DNA from: Roseococcus sp. SDR
GTDB lineage: Bacteria > Pseudomonadota > Alphaproteobacteria > Acetobacterales > Acetobacteraceae
Reading direction: 5' to 3'
Assembly (NCBI RefSeq): GCF_019083995.1
Contig: NZ_JAHRCU010000013.1
Location: 62,001-126,000, forward strand
Length of the DNA: 64,000 nt
In this document: in pieces, positions 1 through 64,000 of the stretch
How positions within the stretch are numbered: the first letter of the stretch is position 1
Layout: every line of letters begins with the position of its first letter
Notes under the pieces: model-generated
The model's database searches: none
Told to the model about the DNA's origin: nothing
The model's input: the letters and a program-made list of their open reading frames with translations, nothing else
Program-made: the position numbers and the translations under genes

Positions 1-1115
1 TAGTCGGGCGTCAGCTTGTAGATGCGGGCATAGTTGTTCAGGCGCGCGCGCAGTGCCGGCTCCGTGGGTTCCGCCAGGATGCGGGCGCGGCGGTCCGGGT
101 CGCGCAGCGCGGCCACGCGCTCGGCGATGGGCAGATGCGCCACCTCGCGGAAGCCCGCGCGCGTCAGGAAGGGGTGTTGGGACAGCTCCCAGCCGAACAT
201 CAGGCCCACGGGCCGGCCCATCACCTGGCCCGTCACCTGGATGCCCTCGGCATTGGCGGCACTCACCTGCTGCAGGATCCAGCGCCAGAAATCCGGCCGC
301 GATTCCCGCTGCAGCAGCGAGAAGGTCATGGGCCGCCCGGCGAGACGCGCGATGCGCATCAGCCGCTCCCACTCCTCCTCCGCCGGATCGTCGAAATCGG
401 AAATCAGCTGCATCCAGCCGCCACCCAAGCCCGCCGCGATCTCGGCCAACTCGATCTCGGCGGCCCCCAGCGTCGGCGTGGGCTCGCCGGCCAGGGTTTT
501 GTGCGCGATGGCACGAGAGGTGGAGAAGCCGAGCGCGCCGGCCGCGATCCCCTCACGCGCGAGGCGCGCCATCTCGGCGCGGTCCTCGGCCGTCGCCGGC
601 TCGCGCTCGAAGCCGCGGCGGCCCATGACATGCACGCGGAGTGCCGCATGCGGCACCTGGGTCGCGATGTCCATGTCATAGGGGCGCGATTCCAGCGCGT
701 TCAGGTATTCGGGGAAGCTCTCCCAGTTCCAGGGCAGGCCCTCGGTGAGCACCACCTCCGGCAGATCCTCCACACCCTCCATCAGCTTCACCAGCATGTC
801 GCGCGCCTCGGGCCGGCAGGGTGCGAAGCCCACGCCGCAATTTCCCAGCAGCGCCGTCGTCACGCCATGCAGCGAGGAGGAGAGGATCTCGGAGGTCCAG
901 GTGGCCTGGGCGTCGTAATGCGTGTGGATGTCCACAAAGCCCGGCGTGACCAGGTGCCCGCGCGCATCAAGCTCGGGCGTGCCGCGCGGGACCGTCAGCT
1001 TCTTGCCGATGGCGGTGATGCGGCCCCCGCTGATCACCAGATCGGCTTCGAAAGGTGCCGACCCCGTGCCGTCCACAAGGGTTCCGCCGCGGATGATGAG
1101 GCTCGCTTCGGCCAT
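1..1115 (-). CDS. N-acyl-D-amino-acid deacylase family amidohydrolase (3' end outside window)
   Basis: A metal-dependent amidohydrolase that probably removes acyl groups from N-acyl-D-amino acids or related amides in the cytoplasm. The first 371 residues are visible. An N-terminal beta segment with a GTLVDGTG-type motif is followed by the metal-binding HTHYDAQ motif at about residues 64-70, the signature of the D-aminoacylase branch, and an LGNCGVGFAP stretch typical of that family. The start is the ATG at 1115, with an AGGGAGA ribosome site about 8 bases upstream. The C-terminal part, which should carry further metal ligands, lies beyond base 1. It follows the EamA remnant on the same strand by about 60 bases. 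The family is clear; the substrate is not, since dihydroorotase-like and hydantoinase-like relatives share the same fold. Confidence 0.85.
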   Translation of the reverse strand, partial: MAEASLIIRGGTLVDGTGSAPFEADLVISGGRITAIGKKLTVPRGTPELDARGHLVTPGFVDIHTHYDAQATWTSEILSSSLHGVTTALLGNCGVGFAPCRPEARDMLVKLMEGVEDLPEVVLTEGLPWNWESFPEYLNALESRPYDMDIATQVPHAALRVHVMGRRGFEREPATAEDRAEMARLAREGIAAGALGFSTSRAIAHKTLAGEPTPTLGAAEIELAEIAAGLGGGWMQLISDFDDPAEEEWERLMRIARLAGRPMTFSLLQRESRPDFWRWILQQVSAANAEGIQVTGQVMGRPVGLMFGWELSQHPFLTRAGFREVAHLPIAERVAALRDPDRRARILAEPTEPALRARLNNYARIYKLTPD

Positions 1116-1176
1116 GGATATTTCTCCCTGGCCGAAGTCTCGCATCCCTGGCGGTGATGCGCCAGGGAGAGAGGGC

Positions 1177-1322
1177 TCAGCCGCGCCGCAGGACGCCCAT
1201 CGCGACCAGCAGCCCGAGCGAAACCAGCCCCAGTCCCAGCAGTTGCAACCCACCCGGCCATTCGCCGGCCAGCGGAATGCCCAGCAGGATGGCCGATGCC
1301 GGAACCGGCGCCGGAGAGAGCG
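1177..1322 (-). pseudogene. 3' remnant of an EamA/DMT-family exporter
   Basis: Only the last transmembrane region of a drug/metabolite-type exporter survives. The reading frame ending at the TGA of 1177-1179 encodes PVPASAILLGIPLAGEWP followed by a final hydrophobic helix (QLLGLGLVSLGLLVAMG), which matches the last two helices of EamA domains, including the LLG...LGE signature. The other eight or so helices are absent. Upstream of about base 1320 the frame no longer resembles EamA and turns into a LysR fragment on the opposite strand. It cannot make a working transporter. The edge at 1322 is approximate, within about 10 bases. Confidence 0.72.
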
Positions 1323-1772
1323 CGGCGCATCGGCACCTCGCGCCGCGTCGTCGTGGCCACACCCGAATACCTGGAATGGCACGGCGAGCCGCGCACCCCG
1401 CAGGACCTGCGGGAGCATGCCTGCATTCTCTATACGCGCCTCGCCACCGGGGCGAACTGGCCCTTCACCGCACGTGAGGGGCCGAACTCTGTGCCCGTTC
1501 AGGGCCGGCTGACCGTGAACAGCACCGAGGGCGTGCGTGCGGCCATCCTCTCGGGCCTGGGCATCGGCATGGTGCCCGTCTGGCATTTCGTGGACCGCGA
1601 GATCGAGACCGGCCGGCTGCGCGTGCTGCTGCCGGATCACGAACCGGCGCCGCACCCGATCCATGCGGTCTACCCGACGCGCCGCTTCGTCGCCCCCAAG
1701 CTGCGCGCCATGCTCGACCATCTCGCGACCGAGTTTGAGCTGGACCCGCTGCTCAGCGCCTATTCGGAGTAA
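1323..1772 (+). pseudogene. 3' remnant of a LysR-type regulator (effector domain only)
   Basis: The frame encodes the second half of a LysR substrate-binding domain: the RRIGTSRRVVVATPEYL junction typical of the RD-I/RD-II hinge, then GVRAAILSGLGIGMVPVWHF and a C-terminal PIHAVYPTRRFVAPKLRAMLDHL segment. The winged-helix DNA-binding domain and about half of the effector domain are missing. An in-frame ATG at 1296 lies inside the EamA-derived sequence, so a product without DNA-binding ability could still be made. It abuts the EamA remnant on the opposite strand. This geometry fits deletion of the divergent promoter region together with the 5' ends of both genes. Confidence 0.78.
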
Positions 1773-1816
1773 GCGCGACCCTTGCGGGGGCGGGAAGGGG
1801 CCACACCTGCCGGGGC

Positions 1817-2362
1817 ATGCGCTACCTCCTTCTCCTCGCCCTGCTCTGGCCGGCCACGTCCGCCCAGGCCGATGACGCCGCCGCCTGGGCAGCCCTGCGC
1901 GGCGGCGCCATCGTGCTCTTCCGCCACGCCCACGCGCCGGGCGGCGGCGATCCCGGCGGCATGCGGCTTGGTGATTGCGCCACGCAGCGCAACCTGGACG
2001 CCACCGGCCGCGCCCAGGCGGTGCGGATCGGCCAGGCGCTGCGCGAGGCGGGTGTCGCGGTCGGCGCGGTGCTGACCTCGCAATGGTGCCGCACCCGGGA
2101 AACCGCCGACCTTGCCTTTCCGGGCCGCGCGACCGAGGAGCCCGCCTTCAATTCCTTCTTCGCCGATCGCCGAACCGGCCCGGCGCAGACCGAAGCCGCG
2201 CGCGCCCTCCTGCTCGGCTGGAACTGCCCCGGCACGCTCTTCGTCAGCACGCATCAGGTGAACATCACGGGGCTCACCCGCATCGTCCCCGCCTCGGGCG
2301 AGGGCGTGGTGCTGCGGCGCGAGGGTGAGGAGCTGGTGGTGGTGGGGCGAATCCGGCCGTGA
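1817..2362 (+). CDS. Secreted histidine phosphatase superfamily protein
   Basis: A 181-residue protein of the histidine phosphatase (phosphoglycerate mutase-like) superfamily. It begins with a signal peptide (MRYLLLLALLWPATSAQA, cleavage near residue 18), so it probably acts in the periplasm. The catalytic RHA motif is at residues 36-38 (family usually RHG or RHA), a downstream arginine lies in SQWCRTRETA, and the second histidine is at about residue 146 in STHQVNITGL. The length fits small SixA-like or Ais-like members. The gene stands alone between the LysR remnant and a convergent acetyltransferase gene 3 bases beyond its stop. The substrate cannot be deduced; periplasmic relatives remove phosphate from lipid A or small phosphoesters. 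Confidence 0.8.
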   Translation: MRYLLLLALLWPATSAQADDAAAWAALRGGAIVLFRHAHAPGGGDPGGMRLGDCATQRNLDATGRAQAVRIGQALREAGVAVGAVLTSQWCRTRETADLAFPGRATEEPAFNSFFADRRTGPAQTEAARALLLGWNCPGTLFVSTHQVNITGLTRIVPASGEGVVLRREGEELVVVGRIRP

Positions 2363-2365
2363 GGC

Positions 2366-2809
2366 TCAGCCCGCCTGCTTTCGCAGCGAGCGCGTGAAGC
2401 GCGGCCCGGCCTCCGCGAAGCCGGTGGCGCGGCAGAATTCCGCCAGCGCCGGGCCCTCGGCTGCGATCTCGATGCGCTCGCAGCCCGCGACACGCGCCGC
2501 CTGCGCGGCCGCCTTCAGCAGCAGGCGCCCGATGCCCTGCCGCCGCTGATCCGCCGCCACCAGCAGCAGGGAGAGCTGCGCGACCGGCCCCGAGATCAGC
2601 GCCGTGTGCCAATGCAGCAGCACCACGCCGCTGGGCGGCCCCCATTGCAGCGCGACGAGCGCGGTGCCCGGCCCCTGGCGCAGTGCCGCCAGCCGCTCGG
2701 CCAGCGCGCGCGGCTCAACCCTGAGCCCCGCCTCGGCCAGCAGGGTCGCGAGGCCCGGCGCCTCGGCAGCGGTCGCGGCACGGATTTCCATGCCGTAGCG
2801 CAGGTTCAT
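2366..2809 (-). CDS. GNAT family N-acetyltransferase
   Basis: A 147-residue single-domain acetyltransferase that should transfer an acetyl group from acetyl-CoA to an amine of unknown identity. The acetyl-CoA binding motif A is visible as QRRQGIGRLLLKAA (Q/RxxGxG/A), followed by the C-terminal beta strand region GCERIEIAAEGPALAEFCRATGF. Length is normal for the family. Its ATG overlaps the stop of the upstream RidA gene (ATGA), so the two are probably translated as a coupled pair. The pairing with RidA hints at amine or amino-acid chemistry, but that is inference only. Confidence 0.82.
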   Translation of the reverse strand: MNLRYGMEIRAATAAEAPGLATLLAEAGLRVEPRALAERLAALRQGPGTALVALQWGPPSGVVLLHWHTALISGPVAQLSLLLVAADQRRQGIGRLLLKAAAQAARVAGCERIEIAAEGPALAEFCRATGFAEAGPRFTRSLRKQAG

Positions 2810-3186
2810 CCCGCCAGCGCCACGCAGGAAAAGCCGACCCGAGCCTCGGTCGGCACGCCGAACAGCACCGTGTGCCGCGCCGGCAGCCCCTTCGGGAAAT
2901 GCTTCACATACTCGGCATTCAGGGCCGCGTAGTCGGCGCGGTCGGTGATCAGCATGGTCACCTGCACCACGCGCTCCAGGCTGCTGCCCGCCTCCTCCAG
3001 CAGGCCCGCGATGAAGGTCAGCGCGTTGCGGACCTCCTCGGCGGGCGTCGCGCCGCGATGAATGCCGCGCGCCGGGTCATGCGGCGCCGAATGGCCCGAG
3101 ACATAGACCATGCCACCCGCCCTTACGGCGCGGGTGAAGGGGCGGCTCTCGCCAGGCTGCGGCGGGTAGAAGAATTCGATGCTCAT
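2806..3186 (-). CDS. RidA/YjgF family protein
   Basis: A 126-residue member of the Rid family, whose best known members hydrolyse reactive enamine/imine intermediates such as 2-aminoacrylate in the cytoplasm. Visible features are AGGMVYVSGHSAPHDP near the N-terminus, the EEVRNALTFIAGLLEEAGSSLERVVQVTMLI helix-strand region, and LPARHTVLFGVPTEARVGF near the C-terminus; the arginine in PARHTV corresponds to the position that binds the substrate carboxylate in canonical RidA. An upstream in-frame start exists, but ATG 3186 (MSIEFFYPP) gives the normal family length. It is first in a two-gene unit with the GNAT gene. Confidence 0.85.
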   Translation of the reverse strand: MSIEFFYPPQPGESRPFTRAVRAGGMVYVSGHSAPHDPARGIHRGATPAEEVRNALTFIAGLLEEAGSSLERVVQVTMLITDRADYAALNAEYVKHFPKGLPARHTVLFGVPTEARVGFSCVALAG

Positions 3187-3275
3187 TGGCGCCTCATGGG
3201 TTTCCTCCGCCACTCTGCCGGATCGCGCCCCGGGTGGCATCCCGCCCGGGCCCGTTTCGGGCTATGCTGCGCCGC

Positions 3276-5210
3276 ATGAACGATGCCGAGACCAAGCCAC
3301 CCGCCAAGGGACCCACCAAGGCGAAGGAAAAGCCCAAGGCGCCCCAGCCACCGCGGCTGCGCTGGCTGCGCCGGGCGCTGTTCACGCTCGCCGGCCTCGT
3401 CCTCTTCCTCGGAAGCCTTCCCCTCGCTGCCTGGTTCCTGCTGCCGCGCTTCGACCTCGCCGGGATCGCGGCCGAGCAGGCCAGCGCGCGCCTCGGCCGT
3501 GCCGTCACCATCGAGAGCCTGCGCATCACGCCCGGCAGGCATCTCGGCATCGCGGTCAGCGGCGTCACCATCGCCAATATCGAGGGCGGCACGCGGGCCG
3601 AGATGCTCCGCCTTGACCATGCCAGCGCCGAGCTCGACCTGATGGACCTGCTGGCTGGCGAGGTTGCCCTGGGCCAGGCCGCGTTCCAGGGGCTTTCCCT
3701 GCTGCTGGAGCGCAATGCCGGGCGCGCGGCCAATTGGCAGTTCGGCCCGTCCGGCCCATCGAGCGGCGCCCGTCCCTGGGTTCCGCGTTTCGACGCGCTG
3801 CGCGCCACCGGGGCGGAAATCCTGTTCCGCACCTCCAGCGGCCAGACGCTCACCACGCGGATCGAGACGGCAAGCCTGACCTCCGAGGGTCTGCACGCGC
3901 CGCTGCGCCTCAGCGCCGCCGGCAGCTACAACAATGTGCCCCTCACCCTTGAGGGGCCGCTCGACAGCATCGCCGCCTTGCGCGACGCGAGCGCCCCGTT
4001 CAGCCTGGATCTCACCGCTACCGCCGGCGAGACGACGCTTGCCCTCCTCGGCTCCGCGCGCGATCCACTGGGGCTCGACGGCGTGCAGGGGCAGGTCGAG
4101 CTGCGCGCCGCCACTCCGGATGCGCTGCTGGCGCTGGGTGGGGCAGCGGTCGAGGGCGTGCCGCGCATCGCCCTCGAACTCTCCGGCACCCTGGATCGGC
4201 AGGGCGATGTCTGGCGCATCGGTGCGCCGTTCGGGCAACTGGACGGCGCGCCCTTCACCGGCCGCCTCTTGCAGCTGACAGAAGGCGCGCGCGGCCAGCC
4301 CGACGCCATCCTGCTCGACCTCGCGCTGACGCGGCTCGACCTCAACCGTGTGCTGCGCGCGGGCGGGCACGAGGTGGATGGCGTGGCGGACCTGCCGCTC
4401 GCCGTCTTTGCCGCGCCAGACCCGCTCATCGAGCTGCGCCTCTCTGCCGAGGCCTTCACCTACGGCGCGTTGGACGCGCGGGATGCCCGGCTGGAGGCAA
4501 GGCTGGTTCCGGGCCAGGTGCGCGTGCCCACGCTCGCCATGCAGGCCTTCGGCGCGCGCATCAGCGCGAGTGGCCTGCTGGAGGCGGATGACGAGGATCT
4601 TCGGATCACCGCCGATGTGACCATGGGTGAGGCCGATCTGGAGCCACTGCGCCGCGCGCTCGCCCTGCGCGAACTTCCACTCTCCGGCCGCGTCGAGGGA
4701 CGGCTCGCCATCACCGCGCAGGGGCGCAGCCTGAACGCGGCCGCGCGGGAGGCGCAGGTCTCCGCCGTCCTGCTCATGTCCGGCGGCTCCATCGCGCGGG
4801 AGGTGATCGAGATGGCCTCGACCGACATCCGCTCCCTGTTCCGGACGGCGCGCGGGCGCACGCGGCTCTCCTGCGCCATCGGCGTGCTCGACATGAAGGG
4901 CGGCGTGGGGGAACTCGCACCGCTGCGCCTGCGCTCCGCCCAGGGCATGATCAGTGGCCTTGCGACCTTCGATCTCAACCGCCACCGGCTCGATCTCGTC
5001 ATCGGCAGCCACCGCCAGACGACGGGCAGCTTCGCGCTCGACATCCCGGTGCGGGTCAGCGGCAGCTTCGAGGACCCCGGCGTTCAGCCGGCGCAGTGGT
5101 CGAGCGCGGGCCGGGCACGGCTCTCCGCGCCGGACCACATGGCGCCGATCCCGCCCGCGCTGCGCGATTACGCGCGCCGCAGCCCTTGCTTCTTCGCCGG
5201 TGGGCGCTGA
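3276..5210 (+). CDS. AsmA-like inner-membrane protein
   Basis: A 644-residue AsmA-family protein. A basic, lysine-rich N-terminus (about residues 1-35) is followed by one membrane anchor (about 36-60, RRALFTLAGLVLFLGSLPLAAWFLL) and a long periplasmic beta-rich region. The N-terminal AsmA signature FDLAGIAAEQASARLGRAVTI comes directly after the anchor, and the AsmA_2-like C-terminal part contains SGGSIAREVIEMASTDIRSLF and an RSAQGMISGLATFDL segment. AsmA-like proteins are thought to help move or balance lipids between inner and outer membranes. The start at 3276 (MNDAETKPP) was preferred over longer in-frame starts because those reach into the divergent RidA promoter; the ribosome site is weak either way. 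Confidence 0.8.
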   Translation: MNDAETKPPAKGPTKAKEKPKAPQPPRLRWLRRALFTLAGLVLFLGSLPLAAWFLLPRFDLAGIAAEQASARLGRAVTIESLRITPGRHLGIAVSGVTIANIEGGTRAEMLRLDHASAELDLMDLLAGEVALGQAAFQGLSLLLERNAGRAANWQFGPSGPSSGARPWVPRFDALRATGAEILFRTSSGQTLTTRIETASLTSEGLHAPLRLSAAGSYNNVPLTLEGPLDSIAALRDASAPFSLDLTATAGETTLALLGSARDPLGLDGVQGQVELRAATPDALLALGGAAVEGVPRIALELSGTLDRQGDVWRIGAPFGQLDGAPFTGRLLQLTEGARGQPDAILLDLALTRLDLNRVLRAGGHEVDGVADLPLAVFAAPDPLIELRLSAEAFTYGALDARDARLEARLVPGQVRVPTLAMQAFGARISASGLLEADDEDLRITADVTMGEADLEPLRRALALRELPLSGRVEGRLAITAQGRSLNAAAREAQVSAVLLMSGGSIAREVIEMASTDIRSLFRTARGRTRLSCAIGVLDMKGGVGELAPLRLRSAQGMISGLATFDLNRHRLDLVIGSHRQTTGSFALDIPVRVSGSFEDPGVQPAQWSSAGRARLSAPDHMAPIPPALRDYARRSPCFFAGGR

Positions 5211-5273
5211 CGGGGAGGGGGGCCTGCTCCGGCCGGGAGTGCGCAGCACCGCACCGCCCGCCTTACAACCTGC

Positions 5274-5660
5274 TCAGCAGCCTGCGATGATGACCTGGCA
5301 GGCCGCGCCCGCACCGCAGACGCGCCGCGCCTCGCGCTCCGCATCGTCCAGTTCGATGCCGAAGCCGGCCGAGACCTGGCCGTCGGGCGCCACATAGCGG
5401 CGCTTGAAGGCCGTCCAGTCCTCCGGCAGCGGCGCCGTCTCGCGGCCCGCCGCGGCCTGGATCCGCAGGATGGGCGGGGCGGGGAGCCGGGGTGGTGCGG
5501 TGACGATCACGGAAGGATCCTGCAGGCTGGCTTCGCGGGCCCTGGCGGCGGCATCTCGGCCACGATCCTGTCCGGCGGGGGCCGGGGCCACCTTGAGCGG
5601 CCGGAAGGCCGTCGGATTTTTCTCAAGGTGTGTGGCGTTCCCGCCACCGCACGGCCGCAA
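5274..5660 (-). CDS. Hypothetical protein, proline/alanine-rich with a C-terminal CxxxxxC
   Basis: I do not recognise this 128-codon frame. It has a proline-rich middle (PSVIVTAPPRLPAPPILRI), a region DWTAFKRRYVAPDGQVSAGFG and a C-terminus with three cysteines (RRVCGAGAACQVIIAGC). Its first codon lies inside the 3' end of the Bug gene at 5623, so it could be coupled to that operon as its last cistron; internal GTG starts are also possible. Absence of a clear signal peptide from the listed start leaves location open. The AsmA gene converges on it with a 63-base gap. Coding status is supported only by the open frame and a plausible amino-acid composition. Confidence 0.4.
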   Translation of the reverse strand: MRPCGGGNATHLEKNPTAFRPLKVAPAPAGQDRGRDAAARAREASLQDPSVIVTAPPRLPAPPILRIQAAAGRETAPLPEDWTAFKRRYVAPDGQVSAGFGIELDDAEREARRVCGAGAACQVIIAGC

Positions 5661-6600
5661 GCCACGTCAGGTCCTGGCCCTTGAGGTAGTCGTGGAAGCC
5701 CTCGCGCCGCACCGTCGTGGGCGTGATGGCGAGGGGCGCCAGGATCTGGCGCGTCGCTTCGGCGCGCATCACCGCGGTGCTCGTGCGACAAAGGCGCTCC
5801 AGGATGAGTTCCGGGGTCCTGGCTGGCGCGAAGAGGGCGAAATCCGTCGTCACGGCGAAACCGGGCAGGCCGCTCTCCGCAATGGTCGGCACCTGGCGCA
5901 GAGGCTCCGCGCGCGCCGCCGAGGAGACGGCCAGCGGCCGCAGACCGCCGCCCGCGATGCGGGGGATGGCGGTGACGAGGTCGATGAAGGCGAACTGCAC
6001 CTGGTCCTGCAGCACCGCGTGCATCGCGGGCGCGCCGCCGCTGAAGGTGATGTGCTGGAAGCGGAGATCGAAGCCCTTGGCGAAGAGTTCCACCGCGAGG
6101 TGATTGATGACGCCGATGCCGGCCGAGCCGTAGCGCAGCCGCTCGGGCGCGAGCCGCGCGGCCTCCACCAGGTCCTGCAGGGTATGGAACCTGGAGCCGG
6201 TATGCACGCAGAGCACCATCGGCGTGCTGGCGACGAGGCAGACGGGGGCGAAGTCCCGCTCGATCACGAGCGGCGTATCCAGGTAGTGAGCCGCCATGGC
6301 GAAGGTGCTGTTCGGGCTGAGCACCAGGCGGTGGCCGTCGGGTGCCGCGCGCGCCACATCCGCCATGGCCGCGAGGCCGCTCTCGCCCGTGATCACCTCG
6401 ATCCGAAAGGGCTGGCCCAGAATGGCCGCGAGGCGCCGCGCCAGGATCTGGGCCACGAAATGGGTGGCGCCGCCCACCGCGAAGGGCACCACCAGCGTGA
6501 CCGGGCCCGTGGGATAGGCATCCACCGCGTGCGCGGCTGCGGGAAGCAGGAAGGGTGCGGCAAGCAAGGCGCGACGCGGCACGGGCAGGGGGTGGGACAT
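5623..6600 (-). CDS. Bug-type periplasmic solute-binding receptor (TTT family)
   Basis: A 325-residue receptor of the tripartite tricarboxylate transporter type. It has a signal peptide (MSHPLPVPRRALLAAPFLLPAAAHA), then the Bug fold: YPTGPVTLVVPFAVGGATHFVAQILA at the first ligand loop, AAPDGHRLVLSPN, a YGSAGIGVINHLAVELFA second-lobe loop and QVPTIAESGLPGF near the C-terminus. Such proteins bind carboxylates in the periplasm and deliver them to TctAB permeases or to sensor kinases. No tctA or tctB is nearby, so transport by this locus is unlikely unless a distant permease is shared. It is the last clear gene of a three-gene operon, starting 3 bases after the dCache stop codon. Confidence 0.9.
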   Translation of the reverse strand: MSHPLPVPRRALLAAPFLLPAAAHAVDAYPTGPVTLVVPFAVGGATHFVAQILARRLAAILGQPFRIEVITGESGLAAMADVARAAPDGHRLVLSPNSTFAMAAHYLDTPLVIERDFAPVCLVASTPMVLCVHTGSRFHTLQDLVEAARLAPERLRYGSAGIGVINHLAVELFAKGFDLRFQHITFSGGAPAMHAVLQDQVQFAFIDLVTAIPRIAGGGLRPLAVSSAARAEPLRQVPTIAESGLPGFAVTTDFALFAPARTPELILERLCRTSTAVMRAEATRQILAPLAITPTTVRREGFHDYLKGQDLTWLAAVRWRERHTP

Positions 6601-6603
6601 CGT

Positions 6604-7341
6604 CTACGCTCCAGTCAGGACGGCCAGCTGCCATCCGAAGGAAGGGGTGTCGGCGCGCTGGGGCACCGGGATGCGGGGCGAACGGCCGAGCCGCTCGGCG
6701 GGGATGCCTTCGGGCGCCAGCAGGACCTCGCCGCGGGCCGAGACCAGCGCGATGGGCACACCGACATGGGCTTCCTCGCGCCGGATCACGCCCACCACCC
6801 AGTCCCAGAGGATATGCGAGCCGATCATCGCGACGATCGTCCCGTCGCGGTCGCGGATGGGCGAGACGAAGTCGATCAGCCGAAGCATGCCTTGCGCGGC
6901 GCTGCGGTTCAGCGCGCGCTGCAGCAGCACGGCATCATGAACGTCCACCGCCGCGTCGTGCCGCGTGCCTGCCGTGCACCAGGGGCGCTGCGTGACGTCA
7001 TCGCCCTCCAGCCGTCGCCGCGTGGTTGCCAGCACCCGACCATCGGCGACGGTCGCGACGCCGATCCAGATGATGTGAGGCGCATTGTCATGCGCCGTAT
7101 CGAGGATGAAGCGCAGTTCCTCGGCATCCTGGGGCGGCCAGAACTCCTGCACCGAGCGCGCGACCCACTGCTGGTGATCCCATTGCCGGTCGAGGAGGAT
7201 GGCGATGCGCGCGGCGATGCCGGCCGGGTCGCGTTGGCTGCCGGGCAAGGGCGCGAGGGCTGCGGTCTGGGCTTGCGCCTCGGCGGCGAGGGCGCCGAGC
7301 GCTGCGCCGAGCAGCGCCGTGCGGCGGGTCGTGGCCATCAT
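6604..7341 (-). CDS. Stand-alone secreted dCache-like sensor domain protein
   Basis: A 245-residue secreted protein made of one extracellular sensor domain. The N-terminus TTRRTALLGAALGALAAEAQA is a signal peptide with a Tat-like twin arginine. The rest matches a double-Cache ligand-binding fold: a long first helix with QWVARSVQEF, then IIWIGVATVADGRVLATT, the GDDVTQRPW motif (family: R-x-W/Y that contacts ligands), IDFVSPIRDRDGTIVAMIGSHIL and a second-lobe strand PIALVSARGEVLLAPEG. Cache domains are nearly always fused to membrane receptors; here there is no transmembrane segment after the signal peptide and no output domain. The ATGATG start overlaps the upstream Bug stop, and another Bug gene starts 3 bases downstream. 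Confidence 0.75.
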   Translation of the reverse strand: MMATTRRTALLGAALGALAAEAQAQTAALAPLPGSQRDPAGIAARIAILLDRQWDHQQWVARSVQEFWPPQDAEELRFILDTAHDNAPHIIWIGVATVADGRVLATTRRRLEGDDVTQRPWCTAGTRHDAAVDVHDAVLLQRALNRSAAQGMLRLIDFVSPIRDRDGTIVAMIGSHILWDWVVGVIRREEAHVGVPIALVSARGEVLLAPEGIPAERLGRSPRIPVPQRADTPSFGWQLAVLTGA

Positions 7342-8318
7342 CGCGGCCGCTCCATCGTGGTGATGTCCAACTGGCGGATCAATGAGAGCCAGGGCCGGTT
7401 CTCCGCCTCGAAATAGGCTGGGAAGGCGGCGCGCGTGCCCCCCATGGGCTCGACGCCGATGGGCGCCAGCAAGGCCCGCACATCCGCGCCCGAGAGTGCC
7501 GCGATGCTGGCCTCGGATAGCCGCGCCAGGGCTTCATCCGGCGTACCCGCGCGCGCGAAAAGGGCGAAATCGGTGGCGACCTCGAAGCCCGGCAAGCCGG
7601 CTTCGGCCAGGGTGGGGACCTCGGGCAACTGGGCCGCGCGTGCGGCCGCGGCGATGCCCAGCGCGCGCAGGCGACCGCCATGGACGAAGGGGACGGCCGC
7701 GCCCAGCTCCAGCAGCGCGAACTCGGCATCGCCCCTGTCCAGCGCTTCGAGCCCGGGCAAGGCGCCGCTGACCAGGACGCTGGTCAAGCTGATCTCGAGT
7801 ATATCGGCCAGCAACAGCGTAGGCAGGTGATAGGCGTGCGGCGTGACGTAGCGCAGCGCGCCCGGGGCGGCCAGCGCCGTCCGGGTCAGCTTCGTGAGGC
7901 TGGTAAGCGGCGAGCCGGCGGGCACGCACAGAACGAGCGGCGTACGCGCAACCAAGCCGATAGGCGCCAGCCCCGATGTGAAGTCGAAGCGGCAGGAGAG
8001 GATGTTCATCGTGATCGCGTAGAGCCCATTCGTCGCGAGCAGCAGGGTTCGCCCATCCGGCGCCGCCTCACCTGCGTAGCAGGCGCCCGAGAGGCCGCTC
8101 TGCCCTGGCCGGTTCTCCACGACGACCGGTTCGCCCAGCAGGCGGGAGAGGCGCACGCCCAGCAGACGGCCGACGAAATGGATCGGCCCGCCCGAGGCAT
8201 GCGGCACCACGATCGTGATCGGCCGCTGCGCGGCCGGGTTCGTCCCTGTAGATTGCGCAGGCAGGACAAGCGGAGGGGATCCGGGCACCGTGCCCGTCAG
8301 CCGCCGACTGATGAGCAT
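7338..8318 (-). CDS. Bug-type solute-binding receptor (TTT family), first gene of operon
   Basis: A 326-residue Bug-family receptor: RPITIVVPHASGGPIHFVGRLLG as the first ligand loop, VVVENRPGQSGLSG, AAPDGRTLLLATNG, and ELPEVPTLAEAGLPGF-like sequence near the C-terminus. Start ATG 8318 is preceded by GGAG at a spacing of 8. From this start the leader (MLISRRLTGTVPGSPPLVLPA) is a poor signal peptide with a weak hydrophobic core; an upstream TTG at 8375 would add a hydrophobic segment but lacks a clear ribosome site, so the true N-terminus is uncertain. It overlaps the dCache gene by a stop/start junction and diverges from the HD-GYP regulator across 193 bases. Confidence 0.88.
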   Translation of the reverse strand: MLISRRLTGTVPGSPPLVLPAQSTGTNPAAQRPITIVVPHASGGPIHFVGRLLGVRLSRLLGEPVVVENRPGQSGLSGACYAGEAAPDGRTLLLATNGLYAITMNILSCRFDFTSGLAPIGLVARTPLVLCVPAGSPLTSLTKLTRTALAAPGALRYVTPHAYHLPTLLLADILEISLTSVLVSGALPGLEALDRGDAEFALLELGAAVPFVHGGRLRALGIAAAARAAQLPEVPTLAEAGLPGFEVATDFALFARAGTPDEALARLSEASIAALSGADVRALLAPIGVEPMGGTRAAFPAYFEAENRPWLSLIRQLDITTMERPR

Positions 8319-8511
8319 GGGTGCAACTCCGCTGACTGCCTGCGTAATGATCGTGAACACTGTCGCAGAAAACAAACGAAAGCAGCGGCCTCTTCATCCG
8401 ACTTTTGTCGAGCGAGGCGCGCCGGCCCTGTTTCTTGCGGGCCCGACATGAGAGGAAGGTTGCTGGACAGTCCGGTCCTTTGGCCGGGCAAGAAAGGATG
8501 CCCCGGCGGCG

Positions 8512-9675
8512 ATGAGCCCTGAAACCCGGCCTGCCGATGATGCGGCGACGATCCTTGTCGTGGATGACGTCCCGCAGAACCTGCTCCTGCTGGGTGAATT
8601 GCTGCAGCCCCACTATCACGTCCGCGCCGCCAATTCCGGCGAGCGCGCACTGCGCGTGGCCCGCAGCGAGCCGCGCCCCGATCTCGTCCTGCTCGACGTG
8701 ATGATGCCCGGCATGGATGGCCATGCGGTTCTGCGCGATCTGCGTGCCGATCCGGCCACGCGGGACATTCCCGTCATCTTCGTCACCGCGCTCGACGACG
8801 CCGCCGACGAGGAGCAGGGTCTCAGCCTCGGCGCGGTGGACTACATCACCAAGCCCATCGCTCCCCCGGTGGCGCTGGCCCGGGTGCGCACGCACCTCGA
8901 ACTCGCCCGCGCCCGCCGGCGCCTCGCCGCGCAGAACGAGTGGCTGGAGGGGGAGGTGCATCGCCGCACGGCGGAGACACGGCTGATCCAGGAGTTCTGC
9001 ATCCGGGCGCTGGCCTGCCTGAGCGACACGCGGGACAAGGAGACGGGGCGCCACATCATCCGCACCCAGGCCTATGTGGGCATCCTCGCGCGCCACCTCG
9101 CGGGCCACCCGCGCTTCGCCGCCGCCCTCGCGGGGCGCCGGCTCGAGATGGTCGTGCATGCTGCGCCGCTGCACGACATCGGCAAGGTCGGCATCCCCGA
9201 TGCCATCCTGCGCAAGCCGGGTCGCCTGACGGCCGAGGAGTACGCGGTCATGAAGACCCATGCGCAGATCGGCGCGCATGCGATCGAGGCCGCGATGGAG
9301 CAGGCGCTGGCGGAGGCGGATGAACTCGCGGCGGAGCAGGCCGAAGGGGCGCTCGCCTTCCTGCGCACCGCGCAGGAGATCGCGCTGGCGCATCACGAGA
9401 AATGGGACGGCTCGGGCTATCCCTATGGCCTGGCAGGGGAAGACATTCCGGTCTCGGCGCGGCTCATGGCGCTGGCCGATGTCTTCGATGCACTCACCAC
9501 GCGGCGGGTGTACAAAGCCTCCATGAGCATCGAGGAGACGACGCGCCTCATCATCGAGGGGCGAGGCGTGCATTTCGACCCGGACGTGGTCGAGGCCTTC
9601 CTTGCCTGCCGTGACGCCTTCATCGCCGTGGCACAGCGCATGCCCGACGCGCCGGAGGGCGCGGCGGTCGCATGA
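8512..9675 (+). CDS. Receiver-HD-GYP response regulator (c-di-GMP phosphodiesterase)
   Basis: A 387-residue response regulator. Residues 13-130 form a receiver domain with acidic pocket VVDD, phospho-acceptor Asp62 in VLLDVMMPGMDG, FVTA and a conserved lysine in ITKPI. After a coiled linker comes an HD-GYP domain (about 160-370) with the HD pair at 221-222 (HDIGKVGIPDAIL), HHEKWDGSGYP at about 294-304 and DVFDALTTRRVYK. All expected catalytic residues are present, so it should cleave c-di-GMP when phosphorylated. It lacks a DNA-binding output. The gene precedes the hybrid kinase by 25 bases, making the kinase the obvious phosphate source, and lies opposite the Bug-dCache operon. Confidence 0.93.
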   Translation: MSPETRPADDAATILVVDDVPQNLLLLGELLQPHYHVRAANSGERALRVARSEPRPDLVLLDVMMPGMDGHAVLRDLRADPATRDIPVIFVTALDDAADEEQGLSLGAVDYITKPIAPPVALARVRTHLELARARRRLAAQNEWLEGEVHRRTAETRLIQEFCIRALACLSDTRDKETGRHIIRTQAYVGILARHLAGHPRFAAALAGRRLEMVVHAAPLHDIGKVGIPDAILRKPGRLTAEEYAVMKTHAQIGAHAIEAAMEQALAEADELAAEQAEGALAFLRTAQEIALAHHEKWDGSGYPYGLAGEDIPVSARLMALADVFDALTTRRVYKASMSIEETTRLIIEGRGVHFDPDVVEAFLACRDAFIAVAQRMPDAPEGAAVA

Positions 9676-9700
9676 GGGTGTCCGGCCGCGGCGCGATGCC

Positions 9701-12700
9701 ATGAAAGGGCGCTGGCCGCGCCTGCCGCGCTACTCCCTCATCTTCCTGCTGCCGATGATGGCGGCGCTCCTGGCGCTGGGCCTCATCAACCAGTACCACT
9801 ACCGGAACATCCAGCACTCCCAGGCGGCCTACGTCGCCACCCAGGCCGAAGGCCTTGACGCTCTGACCGCCGTCGCCCGGTTCAACAGCAACCTGTCGGA
9901 ACTTCATCGGCGCGTGATGCTGGAACTGGCCGGCGCCGGCCGCACCGACGGCCGGGAGGCCGACCCATCGAGCGAGGCGCTGGCCCAGGAACTCTCGGCA
10001 CTGACCGAACGGGCCGGGCGCCTGGAGGAGATCGCGGCCCGGCTCGGGGATCACCTTCCCCTGATGCCGCGCCTTGAGGCCTATCGTACAGCCCTGCGCG
10101 CGGCGGCCGATCCATCCAGCCTCCGGCCACCGGCTGCACAACGCGCCATCGCCCTGGCCGAAGCGCGCTTCGCGGACGTCACGAGCGTCACCAACGCGCT
10201 GCTTGCCGCCGCCTCGGCCGAGGTGCTGCGCCGCTCCGAGGCGGAGGCCCTGGCGCTGGAGGCGCTCTCCGGCCAGCTCACCCGCATCCGCGCGGGGGTC
10301 GTCACCTGCTTCCTGGCCTTTTGGCTGCTCTTCGCCTGGCTGCTCACGCGCTCGCTGCGCCGCCTGACCGAAGTGCTGCGCCGGCTTGCCGGCAGCGAGG
10401 CGGCGCCCGCGCGCATGCCGGAGGTGGAGGCGCTGGCCGCCAGCCGCTCCGGCCTGTTGCGCGACATCGCCCTGGCCGCCGTGGCCTTCCGGGACGCGCT
10501 CGCGGCGCGCGAGGCGACGACGGCAGAGCTGCACGAGCGCATGAAGGAGCTGTCCTGCCTCTACGACACCACCCGCCTCACCGACCGGGCCGACCTGACG
10601 ATCCCGGCGATGCTGGAGGCGGTGGCCGCCCGGCTGCCGGCCGCCATGCGCCACCCGTCCGCTGCCCTCGGCAGCATCGAGCACGCCGGCGTCCTGCATG
10701 GGCGACGGGCCGAGGGGCCCACGCTCGGCGTCACCTTCCCCGGTGCGGATGGGACGGAGGGCGTGGTCCGCGTCACCTATGGGGGCCCGCTCCCGCCCGG
10801 GCTCGACGAGGCCTTCCTGCCCGAGGAGCGCATGCTCCTCGAAGCCGTCGCCGAGCGCCTGGGGGCCGCCATCGAGCGCCGCCGCGCGGCCATGGCCGAG
10901 GCCGACAGCCGCAACCTCTTCTCCGCCGTCGTCAACGAGGCGCCGCTCGCGATCGAGATCGTGGATGCCGAGACGCTGCGCTTCGTGCAGGTGAACGACG
11001 CCTCCTGCCGGCTGCTCGGCTACACGCGCGACGAGTACCGGCGGATGACGCCGGCCGACATTCAGGCTTCGCCGCCCCCGGACGGCTTCGAGGCCCTGGC
11101 GCGCCAGATCCGCGAAGCCGGCGGCGCACGCTTCGAGACGCAACACCGCCACAAGGGAGGCGCTGTTCTGGATGTGCAGGTGAACATCCAGATGATCCGC
11201 CAGCGCGACCGGGAATACTTCCTCGCGATGTGGGAGGACATCACCGAGCAGAAGCGCCAGGAGGAACGGCTACGCAGCCTCGTGCGCGCGGTGGAGCAGA
11301 GTCCGGCCAGCATCGTCATCACCGATGTCCATGGCTGCATCGAATACGTGAACGAGACCTTCGAACGCACCACGGGCTACCGACGGGACGAACTGATCGG
11401 CGAGAATCCGCGCATCCTGCAATCCGGCCAGACACCCTCCTCGGTCTTCGAGGAGATGTGGGAGAAGCTGCCGCAGGGCGAGACCTGGCGGGGCGAGCTG
11501 GTGAACCGCCGACGCGACGGCAGCCTCTACATCGAGGCGGCGGTCATAGCGCCCATCCGCCGGCCGGACGGCGCCATCAGCCATTTCGTCGGCGTGAAGG
11601 AGGACATCACCGCAACCCGCCAGATGGCGGTGGAGCTGGAACGCCACCGCAGCCACCTCGAGGAGCTCGTGGCAGAGCGCACGGCCGAATTGCTGAGCGC
11701 CCGCCAGGCCACCGAGGCGCTGGGGCAGGATTTCTTCCGCGTGCTCGACCGCTCGCCCGACCTGATCGCGCTGAAGGGCCGCGACCTGCGCCTCAAAGCC
11801 TGCAGCCGTGCCTTCGTCGAGCTGGCGGGCAAGGCCAGCGCCGAGGATATGGTGGGCCGGACGGCGGAGGAGAGCTTCCCGGACGAAGTGATCTCGATCG
11901 TCAGGGCCGATGAGGAGGCGCAGCTCGCCGCCGGAGACGCGGTACGCAGCATGGAGCGCATCCTGCCGCATCCCGACGGCACCCGCCGGCTCTACAGCAT
12001 CACCCGGACCATGCTGCGCGACGCGGATGGCGCCTTCGACGGGTTCCTGGTGATCGGCCGTGACATCTCGGCGCGCGCCGCGGCCATGGAGGCCCTGGCC
12101 CGCAAGGAGGAAGAGGAGCGCCTGCTGCTGGAGAGCAGCTCCAACGGCATCGTCGGCGTGGGGCCGGATGGATGCATCACCTTCGCGAACCAGGCGGCGG
12201 CGCGCCTCCTCGGCCATCCGGAGCCGGGCGTGCTGGCCGGCCTGCCGGCGCAGCGGGTCCTGCAGCCGCGCCGCGCGGATGGCACCGATGACGATTCAGG
12301 CGAGGGCGCGATCCATCGCGCCCTGACGCAAAACGCGCCGATGTCGAGCGGGGAGGAGGTGTTCTGGCGGGCCGACGGCACGCCGCTCGCCGTCTCCTGC
12401 TCGGTCGCGCCGATCCTGCATGGCACCGCGGTGCTGGGGGCGGTGATCTCCTTCGAGGATATCGGCGGCCGCAAGCTCGCCGAGGCCGAGCTGCGCCGCG
12501 CCAAGGCGGAGGCGGAGGCGGCGAGCCGCGCCAAGAGCGAATTCCTCTCCAACATGAGCCACGAGATCCGCACGCCGATGAACGCCATCATCGGCTTTGC
12601 GCACCTGCTCCGCCGCGGCTTGCAGGAGCCCCGCCAGCAGCAGCAGGTGGGACGCATCACCGACGCCGCGCACCACCTGCTGAACATCATCAACGACATC

Positions 12701-14644
12701 CTGGACCTCTCGAAGATCGAGGCTGGCAAGATCGAGCTGGAGCAGGCGGACATCGTGGTGGAGCGCGTGGTGGAGCGCGTCTGGGCGCTGGTGCGCGACA
12801 AGGCGGAAGCCAAGGGGCTTGAGCTGCTGGTCGATCTGCATGAGCTGCCGCCGGTGTTGCTGGGCGACGAGCTGCGCCTCAGCCAGATCCTGCTGAACTT
12901 CGCCTCCAACGCGGTCAAGTTCACCGATGCGGGGCACATCGTCCTCAGTGGCCGGGTCGCGCGCCGGACGGCCCATGGGCTGGTCGCGCGCTTTGAGGTG
13001 GCGGACACGGGCATCGGCATCTCACCCGAGCAGCAGGCGCAGCTCTTCGAGCCCTTCCAGCAGGCCGACGCCTCCACCACGCGCCGTTACGGCGGCACCG
13101 GCCTCGGCCTCTCGATCTGCCATCGGCTGGCAGGGCTGATGGGCGGCGAGGTGGGCGTGGAGAGCGCGACGGGTGAGGGCAGCGTCTTCTGGGTGGAGGT
13201 GCCGGTGGGCGAGGCGCCGGTCGCTTCCCCCGGCGCCGAGCCTTCGCCGCTGACCGGGCAGCGTGCCCTGGTGGTGGATGACGTGCCGGAGGCGCTGGAG
13301 GCGATGGCAGGCACGCTGCGCGCGCTCGGCCTCGCCGTCACCGCGACGGGCAGCGGCGAGGATGCGCTGACGCGGCTGAACGAAGCCGATGCGGCCGGCA
13401 CGCCCTTCAATGTCGTGCTCGTGGATTGGCTGATGCCAGGGATGGATGGCCTGGAGCTCTGTCGTCGCCTGGGGGGGCTGCCCCTCGCCCGGCGGCCGCG
13501 CTGTATCCTGGTTTCCGCCGAATCAGATGCCGTTTCCCCCGCAACCGCCCTGCAGGCGGGGTATGAGGCGGTGCTGGCCAAGCCGCTCGTGCCCTCGCGC
13601 CTCGCCGCCGCTCTTCTGCCGCCGGCGCAGGAGGCCCCGCTCAGCCCCACACCGCCGCGCTTCCCCGGACAGCGCGTCCTGCTGGTGGAGGACAACCCGG
13701 TGAACGAAGAGGTGGCGACGGCGCTGCTCGAGGATGTCGGCCTCCTCGTGGAGGTTGCGCGGGATGGCGCCGAGGCCGTGCAGCGCGCCGCCGCCGCCGA
13801 TTACGACCTCATCCTGATGGACGTGCAGATGCCGGTGATGGATGGCCGCGCCGCCACGCGGGCCATCCGCGACCTGCCGCGCCACGCGCGGACACCGATC
13901 CTGGCGATGACGGCCAATGCCTTCCTGGAGGACCGCCGCGCCTCGCTGGAGGCCGGCATGAATGATCACCTGGTGAAGCCTGTGAACCCGGCCGCACTGC
14001 ATGGCGCGCTGGCACGCTGGCTGCCGGCACAGGGCGCCGGAAGCTCGGCACCCCGGCCGGCGACGGCGGCGCTGCCCGTGGTGGCGGGGCTCGACATGGC
14101 GGCCGGTCTCAAGGCCAGCAATGGCCAGCCCAGACTCTACCGCCGCGTCCTGGAGATCTTCCTGCACAGCACGGATGTCGCTGCGCTGCAGGCCGGACTG
14201 GTCGCCGGCGATGTGGCGGCGGCGCGTCGCGCGGCGCATTCCCTGAAAGGGGCCGCGGCGACGGTCGGGGCGACCACGCTGCGCGATGGGGCAGCCTCGC
14301 TGGAAGCCGACCTGGCGCAGGGGGACGCCGTGCTGGAGAGGTTGCAGCCGCGCGCGGCCGCGCTCGAGATGGAACTGGCCGCGCTGAAGTCACGTCTGGC
14401 CGCCGCCCTGGCGGAGGAAGCCGTCCCTGGGCTGGCCTGCCCGGCGGCTCCGGCTCCGCCGGAGCTGATCGGTCAGCTCATGGCGTTGCTTGAGGCGAAC
14501 GACATGGCGGCGCTCGCCCTCTTCCATGCGCATGAGCCCTCGCTGCACGCGAGCCTCGGCCCGTCCGCGCTGGAGATCGGGCGCCAACTCGACAGCTTCG
14601 CCTTCGAAGAGGCACTGGCCGTGCTGCGGCAGGTTCACGCCTGA
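9701..14644 (+). CDS. Hybrid histidine kinase: TM-periplasmic-TM-HAMP-GAF-PASx4-HisKA-HATPase-REC-REC-Hpt
   Basis: A very large (1647-residue) membrane-bound phosphorelay kinase. TM1 is about 11-31 and TM2 about 200-219, enclosing a roughly 170-residue helical periplasmic loop with no recognisable Cache or PAS fold. After a HAMP-like linker come a degenerate GAF-like segment (about 285-395) and four PAS domains (starting about 405, 527, 680 and 803). HisKA carries His954 ([12 protein letters not shown]); the ATPase has [17 protein letters not shown] and GGTGLGLS boxes. Two receivers follow, with phospho-Asp 1242 and 1374 and their lysines intact, then an Hpt domain with His1513 (AHSLKG). Start ATG 9701 was chosen over a TTG-like upstream extension because TM1 then lies at the N-terminus. 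Confidence 0.93.
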
Positions 14645-14655
14645 GGCGCGGCGGG

Positions 14656-15885
14656 TCAGGCCGGCCGCACCAGGACGTGCTTCTTCTTGCCCGCCGAGAG
14701 TTTCGCCGCGCCATCGCGCAGATCGGCCATCGTGACTGCAAGCGCCGCATCGGTCACTGGCGCGTCGTTCAGCCGCACGCCGTTCTGCGCCACCAGGCGC
14801 CGCGCCTCGCCCTTGCTGGCCGCGAGGCCGGCGCTGACCATGAGGTCGGCGATCGCGGCCGGGAGCGCTTGCGTGATGGTGGGCAGGCTCTCGGCCGCGG
14901 CGCCTTGCTCGAAGGCCAGGCGCGCCGTCTCGGCCGCTGCCTCGGCGGCGGCGCGGCCATGCAGCAGGGCGCAGGCTTCCGTCGCCAGGATCTTCTTCGC
15001 CTCGTTGATCTCGGAGCCCTGCAGCGCGCCCAGGCGCCGCACCTCGTCCATCGGCATGTCGGTGAAGAGGGCGAGGAACTTGCCCACATCGGCGTCCTCG
15101 GCGTTGCGCCAGAACTGCCAATAGTCATAGGGGCTCACGCGGTCGGCGTTCAGCCAGACCGCACCCGCCGCCGTCTTGCCCATCTTGGCGCCCGAGGCGG
15201 TGGTGATGAGCGGCGCGGTGATGCCGAAGGCGTCCGCCTGATCCATGCGGCGCACCAGGTCGGCGCCCATGACGATGTTGCCCCATTGATCGCTGCCGCC
15301 CAGCTGCAGCGTGACACCATGGCGGCGGCGCAGCTCCACGAAGTCGTAGCTCTGCAGCAGCATGTAGTTGAACTCGATGAAGGTCAGCGGCTGGTCGCGA
15401 TCGAGCCGCAGCTTCACGCTGTCCATGCTCAGCATGCGGTTCACGCTGAAATGCCGCCCCACCTCGCGCAGGAAGGGGATGTAGCGCAGCGGATCGAGCC
15501 ATTCGGCATTGTCGAGCATGATGGCCGTGCCCGGCCCGTCGCCGAAGGTGAGGAAGTTGGTGAAGGCGGTGCGGATGCCGGCCTTGTTCTGCTCGATCTT
15601 CTCCTCGGTCAGGATCTGGCGCGTCTCGTCGCGGCCCGAAGGATCGCCGATCTTGGTCGTGCCGCCGCCCATCAGCACCACGGGCCGGTTGCCGGTCTTC
15701 GCCAGCCAGCGCAGCAGCATGATCTGCACGAGATGGCCGACATGCAGGCTGTCCGCCGTCGCGTCGAAGCCGATATAGCCGGCGACCGGGCCCTTGGCGA
15801 AATGCTGGGCGAGGGCCGGCTCGTCCGTCACCTGATGGACGAAGCCGCGCTCGCGGATGACGGAGAGAAAGTCGGAGGCTGACAT
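14656..15885 (-). CDS. tyrS: Tyrosyl-tRNA synthetase
   Basis: A 409-residue class I aminoacyl-tRNA synthetase that charges tRNA-Tyr in the cytoplasm. The HIGH-type motif is LHVGH in [14 protein letters not shown]; the substrate loop is [12 protein letters not shown]; the KMSKS-type motif is KMGKT. A C-terminal S4-like RNA-binding domain (about residues 345-409, [18 protein letters not shown]) is complete. Length is normal for bacterial TyrS. ATG 15885 ([14 protein letters not shown]) matches the family N-terminus; longer in-frame starts would run into anmK. It converges with the hybrid kinase gene, 11 bases apart, and diverges from anmK across 49 bases. Confidence 0.97.
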
Positions 15886-15934
15886 GCAAGGGACCCGGTT
15901 GGCGTTTCGCGGCCCGCCGTAGCACACTCGACCC

Positions 15935-17062
15935 ATGTTGAGAATCATTGGGCTGATGAGCGGAACCTCGCTCGACGGGGTGGATGCCGCTTGGGTGGAG
16001 ACGGATGGCGAGCGCGTGGGCACGCTCGGCCCCACGGTCACGTTGCCCTATGACCCGGCGCTTCGGCGTGACTTGCGCCGCCTTCTGGAGATGGCGCCCA
16101 CCATCTCGCCAGAGGACCCCTTTCTGCTCGACTGCGAGGCCCGCCTGACGGAGCGGCACGCGGCCGCCGTGCTGCGCGTGCAGCAGGAGGCGCGACGCGC
16201 CGGGCTGCCCGAGGCGGAACTCACGGGCTTCCACGGGCAGACCATCCTGCACCGGCCGCTCCGGCCCGGCGACTCCCGCAATGCGCGCGGCCACACCTGG
16301 CAGATCGGCGATGCGCGGGCACTGGCGCAGGCGACAGGGCTCTCGGTGGCCTTCGACTTCCGCAGCGCCGATGTGGCGGCGGGCGGGCAGGGGGCGCCGC
16401 TTGTGCCCGTGGCCCATGCAGCGCTGGCGCATAGCCTGCCGAAGCCGCTCGCCGTGCTGAACCTGGGCGGCGTGGCCAACGTCACCTGGCTCGGCACGGA
16501 TGGGCAGATGCAGGCCTTCGACACCGGGCCCGCCAATGGCCCGCTGGATGACTGGGCCAAGCGCTCGCTGGGGCGGGACTACGACAAGGACGGCAACCTG
16601 GCCTTGGCCGGCCAGGCGGATGGCGCGGTGCTGGGGCGCCTGATGGCGCATCCCTATCTGGCGCTGAGCCCGCCCAAATCCCTCGATCGTCTGGATTTCG
16701 ACCGCGCTTTGCGGGATGCGGGGGCGCATCTGCTCTCACCCCAGGATGGCGCCGCGACGCTGGTGGCCTTTTGCGCCGTCTGCGTGGCGGCGGCGGCGCG
16801 GCACTTCCCCGAACCGCCGATGCAGTGGCTGGTGGCGGGCGGCGGGCGGCGCAACCCGGCCATGATGCGGGCGCTTTCGGCCACGTTGAGTGAGCCGGTG
16901 CGCCCGGTGGAGGTGGCGGGCTGGAATGGCGATGCGCTCGAAGCGCAGTGCTTCGCCGTGCTGGCGGCCCGCACGGCGCGCGGCCTGCCCATCAGTTTCC
17001 CGGAGACCACGGGGGCGCCACGCCCCATGACGGGCGGGCAGGTGCTGGGCGGGCTGCTCTAG
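15935..17062 (+). CDS. anmK: Anhydro-N-acetylmuramic acid kinase
   Basis: A 375-residue kinase that opens and phosphorylates 1,6-anhydro-N-acetylmuramic acid during peptidoglycan recycling, giving MurNAc-6-phosphate. The N-terminal [18 protein letters not shown] is diagnostic for Anm[12 protein letters not shown], the [10 protein letters not shown] loop, [13 protein letters not shown] and [12 protein letters not shown] follow in family order. Length is normal. The gene is monocistronic between tyrS (divergent) and a small convergent frame that overlaps its stop by a few bases. Together with pgeF, mepA and lgt further along, it shows a general investment in envelope maintenance in this part of the chromosome. 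Confidence 0.96.
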
Positions 17063-17232
17063 GCCTTCGTCGAGGCCTCGGCCCGCAGCGGTGCGGTCTG
17101 CGTCCGGCGGCGGCCATGGCGGGGCCGCACCGGCCTGACCTGCGGCGTGCGCTCGGCGCGCGCCGCACGATTGGCGGCGGCGACCTGCAAGGCCGCGGTG
17201 GCGAGGGCGATGCCCCGGCGCGAGAGTTCCAT
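17059..17232 (-). CDS. Small basic protein of 57 residues, unknown
   Basis: A short frame starting at ATG 17232 (MELSRRGIALATAALQVAAAN...) behind an AGGAG sequence 8 bases upstream, the main support for translation. The product is strongly basic (RPVRPRHGRRRTQ in the middle) with an alanine-rich N-terminal helix. I do not recognise a family. The 80 bases upstream (17240-17325) are noticeably AT-richer than the surroundings, which would suit a promoter. Its last codons overlap the anmK stop on the other strand. It may be a small nucleic-acid-binding or stress peptide, or not a gene. Confidence 0.45.
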   Translation of the reverse strand: MELSRRGIALATAALQVAAANRAARAERTPQVRPVRPRHGRRRTQTAPLRAEASTKA

Positions 17233-17316
17233 GAGGAATACTCCTAGGGTTGTTCTCGGATATGGGCCTGGCGGTTGACGTTTGCGAGTCCAAAACGTTG
17301 CATTTGCAAAATATGT

Positions 17317-18279
17317 TCAATCCGCACGGAGCCCTGTCGCCCGCTGCAACTCGGCCCATTGCGCGCGGTCGCGCGCGATGTAGGCGGCGTAGTCGGCCGT
17401 GCTCATCGGCAGGACTTCCATGCCCCCGCTGGCCATGCGCTGCTGGAAGGCGGGGCGGGCGAGGATGCTCTGCACCGCCGCGTGGATCGTGGCGACGACC
17501 GGTGGCGGCAGCCCGGCGGGGCCGGAGATGCCGTACCAGTTCAGCACCTCATAGCCCGGCAGGGTCTCGGAGACGGAGGGCACGTCGGGCAGAACGGCCA
17601 ACCTTGACTTGGTGGAGACGGCGATGGCCCGCACCCGCCCGTCGCGGATGAAGGGCAATGCGCTGCTGATCGTATCCGTCATGGCGGCGAGCCGCCCGCC
17701 GATCAGATCGGGCATGGCGAGCGCCGAGCCTCGATAGGGCACATGGGTGAGGTCGAGCCCCGCCTTGTGGGCCAGCAGCGCCAGCGTCATGTGCGTGGAG
17801 GAGCCGATTCCGGCCGAGCCATAGGCCAACTGCCCTGGCCGGGCGCGCACCAGCGCCAGGAATTCCGGCAAGGTGCGGACGGGCAGGTCATTGTTCACGA
17901 TCAGCACCGCGGGCACGCCCGCGAAATTGGCGATGGGCGTGGTGTCGGTGCCCGGGTCGAAGTTCAGCCGGGTGAGGACGGGCGTGATGCCATGCGTCGC
18001 CTGGCTCGCGGTGAGCAGGGTGTAGCCGTCCGGCCGGGCGCGGGCGACGAACTCCGTGCCGATGGCACCACCCGCGCCGGTGCGGTTCTCCACCACCACC
18101 TGCTGGCCGAGGATGGGGGCCAGTTCTTCCGCGGCGATGCGCGAGATGATGTCGGCCGCCCCGCCGGCGGCGAAGGGCGCGATGAGGCGGATCGGGCGAT
18201 CGGGCGTCCAAGCCTGGGCAGTTGCGGTGAAAGGCAGGGCAGTCGCCGCGAAAAGCGGCAGGAGCGAACGGCGAAACAT
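17317..18279 (-). CDS. Bug-type periplasmic solute-binding receptor (TTT family)
   Basis: A 320-residue Bug receptor with a clean signal peptide (MFRRSLLPLFAATALPFTATAQA). Family features in order: RPIRLIAPFAAGGAADIISRI ligand loop, VVVENRTGAGGAIGTEFVA, ARPDGYTLLTAS, ANFAGVPAVLIVNND, YGSAGIGSSTHM, HVPYRGSALAMPDLIGGRL and LPDVPSVSETLPGYE. Length is typical. It stands alone with no TctA/TctB genes next to it; such orphan receptors are abundant in lineages rich in Bug proteins. Upstream (18280-18474) is non-coding with hairpins, downstream is the small 57-codon frame. The ligand is probably a carboxylate but cannot be named. Confidence 0.92.
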   Translation of the reverse strand: MFRRSLLPLFAATALPFTATAQAWTPDRPIRLIAPFAAGGAADIISRIAAEELAPILGQQVVVENRTGAGGAIGTEFVARARPDGYTLLTASQATHGITPVLTRLNFDPGTDTTPIANFAGVPAVLIVNNDLPVRTLPEFLALVRARPGQLAYGSAGIGSSTHMTLALLAHKAGLDLTHVPYRGSALAMPDLIGGRLAAMTDTISSALPFIRDGRVRAIAVSTKSRLAVLPDVPSVSETLPGYEVLNWYGISGPAGLPPPVVATIHAAVQSILARPAFQQRMASGGMEVLPMSTADYAAYIARDRAQWAELQRATGLRAD

Positions 18280-18385
18280 GCGGATTTCCCGGCTGGTGAA
18301 GACTGAGCCGGAGGGTCAGCAATTACCGTGCCGTAATCCATGGGAAAGAAGCGCCTATCCCAGACCAGCGCCGCCCATCGAGAAT

Positions 18386-18446
18386 CCGGGCCGAACAGGC
18401 CCGGCGGATCGCGCCAGCGATCCGAAGCCAAGCCGCCGGAGGCGGC
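18386..18446. repeat. Two short GC-rich hairpins upstream of a Bug gene
   Basis: Within the 336-base stretch 18280-18615, which has no gene, two perfect hairpins lie close together: arms 18386-18392 and 18398-18404 (CCGGGCC/GGCCCGG, 5-base loop) and arms 18432-18437 and 18441-18446 (GCCGCC/GGCGGC, 3-base loop). They could end transcripts coming from either side or be REP-like relics. No T-tract follows either one. Confidence 0.5.
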
Positions 18447-18474
18447 GCCCGGCGTTTGAGGGCATCAACGAATA

Positions 18475-18635
18475 CCCAATTCGGGCCCTAGAGCACGTTC
18501 CGATCAGCTTGAATCAAGCTGATCGGAAGGTCGTGCTCTAGAAACGTAACTGCTAGAGCAGCTTATGTCCGATCGAGTTGAACCGATTAGCGGTTCAACT
18601 TGATCGGACGCTGCTCTAGAGGCCCGAATTGGGCG
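18475..18635. repeat. Composite palindromic element with nested hairpins
   Basis: An approximately 160-base inverted structure. The outer arms are nearly identical inverted copies of CCCAATTCGGGCC plus CTAGAGCA (left 18475-18495, right about 18613-18635). Inside are two long hairpins: 18488-18541 (TAGAGCACG..TTCCGATCAGCTTG / CAAGCTGATCGGAA..CGTGCTCTA) and 18553-18620 (CTAGAGCAGC..TCCGATC..GTTGAACC / GGTTCAACTTGATCGGA..GCTGCTCTAG). This resembles the dispersed intergenic palindromes built on GAGCAC/GTGCTC ends found in many alphaproteobacteria. The right arm contains the last codons and the TAG stop of the amidohydrolase gene, so the element marks the end of that reading frame and may terminate its transcript. 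Confidence 0.8.
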
Positions 18636-20133
18636 CGTCGCACATGTAGCGGCTGAGGTGGTAGGGGCGCGCCGCCAGGCCCGAGCAGAAGCTCGCCACC
18701 ACCGGTTCCAGCGCTTCGAACAGCGCCTTGGCGCCGGTCGCCGCCGCCTCCAGCCGCTCCCGCGCGGCTTCCGCCTCGCTGGCCAGCTTTGCCATGTCCA
18801 GCGTGGTGTGCCGGCCGTCGCGATAGACGAAGCGCCCGCCGATCATCACATGCCGCACGCCCGTCGCATCCTCGGCATGGATCATCTGGTTGAGCGTGGC
18901 GTTGTGGGGCATCCACTGCGCCTTGTGCAGGTCGAGGAAGACGATGTCGGCCTTCTTGCCCGGCGCGATTTCCCCGATGCCCTCGATCCCGAGCGCGCGC
19001 GCCGAGCCGATGGTGCCGGCGCGAAACACCTGCTCCGCCGTCGCCCATTCATAGGGATCGGGCTTCTGGACGTGCGAGGTGTGGGAGGCGAGGCGCATCG
19101 CCTCGTACATGTTGGAATTGTCGCCGCTGCTCACGCCATCGGTGCCGATACCGACATTCACGCCCAGCTCCAGCGCCCGCTTCAGCCGGAACATGCCATT
19201 GCCGAGCTTCATGTTCGACGCCGGGTTATGCGCAATGGAGGCACCGCGATCCGCCAGCAGGCGGAAATCGTCATCATCCAGCCAGATGCCGTGCGCGACC
19301 GTGAAGTCCGGCCCGATCAGCCCCAGGCTGTCCATGTAATGCACCAGCGTCATGCCGTATTTCTGCATGCCCACCACGGCCTGGACCTTGCTCTCGCCCA
19401 CATGGCTGTGCAGGCCCACGCCATGCTTGCGCGCGAGATCCCGGCAGCCGCAGAGGAATTCCTGGCTGCAATGATGCGGAATGGTGGGGCCGACGGCGAA
19501 GCGGATGTCCTGGTTCGCCCAGCGCCAGCCCCGGAAGGCCGCATCCATCGCCGCGATGGTCTCCTGCCATGGCTTGAAGCGGATCTTGTCGGCTTCGGCG
19601 CGGAGCTTGTCGGGCAGGGCGTCCATCAGCCCCGGGATCGCCTCATAGAGCGAGCGGTCGGCCACCATCGGCGCGATCATCGCCCGCATGCCGACCGTCG
19701 CATAAGCATCGGCGATGGCATCGAGGCCGTCCACGCTGGGCAGCGGGACTTCCATGCTGAGGTCATAGGCGGCGGTGCAGCCCTTCGCGACCATCTCGGC
19801 CGCGCAGAGCAGGGTGGAGAGGCGCTTATCCTCCAGCGTGCGCCCGCCGCCGAACCAGGGGGCCGCGGCCAGCAGCGTCTCCAGGCTCATCCGATCACCC
19901 TGGCCGCGCGCGAGGCCGCCATGGCCATGGGTATGCGCATTGATCAGGCCCGGATGCAGGAGGCAGGCGCTGGCATCCACCACGCGCGTGCCCTCGGGTG
20001 CCACGAGATTGGCGCCCACCTCACGGATGATGCCGTCCTGGATCAGGATATCGGTCAGCGGCGCTCGCCGCTGGGCGGGGTCCGTCAGGCGGCCCCCCTG
20101 GATCAGCTGCCAGCCGGGTTCCGCCTTCGCCAT
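18616..20133 (-). CDS. Amidohydrolase of the MTA/SAH deaminase (TrzN/AtzA-like) group
   Basis: A 505-residue cytoplasmic metal-dependent hydrolase, probably a deaminase or dechlorinase-like enzyme acting on a purine or other heterocycle. Metal ligands are visible: HTHGHGG from His67, LHSHVGES in the middle, AHGIWLDDDDF and the aspartate in GIGTDGVSSGDNSNM. Composite-domain beta strands at both ends (GGRLTDPAQ..., GKKADIVFLDL...) are typical of this superfamily. It is about 50 residues longer than usual. Its last residues (CDAPNSGL and stop) come from a palindromic repeat, so the original C-terminus may have been replaced. It starts 4 bases after the stop of the phosphatase gene at 20138. Confidence 0.85.
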   Translation of the reverse strand: MAKAEPGWQLIQGGRLTDPAQRRAPLTDILIQDGIIREVGANLVAPEGTRVVDASACLLHPGLINAHTHGHGGLARGQGDRMSLETLLAAAPWFGGGRTLEDKRLSTLLCAAEMVAKGCTAAYDLSMEVPLPSVDGLDAIADAYATVGMRAMIAPMVADRSLYEAIPGLMDALPDKLRAEADKIRFKPWQETIAAMDAAFRGWRWANQDIRFAVGPTIPHHCSQEFLCGCRDLARKHGVGLHSHVGESKVQAVVGMQKYGMTLVHYMDSLGLIGPDFTVAHGIWLDDDDFRLLADRGASIAHNPASNMKLGNGMFRLKRALELGVNVGIGTDGVSSGDNSNMYEAMRLASHTSHVQKPDPYEWATAEQVFRAGTIGSARALGIEGIGEIAPGKKADIVFLDLHKAQWMPHNATLNQMIHAEDATGVRHVMIGGRFVYRDGRHTTLDMAKLASEAEAARERLEAAATGAKALFEALEPVVASFCSGLAARPYHLSRYMCDAPNSGL

Positions 20134-20137
20134 GGGG

Positions 20138-20704
20138 TCAGACCTCCGGCGCGAGTTCGAGGGCGGTCAGGCTCCAGGCATCGGGCCCGGGCTCGGCATA
20201 AAGGGGCAGCGCATTGGGCGTGCGGACATTGGAGGGCAGCCCCGCCTCGTAGCGGAAGGCGCGCCAGAGCGCCCCATGCGCCACGACCAGCACGGGGCCC
20301 GGCAGCGCCGTCGCGCGGTTGATGGCGCGCACGGCCCGCGCGCGCAGCACGGCGAAGGGCTCGGCGCCGGCCGGCGTATAGGTGTCGGCGATCCAGTCAT
20401 CATACCAGTCGCCCATCGGCTTGCCCTCCTGCTCGCCGAAGTTCACCTCCATCAGCTCGGGGTCGAGCTGGACCGGCAGGTTCAGCGCGGCGGCCACCGT
20501 CTCGGCCGTGACCCGCGCGCGGCTCAGCGGGCTCGCCACGATGGTGCTGATCTTCGTCCCGGCCAGGCTGCGCGCCGCGCGCTCCGCCTGCATCTGGCCG
20601 ACCTTGTTCAGCGGGATATCGGTCTGGCCCTGGCTCAGCCCCTCCGCGTTCCAATCCGTCTCGCCATGGCGCAGGAACCAGAAGGGGATGGGATTGAGAT
20701 TCAT
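20138..20704 (-). CDS. Histidine phosphatase family protein (phosphoglycerate mutase-like)
   Basis: A 188-residue cytoplasmic member of the histidine phosphatase superfamily. The catalytic LRHGETDWN motif is at about residues 11-19, followed by GQTDIPLNKVG, the SPLSRARVTAETV segment with the second arginine, the acidic EVNFGEQEGKP motif and the distal histidine in VVAHGALWRAF. All catalytic residues are present and there is no signal peptide. Members act on phosphosugars, alpha-ribazole phosphate or broad phosphoesters; nothing nearby points to cobalamin synthesis. Its ATG overlaps the stop of a GST gene, so it is the fourth cistron of the GST run and precedes the amidohydrolase. Confidence 0.87.
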   Translation of the reverse strand: MNLNPIPFWFLRHGETDWNAEGLSQGQTDIPLNKVGQMQAERAARSLAGTKISTIVASPLSRARVTAETVAAALNLPVQLDPELMEVNFGEQEGKPMGDWYDDWIADTYTPAGAEPFAVLRARAVRAINRATALPGPVLVVAHGALWRAFRYEAGLPSNVRTPNALPLYAEPGPDAWSLTALELAPEV

Positions 20705-21315
20705 GCAGCGAAGCCTTCGGCCTGGAGCGTTTCGGCAAGGGCGGGCAGGGCAAAGACGCGCCGGCGATGCGCCATCAGCGCATCGGGCGGCACGACGCCC
20801 ACGAAGCCCGCGAAGGTGGTCATCATGGCGACGACGAGATCGGCGGCTGTCACCGCGTTTCCGACGAGCCAGTCACGGTTGCCGAGCCTGGTCTCGATCA
20901 GGGCCAGTGCCTCGCCCACGCGGGTGAGGCCACCTTCGCGGATCTGGTTCTCGGCCGGCGGCGGGCCGAAGATCGCCGGGCGGAAGGCCGGCTGGAAGGC
21001 GCGCGGGAACTGGTAGGCGTACCAGGAGAGCCATTCCATGACCCGCCAGCGGGCCACGCCCTCCGCCGGGATCAGGCCGCTCGCCGGCGCCATCTCGCCG
21101 ATGGCGAGCAGGATGGCCGGCGTCTCGGTGATGGTCTCGCCGCTGTCGAGGATGAGCGCCGGCACTTGCCCCTTGGGGTTCAGCGCCAGCATCTCGGGCG
21201 TCCTGTGCTCGCCCTGGCGCAGGCTCAAATCCCGCACCTCGCCGGGCAGGCCGGCGAGGGCGAAGGCAAGGCGGCACGCCAGGCTCGACGTGCGCGCGGA
21301 GACGAGAAGGATCAA
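20701..21315 (-). CDS. Glutathione S-transferase family protein (third of tandem trio)
   Basis: A 204-residue GST. The N-terminal thioredoxin-like half has the conserved LNPKGQVPALILDSGETITETPAIL segment (glutathione-binding with cis-Pro and the E-T/S pair); the C-terminal helical half includes GNAVTAADLVVAM, the N-capping box. The reading frame has no ATG near the right place. The best start is TTG at 21315, which overlaps the stop of the upstream GST as TTGA and gives MILLVSARTSS; this would be translated by re-initiation. It is more divergent than the other two GSTs of the trio. It ends overlapping the histidine phosphatase start (ATGA). Confidence 0.82.
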   Translation of the reverse strand: MILLVSARTSSLACRLAFALAGLPGEVRDLSLRQGEHRTPEMLALNPKGQVPALILDSGETITETPAILLAIGEMAPASGLIPAEGVARWRVMEWLSWYAYQFPRAFQPAFRPAIFGPPPAENQIREGGLTRVGEALALIETRLGNRDWLVGNAVTAADLVVAMMTTFAGFVGVVPPDALMAHRRRVFALPALAETLQAEGFAA

Positions 21316-21929
21316 GCGAGTCCTTCGCGCGCCATCACGCGCTGCACGGCCGGGCGCGCCTTCATCCGCTCGTAATGGGCGGCGACGTTCTTCGGCAGGT
21401 CGAGCTTGAGGCGCGCTGCCGCCCAGAAGGTGACGTAGAAGGGCGCCGCATCGCCGAAGCTGAAATCGCCGCAGATGTAGTCGCGGCCTTCCAGCGCCCG
21501 GTCCAGCCAGTTGAGGCCCTTGTTGAACAGCTCCAGCCCGCGCGCCTTCACCGCCTCGTGGTCGGCTTCGCTGGGGGCGAAATTCGCCGGGCGGAACATG
21601 CGCGAGAAGCCCTGCATGTGGATGGTGGCGACCGCGTAATCGGTGGCCTCCAGCGCCGACGCCTGGCCCTCGGCGGTGGCCGGCATCAGCTTCGCCGCCG
21701 GATATTTCGCCGCGATCCAATAGGCGATGGCGGTGAATTCGGTCAGCACCGAACCGTCGTCCCGCACCAGGGTCGGCACCTTCGACTTGGCGTTGATGCT
21801 GGTGAATTCCGGCTTGAACTGGGCACCCTCGCGGATGTTCAGGATGGTCGGCTCATAGGCCGCGCCGCTCTCTTCCAGGAGGACGTGGATGCCGAGCGAG
21901 CAGGCGCCAGGGGCGTAGTAGAGCTTCAT
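21312..21929 (-). CDS. Glutathione S-transferase family protein (second of tandem trio)
   Basis: A 205-residue GST starting at ATG 21929 (MKLYYAPGACSLGIHVLLEE). The N-terminus YAPGACSL with the serine/cysteine near residue 10 is typical of beta-class bacterial GSTs; INAKSKVPTLVRDDGSVLTEFTAI forms the glutathione site and GDFSFGDAAPFYVTFW the helical-domain motif. It is clearly paralogous to the GST at 21994 (MKLFYSPGACSIGIHVILEE), so the pair arose by duplication. Likely role is conjugation or reduction with glutathione in detoxification. The gene follows its paralogue by 64 bases, a gap that holds a 28-base duplicated sequence. Confidence 0.88.
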   Translation of the reverse strand: MKLYYAPGACSLGIHVLLEESGAAYEPTILNIREGAQFKPEFTSINAKSKVPTLVRDDGSVLTEFTAIAYWIAAKYPAAKLMPATAEGQASALEATDYAVATIHMQGFSRMFRPANFAPSEADHEAVKARGLELFNKGLNWLDRALEGRDYICGDFSFGDAAPFYVTFWAAARLKLDLPKNVAAHYERMKARPAVQRVMAREGLA

Positions 21930-21961
21930 GGGAATATTCCTTGCTTGATGGTTCACGCCGG

Positions 21962-22024
21962 CTTGGCTTCGCGCGCCAAGGCGCGCTGCGGATTCACTTG
22001 GCTTCGCGCGCCAAGGCGCGCTGC
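21962..22024. repeat. 28-bp direct repeat duplicating the 3' end of a GST gene
   Basis: Two identical 28-base copies (CTTGGCTTCGCGCGCC... ending GCGCTGC) lie at 21962-21989 and 21997-22024, with a period of 35 bases. The second copy encodes the last residues QRALAREAK of the GST at 21994; the first copy sits just beyond its stop in the intergenic gap. Each copy contains an internal inverted repeat (TTGGCTTCGCGCGCCAA-like), which may have promoted slippage. Confidence 0.85.
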
Positions 22025-22611
22025 ACGGCGGGCCGCGCCAGCATCGCCGCATGGTGCCGCGCGAGCTTGGGCGGCAGCGTCATGCCCGCCCGCCCGCTCG
22101 CCCAGCCGGTGATGAAGAAGAGCGCGCAATCGGCGACGCTGTAGCCCGAGGGAAGCAGCCAGGGGTCGCCCGCCAGGCCCTTCTCGATGACCTGGAGGTA
22201 GCCCTCGGCCAGCGCCTTGCCCTGCGCGATCACGCGCGCCTCATCCTCGGCGTCCTTCGCGAAGTTGCCGGGGCGGAACTGCCGGGTGAAGCCCTGCGGA
22301 TGCACGGTGCCACACAGGTAGTCCATCCATTCCAGCGTCCGCGCCTCCGCCTCGAACTCGACGGCGATGAGGTTGGACATCGGGTTCGCCTTGGCCAGCC
22401 ACCAGGCGATGACCGGGAATTCCGTCAGCACCTTGCCATCATCGCGCAGCAGCGCCGGCACCTTGGCCTTCGGGTTGATGGCCAGGTATTCGGGCTTCTT
22501 GTTCGAGCCGTCGCGCGTCGAGACCACCTGCGTCTCGAAGGGCTTGCCGATCTCCTCCAGGATCACATGGATGCCGATCGAACAGGCACCGGGCGAATAG
22601 AAGAGCTTCAT
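21994..22611 (-). CDS. Glutathione S-transferase family protein (first of tandem trio)
   Basis: A 205-residue GST with ATG 22611 behind AAGGGG at good spacing. MKLFYSPGACSIGIHVILEE carries the catalytic-loop cysteine/serine typical of beta-class enzymes; INPKAKVPALLRDDGKVLTEFPVI is the glutathione-binding segment and SGYSVADCALFFITGW the C-terminal domain motif. It heads a run of three GST genes followed by a phosphatase and an amidohydrolase, all leftward. Its 3' end has been partially duplicated downstream. The substrate is unknown; the cluster suggests detoxification of electrophiles. Confidence 0.88.
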   Translation of the reverse strand: MKLFYSPGACSIGIHVILEEIGKPFETQVVSTRDGSNKKPEYLAINPKAKVPALLRDDGKVLTEFPVIAWWLAKANPMSNLIAVEFEAEARTLEWMDYLCGTVHPQGFTRQFRPGNFAKDAEDEARVIAQGKALAEGYLQVIEKGLAGDPWLLPSGYSVADCALFFITGWASGRAGMTLPPKLARHHAAMLARPAVQRALAREAK

Positions 22612-22650
22612 GGGCGGACCCCTTTTGGACTTTCCCGACGGGCCGATTCA

Positions 22651-22676
22651 CCCGGCACCCAAAAGACGGTGCCGGG
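22651..22676 (-). terminator. Hairpin downstream of prs
   Basis: A 9-bp perfect stem (CCCGGCACC at 22651-22659, GGTGCCGGG at 22668-22676) with an 8-base loop lies 10 bases past the prs stop codon and before the first GST gene. No strong T-tract follows on the minus strand, so it may be a Rho-assisted or weak intrinsic terminator. Confidence 0.5.
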
Positions 22677-22685
22677 ATCGGACCG

Positions 22686-23618
22686 CTAACAGAAGAGCGA
22701 CGAGACGGAGCGTTCCTCGCTGATGCGGCGCATGGCTTCCGCCAGCAGCGGCGCGATGGGCAATTGCCGGATGTTGCGCGCCCCCTGTACCGCGGGCGTG
22801 GCCGCGATGCTGTCGGTCACGATCATCGTCTCAATGGGCGATTTCCCCACGCGCTCGACAGCGGCCCCCGAGAAGACGCCATGCGTCACATAGACGCTGG
22901 CCGACTTGGCGCCGTTCTTCATCAGCGCCTCGGCCGCGTTGCAATGCGTGCCGCCGCTGTCGATGATGTCATCCACGATGATGCAGTCGCGACCCGACAC
23001 GTCGCCGATCACGTTCATGACTTCGGAAACACCGGCCTGCGGGCGCCGCTTGTCGATGATGGCGAGGTCGCAATGCAATTGCTGCGCGATGGCGCGGGCG
23101 CGCACCACGCCGCCCACATCGGGGCTGACGACCATCAATTCGCGCCCCTTGAACCGCTCGCTGATGTCGCGCGCGAAGAGGGGGGCGGCATAGAGGTTGT
23201 CCACCGGGATGTCGAAGAAGCCCTGGATCTGCCCCGCATGCAGGTCCATCGTCAGCACGCGGTCGGCACCCGCCTGGGTGATCAGGTTCGCGACGAGCTT
23301 GGCCGAGATGGGCGAGCGCGGGCTGCTCTTCCGGTCCTGCCTGGCATAGCCGAAATAGGGCATCACGGCGGTGACGCGGCGCGCGGAGGAGCGCCGCAGC
23401 GCATCCAGCGTGATCAGCAGCTCCATCAGGTGATCATTGGCCGGATAGCTGGTGGACTGGATGACGAAGACATCCTCGCCGCGGATGTTCTCGTGGATCT
23501 CGACGAAGATTTCCATATCCGCGAAGCGGCGGATCGAGGCATTGGTCAGCGGAATGCCGATCTTGTCGGCCACGGCCTTGGCCAGGGGCATGTTGCTGTT
23601 GCACGCGACGATCTTCAT
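22686..23618 (-). CDS. prs: Ribose-phosphate pyrophosphokinase
   Basis: A 310-residue PRPP synthetase that makes phosphoribosyl pyrophosphate from ribose 5-phosphate and ATP for nucleotide, histidine and tryptophan synthesis. Conserved features are [23 protein letters not shown] near the N-terminus, [22 protein letters not shown] with the flexible loop, [19 protein letters not shown] (metal-binding DLHA), and the PRPP loop [19 protein letters not shown]. Length matches the family. The ATG at 23618 is conserved (MKIVACNSN). It is separated from the upstream lipoprotein gene by about 96 bases and is probably transcribed from its own promoter there. Confidence 0.97.
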
Positions 23619-23714
23619 CGAGCCATCTCACCCCTGTCCGGCTGGCGTGGCAGCGATAGCGCCCCGCCGCCGCGCTGTAAACTTCACCGCCGACATTCGC
23701 GTCAAGCGCATGCC

Positions 23715-24581
23715 CTAGCTGGTCGAGCTCGCATTGCGGATGATCTGCTGCACGCCGCCCGCGGCCTCCTCTGCGGCGGCATAGGCGATGTCGCCCCAGG
23801 CGCGGGAGAGGCTGCCCATCGGCACCTCGTTCAACTGCAGCACCCGGCCCAGTTCGTAGCCATCCCGCCGCGAGACGATCCACTGGATCTCGACGCGCTG
23901 CACGGTCGTGCTCACCGCCTGCACCGTCACCTCCGCCGTCACGGCGAAGGCCGCGCCATCGGCCAGCTCCTGCACCACATAGCCGCGATTGGTGAGGAAT
24001 TCGCGAAGGCGCGCGGTGAGGGAGCTGTTCCCATCCCCCGGCGCGCCGCGCACCGGGATGAGCCGCAGCCGGGGCGGCCCGGTGCGGATGGCCGAGGGGT
24101 CCGCCGAGGCGCGGGCCGCCTGGATCGAGAGCAGCATCTGCGTCACGCGCGGATTGGCCTGCTGCGCCACGGCCTGCAGCGTGGGCGTCGTCGCCTCCGC
24201 CCAGGCGCGGATGGGAACGGGCGGGCCGGCGACGGCGCCCTGCTCCTGCCCATCGGCATTGGTGATGACATAGCGCGGGATGACGGTGGCGCCGGTGTTC
24301 TGCGCGGTCACGATCAGGCGCCAGTCGAGCGGCAGGGGGGTGGAAGTGGCGGTGGCCGGCACATCGGCCGCCTGCAGCGCCTCGCTCAGCGCCTCCGCAT
24401 ACCGGCGGGCCGCGTCATCGGTCATCAGTGCCTCGGTCGGTGGCAGGATGGCGAGCCGGACGGCGAGGGGGATGCGCAGGCCACCGGCGAGGCCCCCCGG
24501 GCGGCCGCGATGCGGCTGCGGCAGATCGCCGCAGGCAGGCAGCGCCAGGAGCGCGAGAAGGGCGGCCCTACGCGAAGACAC
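23715..24581 (-). CDS. Putative outer-membrane lipoprotein, unknown function
   Basis: A 288-residue lipoprotein of a family I do not recognise. The start is a GTG at 24581 (MSSRRAALLALLALPACGD); the lipobox LPAC gives a lipidated cysteine at residue 17 followed by Gly-Asp. The mature protein is a soluble alpha/beta region with RLREFLTNRGYVVQELADGAAF and a C-terminal VPMGSLSRAWGDIAYAAAEEAAGGVQQII helix. Its start lies inside the 3' end of a 22-codon membrane microprotein gene, so it is probably translationally coupled to it and to pgeF. With lgt in the same operon, an envelope role is likely. Confidence 0.7.
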   Translation of the reverse strand: MSSRRAALLALLALPACGDLPQPHRGRPGGLAGGLRIPLAVRLAILPPTEALMTDDAARRYAEALSEALQAADVPATATSTPLPLDWRLIVTAQNTGATVIPRYVITNADGQEQGAVAGPPVPIRAWAEATTPTLQAVAQQANPRVTQMLLSIQAARASADPSAIRTGPPRLRLIPVRGAPGDGNSSLTARLREFLTNRGYVVQELADGAAFAVTAEVTVQAVSTTVQRVEIQWIVSRRDGYELGRVLQLNEVPMGSLSRAWGDIAYAAAEEAAGGVQQIIRNASSTS

Positions 24582-24636
24582 AGGACACCATCATGGTGAC
24601 GATGAGCAGCATGAGGAACATGATGACGTAGGGCAT
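24568..24636 (-). CDS. 22-residue single-pass membrane microprotein
   Basis: A very short frame, MPYVIMFLMLLIVTMMVSCVFA, begins at ATG 24636 with a GAAGG ribosome site directly upstream and starts 7 bases after the pgeF stop codon. Nearly every residue is hydrophobic, so it should span the inner membrane once. Its last 14 bases overlap the start of the lipoprotein gene in another frame. The sharp fit between pgeF and the lipoprotein, plus a good ribosome site, argues for a real microprotein or a leader that couples translation of the lipoprotein. A cysteine close to the C-terminus is notable. Confidence 0.6.
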   Translation of the reverse strand: MPYVIMFLMLLIVTMMVSCVFA

Positions 24637-24643
24637 GGCGCCT

Positions 24644-25378
24644 TCACAGCATGATGGCGGAGAGTTGGTGCCCGAGCGGCCCGCCGCCCGCCAGGGTGCG
24701 CCGCCGGTGGCTGAAGAAGCGGGCCTCATCCGCCAGCGTGTCCAACCCGAGCGCCTCGCCCGCCACACCTGCCGCCTCAAGCCGCGCGACGCAATAGCCG
24801 GGCAGGTCGAACTGGAAATGGGCGTCATCGCGGCCGGGGGCGAAGAAGCGCGCATCGCCCACCGCATCGCGCAGGTCGGACCGCACCTCGTAGCTCGCCT
24901 GGGCAATGCAGGGGCCGACCACGGCGGTGATGCGCCCGCGCTCGGCGCCCAGTGCCTCCATGGCCGCGATGGTGGCTTCCAGCACGCCCGAGACGGCGCC
25001 CTTCCAGCCGGCATGGGCGGCGCCGATCACCCCGGCCGCGCCGTCATGGAACAGCACCGGGGCGCAATCGGCGGTGATGATGCCCAACGCTACGCCCGGG
25101 GTGCGCGTCACCATCGCATCGGCCTCGGGCAGGCTCTCCCACGGTGCGCCGGCCTCGACCACGGCCGGGCCGTGCACCTGGCGCAGGCCGCGCAGGCCCC
25201 TGGGCTCCGCGCCCAGCGCGCGGGCGGCGCGGGCGCGGTTCTCCGCCACGGCGGCGGGGTCGTCCTCGCTGCGCAGGCCGCAGTTCAGCGTGGCATAGGC
25301 CCCGGCCGAGACGCCGCCGCGCCGCGTGAAGAAGCCATGCCGCGCGGCAAGGCCCGCATGGGTCAGGAATTCGGCCAT
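24644..25378 (-). CDS. pgeF: Peptidoglycan editing factor / purine nucleoside phosphorylase (laccase-domain, YfiH)
   Basis: A 244-residue multicopper-oxidoreductase-like (DUF152/YfiH) protein, known in Escherichia coli as PgeF, which prevents wrong amino acids in peptidoglycan, and in other bacteria and animals as a purine nucleoside-metabolising enzyme. The three metal-site motifs are present: RQVHGPAVVEA, the TADCAPVLFHD cysteine and AAHAGWKGAVSGV histidine. HGFFTRRGGVSAG is the usual N-terminal motif. The ATG at 25378 shares one base with the stop of the methyltransferase upstream. It is the third gene of the operon lgt-midA-pgeF-microprotein-lipoprotein. Confidence 0.92.
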   Translation of the reverse strand: MAEFLTHAGLAARHGFFTRRGGVSAGAYATLNCGLRSEDDPAAVAENRARAARALGAEPRGLRGLRQVHGPAVVEAGAPWESLPEADAMVTRTPGVALGIITADCAPVLFHDGAAGVIGAAHAGWKGAVSGVLEATIAAMEALGAERGRITAVVGPCIAQASYEVRSDLRDAVGDARFFAPGRDDAHFQFDLPGYCVARLEAAGVAGEALGLDTLADEARFFSHRRRTLAGGGPLGHQLSAIML

Positions 25379-26352
25379 CACGCCTCGAATCCGGCTGGGG
25401 TGGGGAGGGCAGGGTGTGCCAGGACCAGGGCCTTGAACAGCCGCCCCATGCCCTCGGGCGCCACGAGGCGTTGCGCCGCCGCCAGGATGCTCCCCGCCTG
25501 GCGGGGTTCCGACTGCGCCAGCATGGCGCTGCGCGCCATGAGGCCGAGGCGTTGCAGGAAGACGCCCATGGGCAGCGGGCCATGCGCGGCGGCGCCCGCG
25601 GCCCGCCCCGCCGCCGCCAGGGCCGCGAAATCCACATGCGCGGTGATGTCGGCCGTGCCGGGCTCGCTCAGCGGATCGCACGCGGCATTGTCGCGCAGCG
25701 CCTGGAGCGTTTCGCCCAGGCCGCTCTCGGCCGGGCCGTAGTCCAGCGCCAGCAGGGCGCCGCCCTGCGCCGCGAGCCGCGCGCCGAGCTGCGCCGCGAT
25801 CTCCCGGGCGGCTTGGCCGATCTCGCGGATACTGCCCTCGGGCGCCGCCTCCGCATGGTCGCAAGGCTGCTCGATGAAGCTGCCCTCCAGCACGTAGCGC
25901 TCGCGCCAGCCCTCTGCCCGCCGGATGAATTGCCGGATGGGCAGCGCGTCGAAGAACTCGTTGGCCAGCAGGATCGCGGGCCCCGGCGGGATCTCGCGCG
26001 CATCCGCGTGCCAGGCCGCGACACGTCCGCCGAGCTTGCCCGCCTGCGCCGCGCGCAGCGCCGGCGAGGTCTCGACGAGGTGCAACTCCAGCGCGCGGCC
26101 AAAGGCCGGCACCATCTGGTCCACCGCGCGCAGCGCGTCCGCCATCAGCGTGCCGCGCCCCGGCCCAAGCTCCGCCAGCACCACGCGGCCCGGCGCGCCC
26201 ATGGCCTGCCAGGTGACGGCGGCCCAGAGGCCCAGGCACTCGCCGAAGGCCTGGCTCATCTCCGGTGCGGTGGTGAAGTCCCGCCCGATGCCCTCGCCCC
26301 GCGCGTAATAGGCGGCGGCGGCGCGGGCCATGAAGGCGTCGAGCCGCTCCAT
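25378..26352 (-). CDS. MidA/NDUFAF7-like SAM-dependent methyltransferase (DUF185)
   Basis: A 324-residue class I methyltransferase of the MidA family; the mitochondrial relative NDUFAF7 methylates an arginine of a complex I subunit. GRDFTTAPEMSQAFGECLG near the N-terminus is the family signature; LAELGPGRGTLMADAL is the SAM-binding loop; LLANEFFDALPIRQFI follows with the family's NEF motif. Length is close to the usual 340-380. In bacteria the target is probably also a respiratory complex I subunit, but this is by analogy. It overlaps lgt and pgeF by one base at each end (TGATG), so the three are translationally coupled. Confidence 0.88.
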   Translation of the reverse strand: MERLDAFMARAAAAYYARGEGIGRDFTTAPEMSQAFGECLGLWAAVTWQAMGAPGRVVLAELGPGRGTLMADALRAVDQMVPAFGRALELHLVETSPALRAAQAGKLGGRVAAWHADAREIPPGPAILLANEFFDALPIRQFIRRAEGWRERYVLEGSFIEQPCDHAEAAPEGSIREIGQAAREIAAQLGARLAAQGGALLALDYGPAESGLGETLQALRDNAACDPLSEPGTADITAHVDFAALAAAGRAAGAAAHGPLPMGVFLQRLGLMARSAMLAQSEPRQAGSILAAAQRLVAPEGMGRLFKALVLAHPALPTPAGFEA

Positions 26353-27140
26353 CAGCCGGCCCGGCGCGCCCGCCAGATCAGCCAGCTGCCCACCAGCACC
26401 ATGGGCAGGCTGAGCAGCTGGCCCATGGTCACGCCGGCCAGCAGGAAGCCCAGATGCGCATCCGGCTCGCGGAACATCTCGCCCACGAGGCGCGCGGCGC
26501 CATAGCCGGCCAGCAGCGCGCCGGTCAGCAGCCCGGAGCGCGCGCGGTTGGCCGCATTGCTCCAGAGGATCAGCATCAGCGCGAAGAGGGCGATCCCCTC
26601 CAGCCCGGCCTGGTAGAGCTGGCTCGGATGACGCGGCAGCTGCAGCCGGTCGGCCGGGAAGATCATGGCCCAGGACACATCCGTGGCCCGGCCCCAGAGC
26701 TCGCCATTGATGAAGTTCGCCACACGCCCGAAGAACAGTCCGATCGGCACCACCACCGCCACGCGGTCCCCGAAGCGCAGCGGATCGAGCTTCTGGCTGC
26801 GGCAGAACAACAGAGTGGCGATGATCACGCCGAGCGCCCCGCCATGGAAGGCCATGCCGCCCTGCCAGACCATCAGCGCTTCCAGCGGATGGAAAAGATA
26901 ATGCCCCGGCCGGTAGAACAGGACATAGCCCAGACGCCCGCCCAGGATGATGCCGAGCGTGGCCCAGGTGATGTAGTCATCCACCTGCTGCGCCGTGGCC
27001 GCCTGCGGCTCGGCCTGCGCCAGCCGCCGCAGGATGCGCCAGCCCAGCACGATGCCGGCGATATAGGCCAGGGCATACCAGCGGATGGCGAGCGGGCCGA
27101 TCTGGATGGCGATCGGATCAATCTGCGGGAATTCAAGCAT
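26352..27140 (-). CDS. lgt: Prolipoprotein diacylglyceryl transferase
   Basis: A 262-residue polytopic inner-membrane enzyme that transfers diacylglycerol from phosphatidylglycerol to the lipobox cysteine of prolipoproteins, the first step of lipoprotein maturation. About seven transmembrane helices are visible. Conserved motifs are WYALAYIAGIVLGW, GGRLGYVLFYRPGHYL, the WQGGMAFHGGALGV loop and the Lgt signature GRVANFINGELWGR; the C-terminal GEMFREPDAHLGFL is also typical. ATG 27140 (MLEFPQIDP) is preferred to an upstream start that adds a non-family leader. It heads an operon that ends with a lipoprotein, a substrate type for this enzyme. Confidence 0.96.
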   Translation of the reverse strand: MLEFPQIDPIAIQIGPLAIRWYALAYIAGIVLGWRILRRLAQAEPQAATAQQVDDYITWATLGIILGGRLGYVLFYRPGHYLFHPLEALMVWQGGMAFHGGALGVIIATLLFCRSQKLDPLRFGDRVAVVVPIGLFFGRVANFINGELWGRATDVSWAMIFPADRLQLPRHPSQLYQAGLEGIALFALMLILWSNAANRARSGLLTGALLAGYGAARLVGEMFREPDAHLGFLLAGVTMGQLLSLPMVLVGSWLIWRARRAG

Positions 27141-27185
27141 GGCGGATGCGTAGCCCGGCCGGGCCGGCAAGTCACGGCGGGGCGA

Positions 27186-28007
27186 TCAGGGTGCGCGCAA
27201 CACGGCCGAACAGGCCGCCGGCAGGGCAGGGGGCGGGCCGGGGGGGCGGGGCCGCGGCGGGGGGCGGCGCGCTTCCTCGGAAAGCCACCACTCGAGGCTC
27301 GCATCGCAGCCATCCCCGGCCGGGATGGGGTTCGCCTCCCGGCATTCGGGCGAGCCCGCGGGGCAGCGGATGCGGATATGCATGTGACTGTCATGCCCGC
27401 GCCAGGGCCGCACGCGGTGCAGCCATCCCTCGCCGCGATGCATCTCGCACAGGCTGCGCTTGATGCCGTGGTTCACCAGCACGAGGTGCACACCCGGGCT
27501 TTCGGCCGCCATGCGGATCAGCCGCGCATGCTGCGGCGTGAAGCGCGCGTTCACCCCCGTCTGGTCCGGCAGCACCAGGCTCGGCACGTCGATATCCTCC
27601 CGCGCCGCGCGGCTCATGGCGGGCTTGGGCGTGAGGTCCAGCCAGATGTCCACATCGAGGCCCGTCTGGTGGCTGGCGTGCATGTTGGGCATGGGCCCGC
27701 CGCGCGGCTGGGCGAGATCGCCGATCCAGAGGTCGGGCATGCCCGCCGCCCGCGTGCGCGCCGCCAGATCCCGCGTGAAGCGGATCAGGTCCGGGTGGCC
27801 CCAATGCCGGTTGCGCGAGATGCGCACCGCCTGATAGCCCGGCCCCTCGGAGGGCAACTGCACGGCGCCCGCGAGGCAGCCCAGCGTGGTCCCGCCGATC
27901 ACCTTGGCCGGCCCGGGCGAGGGCGTGCTGACCTGTGCCCAGGGGCTCATCGGCTGCGCTTGCGCCGCCGGCGCGAGCAGCAGCAGCGCCAGCAGCCAGC
28001 GCTTCAT
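27186..28007 (-). CDS. mepA: Penicillin-insensitive murein endopeptidase
   Basis: A 273-residue periplasmic metallo-endopeptidase that cleaves D-alanyl-meso-diaminopimelyl cross-links in peptidoglycan. Signal peptide MKRWLLALLLLAPAAQAQ is cleaved near residue 18. LAS/MepA zinc ligands are visible: MHASHQTGLDVDIWL (His and Asp) and DSHMHIRIRCP (H-x-H). Other family stretches are RNRHWGHPDLIRF and GPMPNMHAS. The proline-rich tail PPPRPRPPGPPPALP after residue 245 is unusual and may be a flexible linker. Its ATG overlaps the stop of hldE. No ligand is missing, so activity is expected. Confidence 0.92.
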   Translation of the reverse strand: MKRWLLALLLLAPAAQAQPMSPWAQVSTPSPGPAKVIGGTTLGCLAGAVQLPSEGPGYQAVRISRNRHWGHPDLIRFTRDLAARTRAAGMPDLWIGDLAQPRGGPMPNMHASHQTGLDVDIWLDLTPKPAMSRAAREDIDVPSLVLPDQTGVNARFTPQHARLIRMAAESPGVHLVLVNHGIKRSLCEMHRGEGWLHRVRPWRGHDSHMHIRIRCPAGSPECREANPIPAGDGCDASLEWWLSEEARRPPPRPRPPGPPPALPAACSAVLRAP

Positions 28008-29416
28008 CGGCCGCGCTCCAGGATGCGCGTCGTCGAGCGGCCCGGCAGCAGGTCGAGCAGCACGGTGCGGCCGCCCCAGGAGGCGACCTCGGGCGCGCCC
28101 ACCACCTGCTCGATCGTGTAGTCGCTGCCCTTGAACAGCCGGTCGGGCCTGAGCGCCAGGATGGCCTCCAGCGGCGTGTCCTCAGGGAAGGCGATCACGG
28201 CATCCACGCTGGCCAGGGCCGCGATCACCGCCGCGCGATCCTCCAGCGGGTTCACCGGGCGTGGGGCGCCCTTCAGCCGCGTGACCGAGGCGTCGTCATT
28301 CAGCGCCACCACCAGCCGGTCACACTCGGCGCGGGCGGCGCGCAGCATGCGGGTGTGGCCGGCATGCAGGATGTCGAAGCAGCCATTGGCGAAGCCCACG
28401 CGCAGCCCCTGCTCATGCCAGGACTGCACCAGGCGCTGCGCCGCGGGCCAGGTGAGGATCTCGCCCGTCGCTCCGTCCAGCTCGCGCATGGCGTGGTCGA
28501 GTTCAGCCGCCGAGCAGGTGGCGGTGCCGAGCTTGGCGACGACGACGCCGGCGGCCGCATTGGCCGCGCGCATCGCCCCCTCGAGCCCGAGGCCGGCCGC
28601 CACGCCAAGCGCGAGCGTGGCGATCACCGTATCCCCGGCGCCCGAGACGTCGAAGACCTCCCGCGCCATGGCGGGCACGGCGACGGCGCGCGCATCGCGG
28701 CGCACCAGCATCATGCCCTTCTCGCTGCGGGTGGCGAGCACCGCCTCCACCGGCACGGCGGCCAGCACCGCCCGGGCCGCGGCTTCGCATTCCGCATCGG
28801 AGCCGACCGGCATGCCCGTGGCCTCGGCCAGCTCGCTCGCATTGGGGGTGAGGCAGGTGGCGCCGGCATAGCGCGTGAAGTCGCGCCCCTTGGGGTCAGC
28901 CAGCACCGGAATGCCCTGCGCCCGCGCGGCGGCGATGGCCGCCTGCAGCACGGCCGGCGTCAGCACGCCCTTGCCATAGTCCGAGAGGATCAGCGCCTGT
29001 GCCCCCGGCAGCAGCGCAGCGAGCCGGGCCGTGACGGCCGCCTCCTCAGCGGCGTCGGCATCGCGCCGCTCTTCCTCATCCACCCGCACCACCTGCTGGC
29101 GGGCGGCGATGACGCGCAGCTTCACCGTGGTGCGGCGCGCGGCGCTGCGCAGCAGATGCCCGGCCTCGCCCAGCAGGGCCGCGATCTCGGCGCCTTCCGC
29201 ATCCTCGCCCGTCAGCGCGATCAGCGCCGCCTCGCCGCCCAGCGCCTGGATGTTGCGCGCGACATTGCCCGCGCCCCCCGCCATGGACTGCGTGCGCTTG
29301 AGGCGCACGACAGGGACCGGCGCCTCGGGCGAGAGCCGGTTCGCGTCGCCATAGAGGAAGCGGTCCAGCATCACATCGCCGAGGCAGATGATGCGGCGTC
29401 CGGAGAGATCGAGCAT
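28004..29416 (-). CDS. hldE: Bifunctional heptose-7-phosphate kinase / heptose-1-phosphate adenylyltransferase
   Basis: A 470-residue fusion enzyme of ADP-heptose synthesis for lipopolysaccharide inner core. The N-terminal PfkB-type kinase (about 1-315) shows ICLGDVMLDRF, GGAGNVARNIQALGG, LSDYGKGVL and the DVSGAGDTVIA catalytic loop. The C-terminal nucleotidyltransferase (about 335-470) begins with VGFANGCFDILHAGHTRMLRAA (HxGH-type) and includes VALNDDASVTRLKG. Both halves look intact, and the length is normal for HldE (about 475). It is the upstream gene of the envelope run; mepA overlaps its 3' end. Confidence 0.96.
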   Translation of the reverse strand: MLDLSGRRIICLGDVMLDRFLYGDANRLSPEAPVPVVRLKRTQSMAGGAGNVARNIQALGGEAALIALTGEDAEGAEIAALLGEAGHLLRSAARRTTVKLRVIAARQQVVRVDEEERRDADAAEEAAVTARLAALLPGAQALILSDYGKGVLTPAVLQAAIAAARAQGIPVLADPKGRDFTRYAGATCLTPNASELAEATGMPVGSDAECEAAARAVLAAVPVEAVLATRSEKGMMLVRRDARAVAVPAMAREVFDVSGAGDTVIATLALGVAAGLGLEGAMRAANAAAGVVVAKLGTATCSAAELDHAMRELDGATGEILTWPAAQRLVQSWHEQGLRVGFANGCFDILHAGHTRMLRAARAECDRLVVALNDDASVTRLKGAPRPVNPLEDRAAVIAALASVDAVIAFPEDTPLEAILALRPDRLFKGSDYTIEQVVGAPEVASWGGRTVLLDLLPGRSTTRILERGR

Positions 29417-29439
29417 GGCGGGCTTCTACGCCGCCCGGC

Positions 29440-29823
29440 TTAGACCGGGAAGCGTTCCAGGATCTCGATCGAGATGTTCTCGGGGCCGCGGATGAAGCAG
29501 ATGCGGATGCCAGGGCGCGGCTCGTTGGGTTCCATGGTGAAGACCACGCCCTTGGCCTTCAGCTTGGCGACATAGGCATCGAGCCCGGTCACCGAGAAGC
29601 CGAAATGGTCAATGCCGAGATAGGGGGCGGAGGGGGCAGGGGCCGCGTCCTTGCCCTCGGGCAGCAGGAAGATGTTGATCCCGCCCAGCTTCAGGTCCAC
29701 GCGCGGCTGGCCCTGCTGCATGGAGCGGATCACCTCGGCCCCCAGCATCTCCTCGAACCAGAGGGCGGTGGCCTCCGGGCTCGGGCAGCGCAGGTGGATG
29801 TGGTCGAAGCTGAGCGCGGACAT
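29440..29823 (-). CDS. VOC (glyoxalase/dioxygenase) family protein
   Basis: A 127-residue single-domain vicinal-oxygen-chelate protein. Two beta-alpha-beta-beta-beta modules are visible: FDHIHLRCPSPEATALWFEEML at the start and YLGIDHFGFSVTGLDAYVAKLKAKG in the middle. Candidate metal ligands are His8 or His10, the histidine of IDHFGF and a terminal glutamate in SIEILERF. ATG 29823 is preceded by GGAGG at 8 bases. Substrate unknown; members include glyoxalase I, dioxygenases and resistance proteins. It sits downstream of a divergent promoter shared with the solute-binding protein gene at 29893. Confidence 0.85.
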   Translation of the reverse strand: MSALSFDHIHLRCPSPEATALWFEEMLGAEVIRSMQQGQPRVDLKLGGINIFLLPEGKDAAPAPSAPYLGIDHFGFSVTGLDAYVAKLKAKGVVFTMEPNEPRPGIRICFIRGPENISIEILERFPV

Positions 29824-29892
29824 GGGCGATTCCTCCAGGGATGGTGCGCCGGGAGGGTAGAGGAGTTTCACGGTGTGGGTAGAGTGCGGGCC

Positions 29893-30558
29893 ATGAGCCA
29901 GCCCTTTCACATTCTTTCCACCCTCGCCGTCGCGGGCCTGCTGAAGGAGTGGCTGCCTGGGCAGGGCGCGGAGGTGGTCTTCAACCCGACCGCCCGCCTG
30001 ATGCAGCAGATCGCCGAGGGTCTGACGGGCGACATCGCCATCCTCACCGAGGCGGGCATTGAGGAATTGACGGCAAAGGGCGTGCTGGCAGCGGGCACGC
30101 GGCGCGATCTCGCGCGCTCGGCGATCGGCATGGCGGTGGCCCCCGGCACGCCGCACCCCGACATCTCGACCGTGGAGGCGCTGCGCGCCACGCTGCTCGC
30201 CACGCCCAGCCTCGTCTATTCGCGCGCGGGGGCCAGCGGCATCTTCTTCGCGGAGCTGATCGAGCGCCTGGGCATCGCGGAAGAGGTCAACGCCAAGGCC
30301 ATCGTCATCCCGCAGGGCTTCACGGCCGAGGTCGCGGCGCGCGGCGAGGCGCTGCTCGCCATCCAGCAGGTGAGCGAGCTCATGGCCGTCCCGGGGATCG
30401 AAATGGTGGGCAAGCTGCCCGAGGGCGCCAACACCTACGCCGTCTTTTCCACCGCCCGCTTCAGCGCGGCGCAGTCCGGCGCGCAGGCCCTGTTGGACCG
30501 CATGGCGGCGGCGATGACGCCCGAGCGCCTCGCTGCCCATGGGCTGGACCCCGCCTGA
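29893..30558 (+). CDS. ModA-like solute-binding domain protein without signal peptide
   Basis: A 221-residue type II periplasmic-binding-fold protein resembling molybdate-binding ModA: FHILSTLAVAGLLKEWLPG at the N-terminus, DIAILTEAGIEELTAKGVL, a hinge ARSAIGMAVAPGTPHPDI (family: a.s.lalav..g), YSRAGASGIFFAELIERLGI and an AIQQVSELMAVPGIEMVGKLP hinge. Unusually the protein begins directly at the first strand with no signal peptide or lipobox, so it should stay in the cytoplasm or be exported by an unknown route. No permease or ATPase genes lie beside it. It may act as a cytosolic sensor. Confidence 0.78.
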   Translation: MSQPFHILSTLAVAGLLKEWLPGQGAEVVFNPTARLMQQIAEGLTGDIAILTEAGIEELTAKGVLAAGTRRDLARSAIGMAVAPGTPHPDISTVEALRATLLATPSLVYSRAGASGIFFAELIERLGIAEEVNAKAIVIPQGFTAEVAARGEALLAIQQVSELMAVPGIEMVGKLPEGANTYAVFSTARFSAAQSGAQALLDRMAAAMTPERLAAHGLDPA

Positions 30559-30573
30559 GGCTTTTTCCTTGCG

Positions 30574-30593
30574 GCGGCGCGCATGCGCGCCGC
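30574..30593. repeat. 20-bp perfect palindrome between two genes
   Basis: A perfect palindrome, GCGGCGCGCATGCGCGCCGC, lies 16 bases after the stop of the ModA-like gene and 36 bases before the YdhR-like gene. It is preceded by a pyrimidine run (CTTTTTCCTT). It could be a terminator or attenuator for the first gene, or an operator for the second. Confidence 0.55.
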
Positions 30594-30628
30594 ATCCTGC
30601 GCCGCCGGGTTCAGGGAAGGAAATGGCC

Positions 30629-30964
30629 ATGAGCCAATGCATCGTCATCGTGCAGTTCGACCTGCCCAAGCGGAGCGAGGAGCAGGCCATCCGCGGCGCC
30701 GTCGCCACCGCGCCGATCTATCGCGAGCTCGCCCGCAAGGGGCTGATCCGCAAGAACTATCTGAACGGCGATGCCGGGACCGGCGGCGTCTATTTCTGGG
30801 AAAGCCGCGCCGATGCCGAGGCCTGGTTCACCGAGGAGCGCATCGCCCAGCTCACCGAACGCTTTGGCGTGCGTCCGCGCCTCACCTGGTACGACACCCA
30901 TGTGACGGTGGAGAACCCGGCCGAGGAAATCCGCGTGAATGGCCGCGCGGTGGAGCCTGCGTAG
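30629..30964 (+). CDS. YdhR-like antibiotic-biosynthesis-monooxygenase-fold protein
   Basis: A 111-residue single-domain protein of the dimeric alpha/beta-barrel (ABM/YdhR) type: IVIVQFDLPKRSEEQA, IYRELARKGLIRKNYL, GGVYFWESRADAEAWFTEE and a final strand LTWYDTHVTVEN. YdhR homologues are proposed mono-oxygenases or small-molecule-binding proteins. Two starts are close together; ATG 30629 is preferred because GGAAGG lies 8 bases upstream, while ATG 30623 would be too near. It is separated from the ModA-like gene by a perfect palindrome, so the two may be expressed separately. Confidence 0.75.
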   Translation: MSQCIVIVQFDLPKRSEEQAIRGAVATAPIYRELARKGLIRKNYLNGDAGTGGVYFWESRADAEAWFTEERIAQLTERFGVRPRLTWYDTHVTVENPAEEIRVNGRAVEPA

Positions 30965-30967
30965 GGC

Positions 30968-31705
30968 TTAACCCTCGCGCACGGCCCCGATCAGGAATTC
31001 CCGGTTCCCCTCGGGGCCGAGGATGGGGCTCGCCTCCACGCCCAGCACGCGCCAGCCGGGCTGCTCGGCCCACCAGGCGCTGATCTCGTGGCAGACGCGG
31101 CGATGCACATTCGCATCCCGCACCACGCCGCCCTTGGCGATGGCGGGCCCCACCTCGAATTGCGGCTTGATCAGCGCGATGGCCCAGGCGCCGGGCCGGC
31201 ACAGGGCGAGCGAGGCGGGCAGCACCACGCGCAGGCCGATGAAGCTCGCATCGCAGACCAGCACGTCGAGAGGAGGGACTTGCCCCGCTTCCAGGTGGCG
31301 CGCGTTCACCCGCTCCATCACCGTCACGCGCGGGTCGTTGCGCAGTTTCCAGGCGAGCTGCCCATGGCCGACATCCACCGCATACACATGCGCGGCGCCA
31401 TGATGCAGCAGCACATCCGTGAAGCCGCCCGTGGAGGCGCCCAGATCCAGGCAGGTCTTCCCCTCGGGCGAGAGCCGGAAATGCGAAAGCCCATGGGCGA
31501 GCTTCACGCCGCCGCGCGAGACCCAGGGGTGATCCTGCCCGCGCAGCTCCAGCGGCCGGCCTTCGGCGATGATGTCGCCCGGCTTGTTGATCCGCACCTC
31601 GCCCGAATAGACGAGGCCCGCCATGATCAGCGCCTGCGCGCGCGTCCGCGATTCCGCGAGCCCGCGCTCGACCAGCGCGAGGTCGGCCCGCTGCTTGGAA
31701 GCCAT
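30968..31705 (-). CDS. tlyA: TlyA family rRNA (cytidine-2'-O)-methyltransferase
   Basis: A 245-residue S4-plus-FtsJ-like methyltransferase. The N-terminal S4 RNA-binding domain (about 5-65) begins with RADLALVERGLAESRTRAQ; VSRGGVKLAHGL follows; the SAM-binding loop is CLDLGASTGGFTDVLL; VCDASFIGLRVVLP and ALIKPQFEVGPAIAKGGVV complete the K-D-K-E-type catalytic set. TlyA methylates rRNA and affects capreomycin sensitivity in mycobacteria; in proteobacteria it is usually next to dxs, as here. It starts 7 bases after the dxs stop and ends the xseB-ispA-dxs-tlyA operon. Confidence 0.93.
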   Translation of the reverse strand: MASKQRADLALVERGLAESRTRAQALIMAGLVYSGEVRINKPGDIIAEGRPLELRGQDHPWVSRGGVKLAHGLSHFRLSPEGKTCLDLGASTGGFTDVLLHHGAAHVYAVDVGHGQLAWKLRNDPRVTVMERVNARHLEAGQVPPLDVLVCDASFIGLRVVLPASLALCRPGAWAIALIKPQFEVGPAIAKGGVVRDANVHRRVCHEISAWWAEQPGWRVLGVEASPILGPEGNREFLIGAVREG

Positions 31706-31712
31706 GCGCGGA

Positions 31713-33638
31713 TCAGGCCCGCGCCGGCTCCATCAGCGCTTCCTTGCCGAGTGCGGCCAGCGCCATCGCGGTGATGTGCGGCGCGTTCAGCCCGGCCAGG
31801 TCGTATTGCTTCTTCGGGTTGTCGTGATCGATCCAGATGTCCGGGAGCGTCATCGGGCGGAACTTCAGCCCGTGATCGAGCAGCCCGCGCAGCGCCAGAT
31901 GATGCATGACGAGGCCGCCAAAGCCGTTCACGCTGCCTTCCTCGATGGTGATCAGCACCTCGTGGTTCCGCGCCAGCTGCTCGACCAGCTCCGTATCGAG
32001 CGGCTTCGCGAAGCGTGCATCGGCGACGGTGGTGGAGAGGCCGAAGCTCGCCAGCTCATCCGCCGCCTTCAGGCATTCCTGCAGGCGCGCGCCATAGCTG
32101 AGGATGGCGATCTTGCTGCCCTCCCGCACGACACGGCCCTTGCCGATGGGCAGCAGGCTGCCACGCGCGGGCAGCGGCTCCAGCGCGAAGCCCTCGCCAC
32201 GCGGATAGCGCACGCCCGACGGTGCGTCATCGATCTGCGCCATGGTCGCGATCATGTGCGCGAGCTCCACTTCGCAGCTCGGCGCCATCAGCACCATGCC
32301 GGGAAGGCAGCCGAGATAGGCGATGTCGAAGCTGCCCGCATGGGTCGCGCCATCGGCGCCGACGAGCCCCGCGCGGTCCATGGCGAAGCGCACGGGCAGG
32401 CCCTGGAGGGCCACGTCATGCACCACCTGGTCATAGCCGCGCTGCAGGAAGGTCGAGTAGATGGCGCAGAAGGGCTTCATCCCCTCGGTCGCCATGCCGG
32501 CCGCGAAGGTGACGGCATGCTGCTCGGCGATGCCCACATCGAAGCAGCGATCGGGGAAGCGCTTGGCGAACATGTCGAGGCTGGTGCCGGACGGCATGGC
32601 GGCGTTCACGGCCACGATGCGCTCGTCATGCTCGGCTTCCGCGATCAGCGATTGCGCGAAGACCTTCTGATAGACCGGCGGGCCGGGCGGGGCCTTCTGC
32701 TGCTCGCCGGTGACGACGTTGAACTTCTGCACGCCGTGATATTTGTCGCCGCTCGTCTCGGCCGGGGCATAGCCCTTGCCCTTTTGCGTCACGGCATGAA
32801 CGAGGAAGGGGCCCTTGTGGTCCGTGTCGCGCAGGTTGCGCAGCACGGGCAGCAGGTGGTCCATGTTGTGGCCGTCGATCGGGCCCACATAGTAGAAGCC
32901 CATCTCCTCGAAGAGCGTGCCGCCCGTCAGCAGACCGCGGGCATATTCATCGGCGCGCTTGGCGACCCGCTCGATGGGCCCCGGGAAGTTCTTCGCGATC
33001 TTGGCCGCGAAATCGCGCACCGAGAGGAAGGGGCGCGACGAGATGGTGCGGCTCAGATAGGCCGACATCGCGCCCACGGGCGGCGCGATGGACATGTCGT
33101 TGTCGTTCAGGATGACAATCAGGTTCGCCTTCTCGGCCCCCGCATTGTTCATCGCCTCATAGGCCATGCCGGCGGACATCGAGCCGTCGCCGATCACGGC
33201 GATGACGTTGCGCGGCTCCTTCTGCAATTCGCTGGCGACCGCCATGCCGAGGCCGGCCGAGATGCTGGTGCTCGAATGCGCGGCGCCGAAGGGGTCGTAT
33301 TCGCTCTCGCTGCGCTTGGTGAAGCCCGAGAGGCCGCCGCCCTGGCGCAGCGTGCGGATGCGGTCCCGCCGGCCGGTCAGGATCTTGTGCGGATAGCACT
33401 GGTGGCCGACATCCCAGATCAGCCGGTCATGCGGCGTCTCGAAGACGGCATGGATCGCGACGGTGAGTTCCACCACGCCGAGCGAGGAGCCGAGATGCCC
33501 GCCCGTGACGGAGACGGTGCTGATCGTCTCCGCGCGCAGTTCATCGGCCAGTTGCCGCAGCTGGTCCGAGGAAAAGTTGCGCATGTCGGCGGGGACGCGG
33601 ACACGGTCCAGCAAAGGGGTTGCGGGGCGGTCTTGCAT
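31713..33638 (-). CDS. dxs: 1-deoxy-D-xylulose-5-phosphate synthase
   Basis: A 641-residue thiamine-diphosphate enzyme that condenses pyruvate and glyceraldehyde 3-phosphate, the first step of the MEP isoprenoid pathway. Features: [37 protein letters not shown], the ThDP motif [35 protein letters not shown], and the transketolase-pyrimidine domain with [18 protein letters not shown]. The C-terminal domain includes [13 protein letters not shown]. Length is normal. Its ATG directly abuts the ispA stop (TAAATG), so translation of the two isoprenoid genes is coupled. Confidence 0.97.
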
Positions 33639-34559
33639 TTAACTTCTCCGCTCGATCACGTAGTCGGCCAGGGCGCGCAGCAGATCGGCGCGCTCCCCGA
33701 AGATTTCGATATGGTCCCGCGCCTGCGCCACCAGGCGCTCGGCCTGCATGCGCGCGCGCTCGATGCCGAGCAGGCCGACGAGGGTCGCTTTGCCTGCAGC
33801 GGCGTCCTTGGCTGTCGCCTTGCCCATGTCCTCGGCCGAAGCGGTCGCGTCCAGCAGGTCATCAGCGATCTGGAAGGCAGCCCCCAGGTCTCGCCCATAG
33901 GCGGCCAGCGCATGGCGCTGTGCAGCGGCGGCCTTGCCGAGGACGGCGCCGGCTTCCGCCGAGAACTCGATCAGCTTGCCGGTCTTGAGCAGCTGCAGAC
34001 GCCCGATGGCAGGCTCATCCAGCGGTGCGCTCGCCTGCTCGGCCATGATGTCCAGCATCTGGCCGCCGCACATGCCGCGCGGCCCGGATGCGCGGGCCAG
34101 CATGCGGACCAGTTCGATCCGCACGGCGGGGTCCGGGTGGGTCGCCTCGTCGGCCAGGACGGTGAAGGCGTGGCATTGCAGGGAATCGCCAGCGAGGATG
34201 GCGGTCGCCTCGTCGAAGGCCTTGTGGTTGGTCGGCTTGCCGCGCCGCAGATCGTCGTCGTCCATGGCCGGCAGGTCGTCGTGGATGAGGCTGTAGGCGT
34301 GCATCATCTCGATCGCGGAGGCGACGCGAAGCGCCGCGCTGCGCGAGACGCCGAACTGCTTCGCCCCCTCCAGCACCAGGAAGCCGCGCATGCGCTTGCC
34401 GCCACCGATGGTGGAATAGCGCATCGCCTCGAAAAGCCGGGCCTCATCCCCCTCCACGACGGGGAGGAGCTGGTCCAGGGCCTCATCGATATCCTGGGCG
34501 GCTTCGGTCAGGGCAGCCGCGAGAGAGGCGGCGGAAGCGCCACCGATCACCATGGTCAT
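33639..34559 (-). CDS. ispA: Farnesyl/geranylgeranyl diphosphate synthase
   Basis: A 307-residue short-chain isoprenyl diphosphate synthase. The first aspartate-rich motif is in YSLIHDDLPAMDDDDLRRGKPT and the second in GAAFQIADDLLDATASAED; GGGKRMRGFLVLEG carries the IPP-binding lysine and arginine, and GGQMLDIMAEQ follows. The residues before the first DD motif (AIEMMHAYSLI) suggest a short product such as farnesyl diphosphate. Start ATG 34559 lies 14 bases downstream of the xseB stop; ATG 34553 is a possible alternative. It lies between xseB and dxs in the classical proteobacterial order. Confidence 0.95.
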   Translation of the reverse strand: MTMVIGGASAASLAAALTEAAQDIDEALDQLLPVVEGDEARLFEAMRYSTIGGGKRMRGFLVLEGAKQFGVSRSAALRVASAIEMMHAYSLIHDDLPAMDDDDLRRGKPTNHKAFDEATAILAGDSLQCHAFTVLADEATHPDPAVRIELVRMLARASGPRGMCGGQMLDIMAEQASAPLDEPAIGRLQLLKTGKLIEFSAEAGAVLGKAAAAQRHALAAYGRDLGAAFQIADDLLDATASAEDMGKATAKDAAAGKATLVGLLGIERARMQAERLVAQARDHIEIFGERADLLRALADYVIERRS

Positions 34560-34573
34560 TCGAACGCTTGATC

Positions 34574-34837
34574 CTATTCCACATCCCTCAGGGTGAGGCC
34601 CATGCTCCCCTCGACCACGGCCTGAACCTTGGCCTCGGCCTCGGCGAGCTTCGCCTCGCAATGGCGACGCAATGCGGTGCCCCGCTCATATTCAGAAATC
34701 GCCTGGGCGAGGGTACTCCGCCCGCCCTCGAGCGACTTCACGATTCCCTCGAGCTGGCTCAAGGCCTCTTCGAAGGAAAGTTCCGAGACATCGGAATCCG
34801 CCAGCTCGGGCGGATGCGATGCGTGATGCGCAGACAT
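34574..34837 (-). CDS. xseB: Exodeoxyribonuclease VII small subunit
   Basis: An 87-residue coiled protein forming the small subunit of exonuclease VII, which degrades single-stranded DNA with the XseA large subunit (not in this window). LSFEEALSQLEGIVKSLEGG and LAQAISEYERGTALRRHCEAKLAEAEAKV are the family signature. ATG 34837 is preceded by GGGAG at 6-7 bases. The C-terminus is slightly longer than in Escherichia coli. It is the first gene of the xseB-ispA-dxs-tlyA operon; the promoter should lie in the 111 bases up to the HDAC-family stop at 34949, a stretch richer in A and T than its surroundings. Confidence 0.95.
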   Translation of the reverse strand: MSAHHASHPPELADSDVSELSFEEALSQLEGIVKSLEGGRSTLAQAISEYERGTALRRHCEAKLAEAEAKVQAVVEGSMGLTLRDVE

Positions 34838-34948
34838 CGAACGCTCCCTAAACCAAACTGCACTCCGGCTTCGGATGTTTGCAGCCTGATGACCCCGGCA
34901 AGACGCAGCAAACCGAAATTCAGCGGGCAACACAACCAAGACGTTCTG

Positions 34949-35878
34949 TCAGCTTTGCAACAAAGCCCGCACATGGGCCGCGGCAGACTGCGCGAGCGCC
35001 TGAAGGTCATAGCCGCCTTCCAGCAGGCTGACCACCCGGCCGCCGCAGCGCCGCTCGGCGATGGCGCATAACTCACTGGTCAGCCAAGCGAAATCGGCTT
35101 CGCTCAGGCGCAGCTGCGCGAGCGGGTCACGCGCATGCGCGTCGAATCCCGCGGAGATCACGATCAGTTCGGGAGCGTAATTCTCGATCGCCGGCAACAG
35201 CTTTTCCGACCACGCTTGTCGGAACTCGACGCCCGAGGCGCCGGGGGGAAGCGGAGCGTTGTGGATGTTGCCCACGCCCGTTTCGCTGGCCGCCCCCGTG
35301 CCCGGATAAAGCGGCATTTGGTGGCTGGAGGCGAAAAGGATGCTCGGGTCGTTCTCCGTGCAATCCTGGCTGCCATTGCCGTGATGCACGTCGAAATCGC
35401 AGATGGCGATGCGCGAGAGGCCGTGCGCCGCCTGGGCGTGGCGCGCCGCGATCACCGCATTGGCGAAGAAGCAGAACCCCATGGGGCGGCGATGCTCGGC
35501 ATGGTGGCCGGGCGGGCGGGTGGCGCAGAAAGCGCGCCGCACCTGGCCCGTGCAGACCTCGTCCACCGCGCGCACCGCCGCACCGGCCGCCAGCAACGCG
35601 GCCCGCGCGCTGCCGTGGCACATCACCGTGTCGGGATCGAGCGCCACATAATCGCCGGGGGCGGGGCGCACGCCCAGGATGGCCGCCACATAATCGGCCG
35701 GATGGGCACGGCAGAGCTGTTCCTCCGTCGCCTCCTCCGGCTGGTCGCGGATGAGCTCGGCGAATTCCTCGCGGTCCAGCGCCTGCAGCACGGCGCGCAG
35801 CCGGTCGGGGCATTCCGGATGGCCTTCGCCCATCTCATGGGCCAGGCAGTCGCGATGGGTGAGGAGCAGGACGCTCAC
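34949..35878 (-). CDS. Histone deacetylase family (AcuC/AphA-like) protein
   Basis: A 309-residue zinc hydrolase of the HDAC superfamily; bacterial members deacetylate proteins such as acetyl-CoA synthetase, or polyamines. Active-site features are complete: RPPGHHAEHRRPMGFCFFANAV (paired histidines), ICDFDVHHGNGSQD (zinc Asp and His), SAGFDAHARDPLAQL (second zinc Asp) and LEGGYDLQALA with the transition-state tyrosine. N-terminal MSVLLLTHRDCLAHEMGEGHPECPDR is typical. It follows a TusA-like gene with an ATGA overlap. Physiological substrate unknown. Confidence 0.9.
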   Translation of the reverse strand: MSVLLLTHRDCLAHEMGEGHPECPDRLRAVLQALDREEFAELIRDQPEEATEEQLCRAHPADYVAAILGVRPAPGDYVALDPDTVMCHGSARAALLAAGAAVRAVDEVCTGQVRRAFCATRPPGHHAEHRRPMGFCFFANAVIAARHAQAAHGLSRIAICDFDVHHGNGSQDCTENDPSILFASSHQMPLYPGTGAASETGVGNIHNAPLPPGASGVEFRQAWSEKLLPAIENYAPELIVISAGFDAHARDPLAQLRLSEADFAWLTSELCAIAERRCGGRVVSLLEGGYDLQALAQSAAAHVRALLQS

Positions 35879-36111
35879 GGCTCGGCCCTCCGGCGCAGGA
35901 CGAAGCGGAAGCCCTCGCCCTCCTCGGCCCAGGCGAGCAGCTCATGCCCCGTCTCCTGGGCATAGGCGTGGAAATCCTTCACGGCCGCGGGGTCGGTCGC
36001 CAGAACGGCCAGCGTGGCGCCGGCGGGCATGGAACGCAGCGCCTTGTTGGCCTTGAGCACGGGCAGGGGGCAGGTCATGCCCCGGACGTCGAGTGTCGTT
36101 GTGTCTCCCAT
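35875..36111 (-). CDS. TusA-like sulfurtransferase/SirA family protein
   Basis: A 78-residue cytoplasmic TusA/YeeD-fold protein. The sulfur-carrying cysteine is in DVRGMTCPLPVLKANKAL (C-P-x-P signature), and LAVLATDPAAVKDFHAYAQETGHEL completes the two-layer sandwich. TusA-type proteins pass persulfide sulfur to tRNA thiolation, molybdenum cofactor or sulfur oxidation pathways; no other sulfur-relay genes are nearby to choose between them. It overlaps the HDAC-family gene by ATGA and diverges from the ROK kinase over 61 bases. Confidence 0.88.
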   Translation of the reverse strand: MGDTTTLDVRGMTCPLPVLKANKALRSMPAGATLAVLATDPAAVKDFHAYAQETGHELLAWAEEGEGFRFVLRRRAEP

Positions 36112-36172
36112 CCTGCCAATCCAGCACCGGCGGGGGCTTGCCCGCAAGCCTCGCGCGCCGCAGCGTGGCCCG

Positions 36173-37051
36173 ATGCGCATCGGGATAGATCTGGGCGGGA
36201 CCAAGACCGAGGTGGTGGCCCTGGGGGTGTCCGGCGAAGTGCTGCTGCGCCGCCGCCAGCCCACGCCGCCTGACTATGCCGGCGTGATCCAGAACATCGC
36301 GGCGTTGGTCCAGGGCGCCGAGGCCGAACTGGGCGCGCGCGGTACGGTCGGCGTGGGCATCCCGGGAAGCCTCTCTCCCGCCACGGGGCTGGTGCGCGGC
36401 GCCAATTCCATCTGGCTCAATGGCGGGCGCCTCGATGTGGACCTCGCCGCCGCCTTGGGCCGGCCGGTGCGGCTCTCCAATGATGCGAATTGCCTGGCAC
36501 TGTCCGAGGCGGCGGATGGCGCGGGGGCAGGGGCGTCGAGCGTCTTCGCCGTCATCCTCGGCACCGGCGTGGGTGGCGGCCTCGTGATCGGTGGACGGCT
36601 GGTGGAGGGCTTCAACCGGATCGGCGGCGAATGGGGGCATAATCCGCTCCCCTGGATGACGGAGGCCGAGTTTCCCGGCCCCGCCTGCTGGTGCGGCAAG
36701 CGCGGCTGCATCGAGACCTTCCTCTCCGGGCCTGCCCTGGCGGCCGATGCCGATGGCCCGGGCGCGCGCGACGCCTCCGGCCTGCCCGCGCGCCGGGATG
36801 AAGCGGCCCGGGCGGCGCTCGCTCGCCACACGGATCGCCTGGCCCGGGCATTGGCCGCGGTGGTGAACCTGGTGGACCCGGAGGTGATCATCCTGGGGGG
36901 TGGGCTCTCCAACATGGCGCATCTCTACGAAGATCTGCCCCGCCTGCTGCCGCGCCACGTGTTTTCCGACGTGGTCCGCACGCGCATCCTGCCGGCCCGG
37001 CATGGGGACAGCTCCGGTGTGCTGGGCGCCGCGCGGCTGTGGGATTCGTAA
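36173..37051 (+). CDS. ROK family sugar kinase (fructokinase-like)
   Basis: A 292-residue ROK kinase that phosphorylates a hexose, probably fructose, with ATP. The phosphate-binding motif is MRIGIDLGGTKTEVVAL; GVGIPGSLSPATG, SNDANCLALSEA and VILGTGVGGGLVI follow; the zinc-binding element is GEWGHNPLPW (His) and CWCGKRGCIETFLSG (three Cys), which defines the ROK family. The start at 36173 gives the canonical N-terminus directly at the phosphate motif. Substrate within ROK (fructose, mannose, glucose, N-acetylmannosamine) cannot be fixed by eye. Confidence 0.9.
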   Translation: MRIGIDLGGTKTEVVALGVSGEVLLRRRQPTPPDYAGVIQNIAALVQGAEAELGARGTVGVGIPGSLSPATGLVRGANSIWLNGGRLDVDLAAALGRPVRLSNDANCLALSEAADGAGAGASSVFAVILGTGVGGGLVIGGRLVEGFNRIGGEWGHNPLPWMTEAEFPGPACWCGKRGCIETFLSGPALAADADGPGARDASGLPARRDEAARAALARHTDRLARALAAVVNLVDPEVIILGGGLSNMAHLYEDLPRLLPRHVFSDVVRTRILPARHGDSSGVLGAARLWDS

Positions 37052-37086
37052 TCCAGCGCTGATTCGCAGGGGCGGCGTGATGCGGC

Positions 37087-39015
37087 ATGATCCATGCGGC
37101 AATTCCGACGGACCCCATGGATTTCGATTCCGAGAACACCCCGAGCAATCCTGCGCCGCGCGCGACCATTGGCGAGGTGATCGCCGAGCGCTATTCGCGC
37201 CGCGGCGCCTTGCTGGGGGGCCTCGCCGCCGCGCTGGCGGGCCCGGCCGGGGCCGTGCCGATGCGGGGCGGCCCCTCGACGCTGACCTTTCCGGAGCTGC
37301 GTCAGCAGCTCGCCCAGACCGATGCGGTGGCCGAGGGCCATGAGAGCCGCCTGCTGATCCGCTGGGGCGATCCCGTGCTGCCCGACGCCCCCGCCTTCGA
37401 TCCGCGCCGCCAGACCGCCGCCGCCCAGGCCCGTCAATTCGGCTATAACAATGACTTCATTGCCGTTCTTCCCATGCGGCCTGGCGAGCCCATCGGCGAG
37501 CGCGCCCTGCTCTGGGCCAATCACGAATACACCAACACCAACCTGATGTTCCCCGGCCTCGGCTCCCCCTCCCAGGCGCGAACCCGCATGACGGCCGAGC
37601 AGGTCGAGGTGGAACTGATGGCCCATGGCGGAAGCCTCGTGGAGATCATGCGCGACGGCCGCGGCTGGAAGCTGGCCCCGCCCGGCCGGCTCAACCGCCG
37701 CATCACGGCGACCACCCCCATGCGGATCAGCGGCCCGGCCGCAGGGCACCCCTGGATGCGGACCAGCGCCGACCCCGAGGGACGCAATGTCCTTGGGATG
37801 CTGGCCAATTGTGCAGGCGGTATAACACCTTGGGGGACGATTCTCACATGCGAGGAGAACATCAACTTCGCCTTCGGCGGCGCGCTCCATGATCCAACTC
37901 AGGCCGAATCCCAGCGCCGCTTCGGCATGACCGACACCCCGCCCTATGCCTGGCATCGCTTCGTGCAACGCTTCAATCGCACGCAGGAACCAAATGAATC
38001 CAATCGTTTTGGATGGGTCGTTGAGATAGATCCTTATGATCCGGAGAGCCTGCCGGTGAAGCGCACGGCGCTGGGCCGCTTCAAGCATGAGGGGGCGGCC
38101 TACGCCCTCGCGCCGGATGGCCGCATGGTCATCTACATGGGCGACGATCAGCGCTTCGACTATGTCTATCGCTTCGTCACCGCCCGCCCGCACAACCCCG
38201 CCAACCCCGACCGGAACCTGCTGGACGAGGGCACGCTCTCCGTCGCGCGCTTCGAGGCCGATGGCACCATGCGCTGGCTCCCCCTCATCCAGGGCAGCGG
38301 CCCGCTGACGCCGGAGAACGGCTTCCACAACCAGGGCGACGTCGTCATCCAGGCCCGCCGCGCGGCCGATCTGCTGGGCGCCACGCCCATGGACCGGCCG
38401 GAGGATGTCGAGGCCAATCCGGCCAATGGCCGCGTCTATGTCATGCTCACCAACAACGCCAATCGCACGGCCGCGCAGGTGAACCCGGCCAATCCGCGCG
38501 CGGAGAACGCGCATGGCCATGTGGTGGAACTCATCCCGCCCGGCGTGCCAGACCGCCCGGACCACGCGGCCGAGACCATGCGCTGGGGCCTTTTCCTGCG
38601 CGCCGGCAAGCCCGGCATGGACGCCGGCGCCGAATACCACCGCGCCACCAGCGACCAGGGCTGGCTCTCCAGCCCCGACAATTGCGCCTTCGACAGCAAG
38701 GGCCGCATCTGGATCGCGACCGATTCCGGCGGCGCGGCCGGCATCGCGGATGGCGTCTGGGCGGCGGATACGGTGGGCGGCGGCCGGGCGCTGACCCGGC
38801 TGTTCTACCAGGCGCCCACCGGCGCCGAAGTCTGCGGCCCCTGGATCCTGCCGGATGACAGCGCGCTCTTCCTCGCCATCCAGCACCCGGGGCAGAACGC
38901 CGGCAGCAGCTTCGACGCGCCCTCCACCCGCTGGCCTGATTTCGCGGAGGGGATGCCGCCGCGCCCCTCGGTGATCGTCATCACCCATGGCGAGGGGCGC
39001 GCCATCGGCAGTTGA
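37087..39015 (+). CDS. PhoX-like phosphatase (DUF839), Tat-exported
   Basis: A 642-residue secreted phosphatase of the PhoX family, a calcium- and iron-dependent alkaline phosphatase that releases phosphate from organic phosphoesters in the periplasm. A Tat signal with twin arginine is at YSRRGALLGGLAAAL (about 36-50). Family motifs are WANHEYTNTNLMFPG, TPWGTILTCEENINFAF (the metal-binding Cys-Glu), FGWVVEIDPYDPESLP, GRFKHEGAAYAL, DQRFDYVYRF and PDNCAFDSKGRIWIATD. The ATG at 37117 is an alternative start that keeps the Tat signal. Two segments encoding the metal-site motifs have markedly rarer, AT-rich codons than the rest. Confidence 0.9.
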   Translation: MIHAAIPTDPMDFDSENTPSNPAPRATIGEVIAERYSRRGALLGGLAAALAGPAGAVPMRGGPSTLTFPELRQQLAQTDAVAEGHESRLLIRWGDPVLPDAPAFDPRRQTAAAQARQFGYNNDFIAVLPMRPGEPIGERALLWANHEYTNTNLMFPGLGSPSQARTRMTAEQVEVELMAHGGSLVEIMRDGRGWKLAPPGRLNRRITATTPMRISGPAAGHPWMRTSADPEGRNVLGMLANCAGGITPWGTILTCEENINFAFGGALHDPTQAESQRRFGMTDTPPYAWHRFVQRFNRTQEPNESNRFGWVVEIDPYDPESLPVKRTALGRFKHEGAAYALAPDGRMVIYMGDDQRFDYVYRFVTARPHNPANPDRNLLDEGTLSVARFEADGTMRWLPLIQGSGPLTPENGFHNQGDVVIQARRAADLLGATPMDRPEDVEANPANGRVYVMLTNNANRTAAQVNPANPRAENAHGHVVELIPPGVPDRPDHAAETMRWGLFLRAGKPGMDAGAEYHRATSDQGWLSSPDNCAFDSKGRIWIATDSGGAAGIADGVWAADTVGGGRALTRLFYQAPTGAEVCGPWILPDDSALFLAIQHPGQNAGSSFDAPSTRWPDFAEGMPPRPSVIVITHGEGRAIGS

Positions 39016-39046
39016 ACCGCCGCGGCCTGGGCCGCATCCTCCGCCC

Positions 39047-40321
39047 ATGCCCGACCCGGCCCTCTGCCGCGACTGCCTGAGCACCGACCCGGGGCCGGGT
39101 GCGGCCTGCCGCCATTGCGGCGGGCGGCGCGTGCTGCGCCACCCCGACCTGTTCACTCTCACCATCGCGCATGTGGATTGCGACGCCTTCTATGCCAGCG
39201 TCGAGAAGCGCGACCGCCCGGAACTCGCGACCAAGCCCGTCCTCGTCGGCGGCGGGCGGCGCGGCGTGGTGGCCGCCTGCTGCTACATCGCCCGCGGGTA
39301 CGGCATCCGCTCCGCCATGCCCATGTTCAAGGCGCTCGCCGCCTGCCCGGATGCGGTGGTCCTCAAGCCCGACATGGCCAAATACGCCCGCGAAGGCGCC
39401 CGCATCCGTGCCCTGATGGAGGCGCTGACGCCGCTGGTGCAGCCGCTTTCGATTGACGAGGCCGTGCTGGACCTGGCCGGCACTGAGGCGCTGCACAAGG
39501 CGCCGCCCGCCGTCACCCTTGCGCGCCTCGCGCGCGAAGTGGAGCGGGAGGTGGGCGTGACCATCTCCATCGGCCTCGCGGCCAACCGGCTCATGGCCAA
39601 GCTTGCGGCGGGGCGGGACAAGCCGCGCGGCTTCGCCGTGATCGGTGGGGCCGAGGCCGCCGGCTGGCTTGCCCCCCAGCGCGTGGGGCTGCTGCCCGGC
39701 ATCGGCCCCGCGGCGGCGCGGCGGCTGGAAGCGGCGGGCATCACCCGCCTCGGCCAGCTTGCGGCGCTGGACGCGAAGGCTGCCGTCGCGCGCCTCGGCG
39801 CCGATGGCCCGGCGCTGGCCGCCCGCGCCCGTGGCGAGGATGACCGCCCGGTGAACCCGGAGCGCGAGACCAAGTCCGTCAGTGCCGAGACCACCTTCGA
39901 GGAGGACCTCGCTGAGCGGGACGTCCTGGAGGCCGTGCTGTGGCGGATGAGCGAGAAGTTGGCCGGGCGGCTCGCGGGGAAGGGGCTCTCGGCCGGCGGG
40001 GTGGTGCTCAAGCTGAAGACCGCGGGCTTCGAGACGCTGACCCGCAGCGCCCGCCTGCCGGGCCCCACCCTGCTTCCCGAAACGCTCTTCGACGCCGCGC
40101 GGCCGCTCCTCGCGCGGGCCGCGGATGGCACGCGCTACCGCCTGCTCGGCCTCGGCGCATCTCCGCTCTGCCCGGCGGAGGAGGCGGACCAGGGCGACCT
40201 CGCGGACCCGAATGCACCGCGGCGCGCGGCGAAATGGCGCGCCGTGGAGGCGCTGCGCGAGCGCTTCGGCGCGGCCAGCGTGGTGGCAGGGCGATCCCTG
40301 CGAGAGCACAAGAAATCGTAA
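39047..40321 (+). CDS. dinB: DNA polymerase IV with N-terminal zinc ribbon
   Basis: A 424-residue Y-family translesion polymerase. Residues 7-29 form a CxxC-x10-CxxC zinc ribbon (CRDC and CRHC) not found in Escherichia coli DinB but seen in some alphaproteobacterial homologues. The palm motif is HVDCDAFYASVEKRDRPEL, the finger YIARGYGIRSAMPMFKAL, and the second catalytic motif PLSIDEAVLDLAGTEAL. The thumb helix-hairpin-helix segment GLLPGIGPAAARRLEAAGI and the little-finger domain (about 275-395) are present. No beta-clamp motif is obvious at the C-terminus. LexA control could not be confirmed from the short upstream gap. Confidence 0.93.
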   Translation: MPDPALCRDCLSTDPGPGAACRHCGGRRVLRHPDLFTLTIAHVDCDAFYASVEKRDRPELATKPVLVGGGRRGVVAACCYIARGYGIRSAMPMFKALAACPDAVVLKPDMAKYAREGARIRALMEALTPLVQPLSIDEAVLDLAGTEALHKAPPAVTLARLAREVEREVGVTISIGLAANRLMAKLAAGRDKPRGFAVIGGAEAAGWLAPQRVGLLPGIGPAAARRLEAAGITRLGQLAALDAKAAVARLGADGPALAARARGEDDRPVNPERETKSVSAETTFEEDLAERDVLEAVLWRMSEKLAGRLAGKGLSAGGVVLKLKTAGFETLTRSARLPGPTLLPETLFDAARPLLARAADGTRYRLLGLGASPLCPAEEADQGDLADPNAPRRAAKWRAVEALRERFGAASVVAGRSLREHKKS

Positions 40322-40388
40322 TCAGATCGGAAGGATTTGACTTCATACCGTCTCCGGTGCCTCGTTTGCGAAACTAGGAGACCTCACC

Positions 40389-41297
40389 ATGTCACGTGCA
40401 TTGCGAAACCGGCCCTCGGCCTTGGCGGCGATGGCGATGCTGGGCCTCGCCGGCGCTTCGGGCGCCGCGGCCCAGGCACCCGCCGGCGGCTTCGCCGTTC
40501 CCACCCAGGGCCTCTATATCGGCGCCGGCGGCGCCTTCAACATCACCCGCTTCGGGACGCAGAACGTCTATGCGCTCGGCCTCTCGGACGTCTACCAGAA
40601 CGGTGTGCGGGTCTCGAGCGGATCGGCTGCGGGCCCCGCGCGCGTTCCGCTCGGCAGCGAGTCGGGCTTCGCCCCGGCGGCGCAGATCGGCTATTTCCAG
40701 AATTTCGCGGAGAGCCGCTGGCTCTGGGGTGTGAAGGCCTCCTACAGCTACCTCGGCACCTCGGCCAGCACGCCCAATGCGCTGCTGCCCCAGGCCGGCG
40801 CCTTCACCGATGCGCGGACGGGCGCGAGCACGCCCTTCGTCGGCAATGCCGTCGTCCGCTCCTTCGAGCAGAAGGCCGAGCACCAGATCACACTGACGCC
40901 CTTCATCGGCCATGCCCATCAGCGGGGCTTCCTCTACCTGGGTGGCGGGCCGACGCTGACCCGCCTCAGCACGCAGATGAACGGTCTGGTGGGCTTCGCC
41001 GACATCAACGGCAATCGCAGCGAGATCTCCGGCCCCCCGCAGAACTTCTCGAGCGCCGGCTGGGTCTGGGGCGCGATGTTCATGGCCGGCGTCACCTATT
41101 TCATCGACCGCGACTGGTTCCTGGACCTGACCTACACGGCCTCGACCACGCAGCGGCAGACCGGCCAGTATTTCAGCAGCTTCACCAATGCCGGCGGCCC
41201 GGGCGGCACTGTCACCACGGGTTCGCTGATCGGAAATTCCTCCAGCGCGCCGCTCGTCTCGCAGGGCGCCATGCTGACCCTGAACCGGCGCTTCTGA
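40389..41297 (+). CDS. Outer-membrane beta-barrel protein
   Basis: A 302-residue predicted outer-membrane barrel. Signal peptide: LAAMAMLGLAGASGAAA|QAP, cleaved near residue 29. The mature protein opens with GLYIGAGGAFNITRF, an Opa/OmpA-like first strand, continues with alternating hydrophobic strands (WLWGVKASYSYLG, TPFIGHAHQRGFLYLGGGPTLT, WGAMFMAGVTYFIDRDWFLDLTYTA) and ends in AMLTLNRRF; a terminal phenylalanine is the BamA recognition mark. An AGGAG ribosome site lies 8 bases before the ATG. It is likely a small channel or adhesin-like barrel; no precise function can be assigned. Confidence 0.85.
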   Translation: MSRALRNRPSALAAMAMLGLAGASGAAAQAPAGGFAVPTQGLYIGAGGAFNITRFGTQNVYALGLSDVYQNGVRVSSGSAAGPARVPLGSESGFAPAAQIGYFQNFAESRWLWGVKASYSYLGTSASTPNALLPQAGAFTDARTGASTPFVGNAVVRSFEQKAEHQITLTPFIGHAHQRGFLYLGGGPTLTRLSTQMNGLVGFADINGNRSEISGPPQNFSSAGWVWGAMFMAGVTYFIDRDWFLDLTYTASTTQRQTGQYFSSFTNAGGPGGTVTTGSLIGNSSSAPLVSQGAMLTLNRRF

Positions 41298-41355
41298 GGG
41301 CAACCCCGGCGGGGCGGGTGAGGAAGGCTTAACCCGCCCGCCCCATTCTCCGGGC

Positions 41356-42333
41356 GTGCCGCGCCCCGATCCGTTCAGCTTCGACCCCGTCCGCTTCCCC
41401 GGTCTCGCCCCCGGCGAGGTCTGGCCGCCCGATGCCTTCGACTTCACCGCCCCCTGGCTGCGCCACCGGGAGCTGGCTTTCGAGCGCGGCGAGTCGGGCG
41501 AGGTCGTCCTGGTCCGCCGCTATGACGAGCTGCGCCTCGTGCTCGACATCGAGACCGCGCATTCCGCGCTGGATGTGGCGCCGCGCAGCCGGGATTTCCG
41601 GCTGCTGCGCCTGGTTCCCTCCGCCCTCTGCCTTGTCGAGACCGTGGCGCCGGGGGATCCCGTGCCGCCCAGCCTGCGCGGCCTGCCACCTGCGCCGCCG
41701 GAGGAGCACCATGTCTATGCCGCCACCACTGCGCTGGTCGCGGCCCTGCAGCGCGGCGCGGGAGAGGCGGGCGGCGCCTTCCTCGATGCGCTGCGCCGCA
41801 CACCCCCCGGTGTGGGCATGTTCGAGGCGGCGGCGGCGCAATGCATCCGCCAGAGCGGCTTCGGGCTGGAGCGCATCGCGAACCTGGCCCGCGGCCTGCA
41901 GCGCCTGGCCAATGCCCATGCGGAGGTGCTGGCCGCCGAGGCGACGCGACCCGATTATGCCGGCATGGAGCGCATGGTGGCCGCCACGTCGCGCGCCATG
42001 AGCAATGATGCGGGATGGTCGCGGGACCTGCTGGCGCATGGGCTGCGCCAGATCGCGCCCATCATCTCCCGCCCGCGTGAGGCGACGGAGCAGCTTCGCG
42101 CCAATGCCGCCGCCCTGCTGGAGGCCGGGGGCACGCTGGGCGATGCGGCGCGCCTCGCCCATGCGCAGGGCGTCTATCGCGACCGGCTGATCGAGATGGG
42201 CATCTTCTGGCGGCGCCTGGCCGCGGCCTGGGCCAGTGTCCATCCGAAGCTGACCGACCGGCAGGAGATTGACCTGCTCTGCCGCAACGCGCTGCGCCGG
42301 CTCTCCCTCAAGGAGCTTTACGACGCGCTGTGA
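41356..42333 (+). CDS. Hypothetical protein, 325 residues, soluble
   Basis: I do not recognise this protein. It starts at a GTG (41356) about 58 bases after the barrel gene. There is no signal peptide or membrane segment. The N-terminal third is mixed alpha/beta (ELAFERGESGEVVLVRRYDELRLVLDIETAHSALDV), the rest is a long helical region rich in alanine, with QRLANAHAEVLAAEATRPDYAGMERMVAATSRAM and a conserved-looking C-terminus KLTDRQEIDLLCRNALRRLSLKELYDAL. Its composition and codon use match neighbours, so it is very likely coding. It converges with a Bug gene 7 bases away. A cytoplasmic enzyme or regulator of unknown role. Confidence 0.65.
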   Translation: MPRPDPFSFDPVRFPGLAPGEVWPPDAFDFTAPWLRHRELAFERGESGEVVLVRRYDELRLVLDIETAHSALDVAPRSRDFRLLRLVPSALCLVETVAPGDPVPPSLRGLPPAPPEEHHVYAATTALVAALQRGAGEAGGAFLDALRRTPPGVGMFEAAAAQCIRQSGFGLERIANLARGLQRLANAHAEVLAAEATRPDYAGMERMVAATSRAMSNDAGWSRDLLAHGLRQIAPIISRPREATEQLRANAAALLEAGGTLGDAARLAHAQGVYRDRLIEMGIFWRRLAAAWASVHPKLTDRQEIDLLCRNALRRLSLKELYDAL

Positions 42334-42340
42334 GGCGCGG

Positions 42341-43312
42341 TCACTCGCGCCAGGGCCGGCGCTGCCAGAGGGCGCGCAGATTGTCCTCGGTGCGTTGCGC
42401 CATGGCGCGGTAATCGGCGCCGATCATGGGGTTGAGCGGCATGAACTGGCGCTGCGCCTCGCGCAGGAACTCCGGATCGCGCAGGGCCACCGCAAAGGCC
42501 TGGGTCAGGCGCTCGGTGATGGCGGGCGGCAGGCCGGGCGGGCCCACGATGCCACGCGCCGCACCATGCAGGATGTCGAGCCCGACTTCGCGGAAGGTCG
42601 GCACATCGGCAGCTTCGGGGCTCCGGCTCGCGCTGGCCTGGGCCAGAATGCGCAGCTTGCCCTCGCGCTTCAACTGCAGTGCATCGCCCACATTGATGGC
42701 GGCCAGGTCCACATGGCCGCCCAGCAATTGCGGAACGAGGGGGGCCGCACCCGCGAAGGGCACGTGCACCAGCGGCGGCACATCGGCCAGCTGCTCGAAG
42801 GCCAGCATGAAGAGATGGTCGTCCGAGCCCACGCCCGTCGTCGCATAGGTCATCTGCCGGGGGCGCGCGCGGGCGGCCGCGATCAGGTCGGCCACCGAGC
42901 GCAGCGGGCTGTCGGCGCGGACGTAGAAGCAGTTCGCATCCTCGACGATGTTGGCGAGGAAGGTGAAGTCCATGGCGCGGAAGCGCGCCGGCCGCTCCAT
43001 CGGGATGGCGTTGTGCGCGGGCAGCGTGGTGGCGCCCAGCGTGTAGCCATCGGGTGCCGCGTTGAAGGTGGCCTCCAGCCCGATCTGCCCGGCGGCGCCG
43101 CTGCGGTTGGTGACGATGTGCCGCATGCCCGGGATCTGCGCCGCCACCAGCGGCATGACGAGGCGCGTCATCACATCCACGCCGCCGCCTGCCGGGAAGG
43201 GAACGATGATCTCCACCGGCCGGTCATTCGGCCAGGCAGGCTGTGCACGCGTGACGGCAGGAATGGCCAGGCTCACGGCGGACCCCGCGAGCCAGGTACG
43301 ACGCTGGATCAT
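42341..43312 (-). CDS. Bug-type periplasmic solute-binding receptor (tandem copy B)
   Basis: A 323-residue Bug receptor. Signal peptide MIQRRTWLAGSAVSLAIPAVTRAQ with twin arginine (Tat-like). Ligand-loop motif RPVEIIVPFPAGGGVDVMTRLV, NRSGAAGQIGLEATFNAAPDGYTLGA, YATTGVGSDDHLFMLAFEQLA and VPTFREVGLDILHG. The start ATG 43312 is preferred over ATG 43318 because GGGAGG then has correct spacing. The last residues LRALWQRRPWRE are the same as those of the Bug gene at 43384, so both derive from one duplicated ancestor. No TctA/TctB genes are adjacent. Confidence 0.92.
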   Translation of the reverse strand: MIQRRTWLAGSAVSLAIPAVTRAQPAWPNDRPVEIIVPFPAGGGVDVMTRLVMPLVAAQIPGMRHIVTNRSGAAGQIGLEATFNAAPDGYTLGATTLPAHNAIPMERPARFRAMDFTFLANIVEDANCFYVRADSPLRSVADLIAAARARPRQMTYATTGVGSDDHLFMLAFEQLADVPPLVHVPFAGAAPLVPQLLGGHVDLAAINVGDALQLKREGKLRILAQASASRSPEAADVPTFREVGLDILHGAARGIVGPPGLPPAITERLTQAFAVALRDPEFLREAQRQFMPLNPMIGADYRAMAQRTEDNLRALWQRRPWRE

Positions 43313-43383
43313 TCTCATCCTCCCCTTTTGGCCGGGAGGGTGCGGCATCCGGCTTCGGCGAGGCAAGGAATGTTTCGCGGGCG

Positions 43384-44337
43384 CTACTCGCGCCAGGGCC
43401 GCCGCTGCCACAGCGCGCGGAGGTTGGCGTAGTCCGCCGCCATCATCTGCCGATAGGCGCGCCCCACCAGCGGGCGCATCGGGAAGCCCTGCTGCGCCGC
43501 ATCGCGGAGGAAGTCGGGGTCGGCCAGCATCGCCGTGAAGGCGAGCTCGTATTGCAGCGTGATCTCCGGATGCAGGCCGGGCGGGGCCGCGATGCCCCGT
43601 GAGGAGCCGCCCAGCACGTCGAACCCCGCCTCGCGGAAGGTCGGCACGGGGCCGAGCGGCGCCCAGCGCTCCGGCCCGCCCTGCGCGAGGCCGCGGATGC
43701 GCCCATCGCGCAGCAGGTTCAGCGCTTCGCTGCCGTTGAAGGCGCCGACGGCCAGCGTGCCGACCAGCAGGTCGCGCTGGATGGGCGCGGTGCCGGCATA
43801 GGGCACATGCAGCAGGTTCACCCCCGCCGCCGCCTCGAAGGCCAGCAGCAGCATGTGGTCATCCGAACCGATGCCGGCGGTGCCGACGCCGATCTCGCCG
43901 GGCCGCCCCCGTGCCGCCATGCGCAAATCCTCCAGCGTCCGCCAGGGACTGCGCGCGGTCACCCAGAAGGCGCCCGGATCATCCACCACATTGGCGATCA
44001 GCGTGAACTCATCCGGCCGGTAGCGCGGCCGCCGCTCGATGGCGATGGCGTGCATGGCGGTGTTGGTGGCGGCACCGATGGTGTAGCCATCGGGCGCCGC
44101 GTTGAACAAGGTCTCGAAGCCGATATGCCCGCCGGCTCCCGGCCGGTTGATCACCGCCATGCGCGCGCCGGGCAGGTGGCGCGGCAGGTGATGGGCGACG
44201 AGGCGCCCCATCTGGTCCACGCCGCCGCCGGGCGGGAAGGGGATGATGACCTCGATCGGGCGTTCCTGCGGCCAGGCCGCATGCGCGATGCCAGGGACGG
44301 CGAGGCCCCCCACTGCCAGAAGCGTCCTGCGCCGCAT
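43384..44337 (-). CDS. Bug-type periplasmic solute-binding receptor (tandem copy A)
   Basis: A 317-residue Bug receptor with signal peptide MRRRTLLAVGGLAVPGIAHA. Its ligand loop RPIEVIIPFPPGGGVDQMGRLVA, NRPGAGGHIGFETLFNAAPDGYTIGAA, VGTAGIGSDDHMLLLAFEAAAGV and VPTFREAGFDVLGG match copy B segment by segment, and its C-terminus NLRALWQRRPWRE is nearly identical. Upstream of copy B by 71 bases, it probably leads the pair. It diverges from a thioesterase gene over 82 bases. Ligand unknown; relaxed ligand range after duplication is plausible. Confidence 0.92.
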   Translation of the reverse strand: MRRRTLLAVGGLAVPGIAHAAWPQERPIEVIIPFPPGGGVDQMGRLVAHHLPRHLPGARMAVINRPGAGGHIGFETLFNAAPDGYTIGAATNTAMHAIAIERRPRYRPDEFTLIANVVDDPGAFWVTARSPWRTLEDLRMAARGRPGEIGVGTAGIGSDDHMLLLAFEAAAGVNLLHVPYAGTAPIQRDLLVGTLAVGAFNGSEALNLLRDGRIRGLAQGGPERWAPLGPVPTFREAGFDVLGGSSRGIAAPPGLHPEITLQYELAFTAMLADPDFLRDAAQQGFPMRPLVGRAYRQMMAADYANLRALWQRRPWRE

Positions 44338-44419
44338 CCCCACCCTCCCTTGTCTTCGGGCAAGGGTGGATGCCCGGGCGGTTTTCGTCCAGCTTGGGGA
44401 GGTCACGAGGAGAGCGCGC

Positions 44420-44857
44420 ATGCATGGATCGCTGCTGGAGGAATTCGGCGTCGAGGGCGAATGGAACGTCGCGGTGCGGCACCGCATCCGCTGGGCCGAA
44501 TGCGACCTCTACGGCCATGTGAACCACGCGGCCTATCTCGTCATGTTCGAGGATCTCCGCGTGGAGCACTGGCGCTCCCTCGGACAGGTGCTGCAGGCCG
44601 ACCAGCCGGGGCCGGTCGTCGCGAAGCTCGAGGCGCGCTACGTGCGCGCGACGGGTTTCGAGGATGAGGTGCTGCTGACACTGCGCGTGCCGAGCCTGCG
44701 CAACACGAGCTTCGTGCACGAATACGCGATGTGGAAGAACGGCCTCTGCTTCGAATGCAAGGCGTTGCTGGTCTGCGTGCAGAACGGCGTGAGCACGCCG
44801 ATTCCGGAGGTGGCACGCAAGCTGATGATCGAGAGGGACGGGGCGAAGGCGGGGTGA
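44420..44857 (+). CDS. Hot-dog fold acyl-CoA thioesterase (4-hydroxybenzoyl-CoA thioesterase type)
   Basis: A 145-residue hot-dog thioesterase, which hydrolyses an acyl-CoA to free acid in the cytoplasm. The hallmark RHRIRWAECDLYGHVNHAAYL contains the catalytic aspartate and the His-Val-Asn-His element of YbgC/4HBT members. RNTSFVHEYAMWKNGLCFECKALLVCV follows. ATG 44420 has GAGGAG about 7 bases upstream and a normal length. It is divergent from a Bug pair, so the substrate may be a CoA derivative of the acid bound by those receptors (inference). Confidence 0.87.
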   Translation: MHGSLLEEFGVEGEWNVAVRHRIRWAECDLYGHVNHAAYLVMFEDLRVEHWRSLGQVLQADQPGPVVAKLEARYVRATGFEDEVLLTLRVPSLRNTSFVHEYAMWKNGLCFECKALLVCVQNGVSTPIPEVARKLMIERDGAKAG

Positions 44858-44882
44858 GATCCCTCCGGCGCCCCGCCGGTCG

Positions 44883-45176
44883 CTAACCCGCGTAGCCTTC
44901 GACCAGGGCGACGTTGGAGATCGTGCAGGATGCGCGCAGCGCGATGAGCGGCGCATATTCCGCGCCGTGATAGAAGCGCTTCAGCGTCTCCATGTCGGGG
45001 TATTCCAGCACCACCACGCGGTCCAGGCCGGGCTCGCCCTCCACGACCGTCACCGCGCCGCCGCGGATCAGATAGCGGCCACCATGGGCCGCGATCATGG
45101 GGGCGACCTTCTCCCGGTATTCCGCGAAGCGCGCGGGATCCTTCACCGTGATGTTCGCGATGAGATAGGCGGCCAT
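44883..45176 (-). CDS. DUF1330 family protein
   Basis: A 97-residue dimeric alpha/beta-barrel protein of the DUF1330 family: MAAYLIANITVKDPARFAEY, APMIAAHGGRYLIRGGAVTVVEGE, VVVLEYPDMETLKRFYHGAEYAPLIALR. Function of the family is unknown; it is often linked to small-molecule metabolism. ATG 45176 with GGAG 8 bases upstream lies 5 bases after the stop of the Bug receptor gene at 45182, so the two form an operon. Confidence 0.88.
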   Translation of the reverse strand: MAAYLIANITVKDPARFAEYREKVAPMIAAHGGRYLIRGGAVTVVEGEPGLDRVVVLEYPDMETLKRFYHGAEYAPLIALRASCTISNVALVEGYAG

Positions 45177-45181
45177 GTCGC

Positions 45182-46177
45182 TCACTCCACCTTGATGCCG
45201 GCGGCGCGGATGATGGGCTCCCACTTGCCGATCTCAGCGCGGAGGAAGGCGGCGGCGCTGTCAGGCGTGCTGTCGGCCACCACCTGCATGGTCATCTCCG
45301 TCAGGCGGTTGCGGATCGCCTCCAGCGCGACGGCGCGGTTCACCGCGGCGTTGATGGCACGCACCACCGGCGCGGGCGTGCCTGAGGGCACCAGCACCAT
45401 GTGCCAGGTATAGGCCTCGTAGCCCGCCACACCCTGCTCGATGAAGGTCGGCACCTGCGGCACCAGCGGGCTGCGCTCCCTGGTCGAGATGGCAAGCGGC
45501 CGCAGCTCGCCGCGCTGGATATAGGGGATGGTGGCGGCCGCCACGTCCAGCATCATCGGGATGCGGCCGGCCAGCACATCCGGCATCGCGGCCGAGGAGC
45601 CGCGGAACGCGATGTGGTTCATCCGCAGCGGCCCCTGCGGCCCCCCTGCCATATGGAGGAACAGCTCGGACGCCAGGTGCACCGCGCCGCCATTGCCGCT
45701 GCTCGCATAGTCGAAGCGGCCCGGATTGGCGCGGACGAGGGCGATCAGCTCCGGCAGGGTGCGCGCCGGGAAGTTGTTGTTCACCATCATGATCATCGGG
45801 ATCTGGCCGACGAGCGCGACCGGCGTGAAATCCGCGATGGGGTCGAAGGGCACGCGGTCGAAGAGCGCGCGCACCACGGCGTGGCCGACCGTGGTGTAGA
45901 GCACCGTCAGCCCGTCCTTCGGCGCCTTCGCCACCAGATCCGTGCCGATGATGATGCCCGAGCCGGTGCGGTTCTCGACGACGATGCGGTTGGGCAGTGT
46001 CTTCGACATTTCCTCGGCGATCATGCGCGCCGGAATGTCGGTCGGCCCGCCGGCGGCGAAGGGCACGATGAAGCGCACCGGCGCGGTGGGCCAGTCGGTC
46101 GCGACCTGCGCGCGGGCGCCCGCGATGAGGGCGGGCGTGGCGAGGGCGGATAGCGCCAGGGCGCGGCGGTTCAGCAT
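45182..46177 (-). CDS. Bug-type periplasmic solute-binding receptor (TTT family)
   Basis: A 331-residue Bug receptor with a signal peptide (MLNRRALALSALATPALIAGARAQ). Motifs: APVRFIVPFAAGGPTDIPARMIAEE, IVVENRTGSGIIIGTDLVAKAPKDG, VGQIPMIMMVNNNFPARTLPELIALV, DYASSGNGGAVHLASELFL, FRGSSAAMPDVLAGRIPMML and VPQVPTFIEQGVAGYE. ATG 46177 has GGGAGA at suitable spacing. Unlike other Bugs here, the ligand loop carries Pro-Thr-Asp instead of the usual Gly/Ala-x-Asp. It leads a two-gene unit with a DUF1330 gene. Confidence 0.92.
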   Translation of the reverse strand: MLNRRALALSALATPALIAGARAQVATDWPTAPVRFIVPFAAGGPTDIPARMIAEEMSKTLPNRIVVENRTGSGIIIGTDLVAKAPKDGLTVLYTTVGHAVVRALFDRVPFDPIADFTPVALVGQIPMIMMVNNNFPARTLPELIALVRANPGRFDYASSGNGGAVHLASELFLHMAGGPQGPLRMNHIAFRGSSAAMPDVLAGRIPMMLDVAAATIPYIQRGELRPLAISTRERSPLVPQVPTFIEQGVAGYEAYTWHMVLVPSGTPAPVVRAINAAVNRAVALEAIRNRLTEMTMQVVADSTPDSAAAFLRAEIGKWEPIIRAAGIKVE

Positions 46178-46230
46178 GGATCGTGTCTCCCGTTTGGTTG
46201 CGCGGGAGATTGGGGCTTCCGCCGCCCGGG

Positions 46231-47303
<1,073 letters not shown>

Positions 47304-47304
<1 letters not shown>

Positions 47305-48185
47305 TACTTTTCCGTCTCCGTCAGGCCCTTCACGAACCATCGCTGCATGAGCACGACCACGGCGACGGGCGGCAGCAGGGCCAGCACGGCGGTCGCCATG
47401 ATCACGTTCCATTCATTCTGGGAATCACCGCTGCCGATCATCTTGGTGAGGCCCACCACCACCGTCTCCATGCTGCGGTCGTTCACGATGAGCAGCGGCC
47501 AGAGATACTGGTTCCAGCCATAGATGAAGAGGATGACGAAGAGCGCCGCGATATTGGTCCGGCTGAGCGGCAGGATCACGTCCAGGAAGAAGCGGATGGG
47601 CCCCGCGCCATCGATCTTCGCGGCCTCCACATATTCATCCGGGATGGTCAGGAAGAACTGGCGGAACAGCAGCGTGGCCGTGGCACTCGCCACCAGCGGG
47701 ATGATCAGCCCCTGGTAGGAATTGGTCATGTTGAGGTCCACCATCACCTGGATGGTGGGAATGATGCGGACCTCGACGGGCAGCATCAGCGTGATGAAGA
47801 TCAGCCAGAAGAACAGCATGCGCAGCGGGAAGCGGAAGAACACCACCGCATAGGCCGAGGTGAGCGAGATCGCGATCTTCCCGACCGCCACGCAGATGGC
47901 CATGATGATGCTGTTCAGCAGCATCACGCCGGCCGGCACGCCCATGAAGCGGCCGCCACCAACCCCCCAGGCCTGGGTGTAGTTGGCCACCGCCTCGCCA
48001 CCCGGCACCAGCGGCACGTCGCCGCGGCCGATCGTGTTCACGTCATGGGTGGAGCCGATGATGGTCAGGTAGATCGGGAAGGCGAAGATCAGCACGCCGA
48101 GCACGAGGCAGGCATGGGTGACGAAGGCCTCGCGCCGCTGGCGGCGGCGGGTGCGGTCGGCGAGTTCGGTGACCGAGACGCTCAT
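47304..48185 (-). CDS. ugpE: Glycerol-3-phosphate-type ABC transporter permease
   Basis: A 293-residue inner-membrane permease of the MalG/UgpE type with six transmembrane helices. The EAA loop is [24 protein letters not shown], the site that touches the ATPase. N-terminal [21 protein letters not shown] and C-terminal [30 protein letters not shown] are typical of UgpE. Stop and start overlaps with ugpA (TGATG) and ugpC couple the three genes. Substrate assignment follows the UgpB-like binding protein. Confidence 0.93.
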
Positions 48186-49066
48186 CAGTAGTGCACCTTC
48201 CGCTCGACATAGCGGAACTGCACCATGGTCAGGACGATGACCAGGATCATCAGGATCACGCTCTGCGCGGCGCTCGAGCCGAAGTTCAGGTTCATCACGC
48301 CATCCGTGTAGACGCGGTAGATCAGGGTCTCCGTCGCCTTGCCCGGCCCGCCCTGGGTCAGCGAGTGGATGATGCCGAAGGTGTCGAAGAAGGCGTAGAC
48401 GAGGTTCACCACCAGCAGGAAGAAGGCGGTCGGCGAAAGCAGCGGAAAGACCACCGTCCAGAAGCGCCGCATGGGGCGCGCGCCGTCAATGGCGGCGGCC
48501 TCCAGCACGGATTTCGGGATGCTCTGCAGCCCGGCCAGGAAGAAGATGAAGTTGTAGCTCACCTGCTTCCAGGCGGCGGCGAAGATGATCAGCAGCATCG
48601 CCTGGTTGCCATTCAGCTTGTAGTCCCAAGGCACGCCGAGCGCGTTCAGCATCCGCCCGAAAATGCCGATATTGGGGTGGAACATGAAGAGCCAGAGCAC
48701 GGCCGCGATGGCCGGGGCCACCGCATAGGGCCAGATCAGCAGCGTCTTGTAGGTATCCGCACCCCGGATGTGCTTGTCCGCCTGGACGGCCAGAAACAAG
48801 GCGACGCCCAATGCCAGCACAGCGACCGAGGCGGAGAAGATCAGCGTGCGGAAGGCGGAATCCAGCCAGGTCGGGTCGCTCAGCACATCCACGAAATTCT
48901 CGAAGCCGACGAATTGGCTGGAAAGCCCGAAGGCATCCTCCCGCAGGAAGGATTGCCGCACGGCCTGCGCCGCCGGCCAGAAGAAGAAGAGGCCCGTGAC
49001 GACGATCTGCGGCAGCAGCAGCAGGTAGGGCAGGGCGATGCCCTTGAAATAGACCTTCTTCTCCAT
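48185..49066 (-). CDS. ugpA: Glycerol-3-phosphate-type ABC transporter permease
   Basis: A 293-residue permease of the MalF/UgpA type: N-terminal helix [27 protein letters not shown], six transmembrane segments and the EAA loop [44 protein letters not shown] and [21 protein letters not shown] are typical. ATG 49066 (MEKKVYFKG) is the family start. It is separated from ugpB by 183 bases full of hairpins, which may lower permease expression relative to the binding protein. Confidence 0.93.
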
Positions 49067-49084
49067 CGCCCTCTCACCCTCAAA

Positions 49085-49238
49085 GCGGCGAAGCCGCCAT
49101 CCGCCCCCCGGCGCCCCTCGGTGGCTTTGCCACCGAGGGATGAGCCGAGCCCAAAAGCCCAGCGCCAAGCCGGGGCCCCCGCGAAGGTTTCGCTGGCGAT
49201 AACGCCGCGAAGCCGGCGTTGCGACAGCGAAAACTTCG
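49085..49238. repeat. Cluster of three palindromes between ugpB and ugpA
   Basis: Three stem-loops occupy the gap in the ugp operon: a short one at 49085-49097 (GCGGC GAA GCCGC), a 10-bp perfect stem at 49116-49138 (CCTCGGTGGC TTT GCCACCGAGG), and a nested pair at 49182-49238, with an outer 17-base arm (about 15 of 17 matching) around an inner 7-bp stem (AACGCCG ... CGGCGTT). They resemble REP elements. In operons such elements often protect the upstream message or end a part of the transcripts. Confidence 0.75.
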
Positions 49239-49249
49239 TGGGGAGAGAA

Positions 49250-50599
49250 TTACCCGCGGTTGGTCCGCTCGAAGTTGCGCAGCACCACGTTCCCGCGGGT
49301 GACGGAGTTGTCCATCGCCTGCTGCGCCGTCTGCTGGCCCTGCAGCGCCCGCTCCATCTCCTCCTGCATGGCGGTGCGGATCTCGACGAAGCCGCCCAGG
49401 CGGATGCCGCGGCTGTTGCCGGTCATCTGCCCACCGCCGCGCAGCAGCTGCTGGATCGGAATGTCGGCCCCCGGGTTCTGCGTGTAGAAGCCGGTCGCCT
49501 GCACCTCGCGGAAGGCGGTCTGCGTCACCGGCAGGAAGCCCGTCTCGGTGTGCCAGGCGGCCACCACGCGCGGCTGCGCCAGGAAGGCGAAGAACTCCGC
49601 GATGCCGCGATTCTCATCGGCCGAGCGCGCGGCGTTCGGGCCGCGATTCATCGCCCAGAAGGCCGCACCGCCGATGATGGAGTTGATCGGCGCACCCTGC
49701 ACATCGTTGTAATAGGGCAGCATGGCCACACCCAGATTGGCGATCCCGCCCGGCAGCTCGCGCACGAAGCGCGCCCGCGCGCCGGAGGAGGCGAAGATCA
49801 TGCCCGAGGAGCCATTGGCGAAGAGCGCATCGCCCGCGCCATCGCGCCCGCCCCAGCGGAAGGTGCCCTCGCGGCCCATTTCCATCAGCGTGTTCAGGTG
49901 GCGCACCATCAGCGGGTTGTTGATGCGCAGCTCGGCATTCAGGCCGCCGAAGCCATTGTCGAGCGTGGCGAGCGGGATGTTGTGGATGGCGCTGAACTGC
50001 TCCACCTGCGTCCAGGTCGGCCAGGCGGTGGTGACGGGGATCTCCACGCCGCCGGCGCGCAGGCGGGCGGCGGCCGTGCGCATCTCAGCCCAGGTCGCGG
50101 GCGCCTGGTCGGGATTCAGGCCGGCGCGGCGGAAAGCGTCCTTGTTGTAGAACATGATGGCCGTGGAAGAGTTGAACGGCATGGCCATCATCCGGCCATC
50201 GGCCAGGCTGTAGTAGCCTTTCACGGCCGGCAGGTAGTCGTCGAAGTTGATGGTCACACCCGTCTCGCGCAGCAGCTCATGCAGCGGCTTGATGGCGCGG
50301 CCGGCGGCCATCATCGTGCCGGTGCCGACCTCGAACATCTGCACGATGTGCGGCGCGGTGCCCGAACGGAAGCCCGCGATCGCGGCGACCATGGTCTCGG
50401 GGTAGGAGCCGCGGAAGCTCGAGACGATGCGGAAGCGGTTCTGGCTCTGGTTGAACTGGTTCGCGATGCCCTCGAGGATGCCGCCCAGCGGCTGCGCCAG
50501 CCCATGCCAGAAGGAGATCTCGACGGGCCCGGACTGCGCGAGGGCAGGGGCAGCCAGGGGGGTGGCAAGGACGGCCTTGCCAAGGGTGCGACGCAGCAT
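49250..50599 (-). CDS. ugpB: Glycerol-3-phosphate-type ABC transporter binding protein
   Basis: A 449-residue periplasmic binding protein of the UgpB family, which binds sn-glycerol 3-phosphate or glycerophosphodiesters. Signal peptide MLRRTLGKAVLATPLAAPALA. VEISFWHGLAQPLGGILEGIANQFNQSQ, SSFRGSYPETMVAAIAGFRSG, PHIVQMFEVGTGTMMAAGRAI and MPFNSSTAIMFYNKDAFRRAGL strongly match UgpB. ATG 50599 has GGAGAG 7 bases upstream. It is first in the operon; the promoter should lie in 50600-50690. With the PhoX-like phosphatase this suggests use of organic phosphate, though no Pho box was identified. Confidence 0.92.
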   Translation of the reverse strand: MLRRTLGKAVLATPLAAPALAQSGPVEISFWHGLAQPLGGILEGIANQFNQSQNRFRIVSSFRGSYPETMVAAIAGFRSGTAPHIVQMFEVGTGTMMAAGRAIKPLHELLRETGVTINFDDYLPAVKGYYSLADGRMMAMPFNSSTAIMFYNKDAFRRAGLNPDQAPATWAEMRTAAARLRAGGVEIPVTTAWPTWTQVEQFSAIHNIPLATLDNGFGGLNAELRINNPLMVRHLNTLMEMGREGTFRWGGRDGAGDALFANGSSGMIFASSGARARFVRELPGGIANLGVAMLPYYNDVQGAPINSIIGGAAFWAMNRGPNAARSADENRGIAEFFAFLAQPRVVAAWHTETGFLPVTQTAFREVQATGFYTQNPGADIPIQQLLRGGGQMTGNSRGIRLGGFVEIRTAMQEEMERALQGQQTAQQAMDNSVTRGNVVLRNFERTNRG

Positions 50600-50690
50600 G
50601 AAGGGGCTCTCCCAGGAATTGCGATGGGTGGCGCCTAAGCCCCCACCATTGCCCCCATGTGACACTAAAAAGTCACTTTCGTGAAGCGGG

Positions 50691-51827
50691 TTACTCCGCG
50701 GTAAGTTTTTCATAGAGTTCGGGGTCGGTGGCGCCCTCGGTCCCGAAGATGAGCACGCGACTCTCGGGCGTCAGGCCCAACGCCTCGCAGGCGGCGGGGC
50801 TGCCCAGCGCGCCTTGCAGCGCGATCAGCCCGGCGACGGCCGATTCGCCCGCCTCGATCCCCTCGGCCTTCAGCGCCCGCATGGCGGGGCCCACCAGATC
50901 ATCCGGCACGGCCATGGCGGCGAAGGCGCTGCGCTCCAGTTCCTGCCAGGCGAGCAGCGAGGGTTCGCCGCAGGCGAGGCCCGCCATGATGGTGTCCAGC
51001 GCGCCGGTCACGGTGCGCAGCTCGCCCGCTTCCAGGCTGTCGGTCAGGCAGGCGGCCTGGTCGGGCTCGGCGATGATCAGGCGCGGGCCCGCGCCGCACA
51101 TGGCGCGGAGCTGCACGGCGACGGCGGCGGCCACACCGCCCACGCCGCCGGGCACGAAGACATGGGTGGGGGCCACGCCACCCATCTGGGAGATCGCCTC
51201 CTCGGCCATCAGGCGATAGCCCTGCATCACGTCGCGCGGTGGTTCCGTATAGCCGGGGTAGGAGGTGTCGCTGATCACGAACCAACCGTTTTCATCAGCG
51301 GCATGCTGGGCCGCGCGCACGCTGTCATCGTAATTGCCGGGCACCACGCGGATCTCGGCGCCGAAGCGGGCGATGGCGTCGCGCCGGCCCTGGCTCACAT
51401 TCTCATGCACGAAGATCACGCAGCGCGCGCCGAAGCGCTGCGCCCCCCAGGCGACCGAGCGGCCGTGATTGCCATCCGTCGCGCAGGTCACGGTGATCTG
51501 TTCGGTCGCATGGGCGTATTGGCCCGATTCCAGCGCCGCGCCGTCGGCGTTGTTGGCCGTGCCGCGCCGGGCAAGCTCCGCGCCCAACAGCTTCCAGACG
51601 GCATAGGCCCCGCCCAGCGCCTTGAAGCTGCCGAGGCCGAAGCGCCCGCTCTCATCCTTGAAATGGACCGAGGCCACGCCCTCCATGGCCAGCGCGTGCA
51701 GCGGCGTGGGCGCATAGCCGGGCCAGGCGGTGATCTCGCGCTTGGCGCGGCGATAGCCCCCCTCGGGCAGGACGATGAGGCCGGGCGTGCCGTGATGGCG
51801 ATTCAGGACGAGGCGAAAGGGGTGCAT
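50691..51827 (-). CDS. dpaL: Diaminopropionate ammonia-lyase
   Basis: A 378-residue PLP enzyme of the YgeX/DpaL type that converts 2,3-diaminopropionate into pyruvate and two ammonia, passing through 2-aminoacrylate. The catalytic lysine is in GLGSFKALGGAYAVWKLLG; CATDGNHGRSVAWGAQRFGA, the VRVVPGNYDDSV-like region (EIRVVPGNYDDS), SDTSYPGYTEPPRDVMQGY and the glycine-rich phosphate loop VPGGVGGVAAAVA follow. Length is close to the family (about 400). It diverges from denD-ridA over 46 bases. RidA proteins hydrolyse 2-aminoacrylate, so the neighbourhood is metabolically sensible. Confidence 0.9.
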   Translation of the reverse strand: MHPFRLVLNRHHGTPGLIVLPEGGYRRAKREITAWPGYAPTPLHALAMEGVASVHFKDESGRFGLGSFKALGGAYAVWKLLGAELARRGTANNADGAALESGQYAHATEQITVTCATDGNHGRSVAWGAQRFGARCVIFVHENVSQGRRDAIARFGAEIRVVPGNYDDSVRAAQHAADENGWFVISDTSYPGYTEPPRDVMQGYRLMAEEAISQMGGVAPTHVFVPGGVGGVAAAVAVQLRAMCGAGPRLIIAEPDQAACLTDSLEAGELRTVTGALDTIMAGLACGEPSLLAWQELERSAFAAMAVPDDLVGPAMRALKAEGIEAGESAVAGLIALQGALGSPAACEALGLTPESRVLIFGTEGATDPELYEKLTAE

Positions 51828-51873
51828 GGGGCCAAGCTTGGCGTGGCACGCGCGCGCGGGCAATCTGCCCGCC

Positions 51874-52845
51874 ATGCAGATCACCATTCTCGGCGGCGGG
51901 GGATTCCTCGGCCGCAAATTCGCCGAGCGGCTCGCGGCCCAGGGCCATCTGGGCGGCACGCCCGTCACCGGCCTGATCCTTTTTGACCTCGCGGCCCCGA
52001 AACCGTTGGAAGCGCCCTTTCCGGTGACCTGCGTCGGCGGCGACGTGGCGAGCCTGGCCGACGTCTCCGCCGCGATTCCGGTTGGGACCAACCTCGTCGT
52101 GCATCTGGCGGCGGTGGTGAGTGCCGCGGCCGAGGCGGATTTCGACCTCGGCATGCGGGTGAATTTGCATGGCACGCTGGCGGTGATCGAGGCCTGCCGA
52201 AAGCTGGCGGCCCCGCCGCGCGTGCTCTTCACGTCGAGCGTGGCGAGCTTCGGCGGCGGGCAATCCGCGCTGCTGCCCGATGATGCGCGCCAGGTGCCGA
52301 CCAACTCCTATGGCGCACAGAAGGCGGCGGCCGAATTGCTGCTGCAGGATGCCAGCCGCAAGGGCTTCCTGGATGCCGTCTCCATCCGCCTGCCCACCGT
52401 GATCGTCCGCCCGGGCCGCCCGAACAAGGCGGCCTCCTCCTTCTTCTCCGCCATCCTGCGCGAGCCGCTGCTGGGCCTCGAGACGCCGCTGCCGGTGGAG
52501 GATTCCTTTCGAGTCTGGGTCTGCTCCCCCCGCCGCGCGGTGGATTGGCTGTTTCATGCAGCGATGATGGACACGGCCCCGCTCGGCGTGGATCGCGGCA
52601 TCAACCCGCCCGGCCTCGCCGTCAGCGTGGGCGAAATGCTGGCGGCCCTCAGCCCCGCCGAGCGCGCCTTGGTGAAGCGGGAGCCCGACCCCGCCATCGC
52701 CGCCATCGTCGGCGGCTGGCCGGCCGAATTCGCCGCGACCCGCGCCCGCGCCCTGGGCTTCGCCCCGCAGGAGGGCGTGCCCGAGATCCTCGCCGCCTTC
52801 CGCGCCGACGATCTGGCGGCGACGCGGGCGGAGCGCGGGCTGTGA
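51874..52845 (+). CDS. denD: D-erythronate dehydrogenase (SDR/epimerase family)
   Basis: A 323-residue extended short-chain dehydrogenase closely resembling DenD, which oxidises D-erythronate with NAD to 2-dehydro-D-erythronate. The NAD-binding loop is MQITILGGGGFLGRKFAERL; VHLAAVVSAAAEADFDLGMRVN, FTSSVASFGG and the catalytic SYGAQKAAAELLL (Tyr-x3-Lys) follow, then RLPTVIVRPGRPNKAASSF. ATG 51874 is preferred to an upstream start within the divergent gene. Usual partners (denK-type kinases, isomerases) are not present here, so the exact substrate among four-carbon acids is open. Confidence 0.85.
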   Translation: MQITILGGGGFLGRKFAERLAAQGHLGGTPVTGLILFDLAAPKPLEAPFPVTCVGGDVASLADVSAAIPVGTNLVVHLAAVVSAAAEADFDLGMRVNLHGTLAVIEACRKLAAPPRVLFTSSVASFGGGQSALLPDDARQVPTNSYGAQKAAAELLLQDASRKGFLDAVSIRLPTVIVRPGRPNKAASSFFSAILREPLLGLETPLPVEDSFRVWVCSPRRAVDWLFHAAMMDTAPLGVDRGINPPGLAVSVGEMLAALSPAERALVKREPDPAIAAIVGGWPAEFAATRARALGFAPQEGVPEILAAFRADDLAATRAERGL

Positions 52846-53237
52846 GCCTCGAGGTCACGCGCTTCCTGCTGGGCGACGGGCCGAAGCGCGTCGCCCCCTT
52901 CAGCCATGCCGTCCGCGCCGGCGATTTCCTCTTCGTCACCGGCCAGATGCCGACCGAACCGTCGGACAACACGCGCTGCGTGGCGGGCGGCATCGAGGCG
53001 CAGACGCACCAGGTGATCGCCAACCTGAAATCCGTGCTGGCCGGCTGTGGCGCCGATTGGAACCGCACCGTGATGGCGCGCATCTACCTGACCGATTTCG
53101 CGCGCGACTACGCGGCCATGAACGCCGTCTGGGAGACGAGCTTCCCCGAGGGTGGGCTTCCCGCGCGCACCACCGTGGGTGTCACGGGCCTTGCATTGGG
53201 CGCGCTGGTCGAAGTGGATCTGATCGTCGCGCTTTAG
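52842..53237 (+). CDS. RidA family enamine/imine deaminase
   Basis: A 131-residue Rid protein: RVAPFSHAVRAGDFLFVTGQMPTEP, HQVIANLKSVLAGCGADWNRTVMARIYLTD and LPARTTVGVTGLALGALVEVDLIVAL, with the substrate-carboxylate arginine in PARTTV. It starts with GTG at 52842, overlapping the denD stop (GTGA), so it is coupled to denD. Placement beside dpaL, which generates 2-aminoacrylate, makes enamine detoxification a reasonable role. Its last codons form the first unit of a 25-bp tandem repeat that continues beyond the stop. Confidence 0.9.
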   Translation: MSLEVTRFLLGDGPKRVAPFSHAVRAGDFLFVTGQMPTEPSDNTRCVAGGIEAQTHQVIANLKSVLAGCGADWNRTVMARIYLTDFARDYAAMNAVWETSFPEGGLPARTTVGVTGLALGALVEVDLIVAL

Positions 53238-53360
53238 GCGCGCGGAGGGTGTCGCGCTTTAGGCGCGCGGGCGATGTCGCGCTCCAAGCGCGCGGGCGAT
53301 GTCGCGCTCCAAGCGCGCGGACGATGTCGCGCTCCAAGCGCGCGGACGATGTCGCGCTCT
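53226..53360 (+). repeat. 25-bp tandem repeat, 5.4 units, seeded in the ridA stop region
   Basis: Units of 25 bases begin at 53226, 53251, 53276, 53301 and 53326, with a partial sixth (GTCGCGCTCT). The first two read GTCGCGCTTTAGGCGCGCGG; the others have CTCCAA in place of CTTTAG. The first unit holds the last codons and TAG stop of the RidA gene. Each unit can form a small hairpin (CGCGCT ... AGCGCG). Units 4 and 5 are identical, showing recent expansion. Confidence 0.9.
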
Positions 53361-53424
53361 GAATCCGAATCGCCTTCACGCGCCGCGGCGCGCGTGGTTG
53401 CCTTCCCAGCAACGAAGGGGAGAG

Positions 53425-53946
53425 ATGACGATGGTCGGTCCGCGCCTTGCCGTGCTGCTGTTCCTGCTGGCCGGTTGCGCGGCGGTCACGCCCACGCCTG
53501 CTCCGGTGGCTGAGCCCACGCCGGCGCCCACGGCGGCGCCTGCCGTGGCGCAACCCACGCTCGCCCTGGCTCCGCGCCGGCAATGGCGCCGCATCCCGCT
53601 GACGCGCGGGGCACGCATGAAGGATGCCTTTGTCGCCTCCGAGGTCGTCACCAACCCGGATGGCACCCGCCGCGTCTGGATGGTCATCAACCTGCTGGAA
53701 CCCATTCGTCTGCCTGAGACGGGCGGCTATGCGCGCAGCGCTGCCTATCTCGCGGATTTTCGCTGCGACCCGCATGCCTGGAACCCCATCCAGGGCGTCT
53801 GGTACAGCCAGCCCAATGCGGTGGGCGAGGCGCTGCGGGAGCAGGAACGCGGCCCCGGCGGCATCCGCGACGTGAGCGAGGGCACTTTCGTGGACCTCTT
53901 CGTCAATGCCGCCTGCGGGACCCTGCCAGCCCGCCGCCGGCGATAG
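53425..53946 (+). CDS. Lipoprotein with surface-adhesin-E-like domain
   Basis: A 173-residue lipoprotein. Signal and lipobox: MTMVGPRLAVLLFLLAGC, with lipidated Cys18. A proline/alanine/threonine-rich linker (TPTPAPVAEPTPAPTAAPA) follows, then a compact domain with DGTRRVWMVINL, YLADFRCDPHAWNPIQGVWYSQ and VDLFVNAACG. The aromatic and two-cysteine pattern resembles the surface-adhesin protein E family of small outer-membrane lipoproteins; this match is moderate. ATG 53425 follows AGGGGAG closely. It lies just after a 25-bp tandem repeat. Confidence 0.75.
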   Translation: MTMVGPRLAVLLFLLAGCAAVTPTPAPVAEPTPAPTAAPAVAQPTLALAPRRQWRRIPLTRGARMKDAFVASEVVTNPDGTRRVWMVINLLEPIRLPETGGYARSAAYLADFRCDPHAWNPIQGVWYSQPNAVGEALREQERGPGGIRDVSEGTFVDLFVNAACGTLPARRRR

Positions 53947-54038
53947 GCCGCCCCGATCAGCGCCATTCGAAGACCTGTCTCGATGAGGCGCGCAGCCCTG
54001 TGCAGGATGGCGGCCAAGAGCAACGAGGAGATGTCCCG

Positions 54039-54404
54039 ATGACCCGACTTCTTGCCCTGGCGCTTGCGCCCGCGCTGCTCCTCTCCGCGCCCGTGCTGGC
54101 GCAGACGGCCAATTGTGCCAGCGCGCTCACCGTGGACAGCGTGAACTACGGCACGCAGCGCGTCCCGCGCATGGGGCCGGGCAGCGACCTCCTGACCCTC
54201 AGCGTCACGGTCCGCAATCTCTCGCCCATCCAGCAGCGCTTCACGGCGCGCTACACGTCGCGCGCCCTCCAGCAGGATTTTCTCACCGGGCAATCCTGGA
54301 CGCTGGCCCCCGGCGGGCGGACCGAGGTGGTCGTCGGCAATGTGCTCCAGCCGCGTGAGGCGGAGACGACGGTCCGGCAGATGTTGCAGTTCACCTGCCA
54401 GTAG
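54039..54404 (+). CDS. Secreted hypothetical protein, 121 residues
   Basis: A small exported protein I do not recognise. MTRLLALALAPALLLSAPVLAQ is a signal peptide cleaved near residue 22; the mature part is beta-rich (LLTLSVTVRNLSPIQQRFTARYTS, SWTLAPGGRTEVVVGNVL), suggesting an immunoglobulin-like fold, with cysteines near both ends (ANCAS and FTCQ) that could form a disulfide. GAGGAG lies 8 bases before ATG 54039. It may share a transcript with the lipoprotein gene 92 bases upstream and converges with an ABC-type binding protein gene. Confidence 0.72.
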   Translation: MTRLLALALAPALLLSAPVLAQTANCASALTVDSVNYGTQRVPRMGPGSDLLTLSVTVRNLSPIQQRFTARYTSRALQQDFLTGQSWTLAPGGRTEVVVGNVLQPREAETTVRQMLQFTCQ

Positions 54405-54414
54405 GCGGCAGCGC

Positions 54415-55611
54415 TCAGACGGGGCTCGCCGCCGCCGCATCCGCTGGAAAGACGGACACCGGGCGTCCGGCCTGCCATTGCAGCAGGACCGGCCTCGCGC
54501 GGCTGTTCTGGCCACGATCGTCGAGGCGGAAGCCCCATCCATTGGCCCACTGCCCCTCGGGCTGGTCGAGCGCCGCAAGCGCCGTGCGCAGTGGCCCGCG
54601 TTCGAGGTTCGGCTGCGCCAGGATGAGCTGCGCGCCGGCAAAGGCGGCCAGCGACAGGCCGGAGCGCGGTGCGCTGCCCCAGCGCCGTTGATACAGCTCG
54701 GCGAAGGGGCGGGCCCCCGTGGCCCAGCGCTCGGCGGTTTCGATCGGCGGCATGTCGAGCGCGAAGCAAGCCTCCAGCGCGGGCCCAATGGCGCGGGCCA
54801 GATCCGCAAGGCCCCAGGCTGGCCCCGCGCCGATCACCGCCGCCGGACGCCAGGCGGCATCCTGCATGGCGCGGAACAGGGCGACGGCATCGCCCTCGGC
54901 TGCCGCATGGATCAGCACATTCACGCCCGCCGCCCGCAGCCGCTGCACCATGGCCGGCATCTCCGGCGTGCGGATGGCATGCGGCAGGCGCTCGGCGACC
55001 ACCAGGCCGGCCTCCCGCAGGCGGCTCTCCAGATGGATCGCGATGCTCTCGGCCGAGGCCCCGGACTCGTGGAGGATCGCGGCGCGCAGGACATCGGCAG
55101 GCTGCCCCAGGTGATTGGGCAGGAAGCGCGTCAGGGCCTCCGCGCCCAGGCGCCCGTAATCCAGGGCCGCGGGCGCGGTGCGGATGACGTGGCGCCCGCC
55201 GCGCTCCAGCAGCGCGTCGGCCGCGGCCGCCAGCTCGACATAGGTGGAGTCCAGCGACTCGGCGGCCTGCGAGGCGGCGAGGCCGATCGGCGCCGAGACG
55301 CTGCCGAAGAGCAGGGAGACGCGCTCGGCCTGCAGCAGACGCCGCGCCTCGGCCAGGGCCTGGGCGGGCTCGGTCACGTCGGCGCGCAGCAACCGGATGG
55401 GCCGGCCGCCGGCCGCGTTGCGCTCGGCGATGGCGAGTTCCAGCCCGCGCGCCGCTTCGTCGCCCAGCAGCGCATTGGCGCCGGAGAGCGGGAACAGGCC
55501 CCCCACCCGCAATTCCTGCGGGGCATTCTGGGCCAGGGCCCTGTTGAGGGCCGGGGCGGCGAGCAGGCTCGCCAGCAGCGCACGGCGCGAGGGAGGGCTA
55601 AGATTTGTCAA
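54415..55611 (-). CDS. LivK-like periplasmic binding protein (type I), orphan
   Basis: A 398-residue branched-chain-amino-acid-type receptor. Leader MTNLSPPSRRALLASLLAAPALNRALAQ has a twin arginine (Tat-like). The type I fold is shown by LRVGGLFPLSGANALLGDEAARGLELAIAERNAAGG, VSLLFGSVSAPIGLAASQAAE, RTAPAALDYGRLGAEAL and a hinge VIGAGPAWGLADL. The start is a TTG at 55611; no ATG lies near the signal peptide. No permease or ATPase genes accompany it, so it is an orphan receptor. It diverges from the quinone oxidoreductase gene over 106 bases. Confidence 0.85.
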   Translation of the reverse strand: MTNLSPPSRRALLASLLAAPALNRALAQNAPQELRVGGLFPLSGANALLGDEAARGLELAIAERNAAGGRPIRLLRADVTEPAQALAEARRLLQAERVSLLFGSVSAPIGLAASQAAESLDSTYVELAAAADALLERGGRHVIRTAPAALDYGRLGAEALTRFLPNHLGQPADVLRAAILHESGASAESIAIHLESRLREAGLVVAERLPHAIRTPEMPAMVQRLRAAGVNVLIHAAAEGDAVALFRAMQDAAWRPAAVIGAGPAWGLADLARAIGPALEACFALDMPPIETAERWATGARPFAELYQRRWGSAPRSGLSLAAFAGAQLILAQPNLERGPLRTALAALDQPEGQWANGWGFRLDDRGQNSRARPVLLQWQAGRPVSVFPADAAAASPV

Positions 55612-55717
55612 AGCGTCTCAGTTTCCGTCGCATCGCGCTGCGATGCAATGCGGCCAGCGCGCTTGACCTGCGTCGCCCAGGCGCGGAACGTGCCGGCCCA
55701 AGCCGGAGGAGCCCGCC

Positions 55718-56728
55718 ATGAGCCTGAGCATGACCCATATCGCCCATGGTGCCGGGGGTACCGCGCAGGTGATGGTGCTGGCCCAGGGGCCGCGCCCCGC
55801 CCCCGCCGCCGATGAGGTGCTGATCCGCGTCGAGGCCGTGGGCGTGAACCGGCCGGATGTCCTGCAGCGCGCCGGCGCCTATCCGCCGCCGCCCGGAGCC
55901 TCGCCCATCCTCGGGCTTGAATGCGCGGGCGAGGTGGTGGCGGTGGGCCCCGAGGTGACGGCCTACAAGCCGGGCGACAAGGTCTGCGCCCTGACCAATG
56001 GCGGCGCCTATGCCGAGTATTGCACGGCCCCGGCCGCGCAGACGCTGCCCTGGCCCCGCGGCTATGACGCGCTTCGCGCCGCCGCCCTGCCGGAGACCTT
56101 CTTCACGGTCTGGGCGAACCTCTTCGGCACGCCGCATGCCGCAGGCGGGCGCCTCGCGGCGGGCGAGACGGTGCTGATCCATGGCGGCTCCTCGGGCATC
56201 GGCGTCACCGCCATCCAGCTCGCCAAGGCCTTCGGCGCCCATGTCATCACCACCGTCGGCAGCCAGGCCAAGTGCGAGGCCGTGCTGGGCTTCGGCGCGG
56301 ACCACGCGATCAATTACCGCGAGCACGACTTCGCCGAGGAGGTGAAGCGCATCACCGGCGGCCGCGGCGTGGATGTGGTGCTGGACATGGTGGGCGCCCC
56401 CTATTTCGGGCGGAACCTGCGCAGCCTGCGGATGGATGGCCGCCTCGTCCTCATCGCCTTCCTGGGCGGCGAGATGGCCGAGAACCTGGATCTCCGCCCC
56501 ATCATGCTGAAGCGCCTCACCGTGACCGGCAGCACCATGCGGCCGCGGACCACGGCGCAGAAGGCTGAGATCGCGGACGCCCTGCGCGCCCGCGTCTGGC
56601 CGCTGCTCGAGGCCGGGCAATGCGCGCCGCATATCCACGCGACCTTCCCGCTGGGCGAAGCGGCGGCGGCGCACGCGCTCATGGAAAGCAGCCAGCATAT
56701 CGGCAAGATCATGCTGACGGTGGGCTGA
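55718..56728 (+). CDS. NAD(P)H:quinone oxidoreductase (zinc-independent MDR, PIG3-like)
   Basis: A 336-residue medium-chain dehydrogenase/reductase of the quinone oxidoreductase (PIG3/QorA) group that reduces quinones or enones with [39 protein letters not shown] is the N-terminal catalytic-domain signature; the cofactor loop is [23 protein letters not shown]; structural-zinc cysteines are absent as expected. GGAGG lies upstream of ATG 55718. It heads a five-gene run with an exporter, a hydrolase, a MAPEG protein and a photolyase-like protein. Confidence 0.92.
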
Positions 56729-56734
56729 CCGGGT

Positions 56735-57607
56735 TTGTCGCAGGGCAGGGCGCTTCAGCTCCTCTTTCTCTCGGTCTTCCTCTTCGGCGGCGTCTGGCCG
56801 GTCACCAAATACGCCTTCGCCCATGCGACGCCGCTCTGGTTCGGCTTCACGCGGGCGGCGCTGGCGGCCCTTTCGGCCGCCGTCATGCTGGCGGCGATGG
56901 GCCGGCTGCGCGTGCCGAAGCGCGAGGACTGGCCAGGCCTCTGCGCCATCGGCCTGCTGCAGATCGGCGCCTTCTTCGCGCTCGCGCATGTCGCGCTCTC
57001 GCTGGTGCCGGCGGGGCGCACCGCGATCCTCGGCAACGTCACCATCTTCTGGCTGGTGCCGCTCTCCGTGCTGATCCTGGGCGAACCCGTCTCCCGCCAG
57101 CGCTGGATCGCGGCCGGGCTGGGCCTCGCCGGCGTCGGCGTCATGATGAGCCCCTGGGGCATGGACTGGTCCGCCCCCGGCGCCGTCTTCGGCCATGCGC
57201 TGCTGCTCTGCGCCTCGCTCTGCTGGAGCATCGCCATCCTCATCACGCGGCTTTACCCGCCGCGCACGCCGGTGGCCGACCTCATTCCCTGGATGTTTGC
57301 GCTGGGCGCGCTGCTCATCCTGCCCATCGCCCTCTGGCGCGAGCCGCTTTCCGAGGGCGGCGGCGTGGGGCGCGATGCCTGGCTCATCGCGGGCTTCATC
57401 GGTCTGGTCGCGGCGCCCATCGGCACCTGGGCGACGGTGGAGGCGGGGCGGCACCTGAACGCGGTGCTCGCCTCGGTCGGCTTCCTCATGGTGCCCTTGG
57501 TGGGACTGGTGCTGGCCACCACATGGCTGGGCGAGCCGCTGGGCTGGGACCTGATCCTGGGCGGCGGGCTCGTGGTGTTGAGCGTCATCGTCGCGGCGAG
57601 AGGATAG
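56735..57607 (+). CDS. EamA/DMT family transporter
   Basis: A 290-residue inner-membrane transporter with ten helices in two EamA repeats (about 5-138 and 150-285). FLFGGVWPVTKYAFAHATPLWFGFTRAALAAL and GRTAILGNVTIFWLVPLSVLILGEPVSRQR mark repeat 1; SVGFLMVPLVGLVLATTWLGEPLGWDLILGG marks repeat 2. It probably exports a metabolite or amino acid. The first codon is a TTG at 56735, six bases after the quinone oxidoreductase stop, so it is likely translated by coupling. An intact counterpart of the remnant at 1177, though not necessarily orthologous. Confidence 0.9.
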   Translation: MSQGRALQLLFLSVFLFGGVWPVTKYAFAHATPLWFGFTRAALAALSAAVMLAAMGRLRVPKREDWPGLCAIGLLQIGAFFALAHVALSLVPAGRTAILGNVTIFWLVPLSVLILGEPVSRQRWIAAGLGLAGVGVMMSPWGMDWSAPGAVFGHALLLCASLCWSIAILITRLYPPRTPVADLIPWMFALGALLILPIALWREPLSEGGGVGRDAWLIAGFIGLVAAPIGTWATVEAGRHLNAVLASVGFLMVPLVGLVLATTWLGEPLGWDLILGGGLVVLSVIVAARG

Positions 57608-57611
57608 GGCA

Positions 57612-58367
57612 TTGCGCCTGAATGTGATCGAGATGGGGGAGGGCAGCCCCGTGCTTCTGCTGCACGGGCTGTTCGGCGCGGGGCGGAACTGGGGCGCCAT
57701 CCAGAAGCGCCTCGCGCAGCGCCACCGCGTCCTGGCGCCGGACCTGCGCAATCATGGCGAGAGCGAGCATGCGGCGCGCATGGACTACGCCGCCATGGCC
57801 GAAGATGTTGCGGAAGTGATCGCGCGCCGTGGCCTCGCCCCCGCCGCTGTGCTGGGCCATTCGATGGGCGGGAAGGTGGCCATGGCGCTCGCGCTCGGCC
57901 AGCCCGGCATGGTCTCGCGCCTCGTCGTGGCCGACATCGCGCCGGTGCGCTATCCGCCCGCGCTGCGCGGCTATGTGGCCGCCCTGCGCGCCCTGCCGCT
58001 CGCACCAGGCCTCTCCCGGCGCGATGCGGATGCTGCGCTGGAATCCGCGATCCCGGAGGCCGGCATCCGCGCCTTCCTGCTGCAATCGCTCGATTTCGGC
58101 GGCGATGCGCCCGCCTGGAAGCTCGGCCTCGCCGAGATCGCCGCAGCCATGCCGGACATCGAGGACTTCTCCGCGACCGGCCGCTATGAGGGCCCCACGC
58201 TGGTCGTGGCAGGCGAGCGGAGCACCTATATCCAGCCGGAGCATCATGCGCTGTTCCGCAGCCTCTTTCCCGCCACGCGCTTCGCCGTGGTCGAGAAGGC
58301 CGGACACTGGGTCCATGCCGACAACCCCCACGCCTTCCTGGCGCTGACGGAGCCCTTCCTCGCATGA
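57612..58367 (+). CDS. Alpha/beta hydrolase (YbfF-like esterase)
   Basis: A 251-residue cytoplasmic hydrolase. Oxyanion HG motif LLLHGLFGAGRNWG, DLRNHGESEHA, nucleophile elbow LGHSMGGKVAMALALG (serine), and the distal histidine in AGHWVHADNPHAF form the catalytic set typical of small esterases such as YbfF/ABHD11. The start is a TTG at 57612, four bases after the transporter stop. Natural ester unknown; YbfF-type enzymes hydrolyse short and long acyl-CoA or palmitoyl esters in vitro. It overlaps the MAPEG gene by ATGA. Confidence 0.9.
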   Translation: MRLNVIEMGEGSPVLLLHGLFGAGRNWGAIQKRLAQRHRVLAPDLRNHGESEHAARMDYAAMAEDVAEVIARRGLAPAAVLGHSMGGKVAMALALGQPGMVSRLVVADIAPVRYPPALRGYVAALRALPLAPGLSRRDADAALESAIPEAGIRAFLLQSLDFGGDAPAWKLGLAEIAAAMPDIEDFSATGRYEGPTLVVAGERSTYIQPEHHALFRSLFPATRFAVVEKAGHWVHADNPHAFLALTEPFLA

Positions 58368-58759
58368 CCGCGCTCCCCATCACCTCCTTCTACGCGGCCT
58401 TCTTCGGGCTGCTGCTCTTCGCGCTCTCGGTGCAGGTGATCCGCGCACGCGTCGCCGCGCGTGTCGCCATCGGCCTGGGCGACGACATCCGCCTGCTGCG
58501 CGCCAGCCGCGCCCAGGGCAATTTCGTCGAATACGCGCCGATGATCCTGATCCTGCTCGGCCTGCTCGAACTGGCCGGCACCGGGCCCTTCCTGCTGCAT
58601 GCGCTGGGCGGGCTCGCGCTCGCCGGGCGCGTGGCGCATGCCATGGGCATCTCGCGCGAGCCGGAGAACCTGAAGCAGCGCCAGCTGGGCATGGCGCTGA
58701 CCTTCACCGTGCTGGGGCTCGCACCGCTGCTCCTGCTGCTGCGCATCGCCTTCGCCTGA
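58364..58759 (+). CDS. MAPEG family membrane protein
   Basis: A 131-residue four-helix membrane protein of the MAPEG family, related to microsomal glutathione transferase. ITSFYAAFFGLLLFALSVQVIRARV is helix 1; RASRAQGNFVEYAPMILILLGLLELAG carries the family signature (E-x2-P with N/R around); a final LGMALTFTVLGLAPLLLLL helix closes. Likely glutathione-dependent detoxification in the inner membrane, consistent with the three soluble GSTs elsewhere in the window. ATGA overlap with the hydrolase gene. Confidence 0.9.
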   Translation: MTALPITSFYAAFFGLLLFALSVQVIRARVAARVAIGLGDDIRLLRASRAQGNFVEYAPMILILLGLLELAGTGPFLLHALGGLALAGRVAHAMGISREPENLKQRQLGMALTFTVLGLAPLLLLLRIAFA

Positions 58760-58795
58760 GGTTGCGGGATCGGCGATCCGCCCCAGTTGGGGCGG

Positions 58796-59938
58796 ATGAT
58801 CGCCGCACCCACCCGCGCCGCCGCCCTGGCGCGCCTTGCCGAATTCGCCCCGCGCATGGGCCGCGACTATGCGGGCTTGCGCAACACCGATGGCGGACCA
58901 GAGGCGCGCTGCGTTTCCGCCCTCTCGCCGCATGTGCGGCATCGCCTCATCACGGAAGCCGAACTGGTGGGTGCCGCCCTCGCGGCCCATGGCCCCGCGC
59001 GGGCCGAGAAATTCATCCAGGAGGTGTTCTGGCGCTCCTATTGGAAGGGCTTTCTGGAGCTGCGCCCGGGGATGTGGCGCGACTATCGCCAGGCGGTCGC
59101 GCGGATGGAGGCACCGCCGGGCCTCGCTGCCGCCATGGCGGGCGAGACCGGCATCGCCTGCTTCGACGCCTGGGCGCGCGAGCTGGTCGAGACCGGCTGG
59201 CTGCACAACCACACCCGCATGTGGTTCGCCAGCATCTGGATCTTCACCCTGCGCCTGCCTTGGGAACTGGGGGCGGAGTTCTTCCTGGCACATCTCAGCG
59301 ACGCCGATCCCGCCTCCAACACGCTCTCCTGGCGCTGGGTCGCCGGCATCCAGACGCCGGGCAAGCACTACCTGGCACGCGCCGAGAACATCGCGCGCTA
59401 CACCAATGGCCGCTTCAACCCACGCAGGCAGCTCGACGAGGCGGCGCAGCCCATCGCGGCGCCGCCACCGCCGCCAGCCGGCCGCCTGCGTGCGGGCGAC
59501 GCGCGACCAGGCGGGCGCGTGGCGCTGCTGCTCCACGCCGATGACCTTGGCTTCCGTACCGAAGACCATGAAGTGGTGGGCATGGCCGCACTGGCCGACA
59601 GCGCCCCGCGCAGCCGCTTCCCGCAGGGGCGCGTGGCGGCCGACTTCACCGCCGCCGCCCTGGCGGAGGGCGGGCGGCGCATCCTCGCACCGGCGGAAGT
59701 GGTGGGCTGGGCGCGCTCCCTCGGCGTGACGCGGATCGTGACACCCTGGGCACCGGTCGGCTGGACGGCCTCCGCGCTGGAGGAGGTCGGCAAGCTCTGC
59801 GCCGCCGAGGGCCTCACCCTGCACCGCCTCCGTCGCGATTGGGACGAGGCCTGCTGGCCGTTGGCGCAGCGGGGCTTCTTTCCCTTCCGCTCGGAAATCC
59901 CACGCCTGATCGGCGAACTCCGCCCCGCGCCCCCTTGA
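58796..59938 (+). CDS. Photolyase/cryptochrome-like FAD-binding protein with reversed domain order
   Basis: A 380-residue protein. Residues about 20-210 match the FAD-binding helical domain of photolyases: YAGLRNTDGG, SALSPHVRHRLITEAEL, FIQEVFWRSYWKGFLEL, the GWLHNHTRMWFASIWIF core and WRWVAGIQTPGKHYLARAENI. It begins almost at the first residue, with no antenna domain in front. The C-terminal 135 residues look like an alpha/beta domain (RVALLLHADDLGF, WARSLGVTRIVTPWAPVGWTASAL, LRRDWDEACWPLAQRGFFPFR), so the usual alpha/beta-then-FAD order seems reversed. A proline-rich linker (APPPPPAG) joins them. DNA repair, light sensing or another flavin function are all possible. ATG 58796 is preferred to a TTG at 58787. 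Confidence 0.8.
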   Translation: MIAAPTRAAALARLAEFAPRMGRDYAGLRNTDGGPEARCVSALSPHVRHRLITEAELVGAALAAHGPARAEKFIQEVFWRSYWKGFLELRPGMWRDYRQAVARMEAPPGLAAAMAGETGIACFDAWARELVETGWLHNHTRMWFASIWIFTLRLPWELGAEFFLAHLSDADPASNTLSWRWVAGIQTPGKHYLARAENIARYTNGRFNPRRQLDEAAQPIAAPPPPPAGRLRAGDARPGGRVALLLHADDLGFRTEDHEVVGMAALADSAPRSRFPQGRVAADFTAAALAEGGRRILAPAEVVGWARSLGVTRIVTPWAPVGWTASALEEVGKLCAAEGLTLHRLRRDWDEACWPLAQRGFFPFRSEIPRLIGELRPAPP

Positions 59939-60078
59939 CGGCGGGGCGGGGCGCATCCCATGTGACGCTTATGTTGACGGCGTTGACATCATGCGATCCT
60001 GGCAAAAACCCTCCGGCTGGTCCCCTTGGCAGAAGGCCAAGCCTTGCAACGCGCGGGCGTCATGGCGATCTTCACCGC

Positions 60079-60207
60079 ATGCCGAAGGAACGCCCCTCGC
60101 CGGATCGCCTGATCGCCAGCATGCCGGTGCCGATGCGCGTGGTGCTGGGCCTTGGGCTGCTTGGCCTATGCGCCTGGCTGCCTGCGGCCATCGCGCTGTT
60201 CCGCTGA
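60079..60207 (+). CDS. 42-residue single-pass membrane protein
   Basis: A short frame starting at ATG 60079: MPKERPSPDRLIASMPVPMR followed by one transmembrane helix (VVLGLGLLGLCAWLPAAIALF). It ends two bases before the XpaC-like start, suggesting a common operon. No strong ribosome site is visible. It may be a small partner of the XpaC-TelA pair. Confidence 0.5.
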   Translation: MPKERPSPDRLIASMPVPMRVVLGLGLLGLCAWLPAAIALFR

Positions 60208-60209
60208 CC

Positions 60210-60965
60210 ATGGACATCAAGGGCGCCGTGAAGCGGCAGATCCGCGCGGCAACGCAGCAGCCGGTCTTCGGCTGGCGCGTCTGGCTGCTGCCGATGTTCT
60301 TCTGGCCGCTCTTCCTCGATGTGCCGGTCGAGATCATCCGCGGCGGCGGCACGCGGCTGGTTGGCGCGCTGCTCGGCCTCGGCCTCGCCTGGTATGCGGC
60401 CGCGCTCATGGCCCAGGGGCGCCGGCGCAAGGGGGCGCAACTCTTCGGTGTGGCGGCCGGCCTGACCGCGGGCCTCGCCGCCGGCATCACGCCGCCCATC
60501 GCGGTCGGCCTCGGCTTCGGCGCCTGGTTCGGCGTGCGCCTGCTGACCGCCGATCTGCCTGAGGCAGCGGCCCCGCCGCCACCGCCTGAACCCGCCCGGC
60601 CCGACCCGCTGGACGGCCCGCGCGCGCAACTCTCCCGCATCGCGGCCGCCGCCCCGCGCCTGCCGCTCGGCACGCTGCTGCTGGAGGCCGCGGGCGCGAT
60701 GCAGGGTGTCGTCGAGGACCTCGAGGCCCGGCCGGCCCGACTGCACGAAGCCCGCCGCTTCCTGGCCGTGCATCTCGACGGCCTCTCGCGCATCGTGGAC
60801 CGGCTGGAGGCGGGTGCGGCCCCGCCCGAAACCCTGCCCAGCCTGCTCACCGACCTCACCGCCTCCGCGCGCAAGCTGCGCAGCGAATTGCGCATGGCCG
60901 AGAGCGAGGCGCTTGAAATCCAGGTGAAGGTGCTGGCCGAACGGCTGCGCCAGGAGGAACCATGA
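60210..60965 (+). CDS. XpaC-like membrane protein
   Basis: A 251-residue protein resembling XpaC (5-bromo-4-chloroindolyl phosphate hydrolysis protein family), which in Gram-positives is co-encoded with TelA. N-terminal helices RVWLLPMFFWPLFLDVPVEII and AGLTAGLAAGITPPIAVGLGFGAWFGV form a membrane anchor; after a proline-rich linker comes a helical cytoplasmic part with LEDLEARPARLHEARRFLAVHLDGLSRIVDRLE and a C-terminal LRMAESEALEIQVKVLAERLRQEE. ATG 60210; its end overlaps telA by ATGA. The assignment rests on topology, the paired gene and family-like helices. Confidence 0.75.
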   Translation: MDIKGAVKRQIRAATQQPVFGWRVWLLPMFFWPLFLDVPVEIIRGGGTRLVGALLGLGLAWYAAALMAQGRRRKGAQLFGVAAGLTAGLAAGITPPIAVGLGFGAWFGVRLLTADLPEAAAPPPPPEPARPDPLDGPRAQLSRIAAAAPRLPLGTLLLEAAGAMQGVVEDLEARPARLHEARRFLAVHLDGLSRIVDRLEAGAAPPETLPSLLTDLTASARKLRSELRMAESEALEIQVKVLAERLRQEEP

Positions 60966-62038
60966 GCGATATCCAACCCACGGGGCAGCCGATCCGCGAA
61001 GAGGAAGTGACGCGCCTCGCCGCCGCGATCGACCTGAAGGACCCCGGCACCATCCTGCGCTTCGGCGCCGCCGCGCAAAGCCGCGCCCAGGCCGCCGCCG
61101 ATGCCATGCTGGAAGGGGCCCAGAACCGCGAGACGGGGGAGGCGGGGCAGACCCTTTCCTCCATGCTCACGGCCCTGCGCGGCTTCGACGTGACGAACCT
61201 CGCCGAGAAGCCGGGCTTCTTCCAGCGCCTGTTCAACAAGGCCGGCTCGGAAGCCACCGCCATCGTCCAGCGCTATGAGGGCGTGCGCGACCAGGTGCAG
61301 GTCATCGGCGACAAGCTGGACCAGCACCGCACCAAGCTGCTGGAAGACGTGGAACGCCTGGAGCGCCTCTACACCGCCACCCTGGACTGGTTCCACGCGC
61401 TGGCCGACCACATCGAGGCCGGCGAACGCGTGCTGAAGCACACCGACAGCGTCACCATCCCCGCCCTCGAAGCCGCCGCGCTGAAGGAAGGCGACCCGCT
61501 CGCCCCGCAGGCGCTGCGCGACGGCCGCGCCGCCCGCGACGAGTTGGAACGCCGCGTCCATGACCTGCGCCTCACGCGCCAGGTCGCCATGCAGGCGCTG
61601 CCCTCGATCCGCCTCATCCAGGAGAATGACAAGGCGCTCTCCGCCAAGATCCAGTCGGTGCTGGCCAACACCGTCCCGCTCTGGTCCCAGCAACTGGCGC
61701 AAGCTCTCGCCATCCACCGCATGCGCGAGGCCGGCCAGGCGGTGAAGGCCGCCACCGACCTCACCAACAAGCTCCTCGTCGCCAATGCCGAAACGCTGCG
61801 CACCGGCAACGCCGAAGCCCGCCGCGAGCTGGAACGGGGTACCTTCGACATGGACGCCATCAAGCAGGCCAATGCCGCCCTCGTCGGCACGATCGAAGAC
61901 AGCCTGCGCATCGCCGACGAAGCCAAGGCGCAACGCCGAACCGCCGAAGCGGAACTCGCCAAGTGCGAACAAGACATCCGCCGCGCCCTCAGCGCCGCCC
62001 GCGCCCGCGAGCAAGCCGGCCCGCCCGCGCGCGGGTGA
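60962..62038 (+). CDS. TelA/KlaA family toxic-anion resistance protein
   Basis: A 358-residue helical cytoplasmic protein of the TelA family, associated with tellurite and other toxic-anion or envelope stress resistance. GFFQRLFNKAGSEATAIVQRYEGVRDQVQVIGDKLDQ, LEDVERLERLYTATLDWFHALADHIEAGE and MQALPSIRLIQENDKALSAKIQSVLANTVPLWSQQLAQAL are the conserved core. No membrane segment. It is coupled to xpaC, as in Firmicutes. The exact biochemical activity of TelA is unknown. Followed by a cluster of five hairpins. Confidence 0.92.
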   Translation: MSDIQPTGQPIREEEVTRLAAAIDLKDPGTILRFGAAAQSRAQAAADAMLEGAQNRETGEAGQTLSSMLTALRGFDVTNLAEKPGFFQRLFNKAGSEATAIVQRYEGVRDQVQVIGDKLDQHRTKLLEDVERLERLYTATLDWFHALADHIEAGERVLKHTDSVTIPALEAAALKEGDPLAPQALRDGRAARDELERRVHDLRLTRQVAMQALPSIRLIQENDKALSAKIQSVLANTVPLWSQQLAQALAIHRMREAGQAVKAATDLTNKLLVANAETLRTGNAEARRELERGTFDMDAIKQANAALVGTIEDSLRIADEAKAQRRTAEAELAKCEQDIRRALSAARAREQAGPPARG

Positions 62039-62050
62039 GGCCAGGGCATC

Positions 62051-62261
62051 CTGGAGAGAGGCTTCGCCTCCCTCCAGACCTCCCTCCACCAGGGGCCGAG
62101 GCCCCTGGACCCGATGCGCTGGGCTTGTTGGGAGAGAGGCATGGTGCGCGTGTGATCGAGGGCGCGCCCATGACGCCCCTCTCCCAACAAGCCCCATCCA
62201 GGTTTCCAAAGGCCCCCGGCCTTTGGTGGGGAGAGTTTGAGAGGGGCAAAGCCCCTCTCAA
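62051..62261. repeat. Array of five consecutive palindromes between convergent genes
   Basis: Five stem-loops fill the 238 bases between telA and a Bug gene: 62051-62077 (12-base arms, one mismatch, TTC loop), 62089-62108 (CCAGGGGCC GA GGCCCCTGG), 62121-62194 (perfect 16-base arms GGGCTTGTTGGGAGAG and its complement around a 42-base loop), 62206-62226 (CCAAAGGCC CCC GGCCTTTGG) and 62237-62261 (11-bp stem, AAA loop). Such GC-rich repeats are frequent in Rhodospirillales genomes. No open frame of note is present. Confidence 0.85.
62237..62261 (-). terminator. Hairpin downstream of a Bug gene, possibly bidirectional
   Basis: A perfect 11-bp stem (TTGAGAGGGGC ... GCCCCTCTCAA, 3-base AAA loop) lies 15 bases beyond the Bug stop at 62277. 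It is the best terminator candidate in the palindrome array and could also stop telA transcripts from the other side. No T-tract is present, so function as an intrinsic terminator is uncertain. Confidence 0.5.
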
Positions 62262-62276
62262 GGTCGCGCCCGAGCG

Positions 62277-63254
62277 TCAGCTGCGTGCCAGGCCGGCCGC
62301 TTTCATCGCGTCGCCGAGGGAGGCGTCGGCGGCGGCGAGGTGGCGGGCGAAGCCGTCGGCATCGGCGTAGCTCATGCCGAAGCCGCGGTTGTTCATGAAT
62401 TCGCTGTATTCGGCCGAGCGGAAGACGCGGCCCAGGGCGGCGTTCATGGTGGTGCGGGCTTCGGCCGGGATGTTGAGCGGGCCTGCGATGCCGCGCCAGG
62501 CGCCGGTCGCGTAGTCGATGTTCATCGCCTCCTTCAGCGTCGGGATGTTCGGGAAGGCGCCGAGGCGTTCGTTGGACATGACGGCGAGCGCGCGGGCGCG
62601 GTTCGCGTCCAGCATGGCGCGGGCTTCGACGACGGAGTTGGTGGTGAAGTCGAGGCCGCCGGCGGCCAGGTCCTGCATGGCCGGCGCCGCGCCGTTGGAG
62701 GGCACCCAGCGGACGTGGTTGGCGGGCAGGCGCATGGCCATGAGCCAGCCGGCAAGCGCGAGGTGCCAGATGCCGCCCTGGCCGGTGCCGCTGGATTTCA
62801 GCTGGCCCGGGCGGCTCGTGCGGATGGCCTCGGCGAGTTGACCGACGTCGCGGTAGGGTGCGTTGACATTGACCTGGATCCCCGGCGGGTCGTTGTTCAT
62901 GAGCGCGAGCGGCGTGTAGTTGCGGAAGGTGAGTTCGGTCAGGCCCTGCCAGTGCAGCATGCAGATTTCGGCCGTGATCATGCCGAGCGTGTAGCCATCG
63001 GGCGCGGCTTGCGCGATGGCGGCGTGGCCGACGACGCCCGAGCCGCCGGTGCGGTTGATCACGTTGAAGGGCTGGCCCAATTCCTTCTCCAGCAGGTTCG
63101 CGATGATGCGCACCACGGCATCGGTGCCGCCACCGGCCGCCCATGGGCAGAGGAGTTGCACCGGGCGCACCGGCCAGCGCGGCTGGGCGAGCGCGGGGGC
63201 GGCGATCAGGGCCGGCGTGGCGCCGAGGATGAGGCGGCGTGAGGTGATGATCAT
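62277..63254 (-). CDS. Bug-type periplasmic receptor next to tctA
   Basis: A 325-residue Bug receptor, the only one in the window adjacent to a permease subunit gene. Signal peptide MIITSRRLILGATPALIAAPALA (twin arginine). Motifs: RPVQLLCPWAAGGGTDAVVRIIANLLE, INRTGGSGVVGHAAIAQAAPDGYTLGM, SSGTGQGGIWHLALAGWLMA, VRWVPSNGAAPAMQDLAAGGLDF and FPNIPTLKEAMNIDYATGAW. The W-A-A-G-G-G-T-D variant of the ligand loop is typical of TctC proper. GGGAG lies 7 bases before ATG 63254. It follows tctA by 31 bases and is probably its dedicated receptor. Confidence 0.93.
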   Translation of the reverse strand: MIITSRRLILGATPALIAAPALAQPRWPVRPVQLLCPWAAGGGTDAVVRIIANLLEKELGQPFNVINRTGGSGVVGHAAIAQAAPDGYTLGMITAEICMLHWQGLTELTFRNYTPLALMNNDPPGIQVNVNAPYRDVGQLAEAIRTSRPGQLKSSGTGQGGIWHLALAGWLMAMRLPANHVRWVPSNGAAPAMQDLAAGGLDFTTNSVVEARAMLDANRARALAVMSNERLGAFPNIPTLKEAMNIDYATGAWRGIAGPLNIPAEARTTMNAALGRVFRSAEYSEFMNNRGFGMSYADADGFARHLAAADASLGDAMKAAGLARS

Positions 63255-63285
63255 GTCGTGTCTCCCTAGATGTTGCTGTGTTGGT

Positions 63286-64000
63286 TCAGGCAGGCGAACG
63301 GCGCCGTGACAGGCGCATCCAGATCCAGGCAAGGAGCGGCCAGAGCAGCGCGCTGAAGGTCAGCGCCGCGAGAAAGGAGGAGACGGGCCGCTCGAAGAAG
63401 GGCAGCACATCGCCGTCGGACTTGATGAGGCTGGTGACGAAGTTCTGTTCCAGCATGCTGCCCATGACGATGCCGAGCACGAGGGCGGCGACCGGATAGC
63501 CGTTCTTCTCCATGACGAAGCCGAGCACGCCGAAGAGCGCCACCAGCAGCACGGCGAAGAGGTTGTTGCCGGTGGCGAAGGAGCCCACGGCGCAAAGCAG
63601 CAGGATCACCGGCATCACGGCCGAGCGCGGCGCGCGCAGCACGGTGGAGGCGGCACGGATCATCATGATGCCAAGCGGGATCATGATGATGTTGGCCAGG
63701 ATGAAGATGATGTAGAGCGCGTACATGGACGAGGCCCGCTCGGTGAAGAGCGTGGGCCCAGGGTTGAGCCCCTTCATGTAGAGCACACCGATGGCGATGG
63801 CGGTGATGGTGTCGCCGGGGATGCCGAAGAGCAGGGAAGGGACCCAGCCCGAGGCGAGCGAGGCGTTGTTGGAGGCACCGGCCTCCACCAGGCCTTCCGG
63901 GTGGCCGGTGCCGAATTTCTCCGGCTCCTTCGAGAATTTCTTCGCCATCGCATAGCTGACCCAGGCCGCCATGTCGGCGCCCGCTCCGGGCAGCACGCCG
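63286..64000 (-). CDS. tctA: Tripartite tricarboxylate transporter large membrane subunit (5' end outside window)
   Basis: The C-terminal 237 residues of a TctA permease, the large membrane subunit that moves a carboxylate with a cation in partnership with TctB and TctC. GVLPGAGADMAAWVSYAMAKKFSK with PEGLVEAGASNNASLASGWVPSLLFGIPGDTITAIAIG is the conserved TctA loop (second P-G-x-G repeat). Helices MYALYIIFILANIIMIPLGIMMI, AVMPVILLLCAVGSFATGNNLF and SSFLAALTFSALLWPLLAWIWM follow. The start and any tctB lie beyond base 64000. It is followed by a dedicated Bug/TctC gene. Confidence 0.93.
   Translation of the reverse strand, partial: GVLPGAGADMAAWVSYAMAKKFSKEPEKFGTGHPEGLVEAGASNNASLASGWVPSLLFGIPGDTITAIAIGVLYMKGLNPGPTLFTERASSMYALYIIFILANIIMIPLGIMMIRAASTVLRAPRSAVMPVILLLCAVGSFATGNNLFAVLLVALFGVLGFVMEKNGYPVAALVLGIVMGSMLEQNFVTSLIKSDGDVLPFFERPVSSFLAALTFSALLWPLLAWIWMRLSRRRSPA

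Follow-up and report, generated by a model that had tools for sequence, protein, structure and literature searches.

Cache domains have mainly been described as components of kinases, chemoreceptors, and cyclases. In Bordetella, the Bug protein BctC, when loaded with citrate, acts on BctE, as described in passages of two reports (PMC9602780, PMC5812351). The locus analyzed here lies in a 64,000-nucleotide stretch of DNA from Roseococcus sp. SDR (the window) and resembles this system in that a Bug-type protein is encoded beside a two-component system. BctC also serves a co-encoded tripartite transporter, whereas we saw no gene for such a transporter next to the leftward operon of the window. 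The window locus also differs in its dCache protein and lost GH8 gene, its HD-GYP output, and the predicted four-helix sensor of its kinase. A second point of comparison is the mixed-linkage β-glucan operon bgsBA of Sinorhizobium and Rhizobium etli, which encodes the HlyD-like BgsB and the GT2 BgsA. An HlyD-like gene likewise adjoins a cellulose-synthase-like GT2 gene in the loci of relatives of the window dCache protein; these loci add an output-less dCache-HAMP protein and sometimes a GH8, and the window locus itself has no synthase. The GT2 from one of them (G016) shares about 40% identity with most of the listed Sinorhizobium records (about 34% with two), which does not imply equivalence to BgsA. 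Cache domains without output have been described as stand-alone sCache_heme proteins in passages of a preprint (PMC12889525). By contrast, the window protein is a dCache, has by eye no CXXCH motif, and groups with dCache-HAMP proteins. Finally, plasmids of Azospirillum, Aquabacterium, and Tistrella carry the same adjacent pair of REC-HD-GYP and hybrid kinase genes, with HD-GYP proteins 54-57% identical to that of the window. These pairs differ from ours in that two have a binding-protein domain in the kinase itself and the inspected loci have no Bug/dCache operon.

The window locus is comprised of two divergent arms (Table 1). Pfam matches and open reading frames confirmed the five genes of the original prediction at the coordinates given there. 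The three leftward genes are coupled as it had claimed, with a 4-bp overlap (7341/7338) and a 3-bp gap (6604/6600), and all three reading frames are open. The start of Bug2 may be the ATG at 8318 or, alternatively, a TTG at 8375. No sigma-70-like site was found in 8319-8511. A promoter and terminator scan of 5000-9800 returned no promoter-like site and one terminator-like site against 1.2 expected. The two flanking genes are presumably AsmA-like and TyrS-like.

Table 1. Features of the locus, in window coordinates
Feature	Position	Strand	Evidence
AsmA-like flanking gene, left border of island	3264-5210	+	adjoins tyrS in G006, G008, G001
Second deletion junction	5259-5272		DNA matches to locus L022
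Scar ORF, GH8 N-terminal remnant fused to DUF4189 C-terminal remnant	5274-5591	-	protein matches to G015
Bug1, TctC/Bug-type periplasmic binding protein, 325 aa, twin-arginine-like leader	5623-6600	-	Pfam PF03401, 161.8 bits
Soluble dCache protein, 245 aa, predicted export, terminus at last Cache strand, no output domain	6604-7341	-	
Bug2, divergent TctC/Bug protein, doubtful leader, no glycine-rich ligand loop	7338-8318	-	Pfam PF03401, 129.9 bits
Divergent intergenic region, common to both arms	8319-8511		
REC-HD-GYP response regulator, 387 aa	8512-9675	+	Pfam Response_reg, HD_5, HD
Hybrid histidine kinase, 1647 aa	9701-14644	+	Pfam domains
TyrS-like flanking gene, right border of island	14656-15885	-	

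Of the genomes searched, only that of the window (G000) and one close relative (G015) have the complete block, with syntenic flanks. The leftward operon of G015 continues with genes for a GH8 glucanase, an SBP_8 binding protein, a DUF4189 protein, and a PAS kinase. In the window, the scar ORF matches the GH8 (46 aa) and the DUF4189 protein (38 aa) of G015, with a DNA junction near 5378-5391. Window positions 3351-5258 match 24-1935 of locus L022 and positions 5273-5391 match 3466-3584. G015 and G019 have the PAS-kinase gene, which is missing from the window at 5259-5272. Judged from these alignments, the window has lost the GH8, SBP_8, DUF4189, and PAS-kinase genes by two deletions that shortened the operon. 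The island has decayed further in G019, and G006, G008, and G001 have an empty insertion site with the AsmA-like gene next to tyrS. G014 has the exported genes but no kinase, and G005 has a decayed copy of them. Because both assemblies are imperfect (contamination of 7% each; completeness of 88% for G014), the absence of the kinase from them carries little weight. A scan of genome contigs yielded a single find, a contig also present in G014. The module GH8 has no obvious leader by eye, making its extracytoplasmic role uncertain. Genes in the fetched comparison loci were called with a simple custom script rather than a standard gene finder. Both arms are under purifying selection between G000 and G015, with dN/dS of 0.10-0.23 (0.10 for the REC-HD-GYP protein, 0.18 for Bug1, and 0.23 for the dCache protein). 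This joint retention could reflect functional coupling.

The kinase has the giant phosphorelay architecture originally predicted, in the order TM1, a periplasmic domain of about 165 residues, TM2, PAS repeats, HisKA, HATPase, two REC domains, and Hpt. The link drawn earlier between its neighbor and c-di-GMP also held at the level of domains and motifs; the response regulator matches HD_5 and HD in Pfam and by eye contains the HD and GYP motif residues, and should lower c-di-GMP. The periplasmic loop had been described as having no recognizable sensor fold, yet a single-sequence model predicts a four-helix bundle. Foldseek searches with this model returned among the top matches the four-helix ligand domains of QseE, PcaY_PP, Adeh_2942, KinB, and MCP2201; all had E>0.05, and helical bundles of unrelated proteins were interspersed among them. 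Searches that scored only the best candidates per genome (e.g. 12 or 13) recovered the sensor region from G000 and G015 and no others, in one case among 147 genomes and in another among 397 family genomes. Four of the four homologous kinase/HD-GYP loci inspected have neither a Bug nor a dCache gene, and two of the homologous pairs carry a binding-protein domain in cis; three of the loci were plasmid-borne and chosen from the best 15 of 99 records. The 15 plasmid DNA matches listed of these 99 covered only the HD-GYP part.

Both Bug proteins pass the curated TctC cut-off of 27 bits by a wide margin. Export of the Bugs, as first proposed, agrees with the leader of Bug1, a protein 84% identical to its G015 counterpart. 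For Bug2 export is doubtful from its sequence. Its leader hydropathy is 0.79 from the ATG and 1.68 from the TTG, compared to 1.28-2.09 for 11 other Bugs, and the glycine-rich loop is missing both from Bug2 and from its G015 and G014 homologues. In the 5.0-Mb genome, 150 of 203 TctC candidates were scored, which gives a minimum of 150 TctC genes, and there are five TctA genes. Because TctC genes are this numerous, adjacency to a Bug gene says little by itself, and we rejected it as evidence.

The leader of the dCache protein is Tat-like, and an output domain is absent. One stretch, at residue 168 within the conserved Cache core, stood out in a crude hydropathy scan; it was not flagged in the G015 homologue. 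The earlier description of a dCache lacking both an output and a membrane segment stands. Its identity as a dCache was not apparent from the window sequence alone, which scored E=0.09 and 12.7 bits against Pfam dCache_1, below the cut-off of 45; a PDB search with this sequence gave one meaningless match. The identity was recovered through relatives. Proteins from G457 (46.7 bits) and G446 (59.9 bits) pass the cut-off; of the 12 proteins aligned, all but that of the window (11) match dCache_1 at E<=0.01, and a profile from the alignment matches the ligand domain of PctA (E=1e-4). The best Foldseek matches were mainly to the sensor domains of KinD, PctC, CqsR, and LuxQ, which we take to be dCache folds. 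One had E<0.001, and because the model has low confidence (pLDDT 57) these matches only corroborate the homology.

The nearest relatives of this protein are output-less and are encoded in polysaccharide-synthase loci; fusion to GGDEF or kinase domains was seen only in more distant relatives. Soluble dCaches form one clade (support 100/99). In two trees of 23 and 30 chosen rows they group with output-less dCache-HAMP proteins linked to exopolysaccharide (EPS) loci (100/97 and 100/98), apart from 10 comparison dCaches. Nine of these 10 carry GGDEF or kinase domains; in the remaining one (G023), which was cut short by our gene caller, no output domain was seen. Placement of the soluble clade within, rather than beside, the synthase-linked group depends on forks of only 85/88 and 81/93. 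The soluble forms end where the membrane relatives enter TM2, so that the window protein, cut at a domain boundary, has neither the two membrane helices nor the HAMP. HAMP itself was detected at E<=0.01 in only six of the eight membrane forms scanned. Thus, the dCache domain seems to have separated from a membrane receptor, which is a part of the detached-sensing proposal that survives; the nearest relatives are output-less and EPS-linked. A ligand domain of the output-less dCache-HAMP kind would here have become a secreted protein.

Gene content, deletion scars, empty sites in relatives, phylogenetic grouping, and the separability of the modules led us to favor, with roughly even confidence, a composite island that was inserted once and is eroding. 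A single insertion between the AsmA-like gene and tyrS probably brought in two separable modules joined at a common divergent intergenic region. The left, exported arm would descend from a β-glucan-type EPS locus with a dCache-HAMP beside HlyD and GT2. In fuller relatives this arm has the soluble dCache, two Bugs, the GH8 glucanase, SBP_8, and DUF4189; its most likely periplasmic ligands would be glucan fragments or small acids. In the independent right arm, the kinase would use its own four-helix ligand domain and relay phosphoryl groups internally to the REC-HD-GYP protein, which when phosphorylated would degrade c-di-GMP and may thereby lower c-di-GMP-dependent polysaccharide production. 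Both arms would probably be under common regulation and act in parallel on one process, and contact between them is not needed.

The original prediction had the two Bugs and the soluble dCache, loaded with ligand, docking on the periplasmic domain of the kinase that controls the HD-GYP protein. The precedent of BctC acting on BctE, in the passages cited above, favors such docking, as do the divergent adjacency kept under purifying selection in G000 and G015, the binding-protein domains in cis in homologous pairs, and the deposition of QseE, the top fold match of the kinase loop, in complex with the lipoprotein QseG. However, the check for the same gene order in relatives showed no Bug-kinase linkage beyond close kin (the 2 of 397 family genomes), the exported module and the kinase pairs each occur without the other, and the kinase has a predicted sensor of its own. 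In addition, the dCache lineage groups with EPS loci, and Bug2 has lost its ligand loop and has a doubtful leader. Because linkage is limited to close kin and the kinase has its own predicted sensor, we rejected docking as the best reading and consider it improbable. Two unrelated modules could also have met at one insertion site and share no function. Bug neighbors would be common in a genome with so many Bug genes, each module is found alone elsewhere, and the island is disappearing piece by piece through deletions in the window and G019. Yet both arms were kept at the dN/dS values above, and a glucan-linked arm makes functional sense beside a predicted c-di-GMP hydrolase; we regard a chance encounter as unlikely, though a serious alternative. 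Still less probable than docking is that the exported arm lost its function here along with the GH8, SBP_8, and DUF4189 genes. The two deletions, the altered Bug2 leader, and decay in G019 and G005 would fit this, but the three frames are open and dN/dS is 0.18-0.23, although a good part of this selection may date from before the deletions. More generally, a plausible signaling operon can be an eroded composite, and linkage in relatives should therefore be checked first.

The best lead from this analysis is the coupling of output-less dCache receptors to polysaccharide synthases. The dCache search matched 28 genomes: G000 and G015 with the block; 10 genomes (12 places) together with G016, G023, G031, and G056 that were inspected; and 12 that were left out. 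A dCache-HAMP gene lies beside HlyD and cellulose-synthase-like GT2 genes in nine Acetobacteraceae genomes and on alphaproteobacterial plasmids, with GH8 at some loci, while the HlyD-GT2 pair was at 0 of 11 loci of other dCache proteins. No synthase gene adjoins the soluble dCache gene in the window, G015, G014 (a short contig), or G457. In G457 the 19 kb fetched also contains no GH8 or Bug gene, and the G426 matches have no synthase at their loci. The literature searched, including passages of PMC5567048, PMC9495663, and PMC4018554, gave no description of dCache-HlyD-GT2 loci. A conserved Cache-HAMP protein without output, encoded next to a cellulose-synthase-like enzyme, points to a receptor that targets the synthase or works via another partner. 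We speculate, with little confidence, that output-less dCache-HAMPs gate HlyD-GT2 directly across alphaproteobacteria, and that the freed lineage reports glucan fragments with GH8 and binding proteins, coupled to a kinase/HD-GYP arm that lowers synthesis. On plasmids, HlyD and GT2 were present at five of six dCache-similar loci chosen from the best 15 of 53 records, which is not a random sample because rows annotated as diguanylate cyclases were passed over. Conversely, four of six GT2-similar loci, chosen from the best 40 of 78, have an annotated cache gene, two of which our own sequence comparison recognized. GH8 was found at four of these 12 chosen plasmid loci, once as a fragment.

The original prediction placed five genes in the window, and all were present with the content it described (listed in the table). 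A 245-residue exported cache-like protein is encoded between two TctC/Bug proteins in three translationally coupled genes, and this operon diverges from the genes of a REC-HD-GYP protein and of a hybrid kinase of 1647 residues. The genome (5.0 Mb) has five TctA genes and at least 150 TctC genes (150 scored among 203 candidates), an abundance that by itself makes Bug neighbours likely. The hydropathy of the Bug2 leader from the ATG at 8318 is weak (0.79 versus 1.28-2.09 in 11 other Bugs compared) and from the TTG at 8375 is 1.68. The glycine-rich loop is missing from Bug2, as it also is from the Bug2 homologues in genomes G015 and G014. Near the window end, a Bug gene adjoins a TctA gene that continues past it, together apparently a tripartite transporter.

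Coordinates and occurrence of the features (G, genomes; L, fetched loci; C, contigs; plain numbers are window positions)
Feature	Position or locus	Strand	Genome or organism
Window	C13:62001-126000	+	G000
AsmA-like gene	3264-5210	+	G000
Gap of ~1.5 kb against G015	5259-5272		G000
Remnant ORF	5274-5591		G000
Gap of ~3.0 kb against G015	near 5378-5391		G000
Bug1	5623-6600	-	G000
dCache protein	6604-7341	-	G000
Bug2	7338-8318	-	G000
Divergent intergenic region	8319-8511		G000
REC-HD-GYP gene	8512-9675	+	G000
Hybrid kinase gene	9701-14644	+	G000
tyrS-like gene	14656-15885	-	G000
Bug gene with adjoining TctA gene	62277-63999		G000
TctA match	C13:125475-126734		G000
Wrecked island	L028:3955-7864		G019
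dCache-HAMP/HlyD/GT2			G016, G427, G446, G362, G180, G423, G332, G262, G151
dCache-HAMP/HlyD/cellulose-synthase-like GT2	L157-L164, L168-L172, L180, L181		alphaproteobacteria
Annotated cache gene near HlyD/GT2	L177		Agrobacterium fabrum C58 plasmid At
Annotated cache gene near HlyD/GT2	L179		Sulfitobacter
Kinase/HD-GYP pair without Bug or dCache			G121, Azospirillum ramasamyi, Aquabacterium olei, Tistrella mobilis
Kinase/HD-GYP pair, kinase with SBP_bac_3	L027:9585-15445		G121
Kinase/HD-GYP pair, kinase with annotated binding-protein domain	L176		Tistrella
GH8/SBP_8 pair	L098:8009-10422 (C1)		G000
GH8/SBP_8 pair, all loci	L098-L106		G000, G015, G014, G012, G020, G006 (five copies)
GT2-like gene with GH8 nearby	L117:187-8574		G006

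The window cache protein alone fell below the Pfam cut-off (12.7 versus 45 bits) and was the exception among 12 aligned proteins, the other 11 of which matched dCache at E<=0.01. Homologues from G457 and G446 exceeded the cut-off, and the profile found PctA. The assignment of the window protein as a predicted dCache protein is thus based on its relatives. Its structure model was poor (pLDDT 57), with best Foldseek matches mainly to the sensor domains of KinD, PctC, CqsR and LuxQ, one at E<0.001.

In a maximum-likelihood tree, the soluble dCaches of the window, G015, G014 and G457 formed one clade (100/99) that grouped with nine output-less dCache-HAMP proteins (100/97), apart from 10 comparison dCaches (five with GGDEF, four with kinase domains and one shortened by the gene caller). 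Adding seven plasmid proteins preserved the clade (99/99) and its grouping with the synthase-linked proteins (100/98), placing it with moderate support among those of Acetobacteraceae (85/88, 81/93); one Azospirillum protein sided with the comparison group. In the alignment the soluble form stops at the last Cache strand and its relatives continue into TM2, with HAMP at E<=0.01 in six of eight membrane forms scanned. Each soluble-form genome had a single match, at E<=1e-5 in G000, G015 and G014 and at E<=1e-15 in G457.

Nine Acetobacteraceae genomes have dCache-HAMP genes next to an HlyD gene and one for a cellulose-synthase-like GT2. Relatives of HlyD or GT2 were found in none of 11 control loci with other dCache proteins (L029-L039), at none of three places in G426 and not at the G457 locus. 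Plasmid loci were chosen non-randomly: both HlyD and GT2 were present in five of six picked by dCache similarity, and an annotated cache gene in four of six picked by GT2 similarity, two of these four being recognised as dCache kin by sequence comparison. GH8 occurred in four of these 12 loci (one a fragment) and also adjoins a Bug of the exported module in G015 and G014. Cache genes are likewise annotated near HlyD/GT2 pairs in Agrobacterium and Sulfitobacter. Searches of one open-licence library turned up no account of a dCache-HAMP gene next to an HlyD-GT2 pair, and we consider this synthase-linked receptor family the part worth pursuing.

The window lacks part of the leftward operon, whose order in G015 is Bug2, dCache, Bug1, GH8 (PF01270), SBP_bac_8, DUF4189 and a PAS-HisKA kinase. 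DNA comparison with G015 revealed two gaps, and the ORF between the flanking AsmA-like gene and Bug1 joins a GH8 remnant to a DUF4189 remnant, indicating that the gaps are deletions on the window side. G019 has lost the exported genes and has the HD-GYP and kinase genes as broken remnants, but its PAS kinase is whole. The AsmA-like gene adjoins tyrS directly in G006, G008 and G001 and lies ~1 kb from it in G012, which suggests that the block entered the G000/G015/G019 clade in a single insertion.

Conserved gene order in relatives, proposed as a check, was not borne out beyond close kin: among 397 genomes of the family, the kinase sensor region was found in two, namely G000 and G015. G014, of the same genus, carries dCache-Bug-Bug-GH8-SBP_8-DUF4189 flanked by different genes on a 9.5-kb contig containing no kinase, and neither the kinase sensor region nor a close HD-GYP homologue was found in this assembly (88% complete, 7% contaminated). 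G005 has a decayed copy of the exported module. All four inspected loci with a REC-HD-GYP and hybrid kinase pair lacked Bug and dCache. The G121 kinase and, by annotation, that of Tistrella carry a binding-protein domain in cis, which suggests sensor exchange.

The periplasmic part of the kinase had been described as lacking a recognisable sensor fold; single-sequence prediction gave long helices (pLDDT 74-92 by block, one block at 55). Four-helix ligand domains were among the upper Foldseek matches (Adeh_2942, target TM 0.69). All E-values exceeded 0.05 and unrelated helical bundles also matched, so the prediction indicates a fold class, not a family. dN/dS between G000 and G015 was 0.18 for Bug1, 0.23 for dCache, 0.22 for Bug2, 0.10 for the HD-GYP protein and 0.23 for the kinase (0.38 in its periplasmic part), with 0.20 for the AsmA-like gene and 0.08 for tyrS as flanks.

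The likely periplasmic ligands of the exported proteins are small acids or fragments of glucan. The kinase would sense through its own predicted four-helix domain and, judging from domain content, its relay would pass phosphate to the HD-GYP protein, a predicted c-di-GMP hydrolase. The available part of PMC9495663 describes activation of the beta-glucan synthase BgsA by c-di-GMP; thus, the two arms, which share the intergenic region, could influence polysaccharide output in parallel. Signalling from a Bug protein to a kinase is already known for BctC/BctE (available parts of PMC9602780 and PMC5812351), as are stand-alone Cache proteins for sCache_heme, termed atypical in the accessible text of PMC12889525.

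A GH8 glucanase gene followed directly by an orphan SBP_8 binding-protein gene recurs as a pair in six genomes, preceded in G000 by a Bug gene. In G006, our own simple gene caller predicted a GT2-like gene of 1555 aa, which is very long; near it lie a GH8 gene and one that we take to be BcsQ-like.
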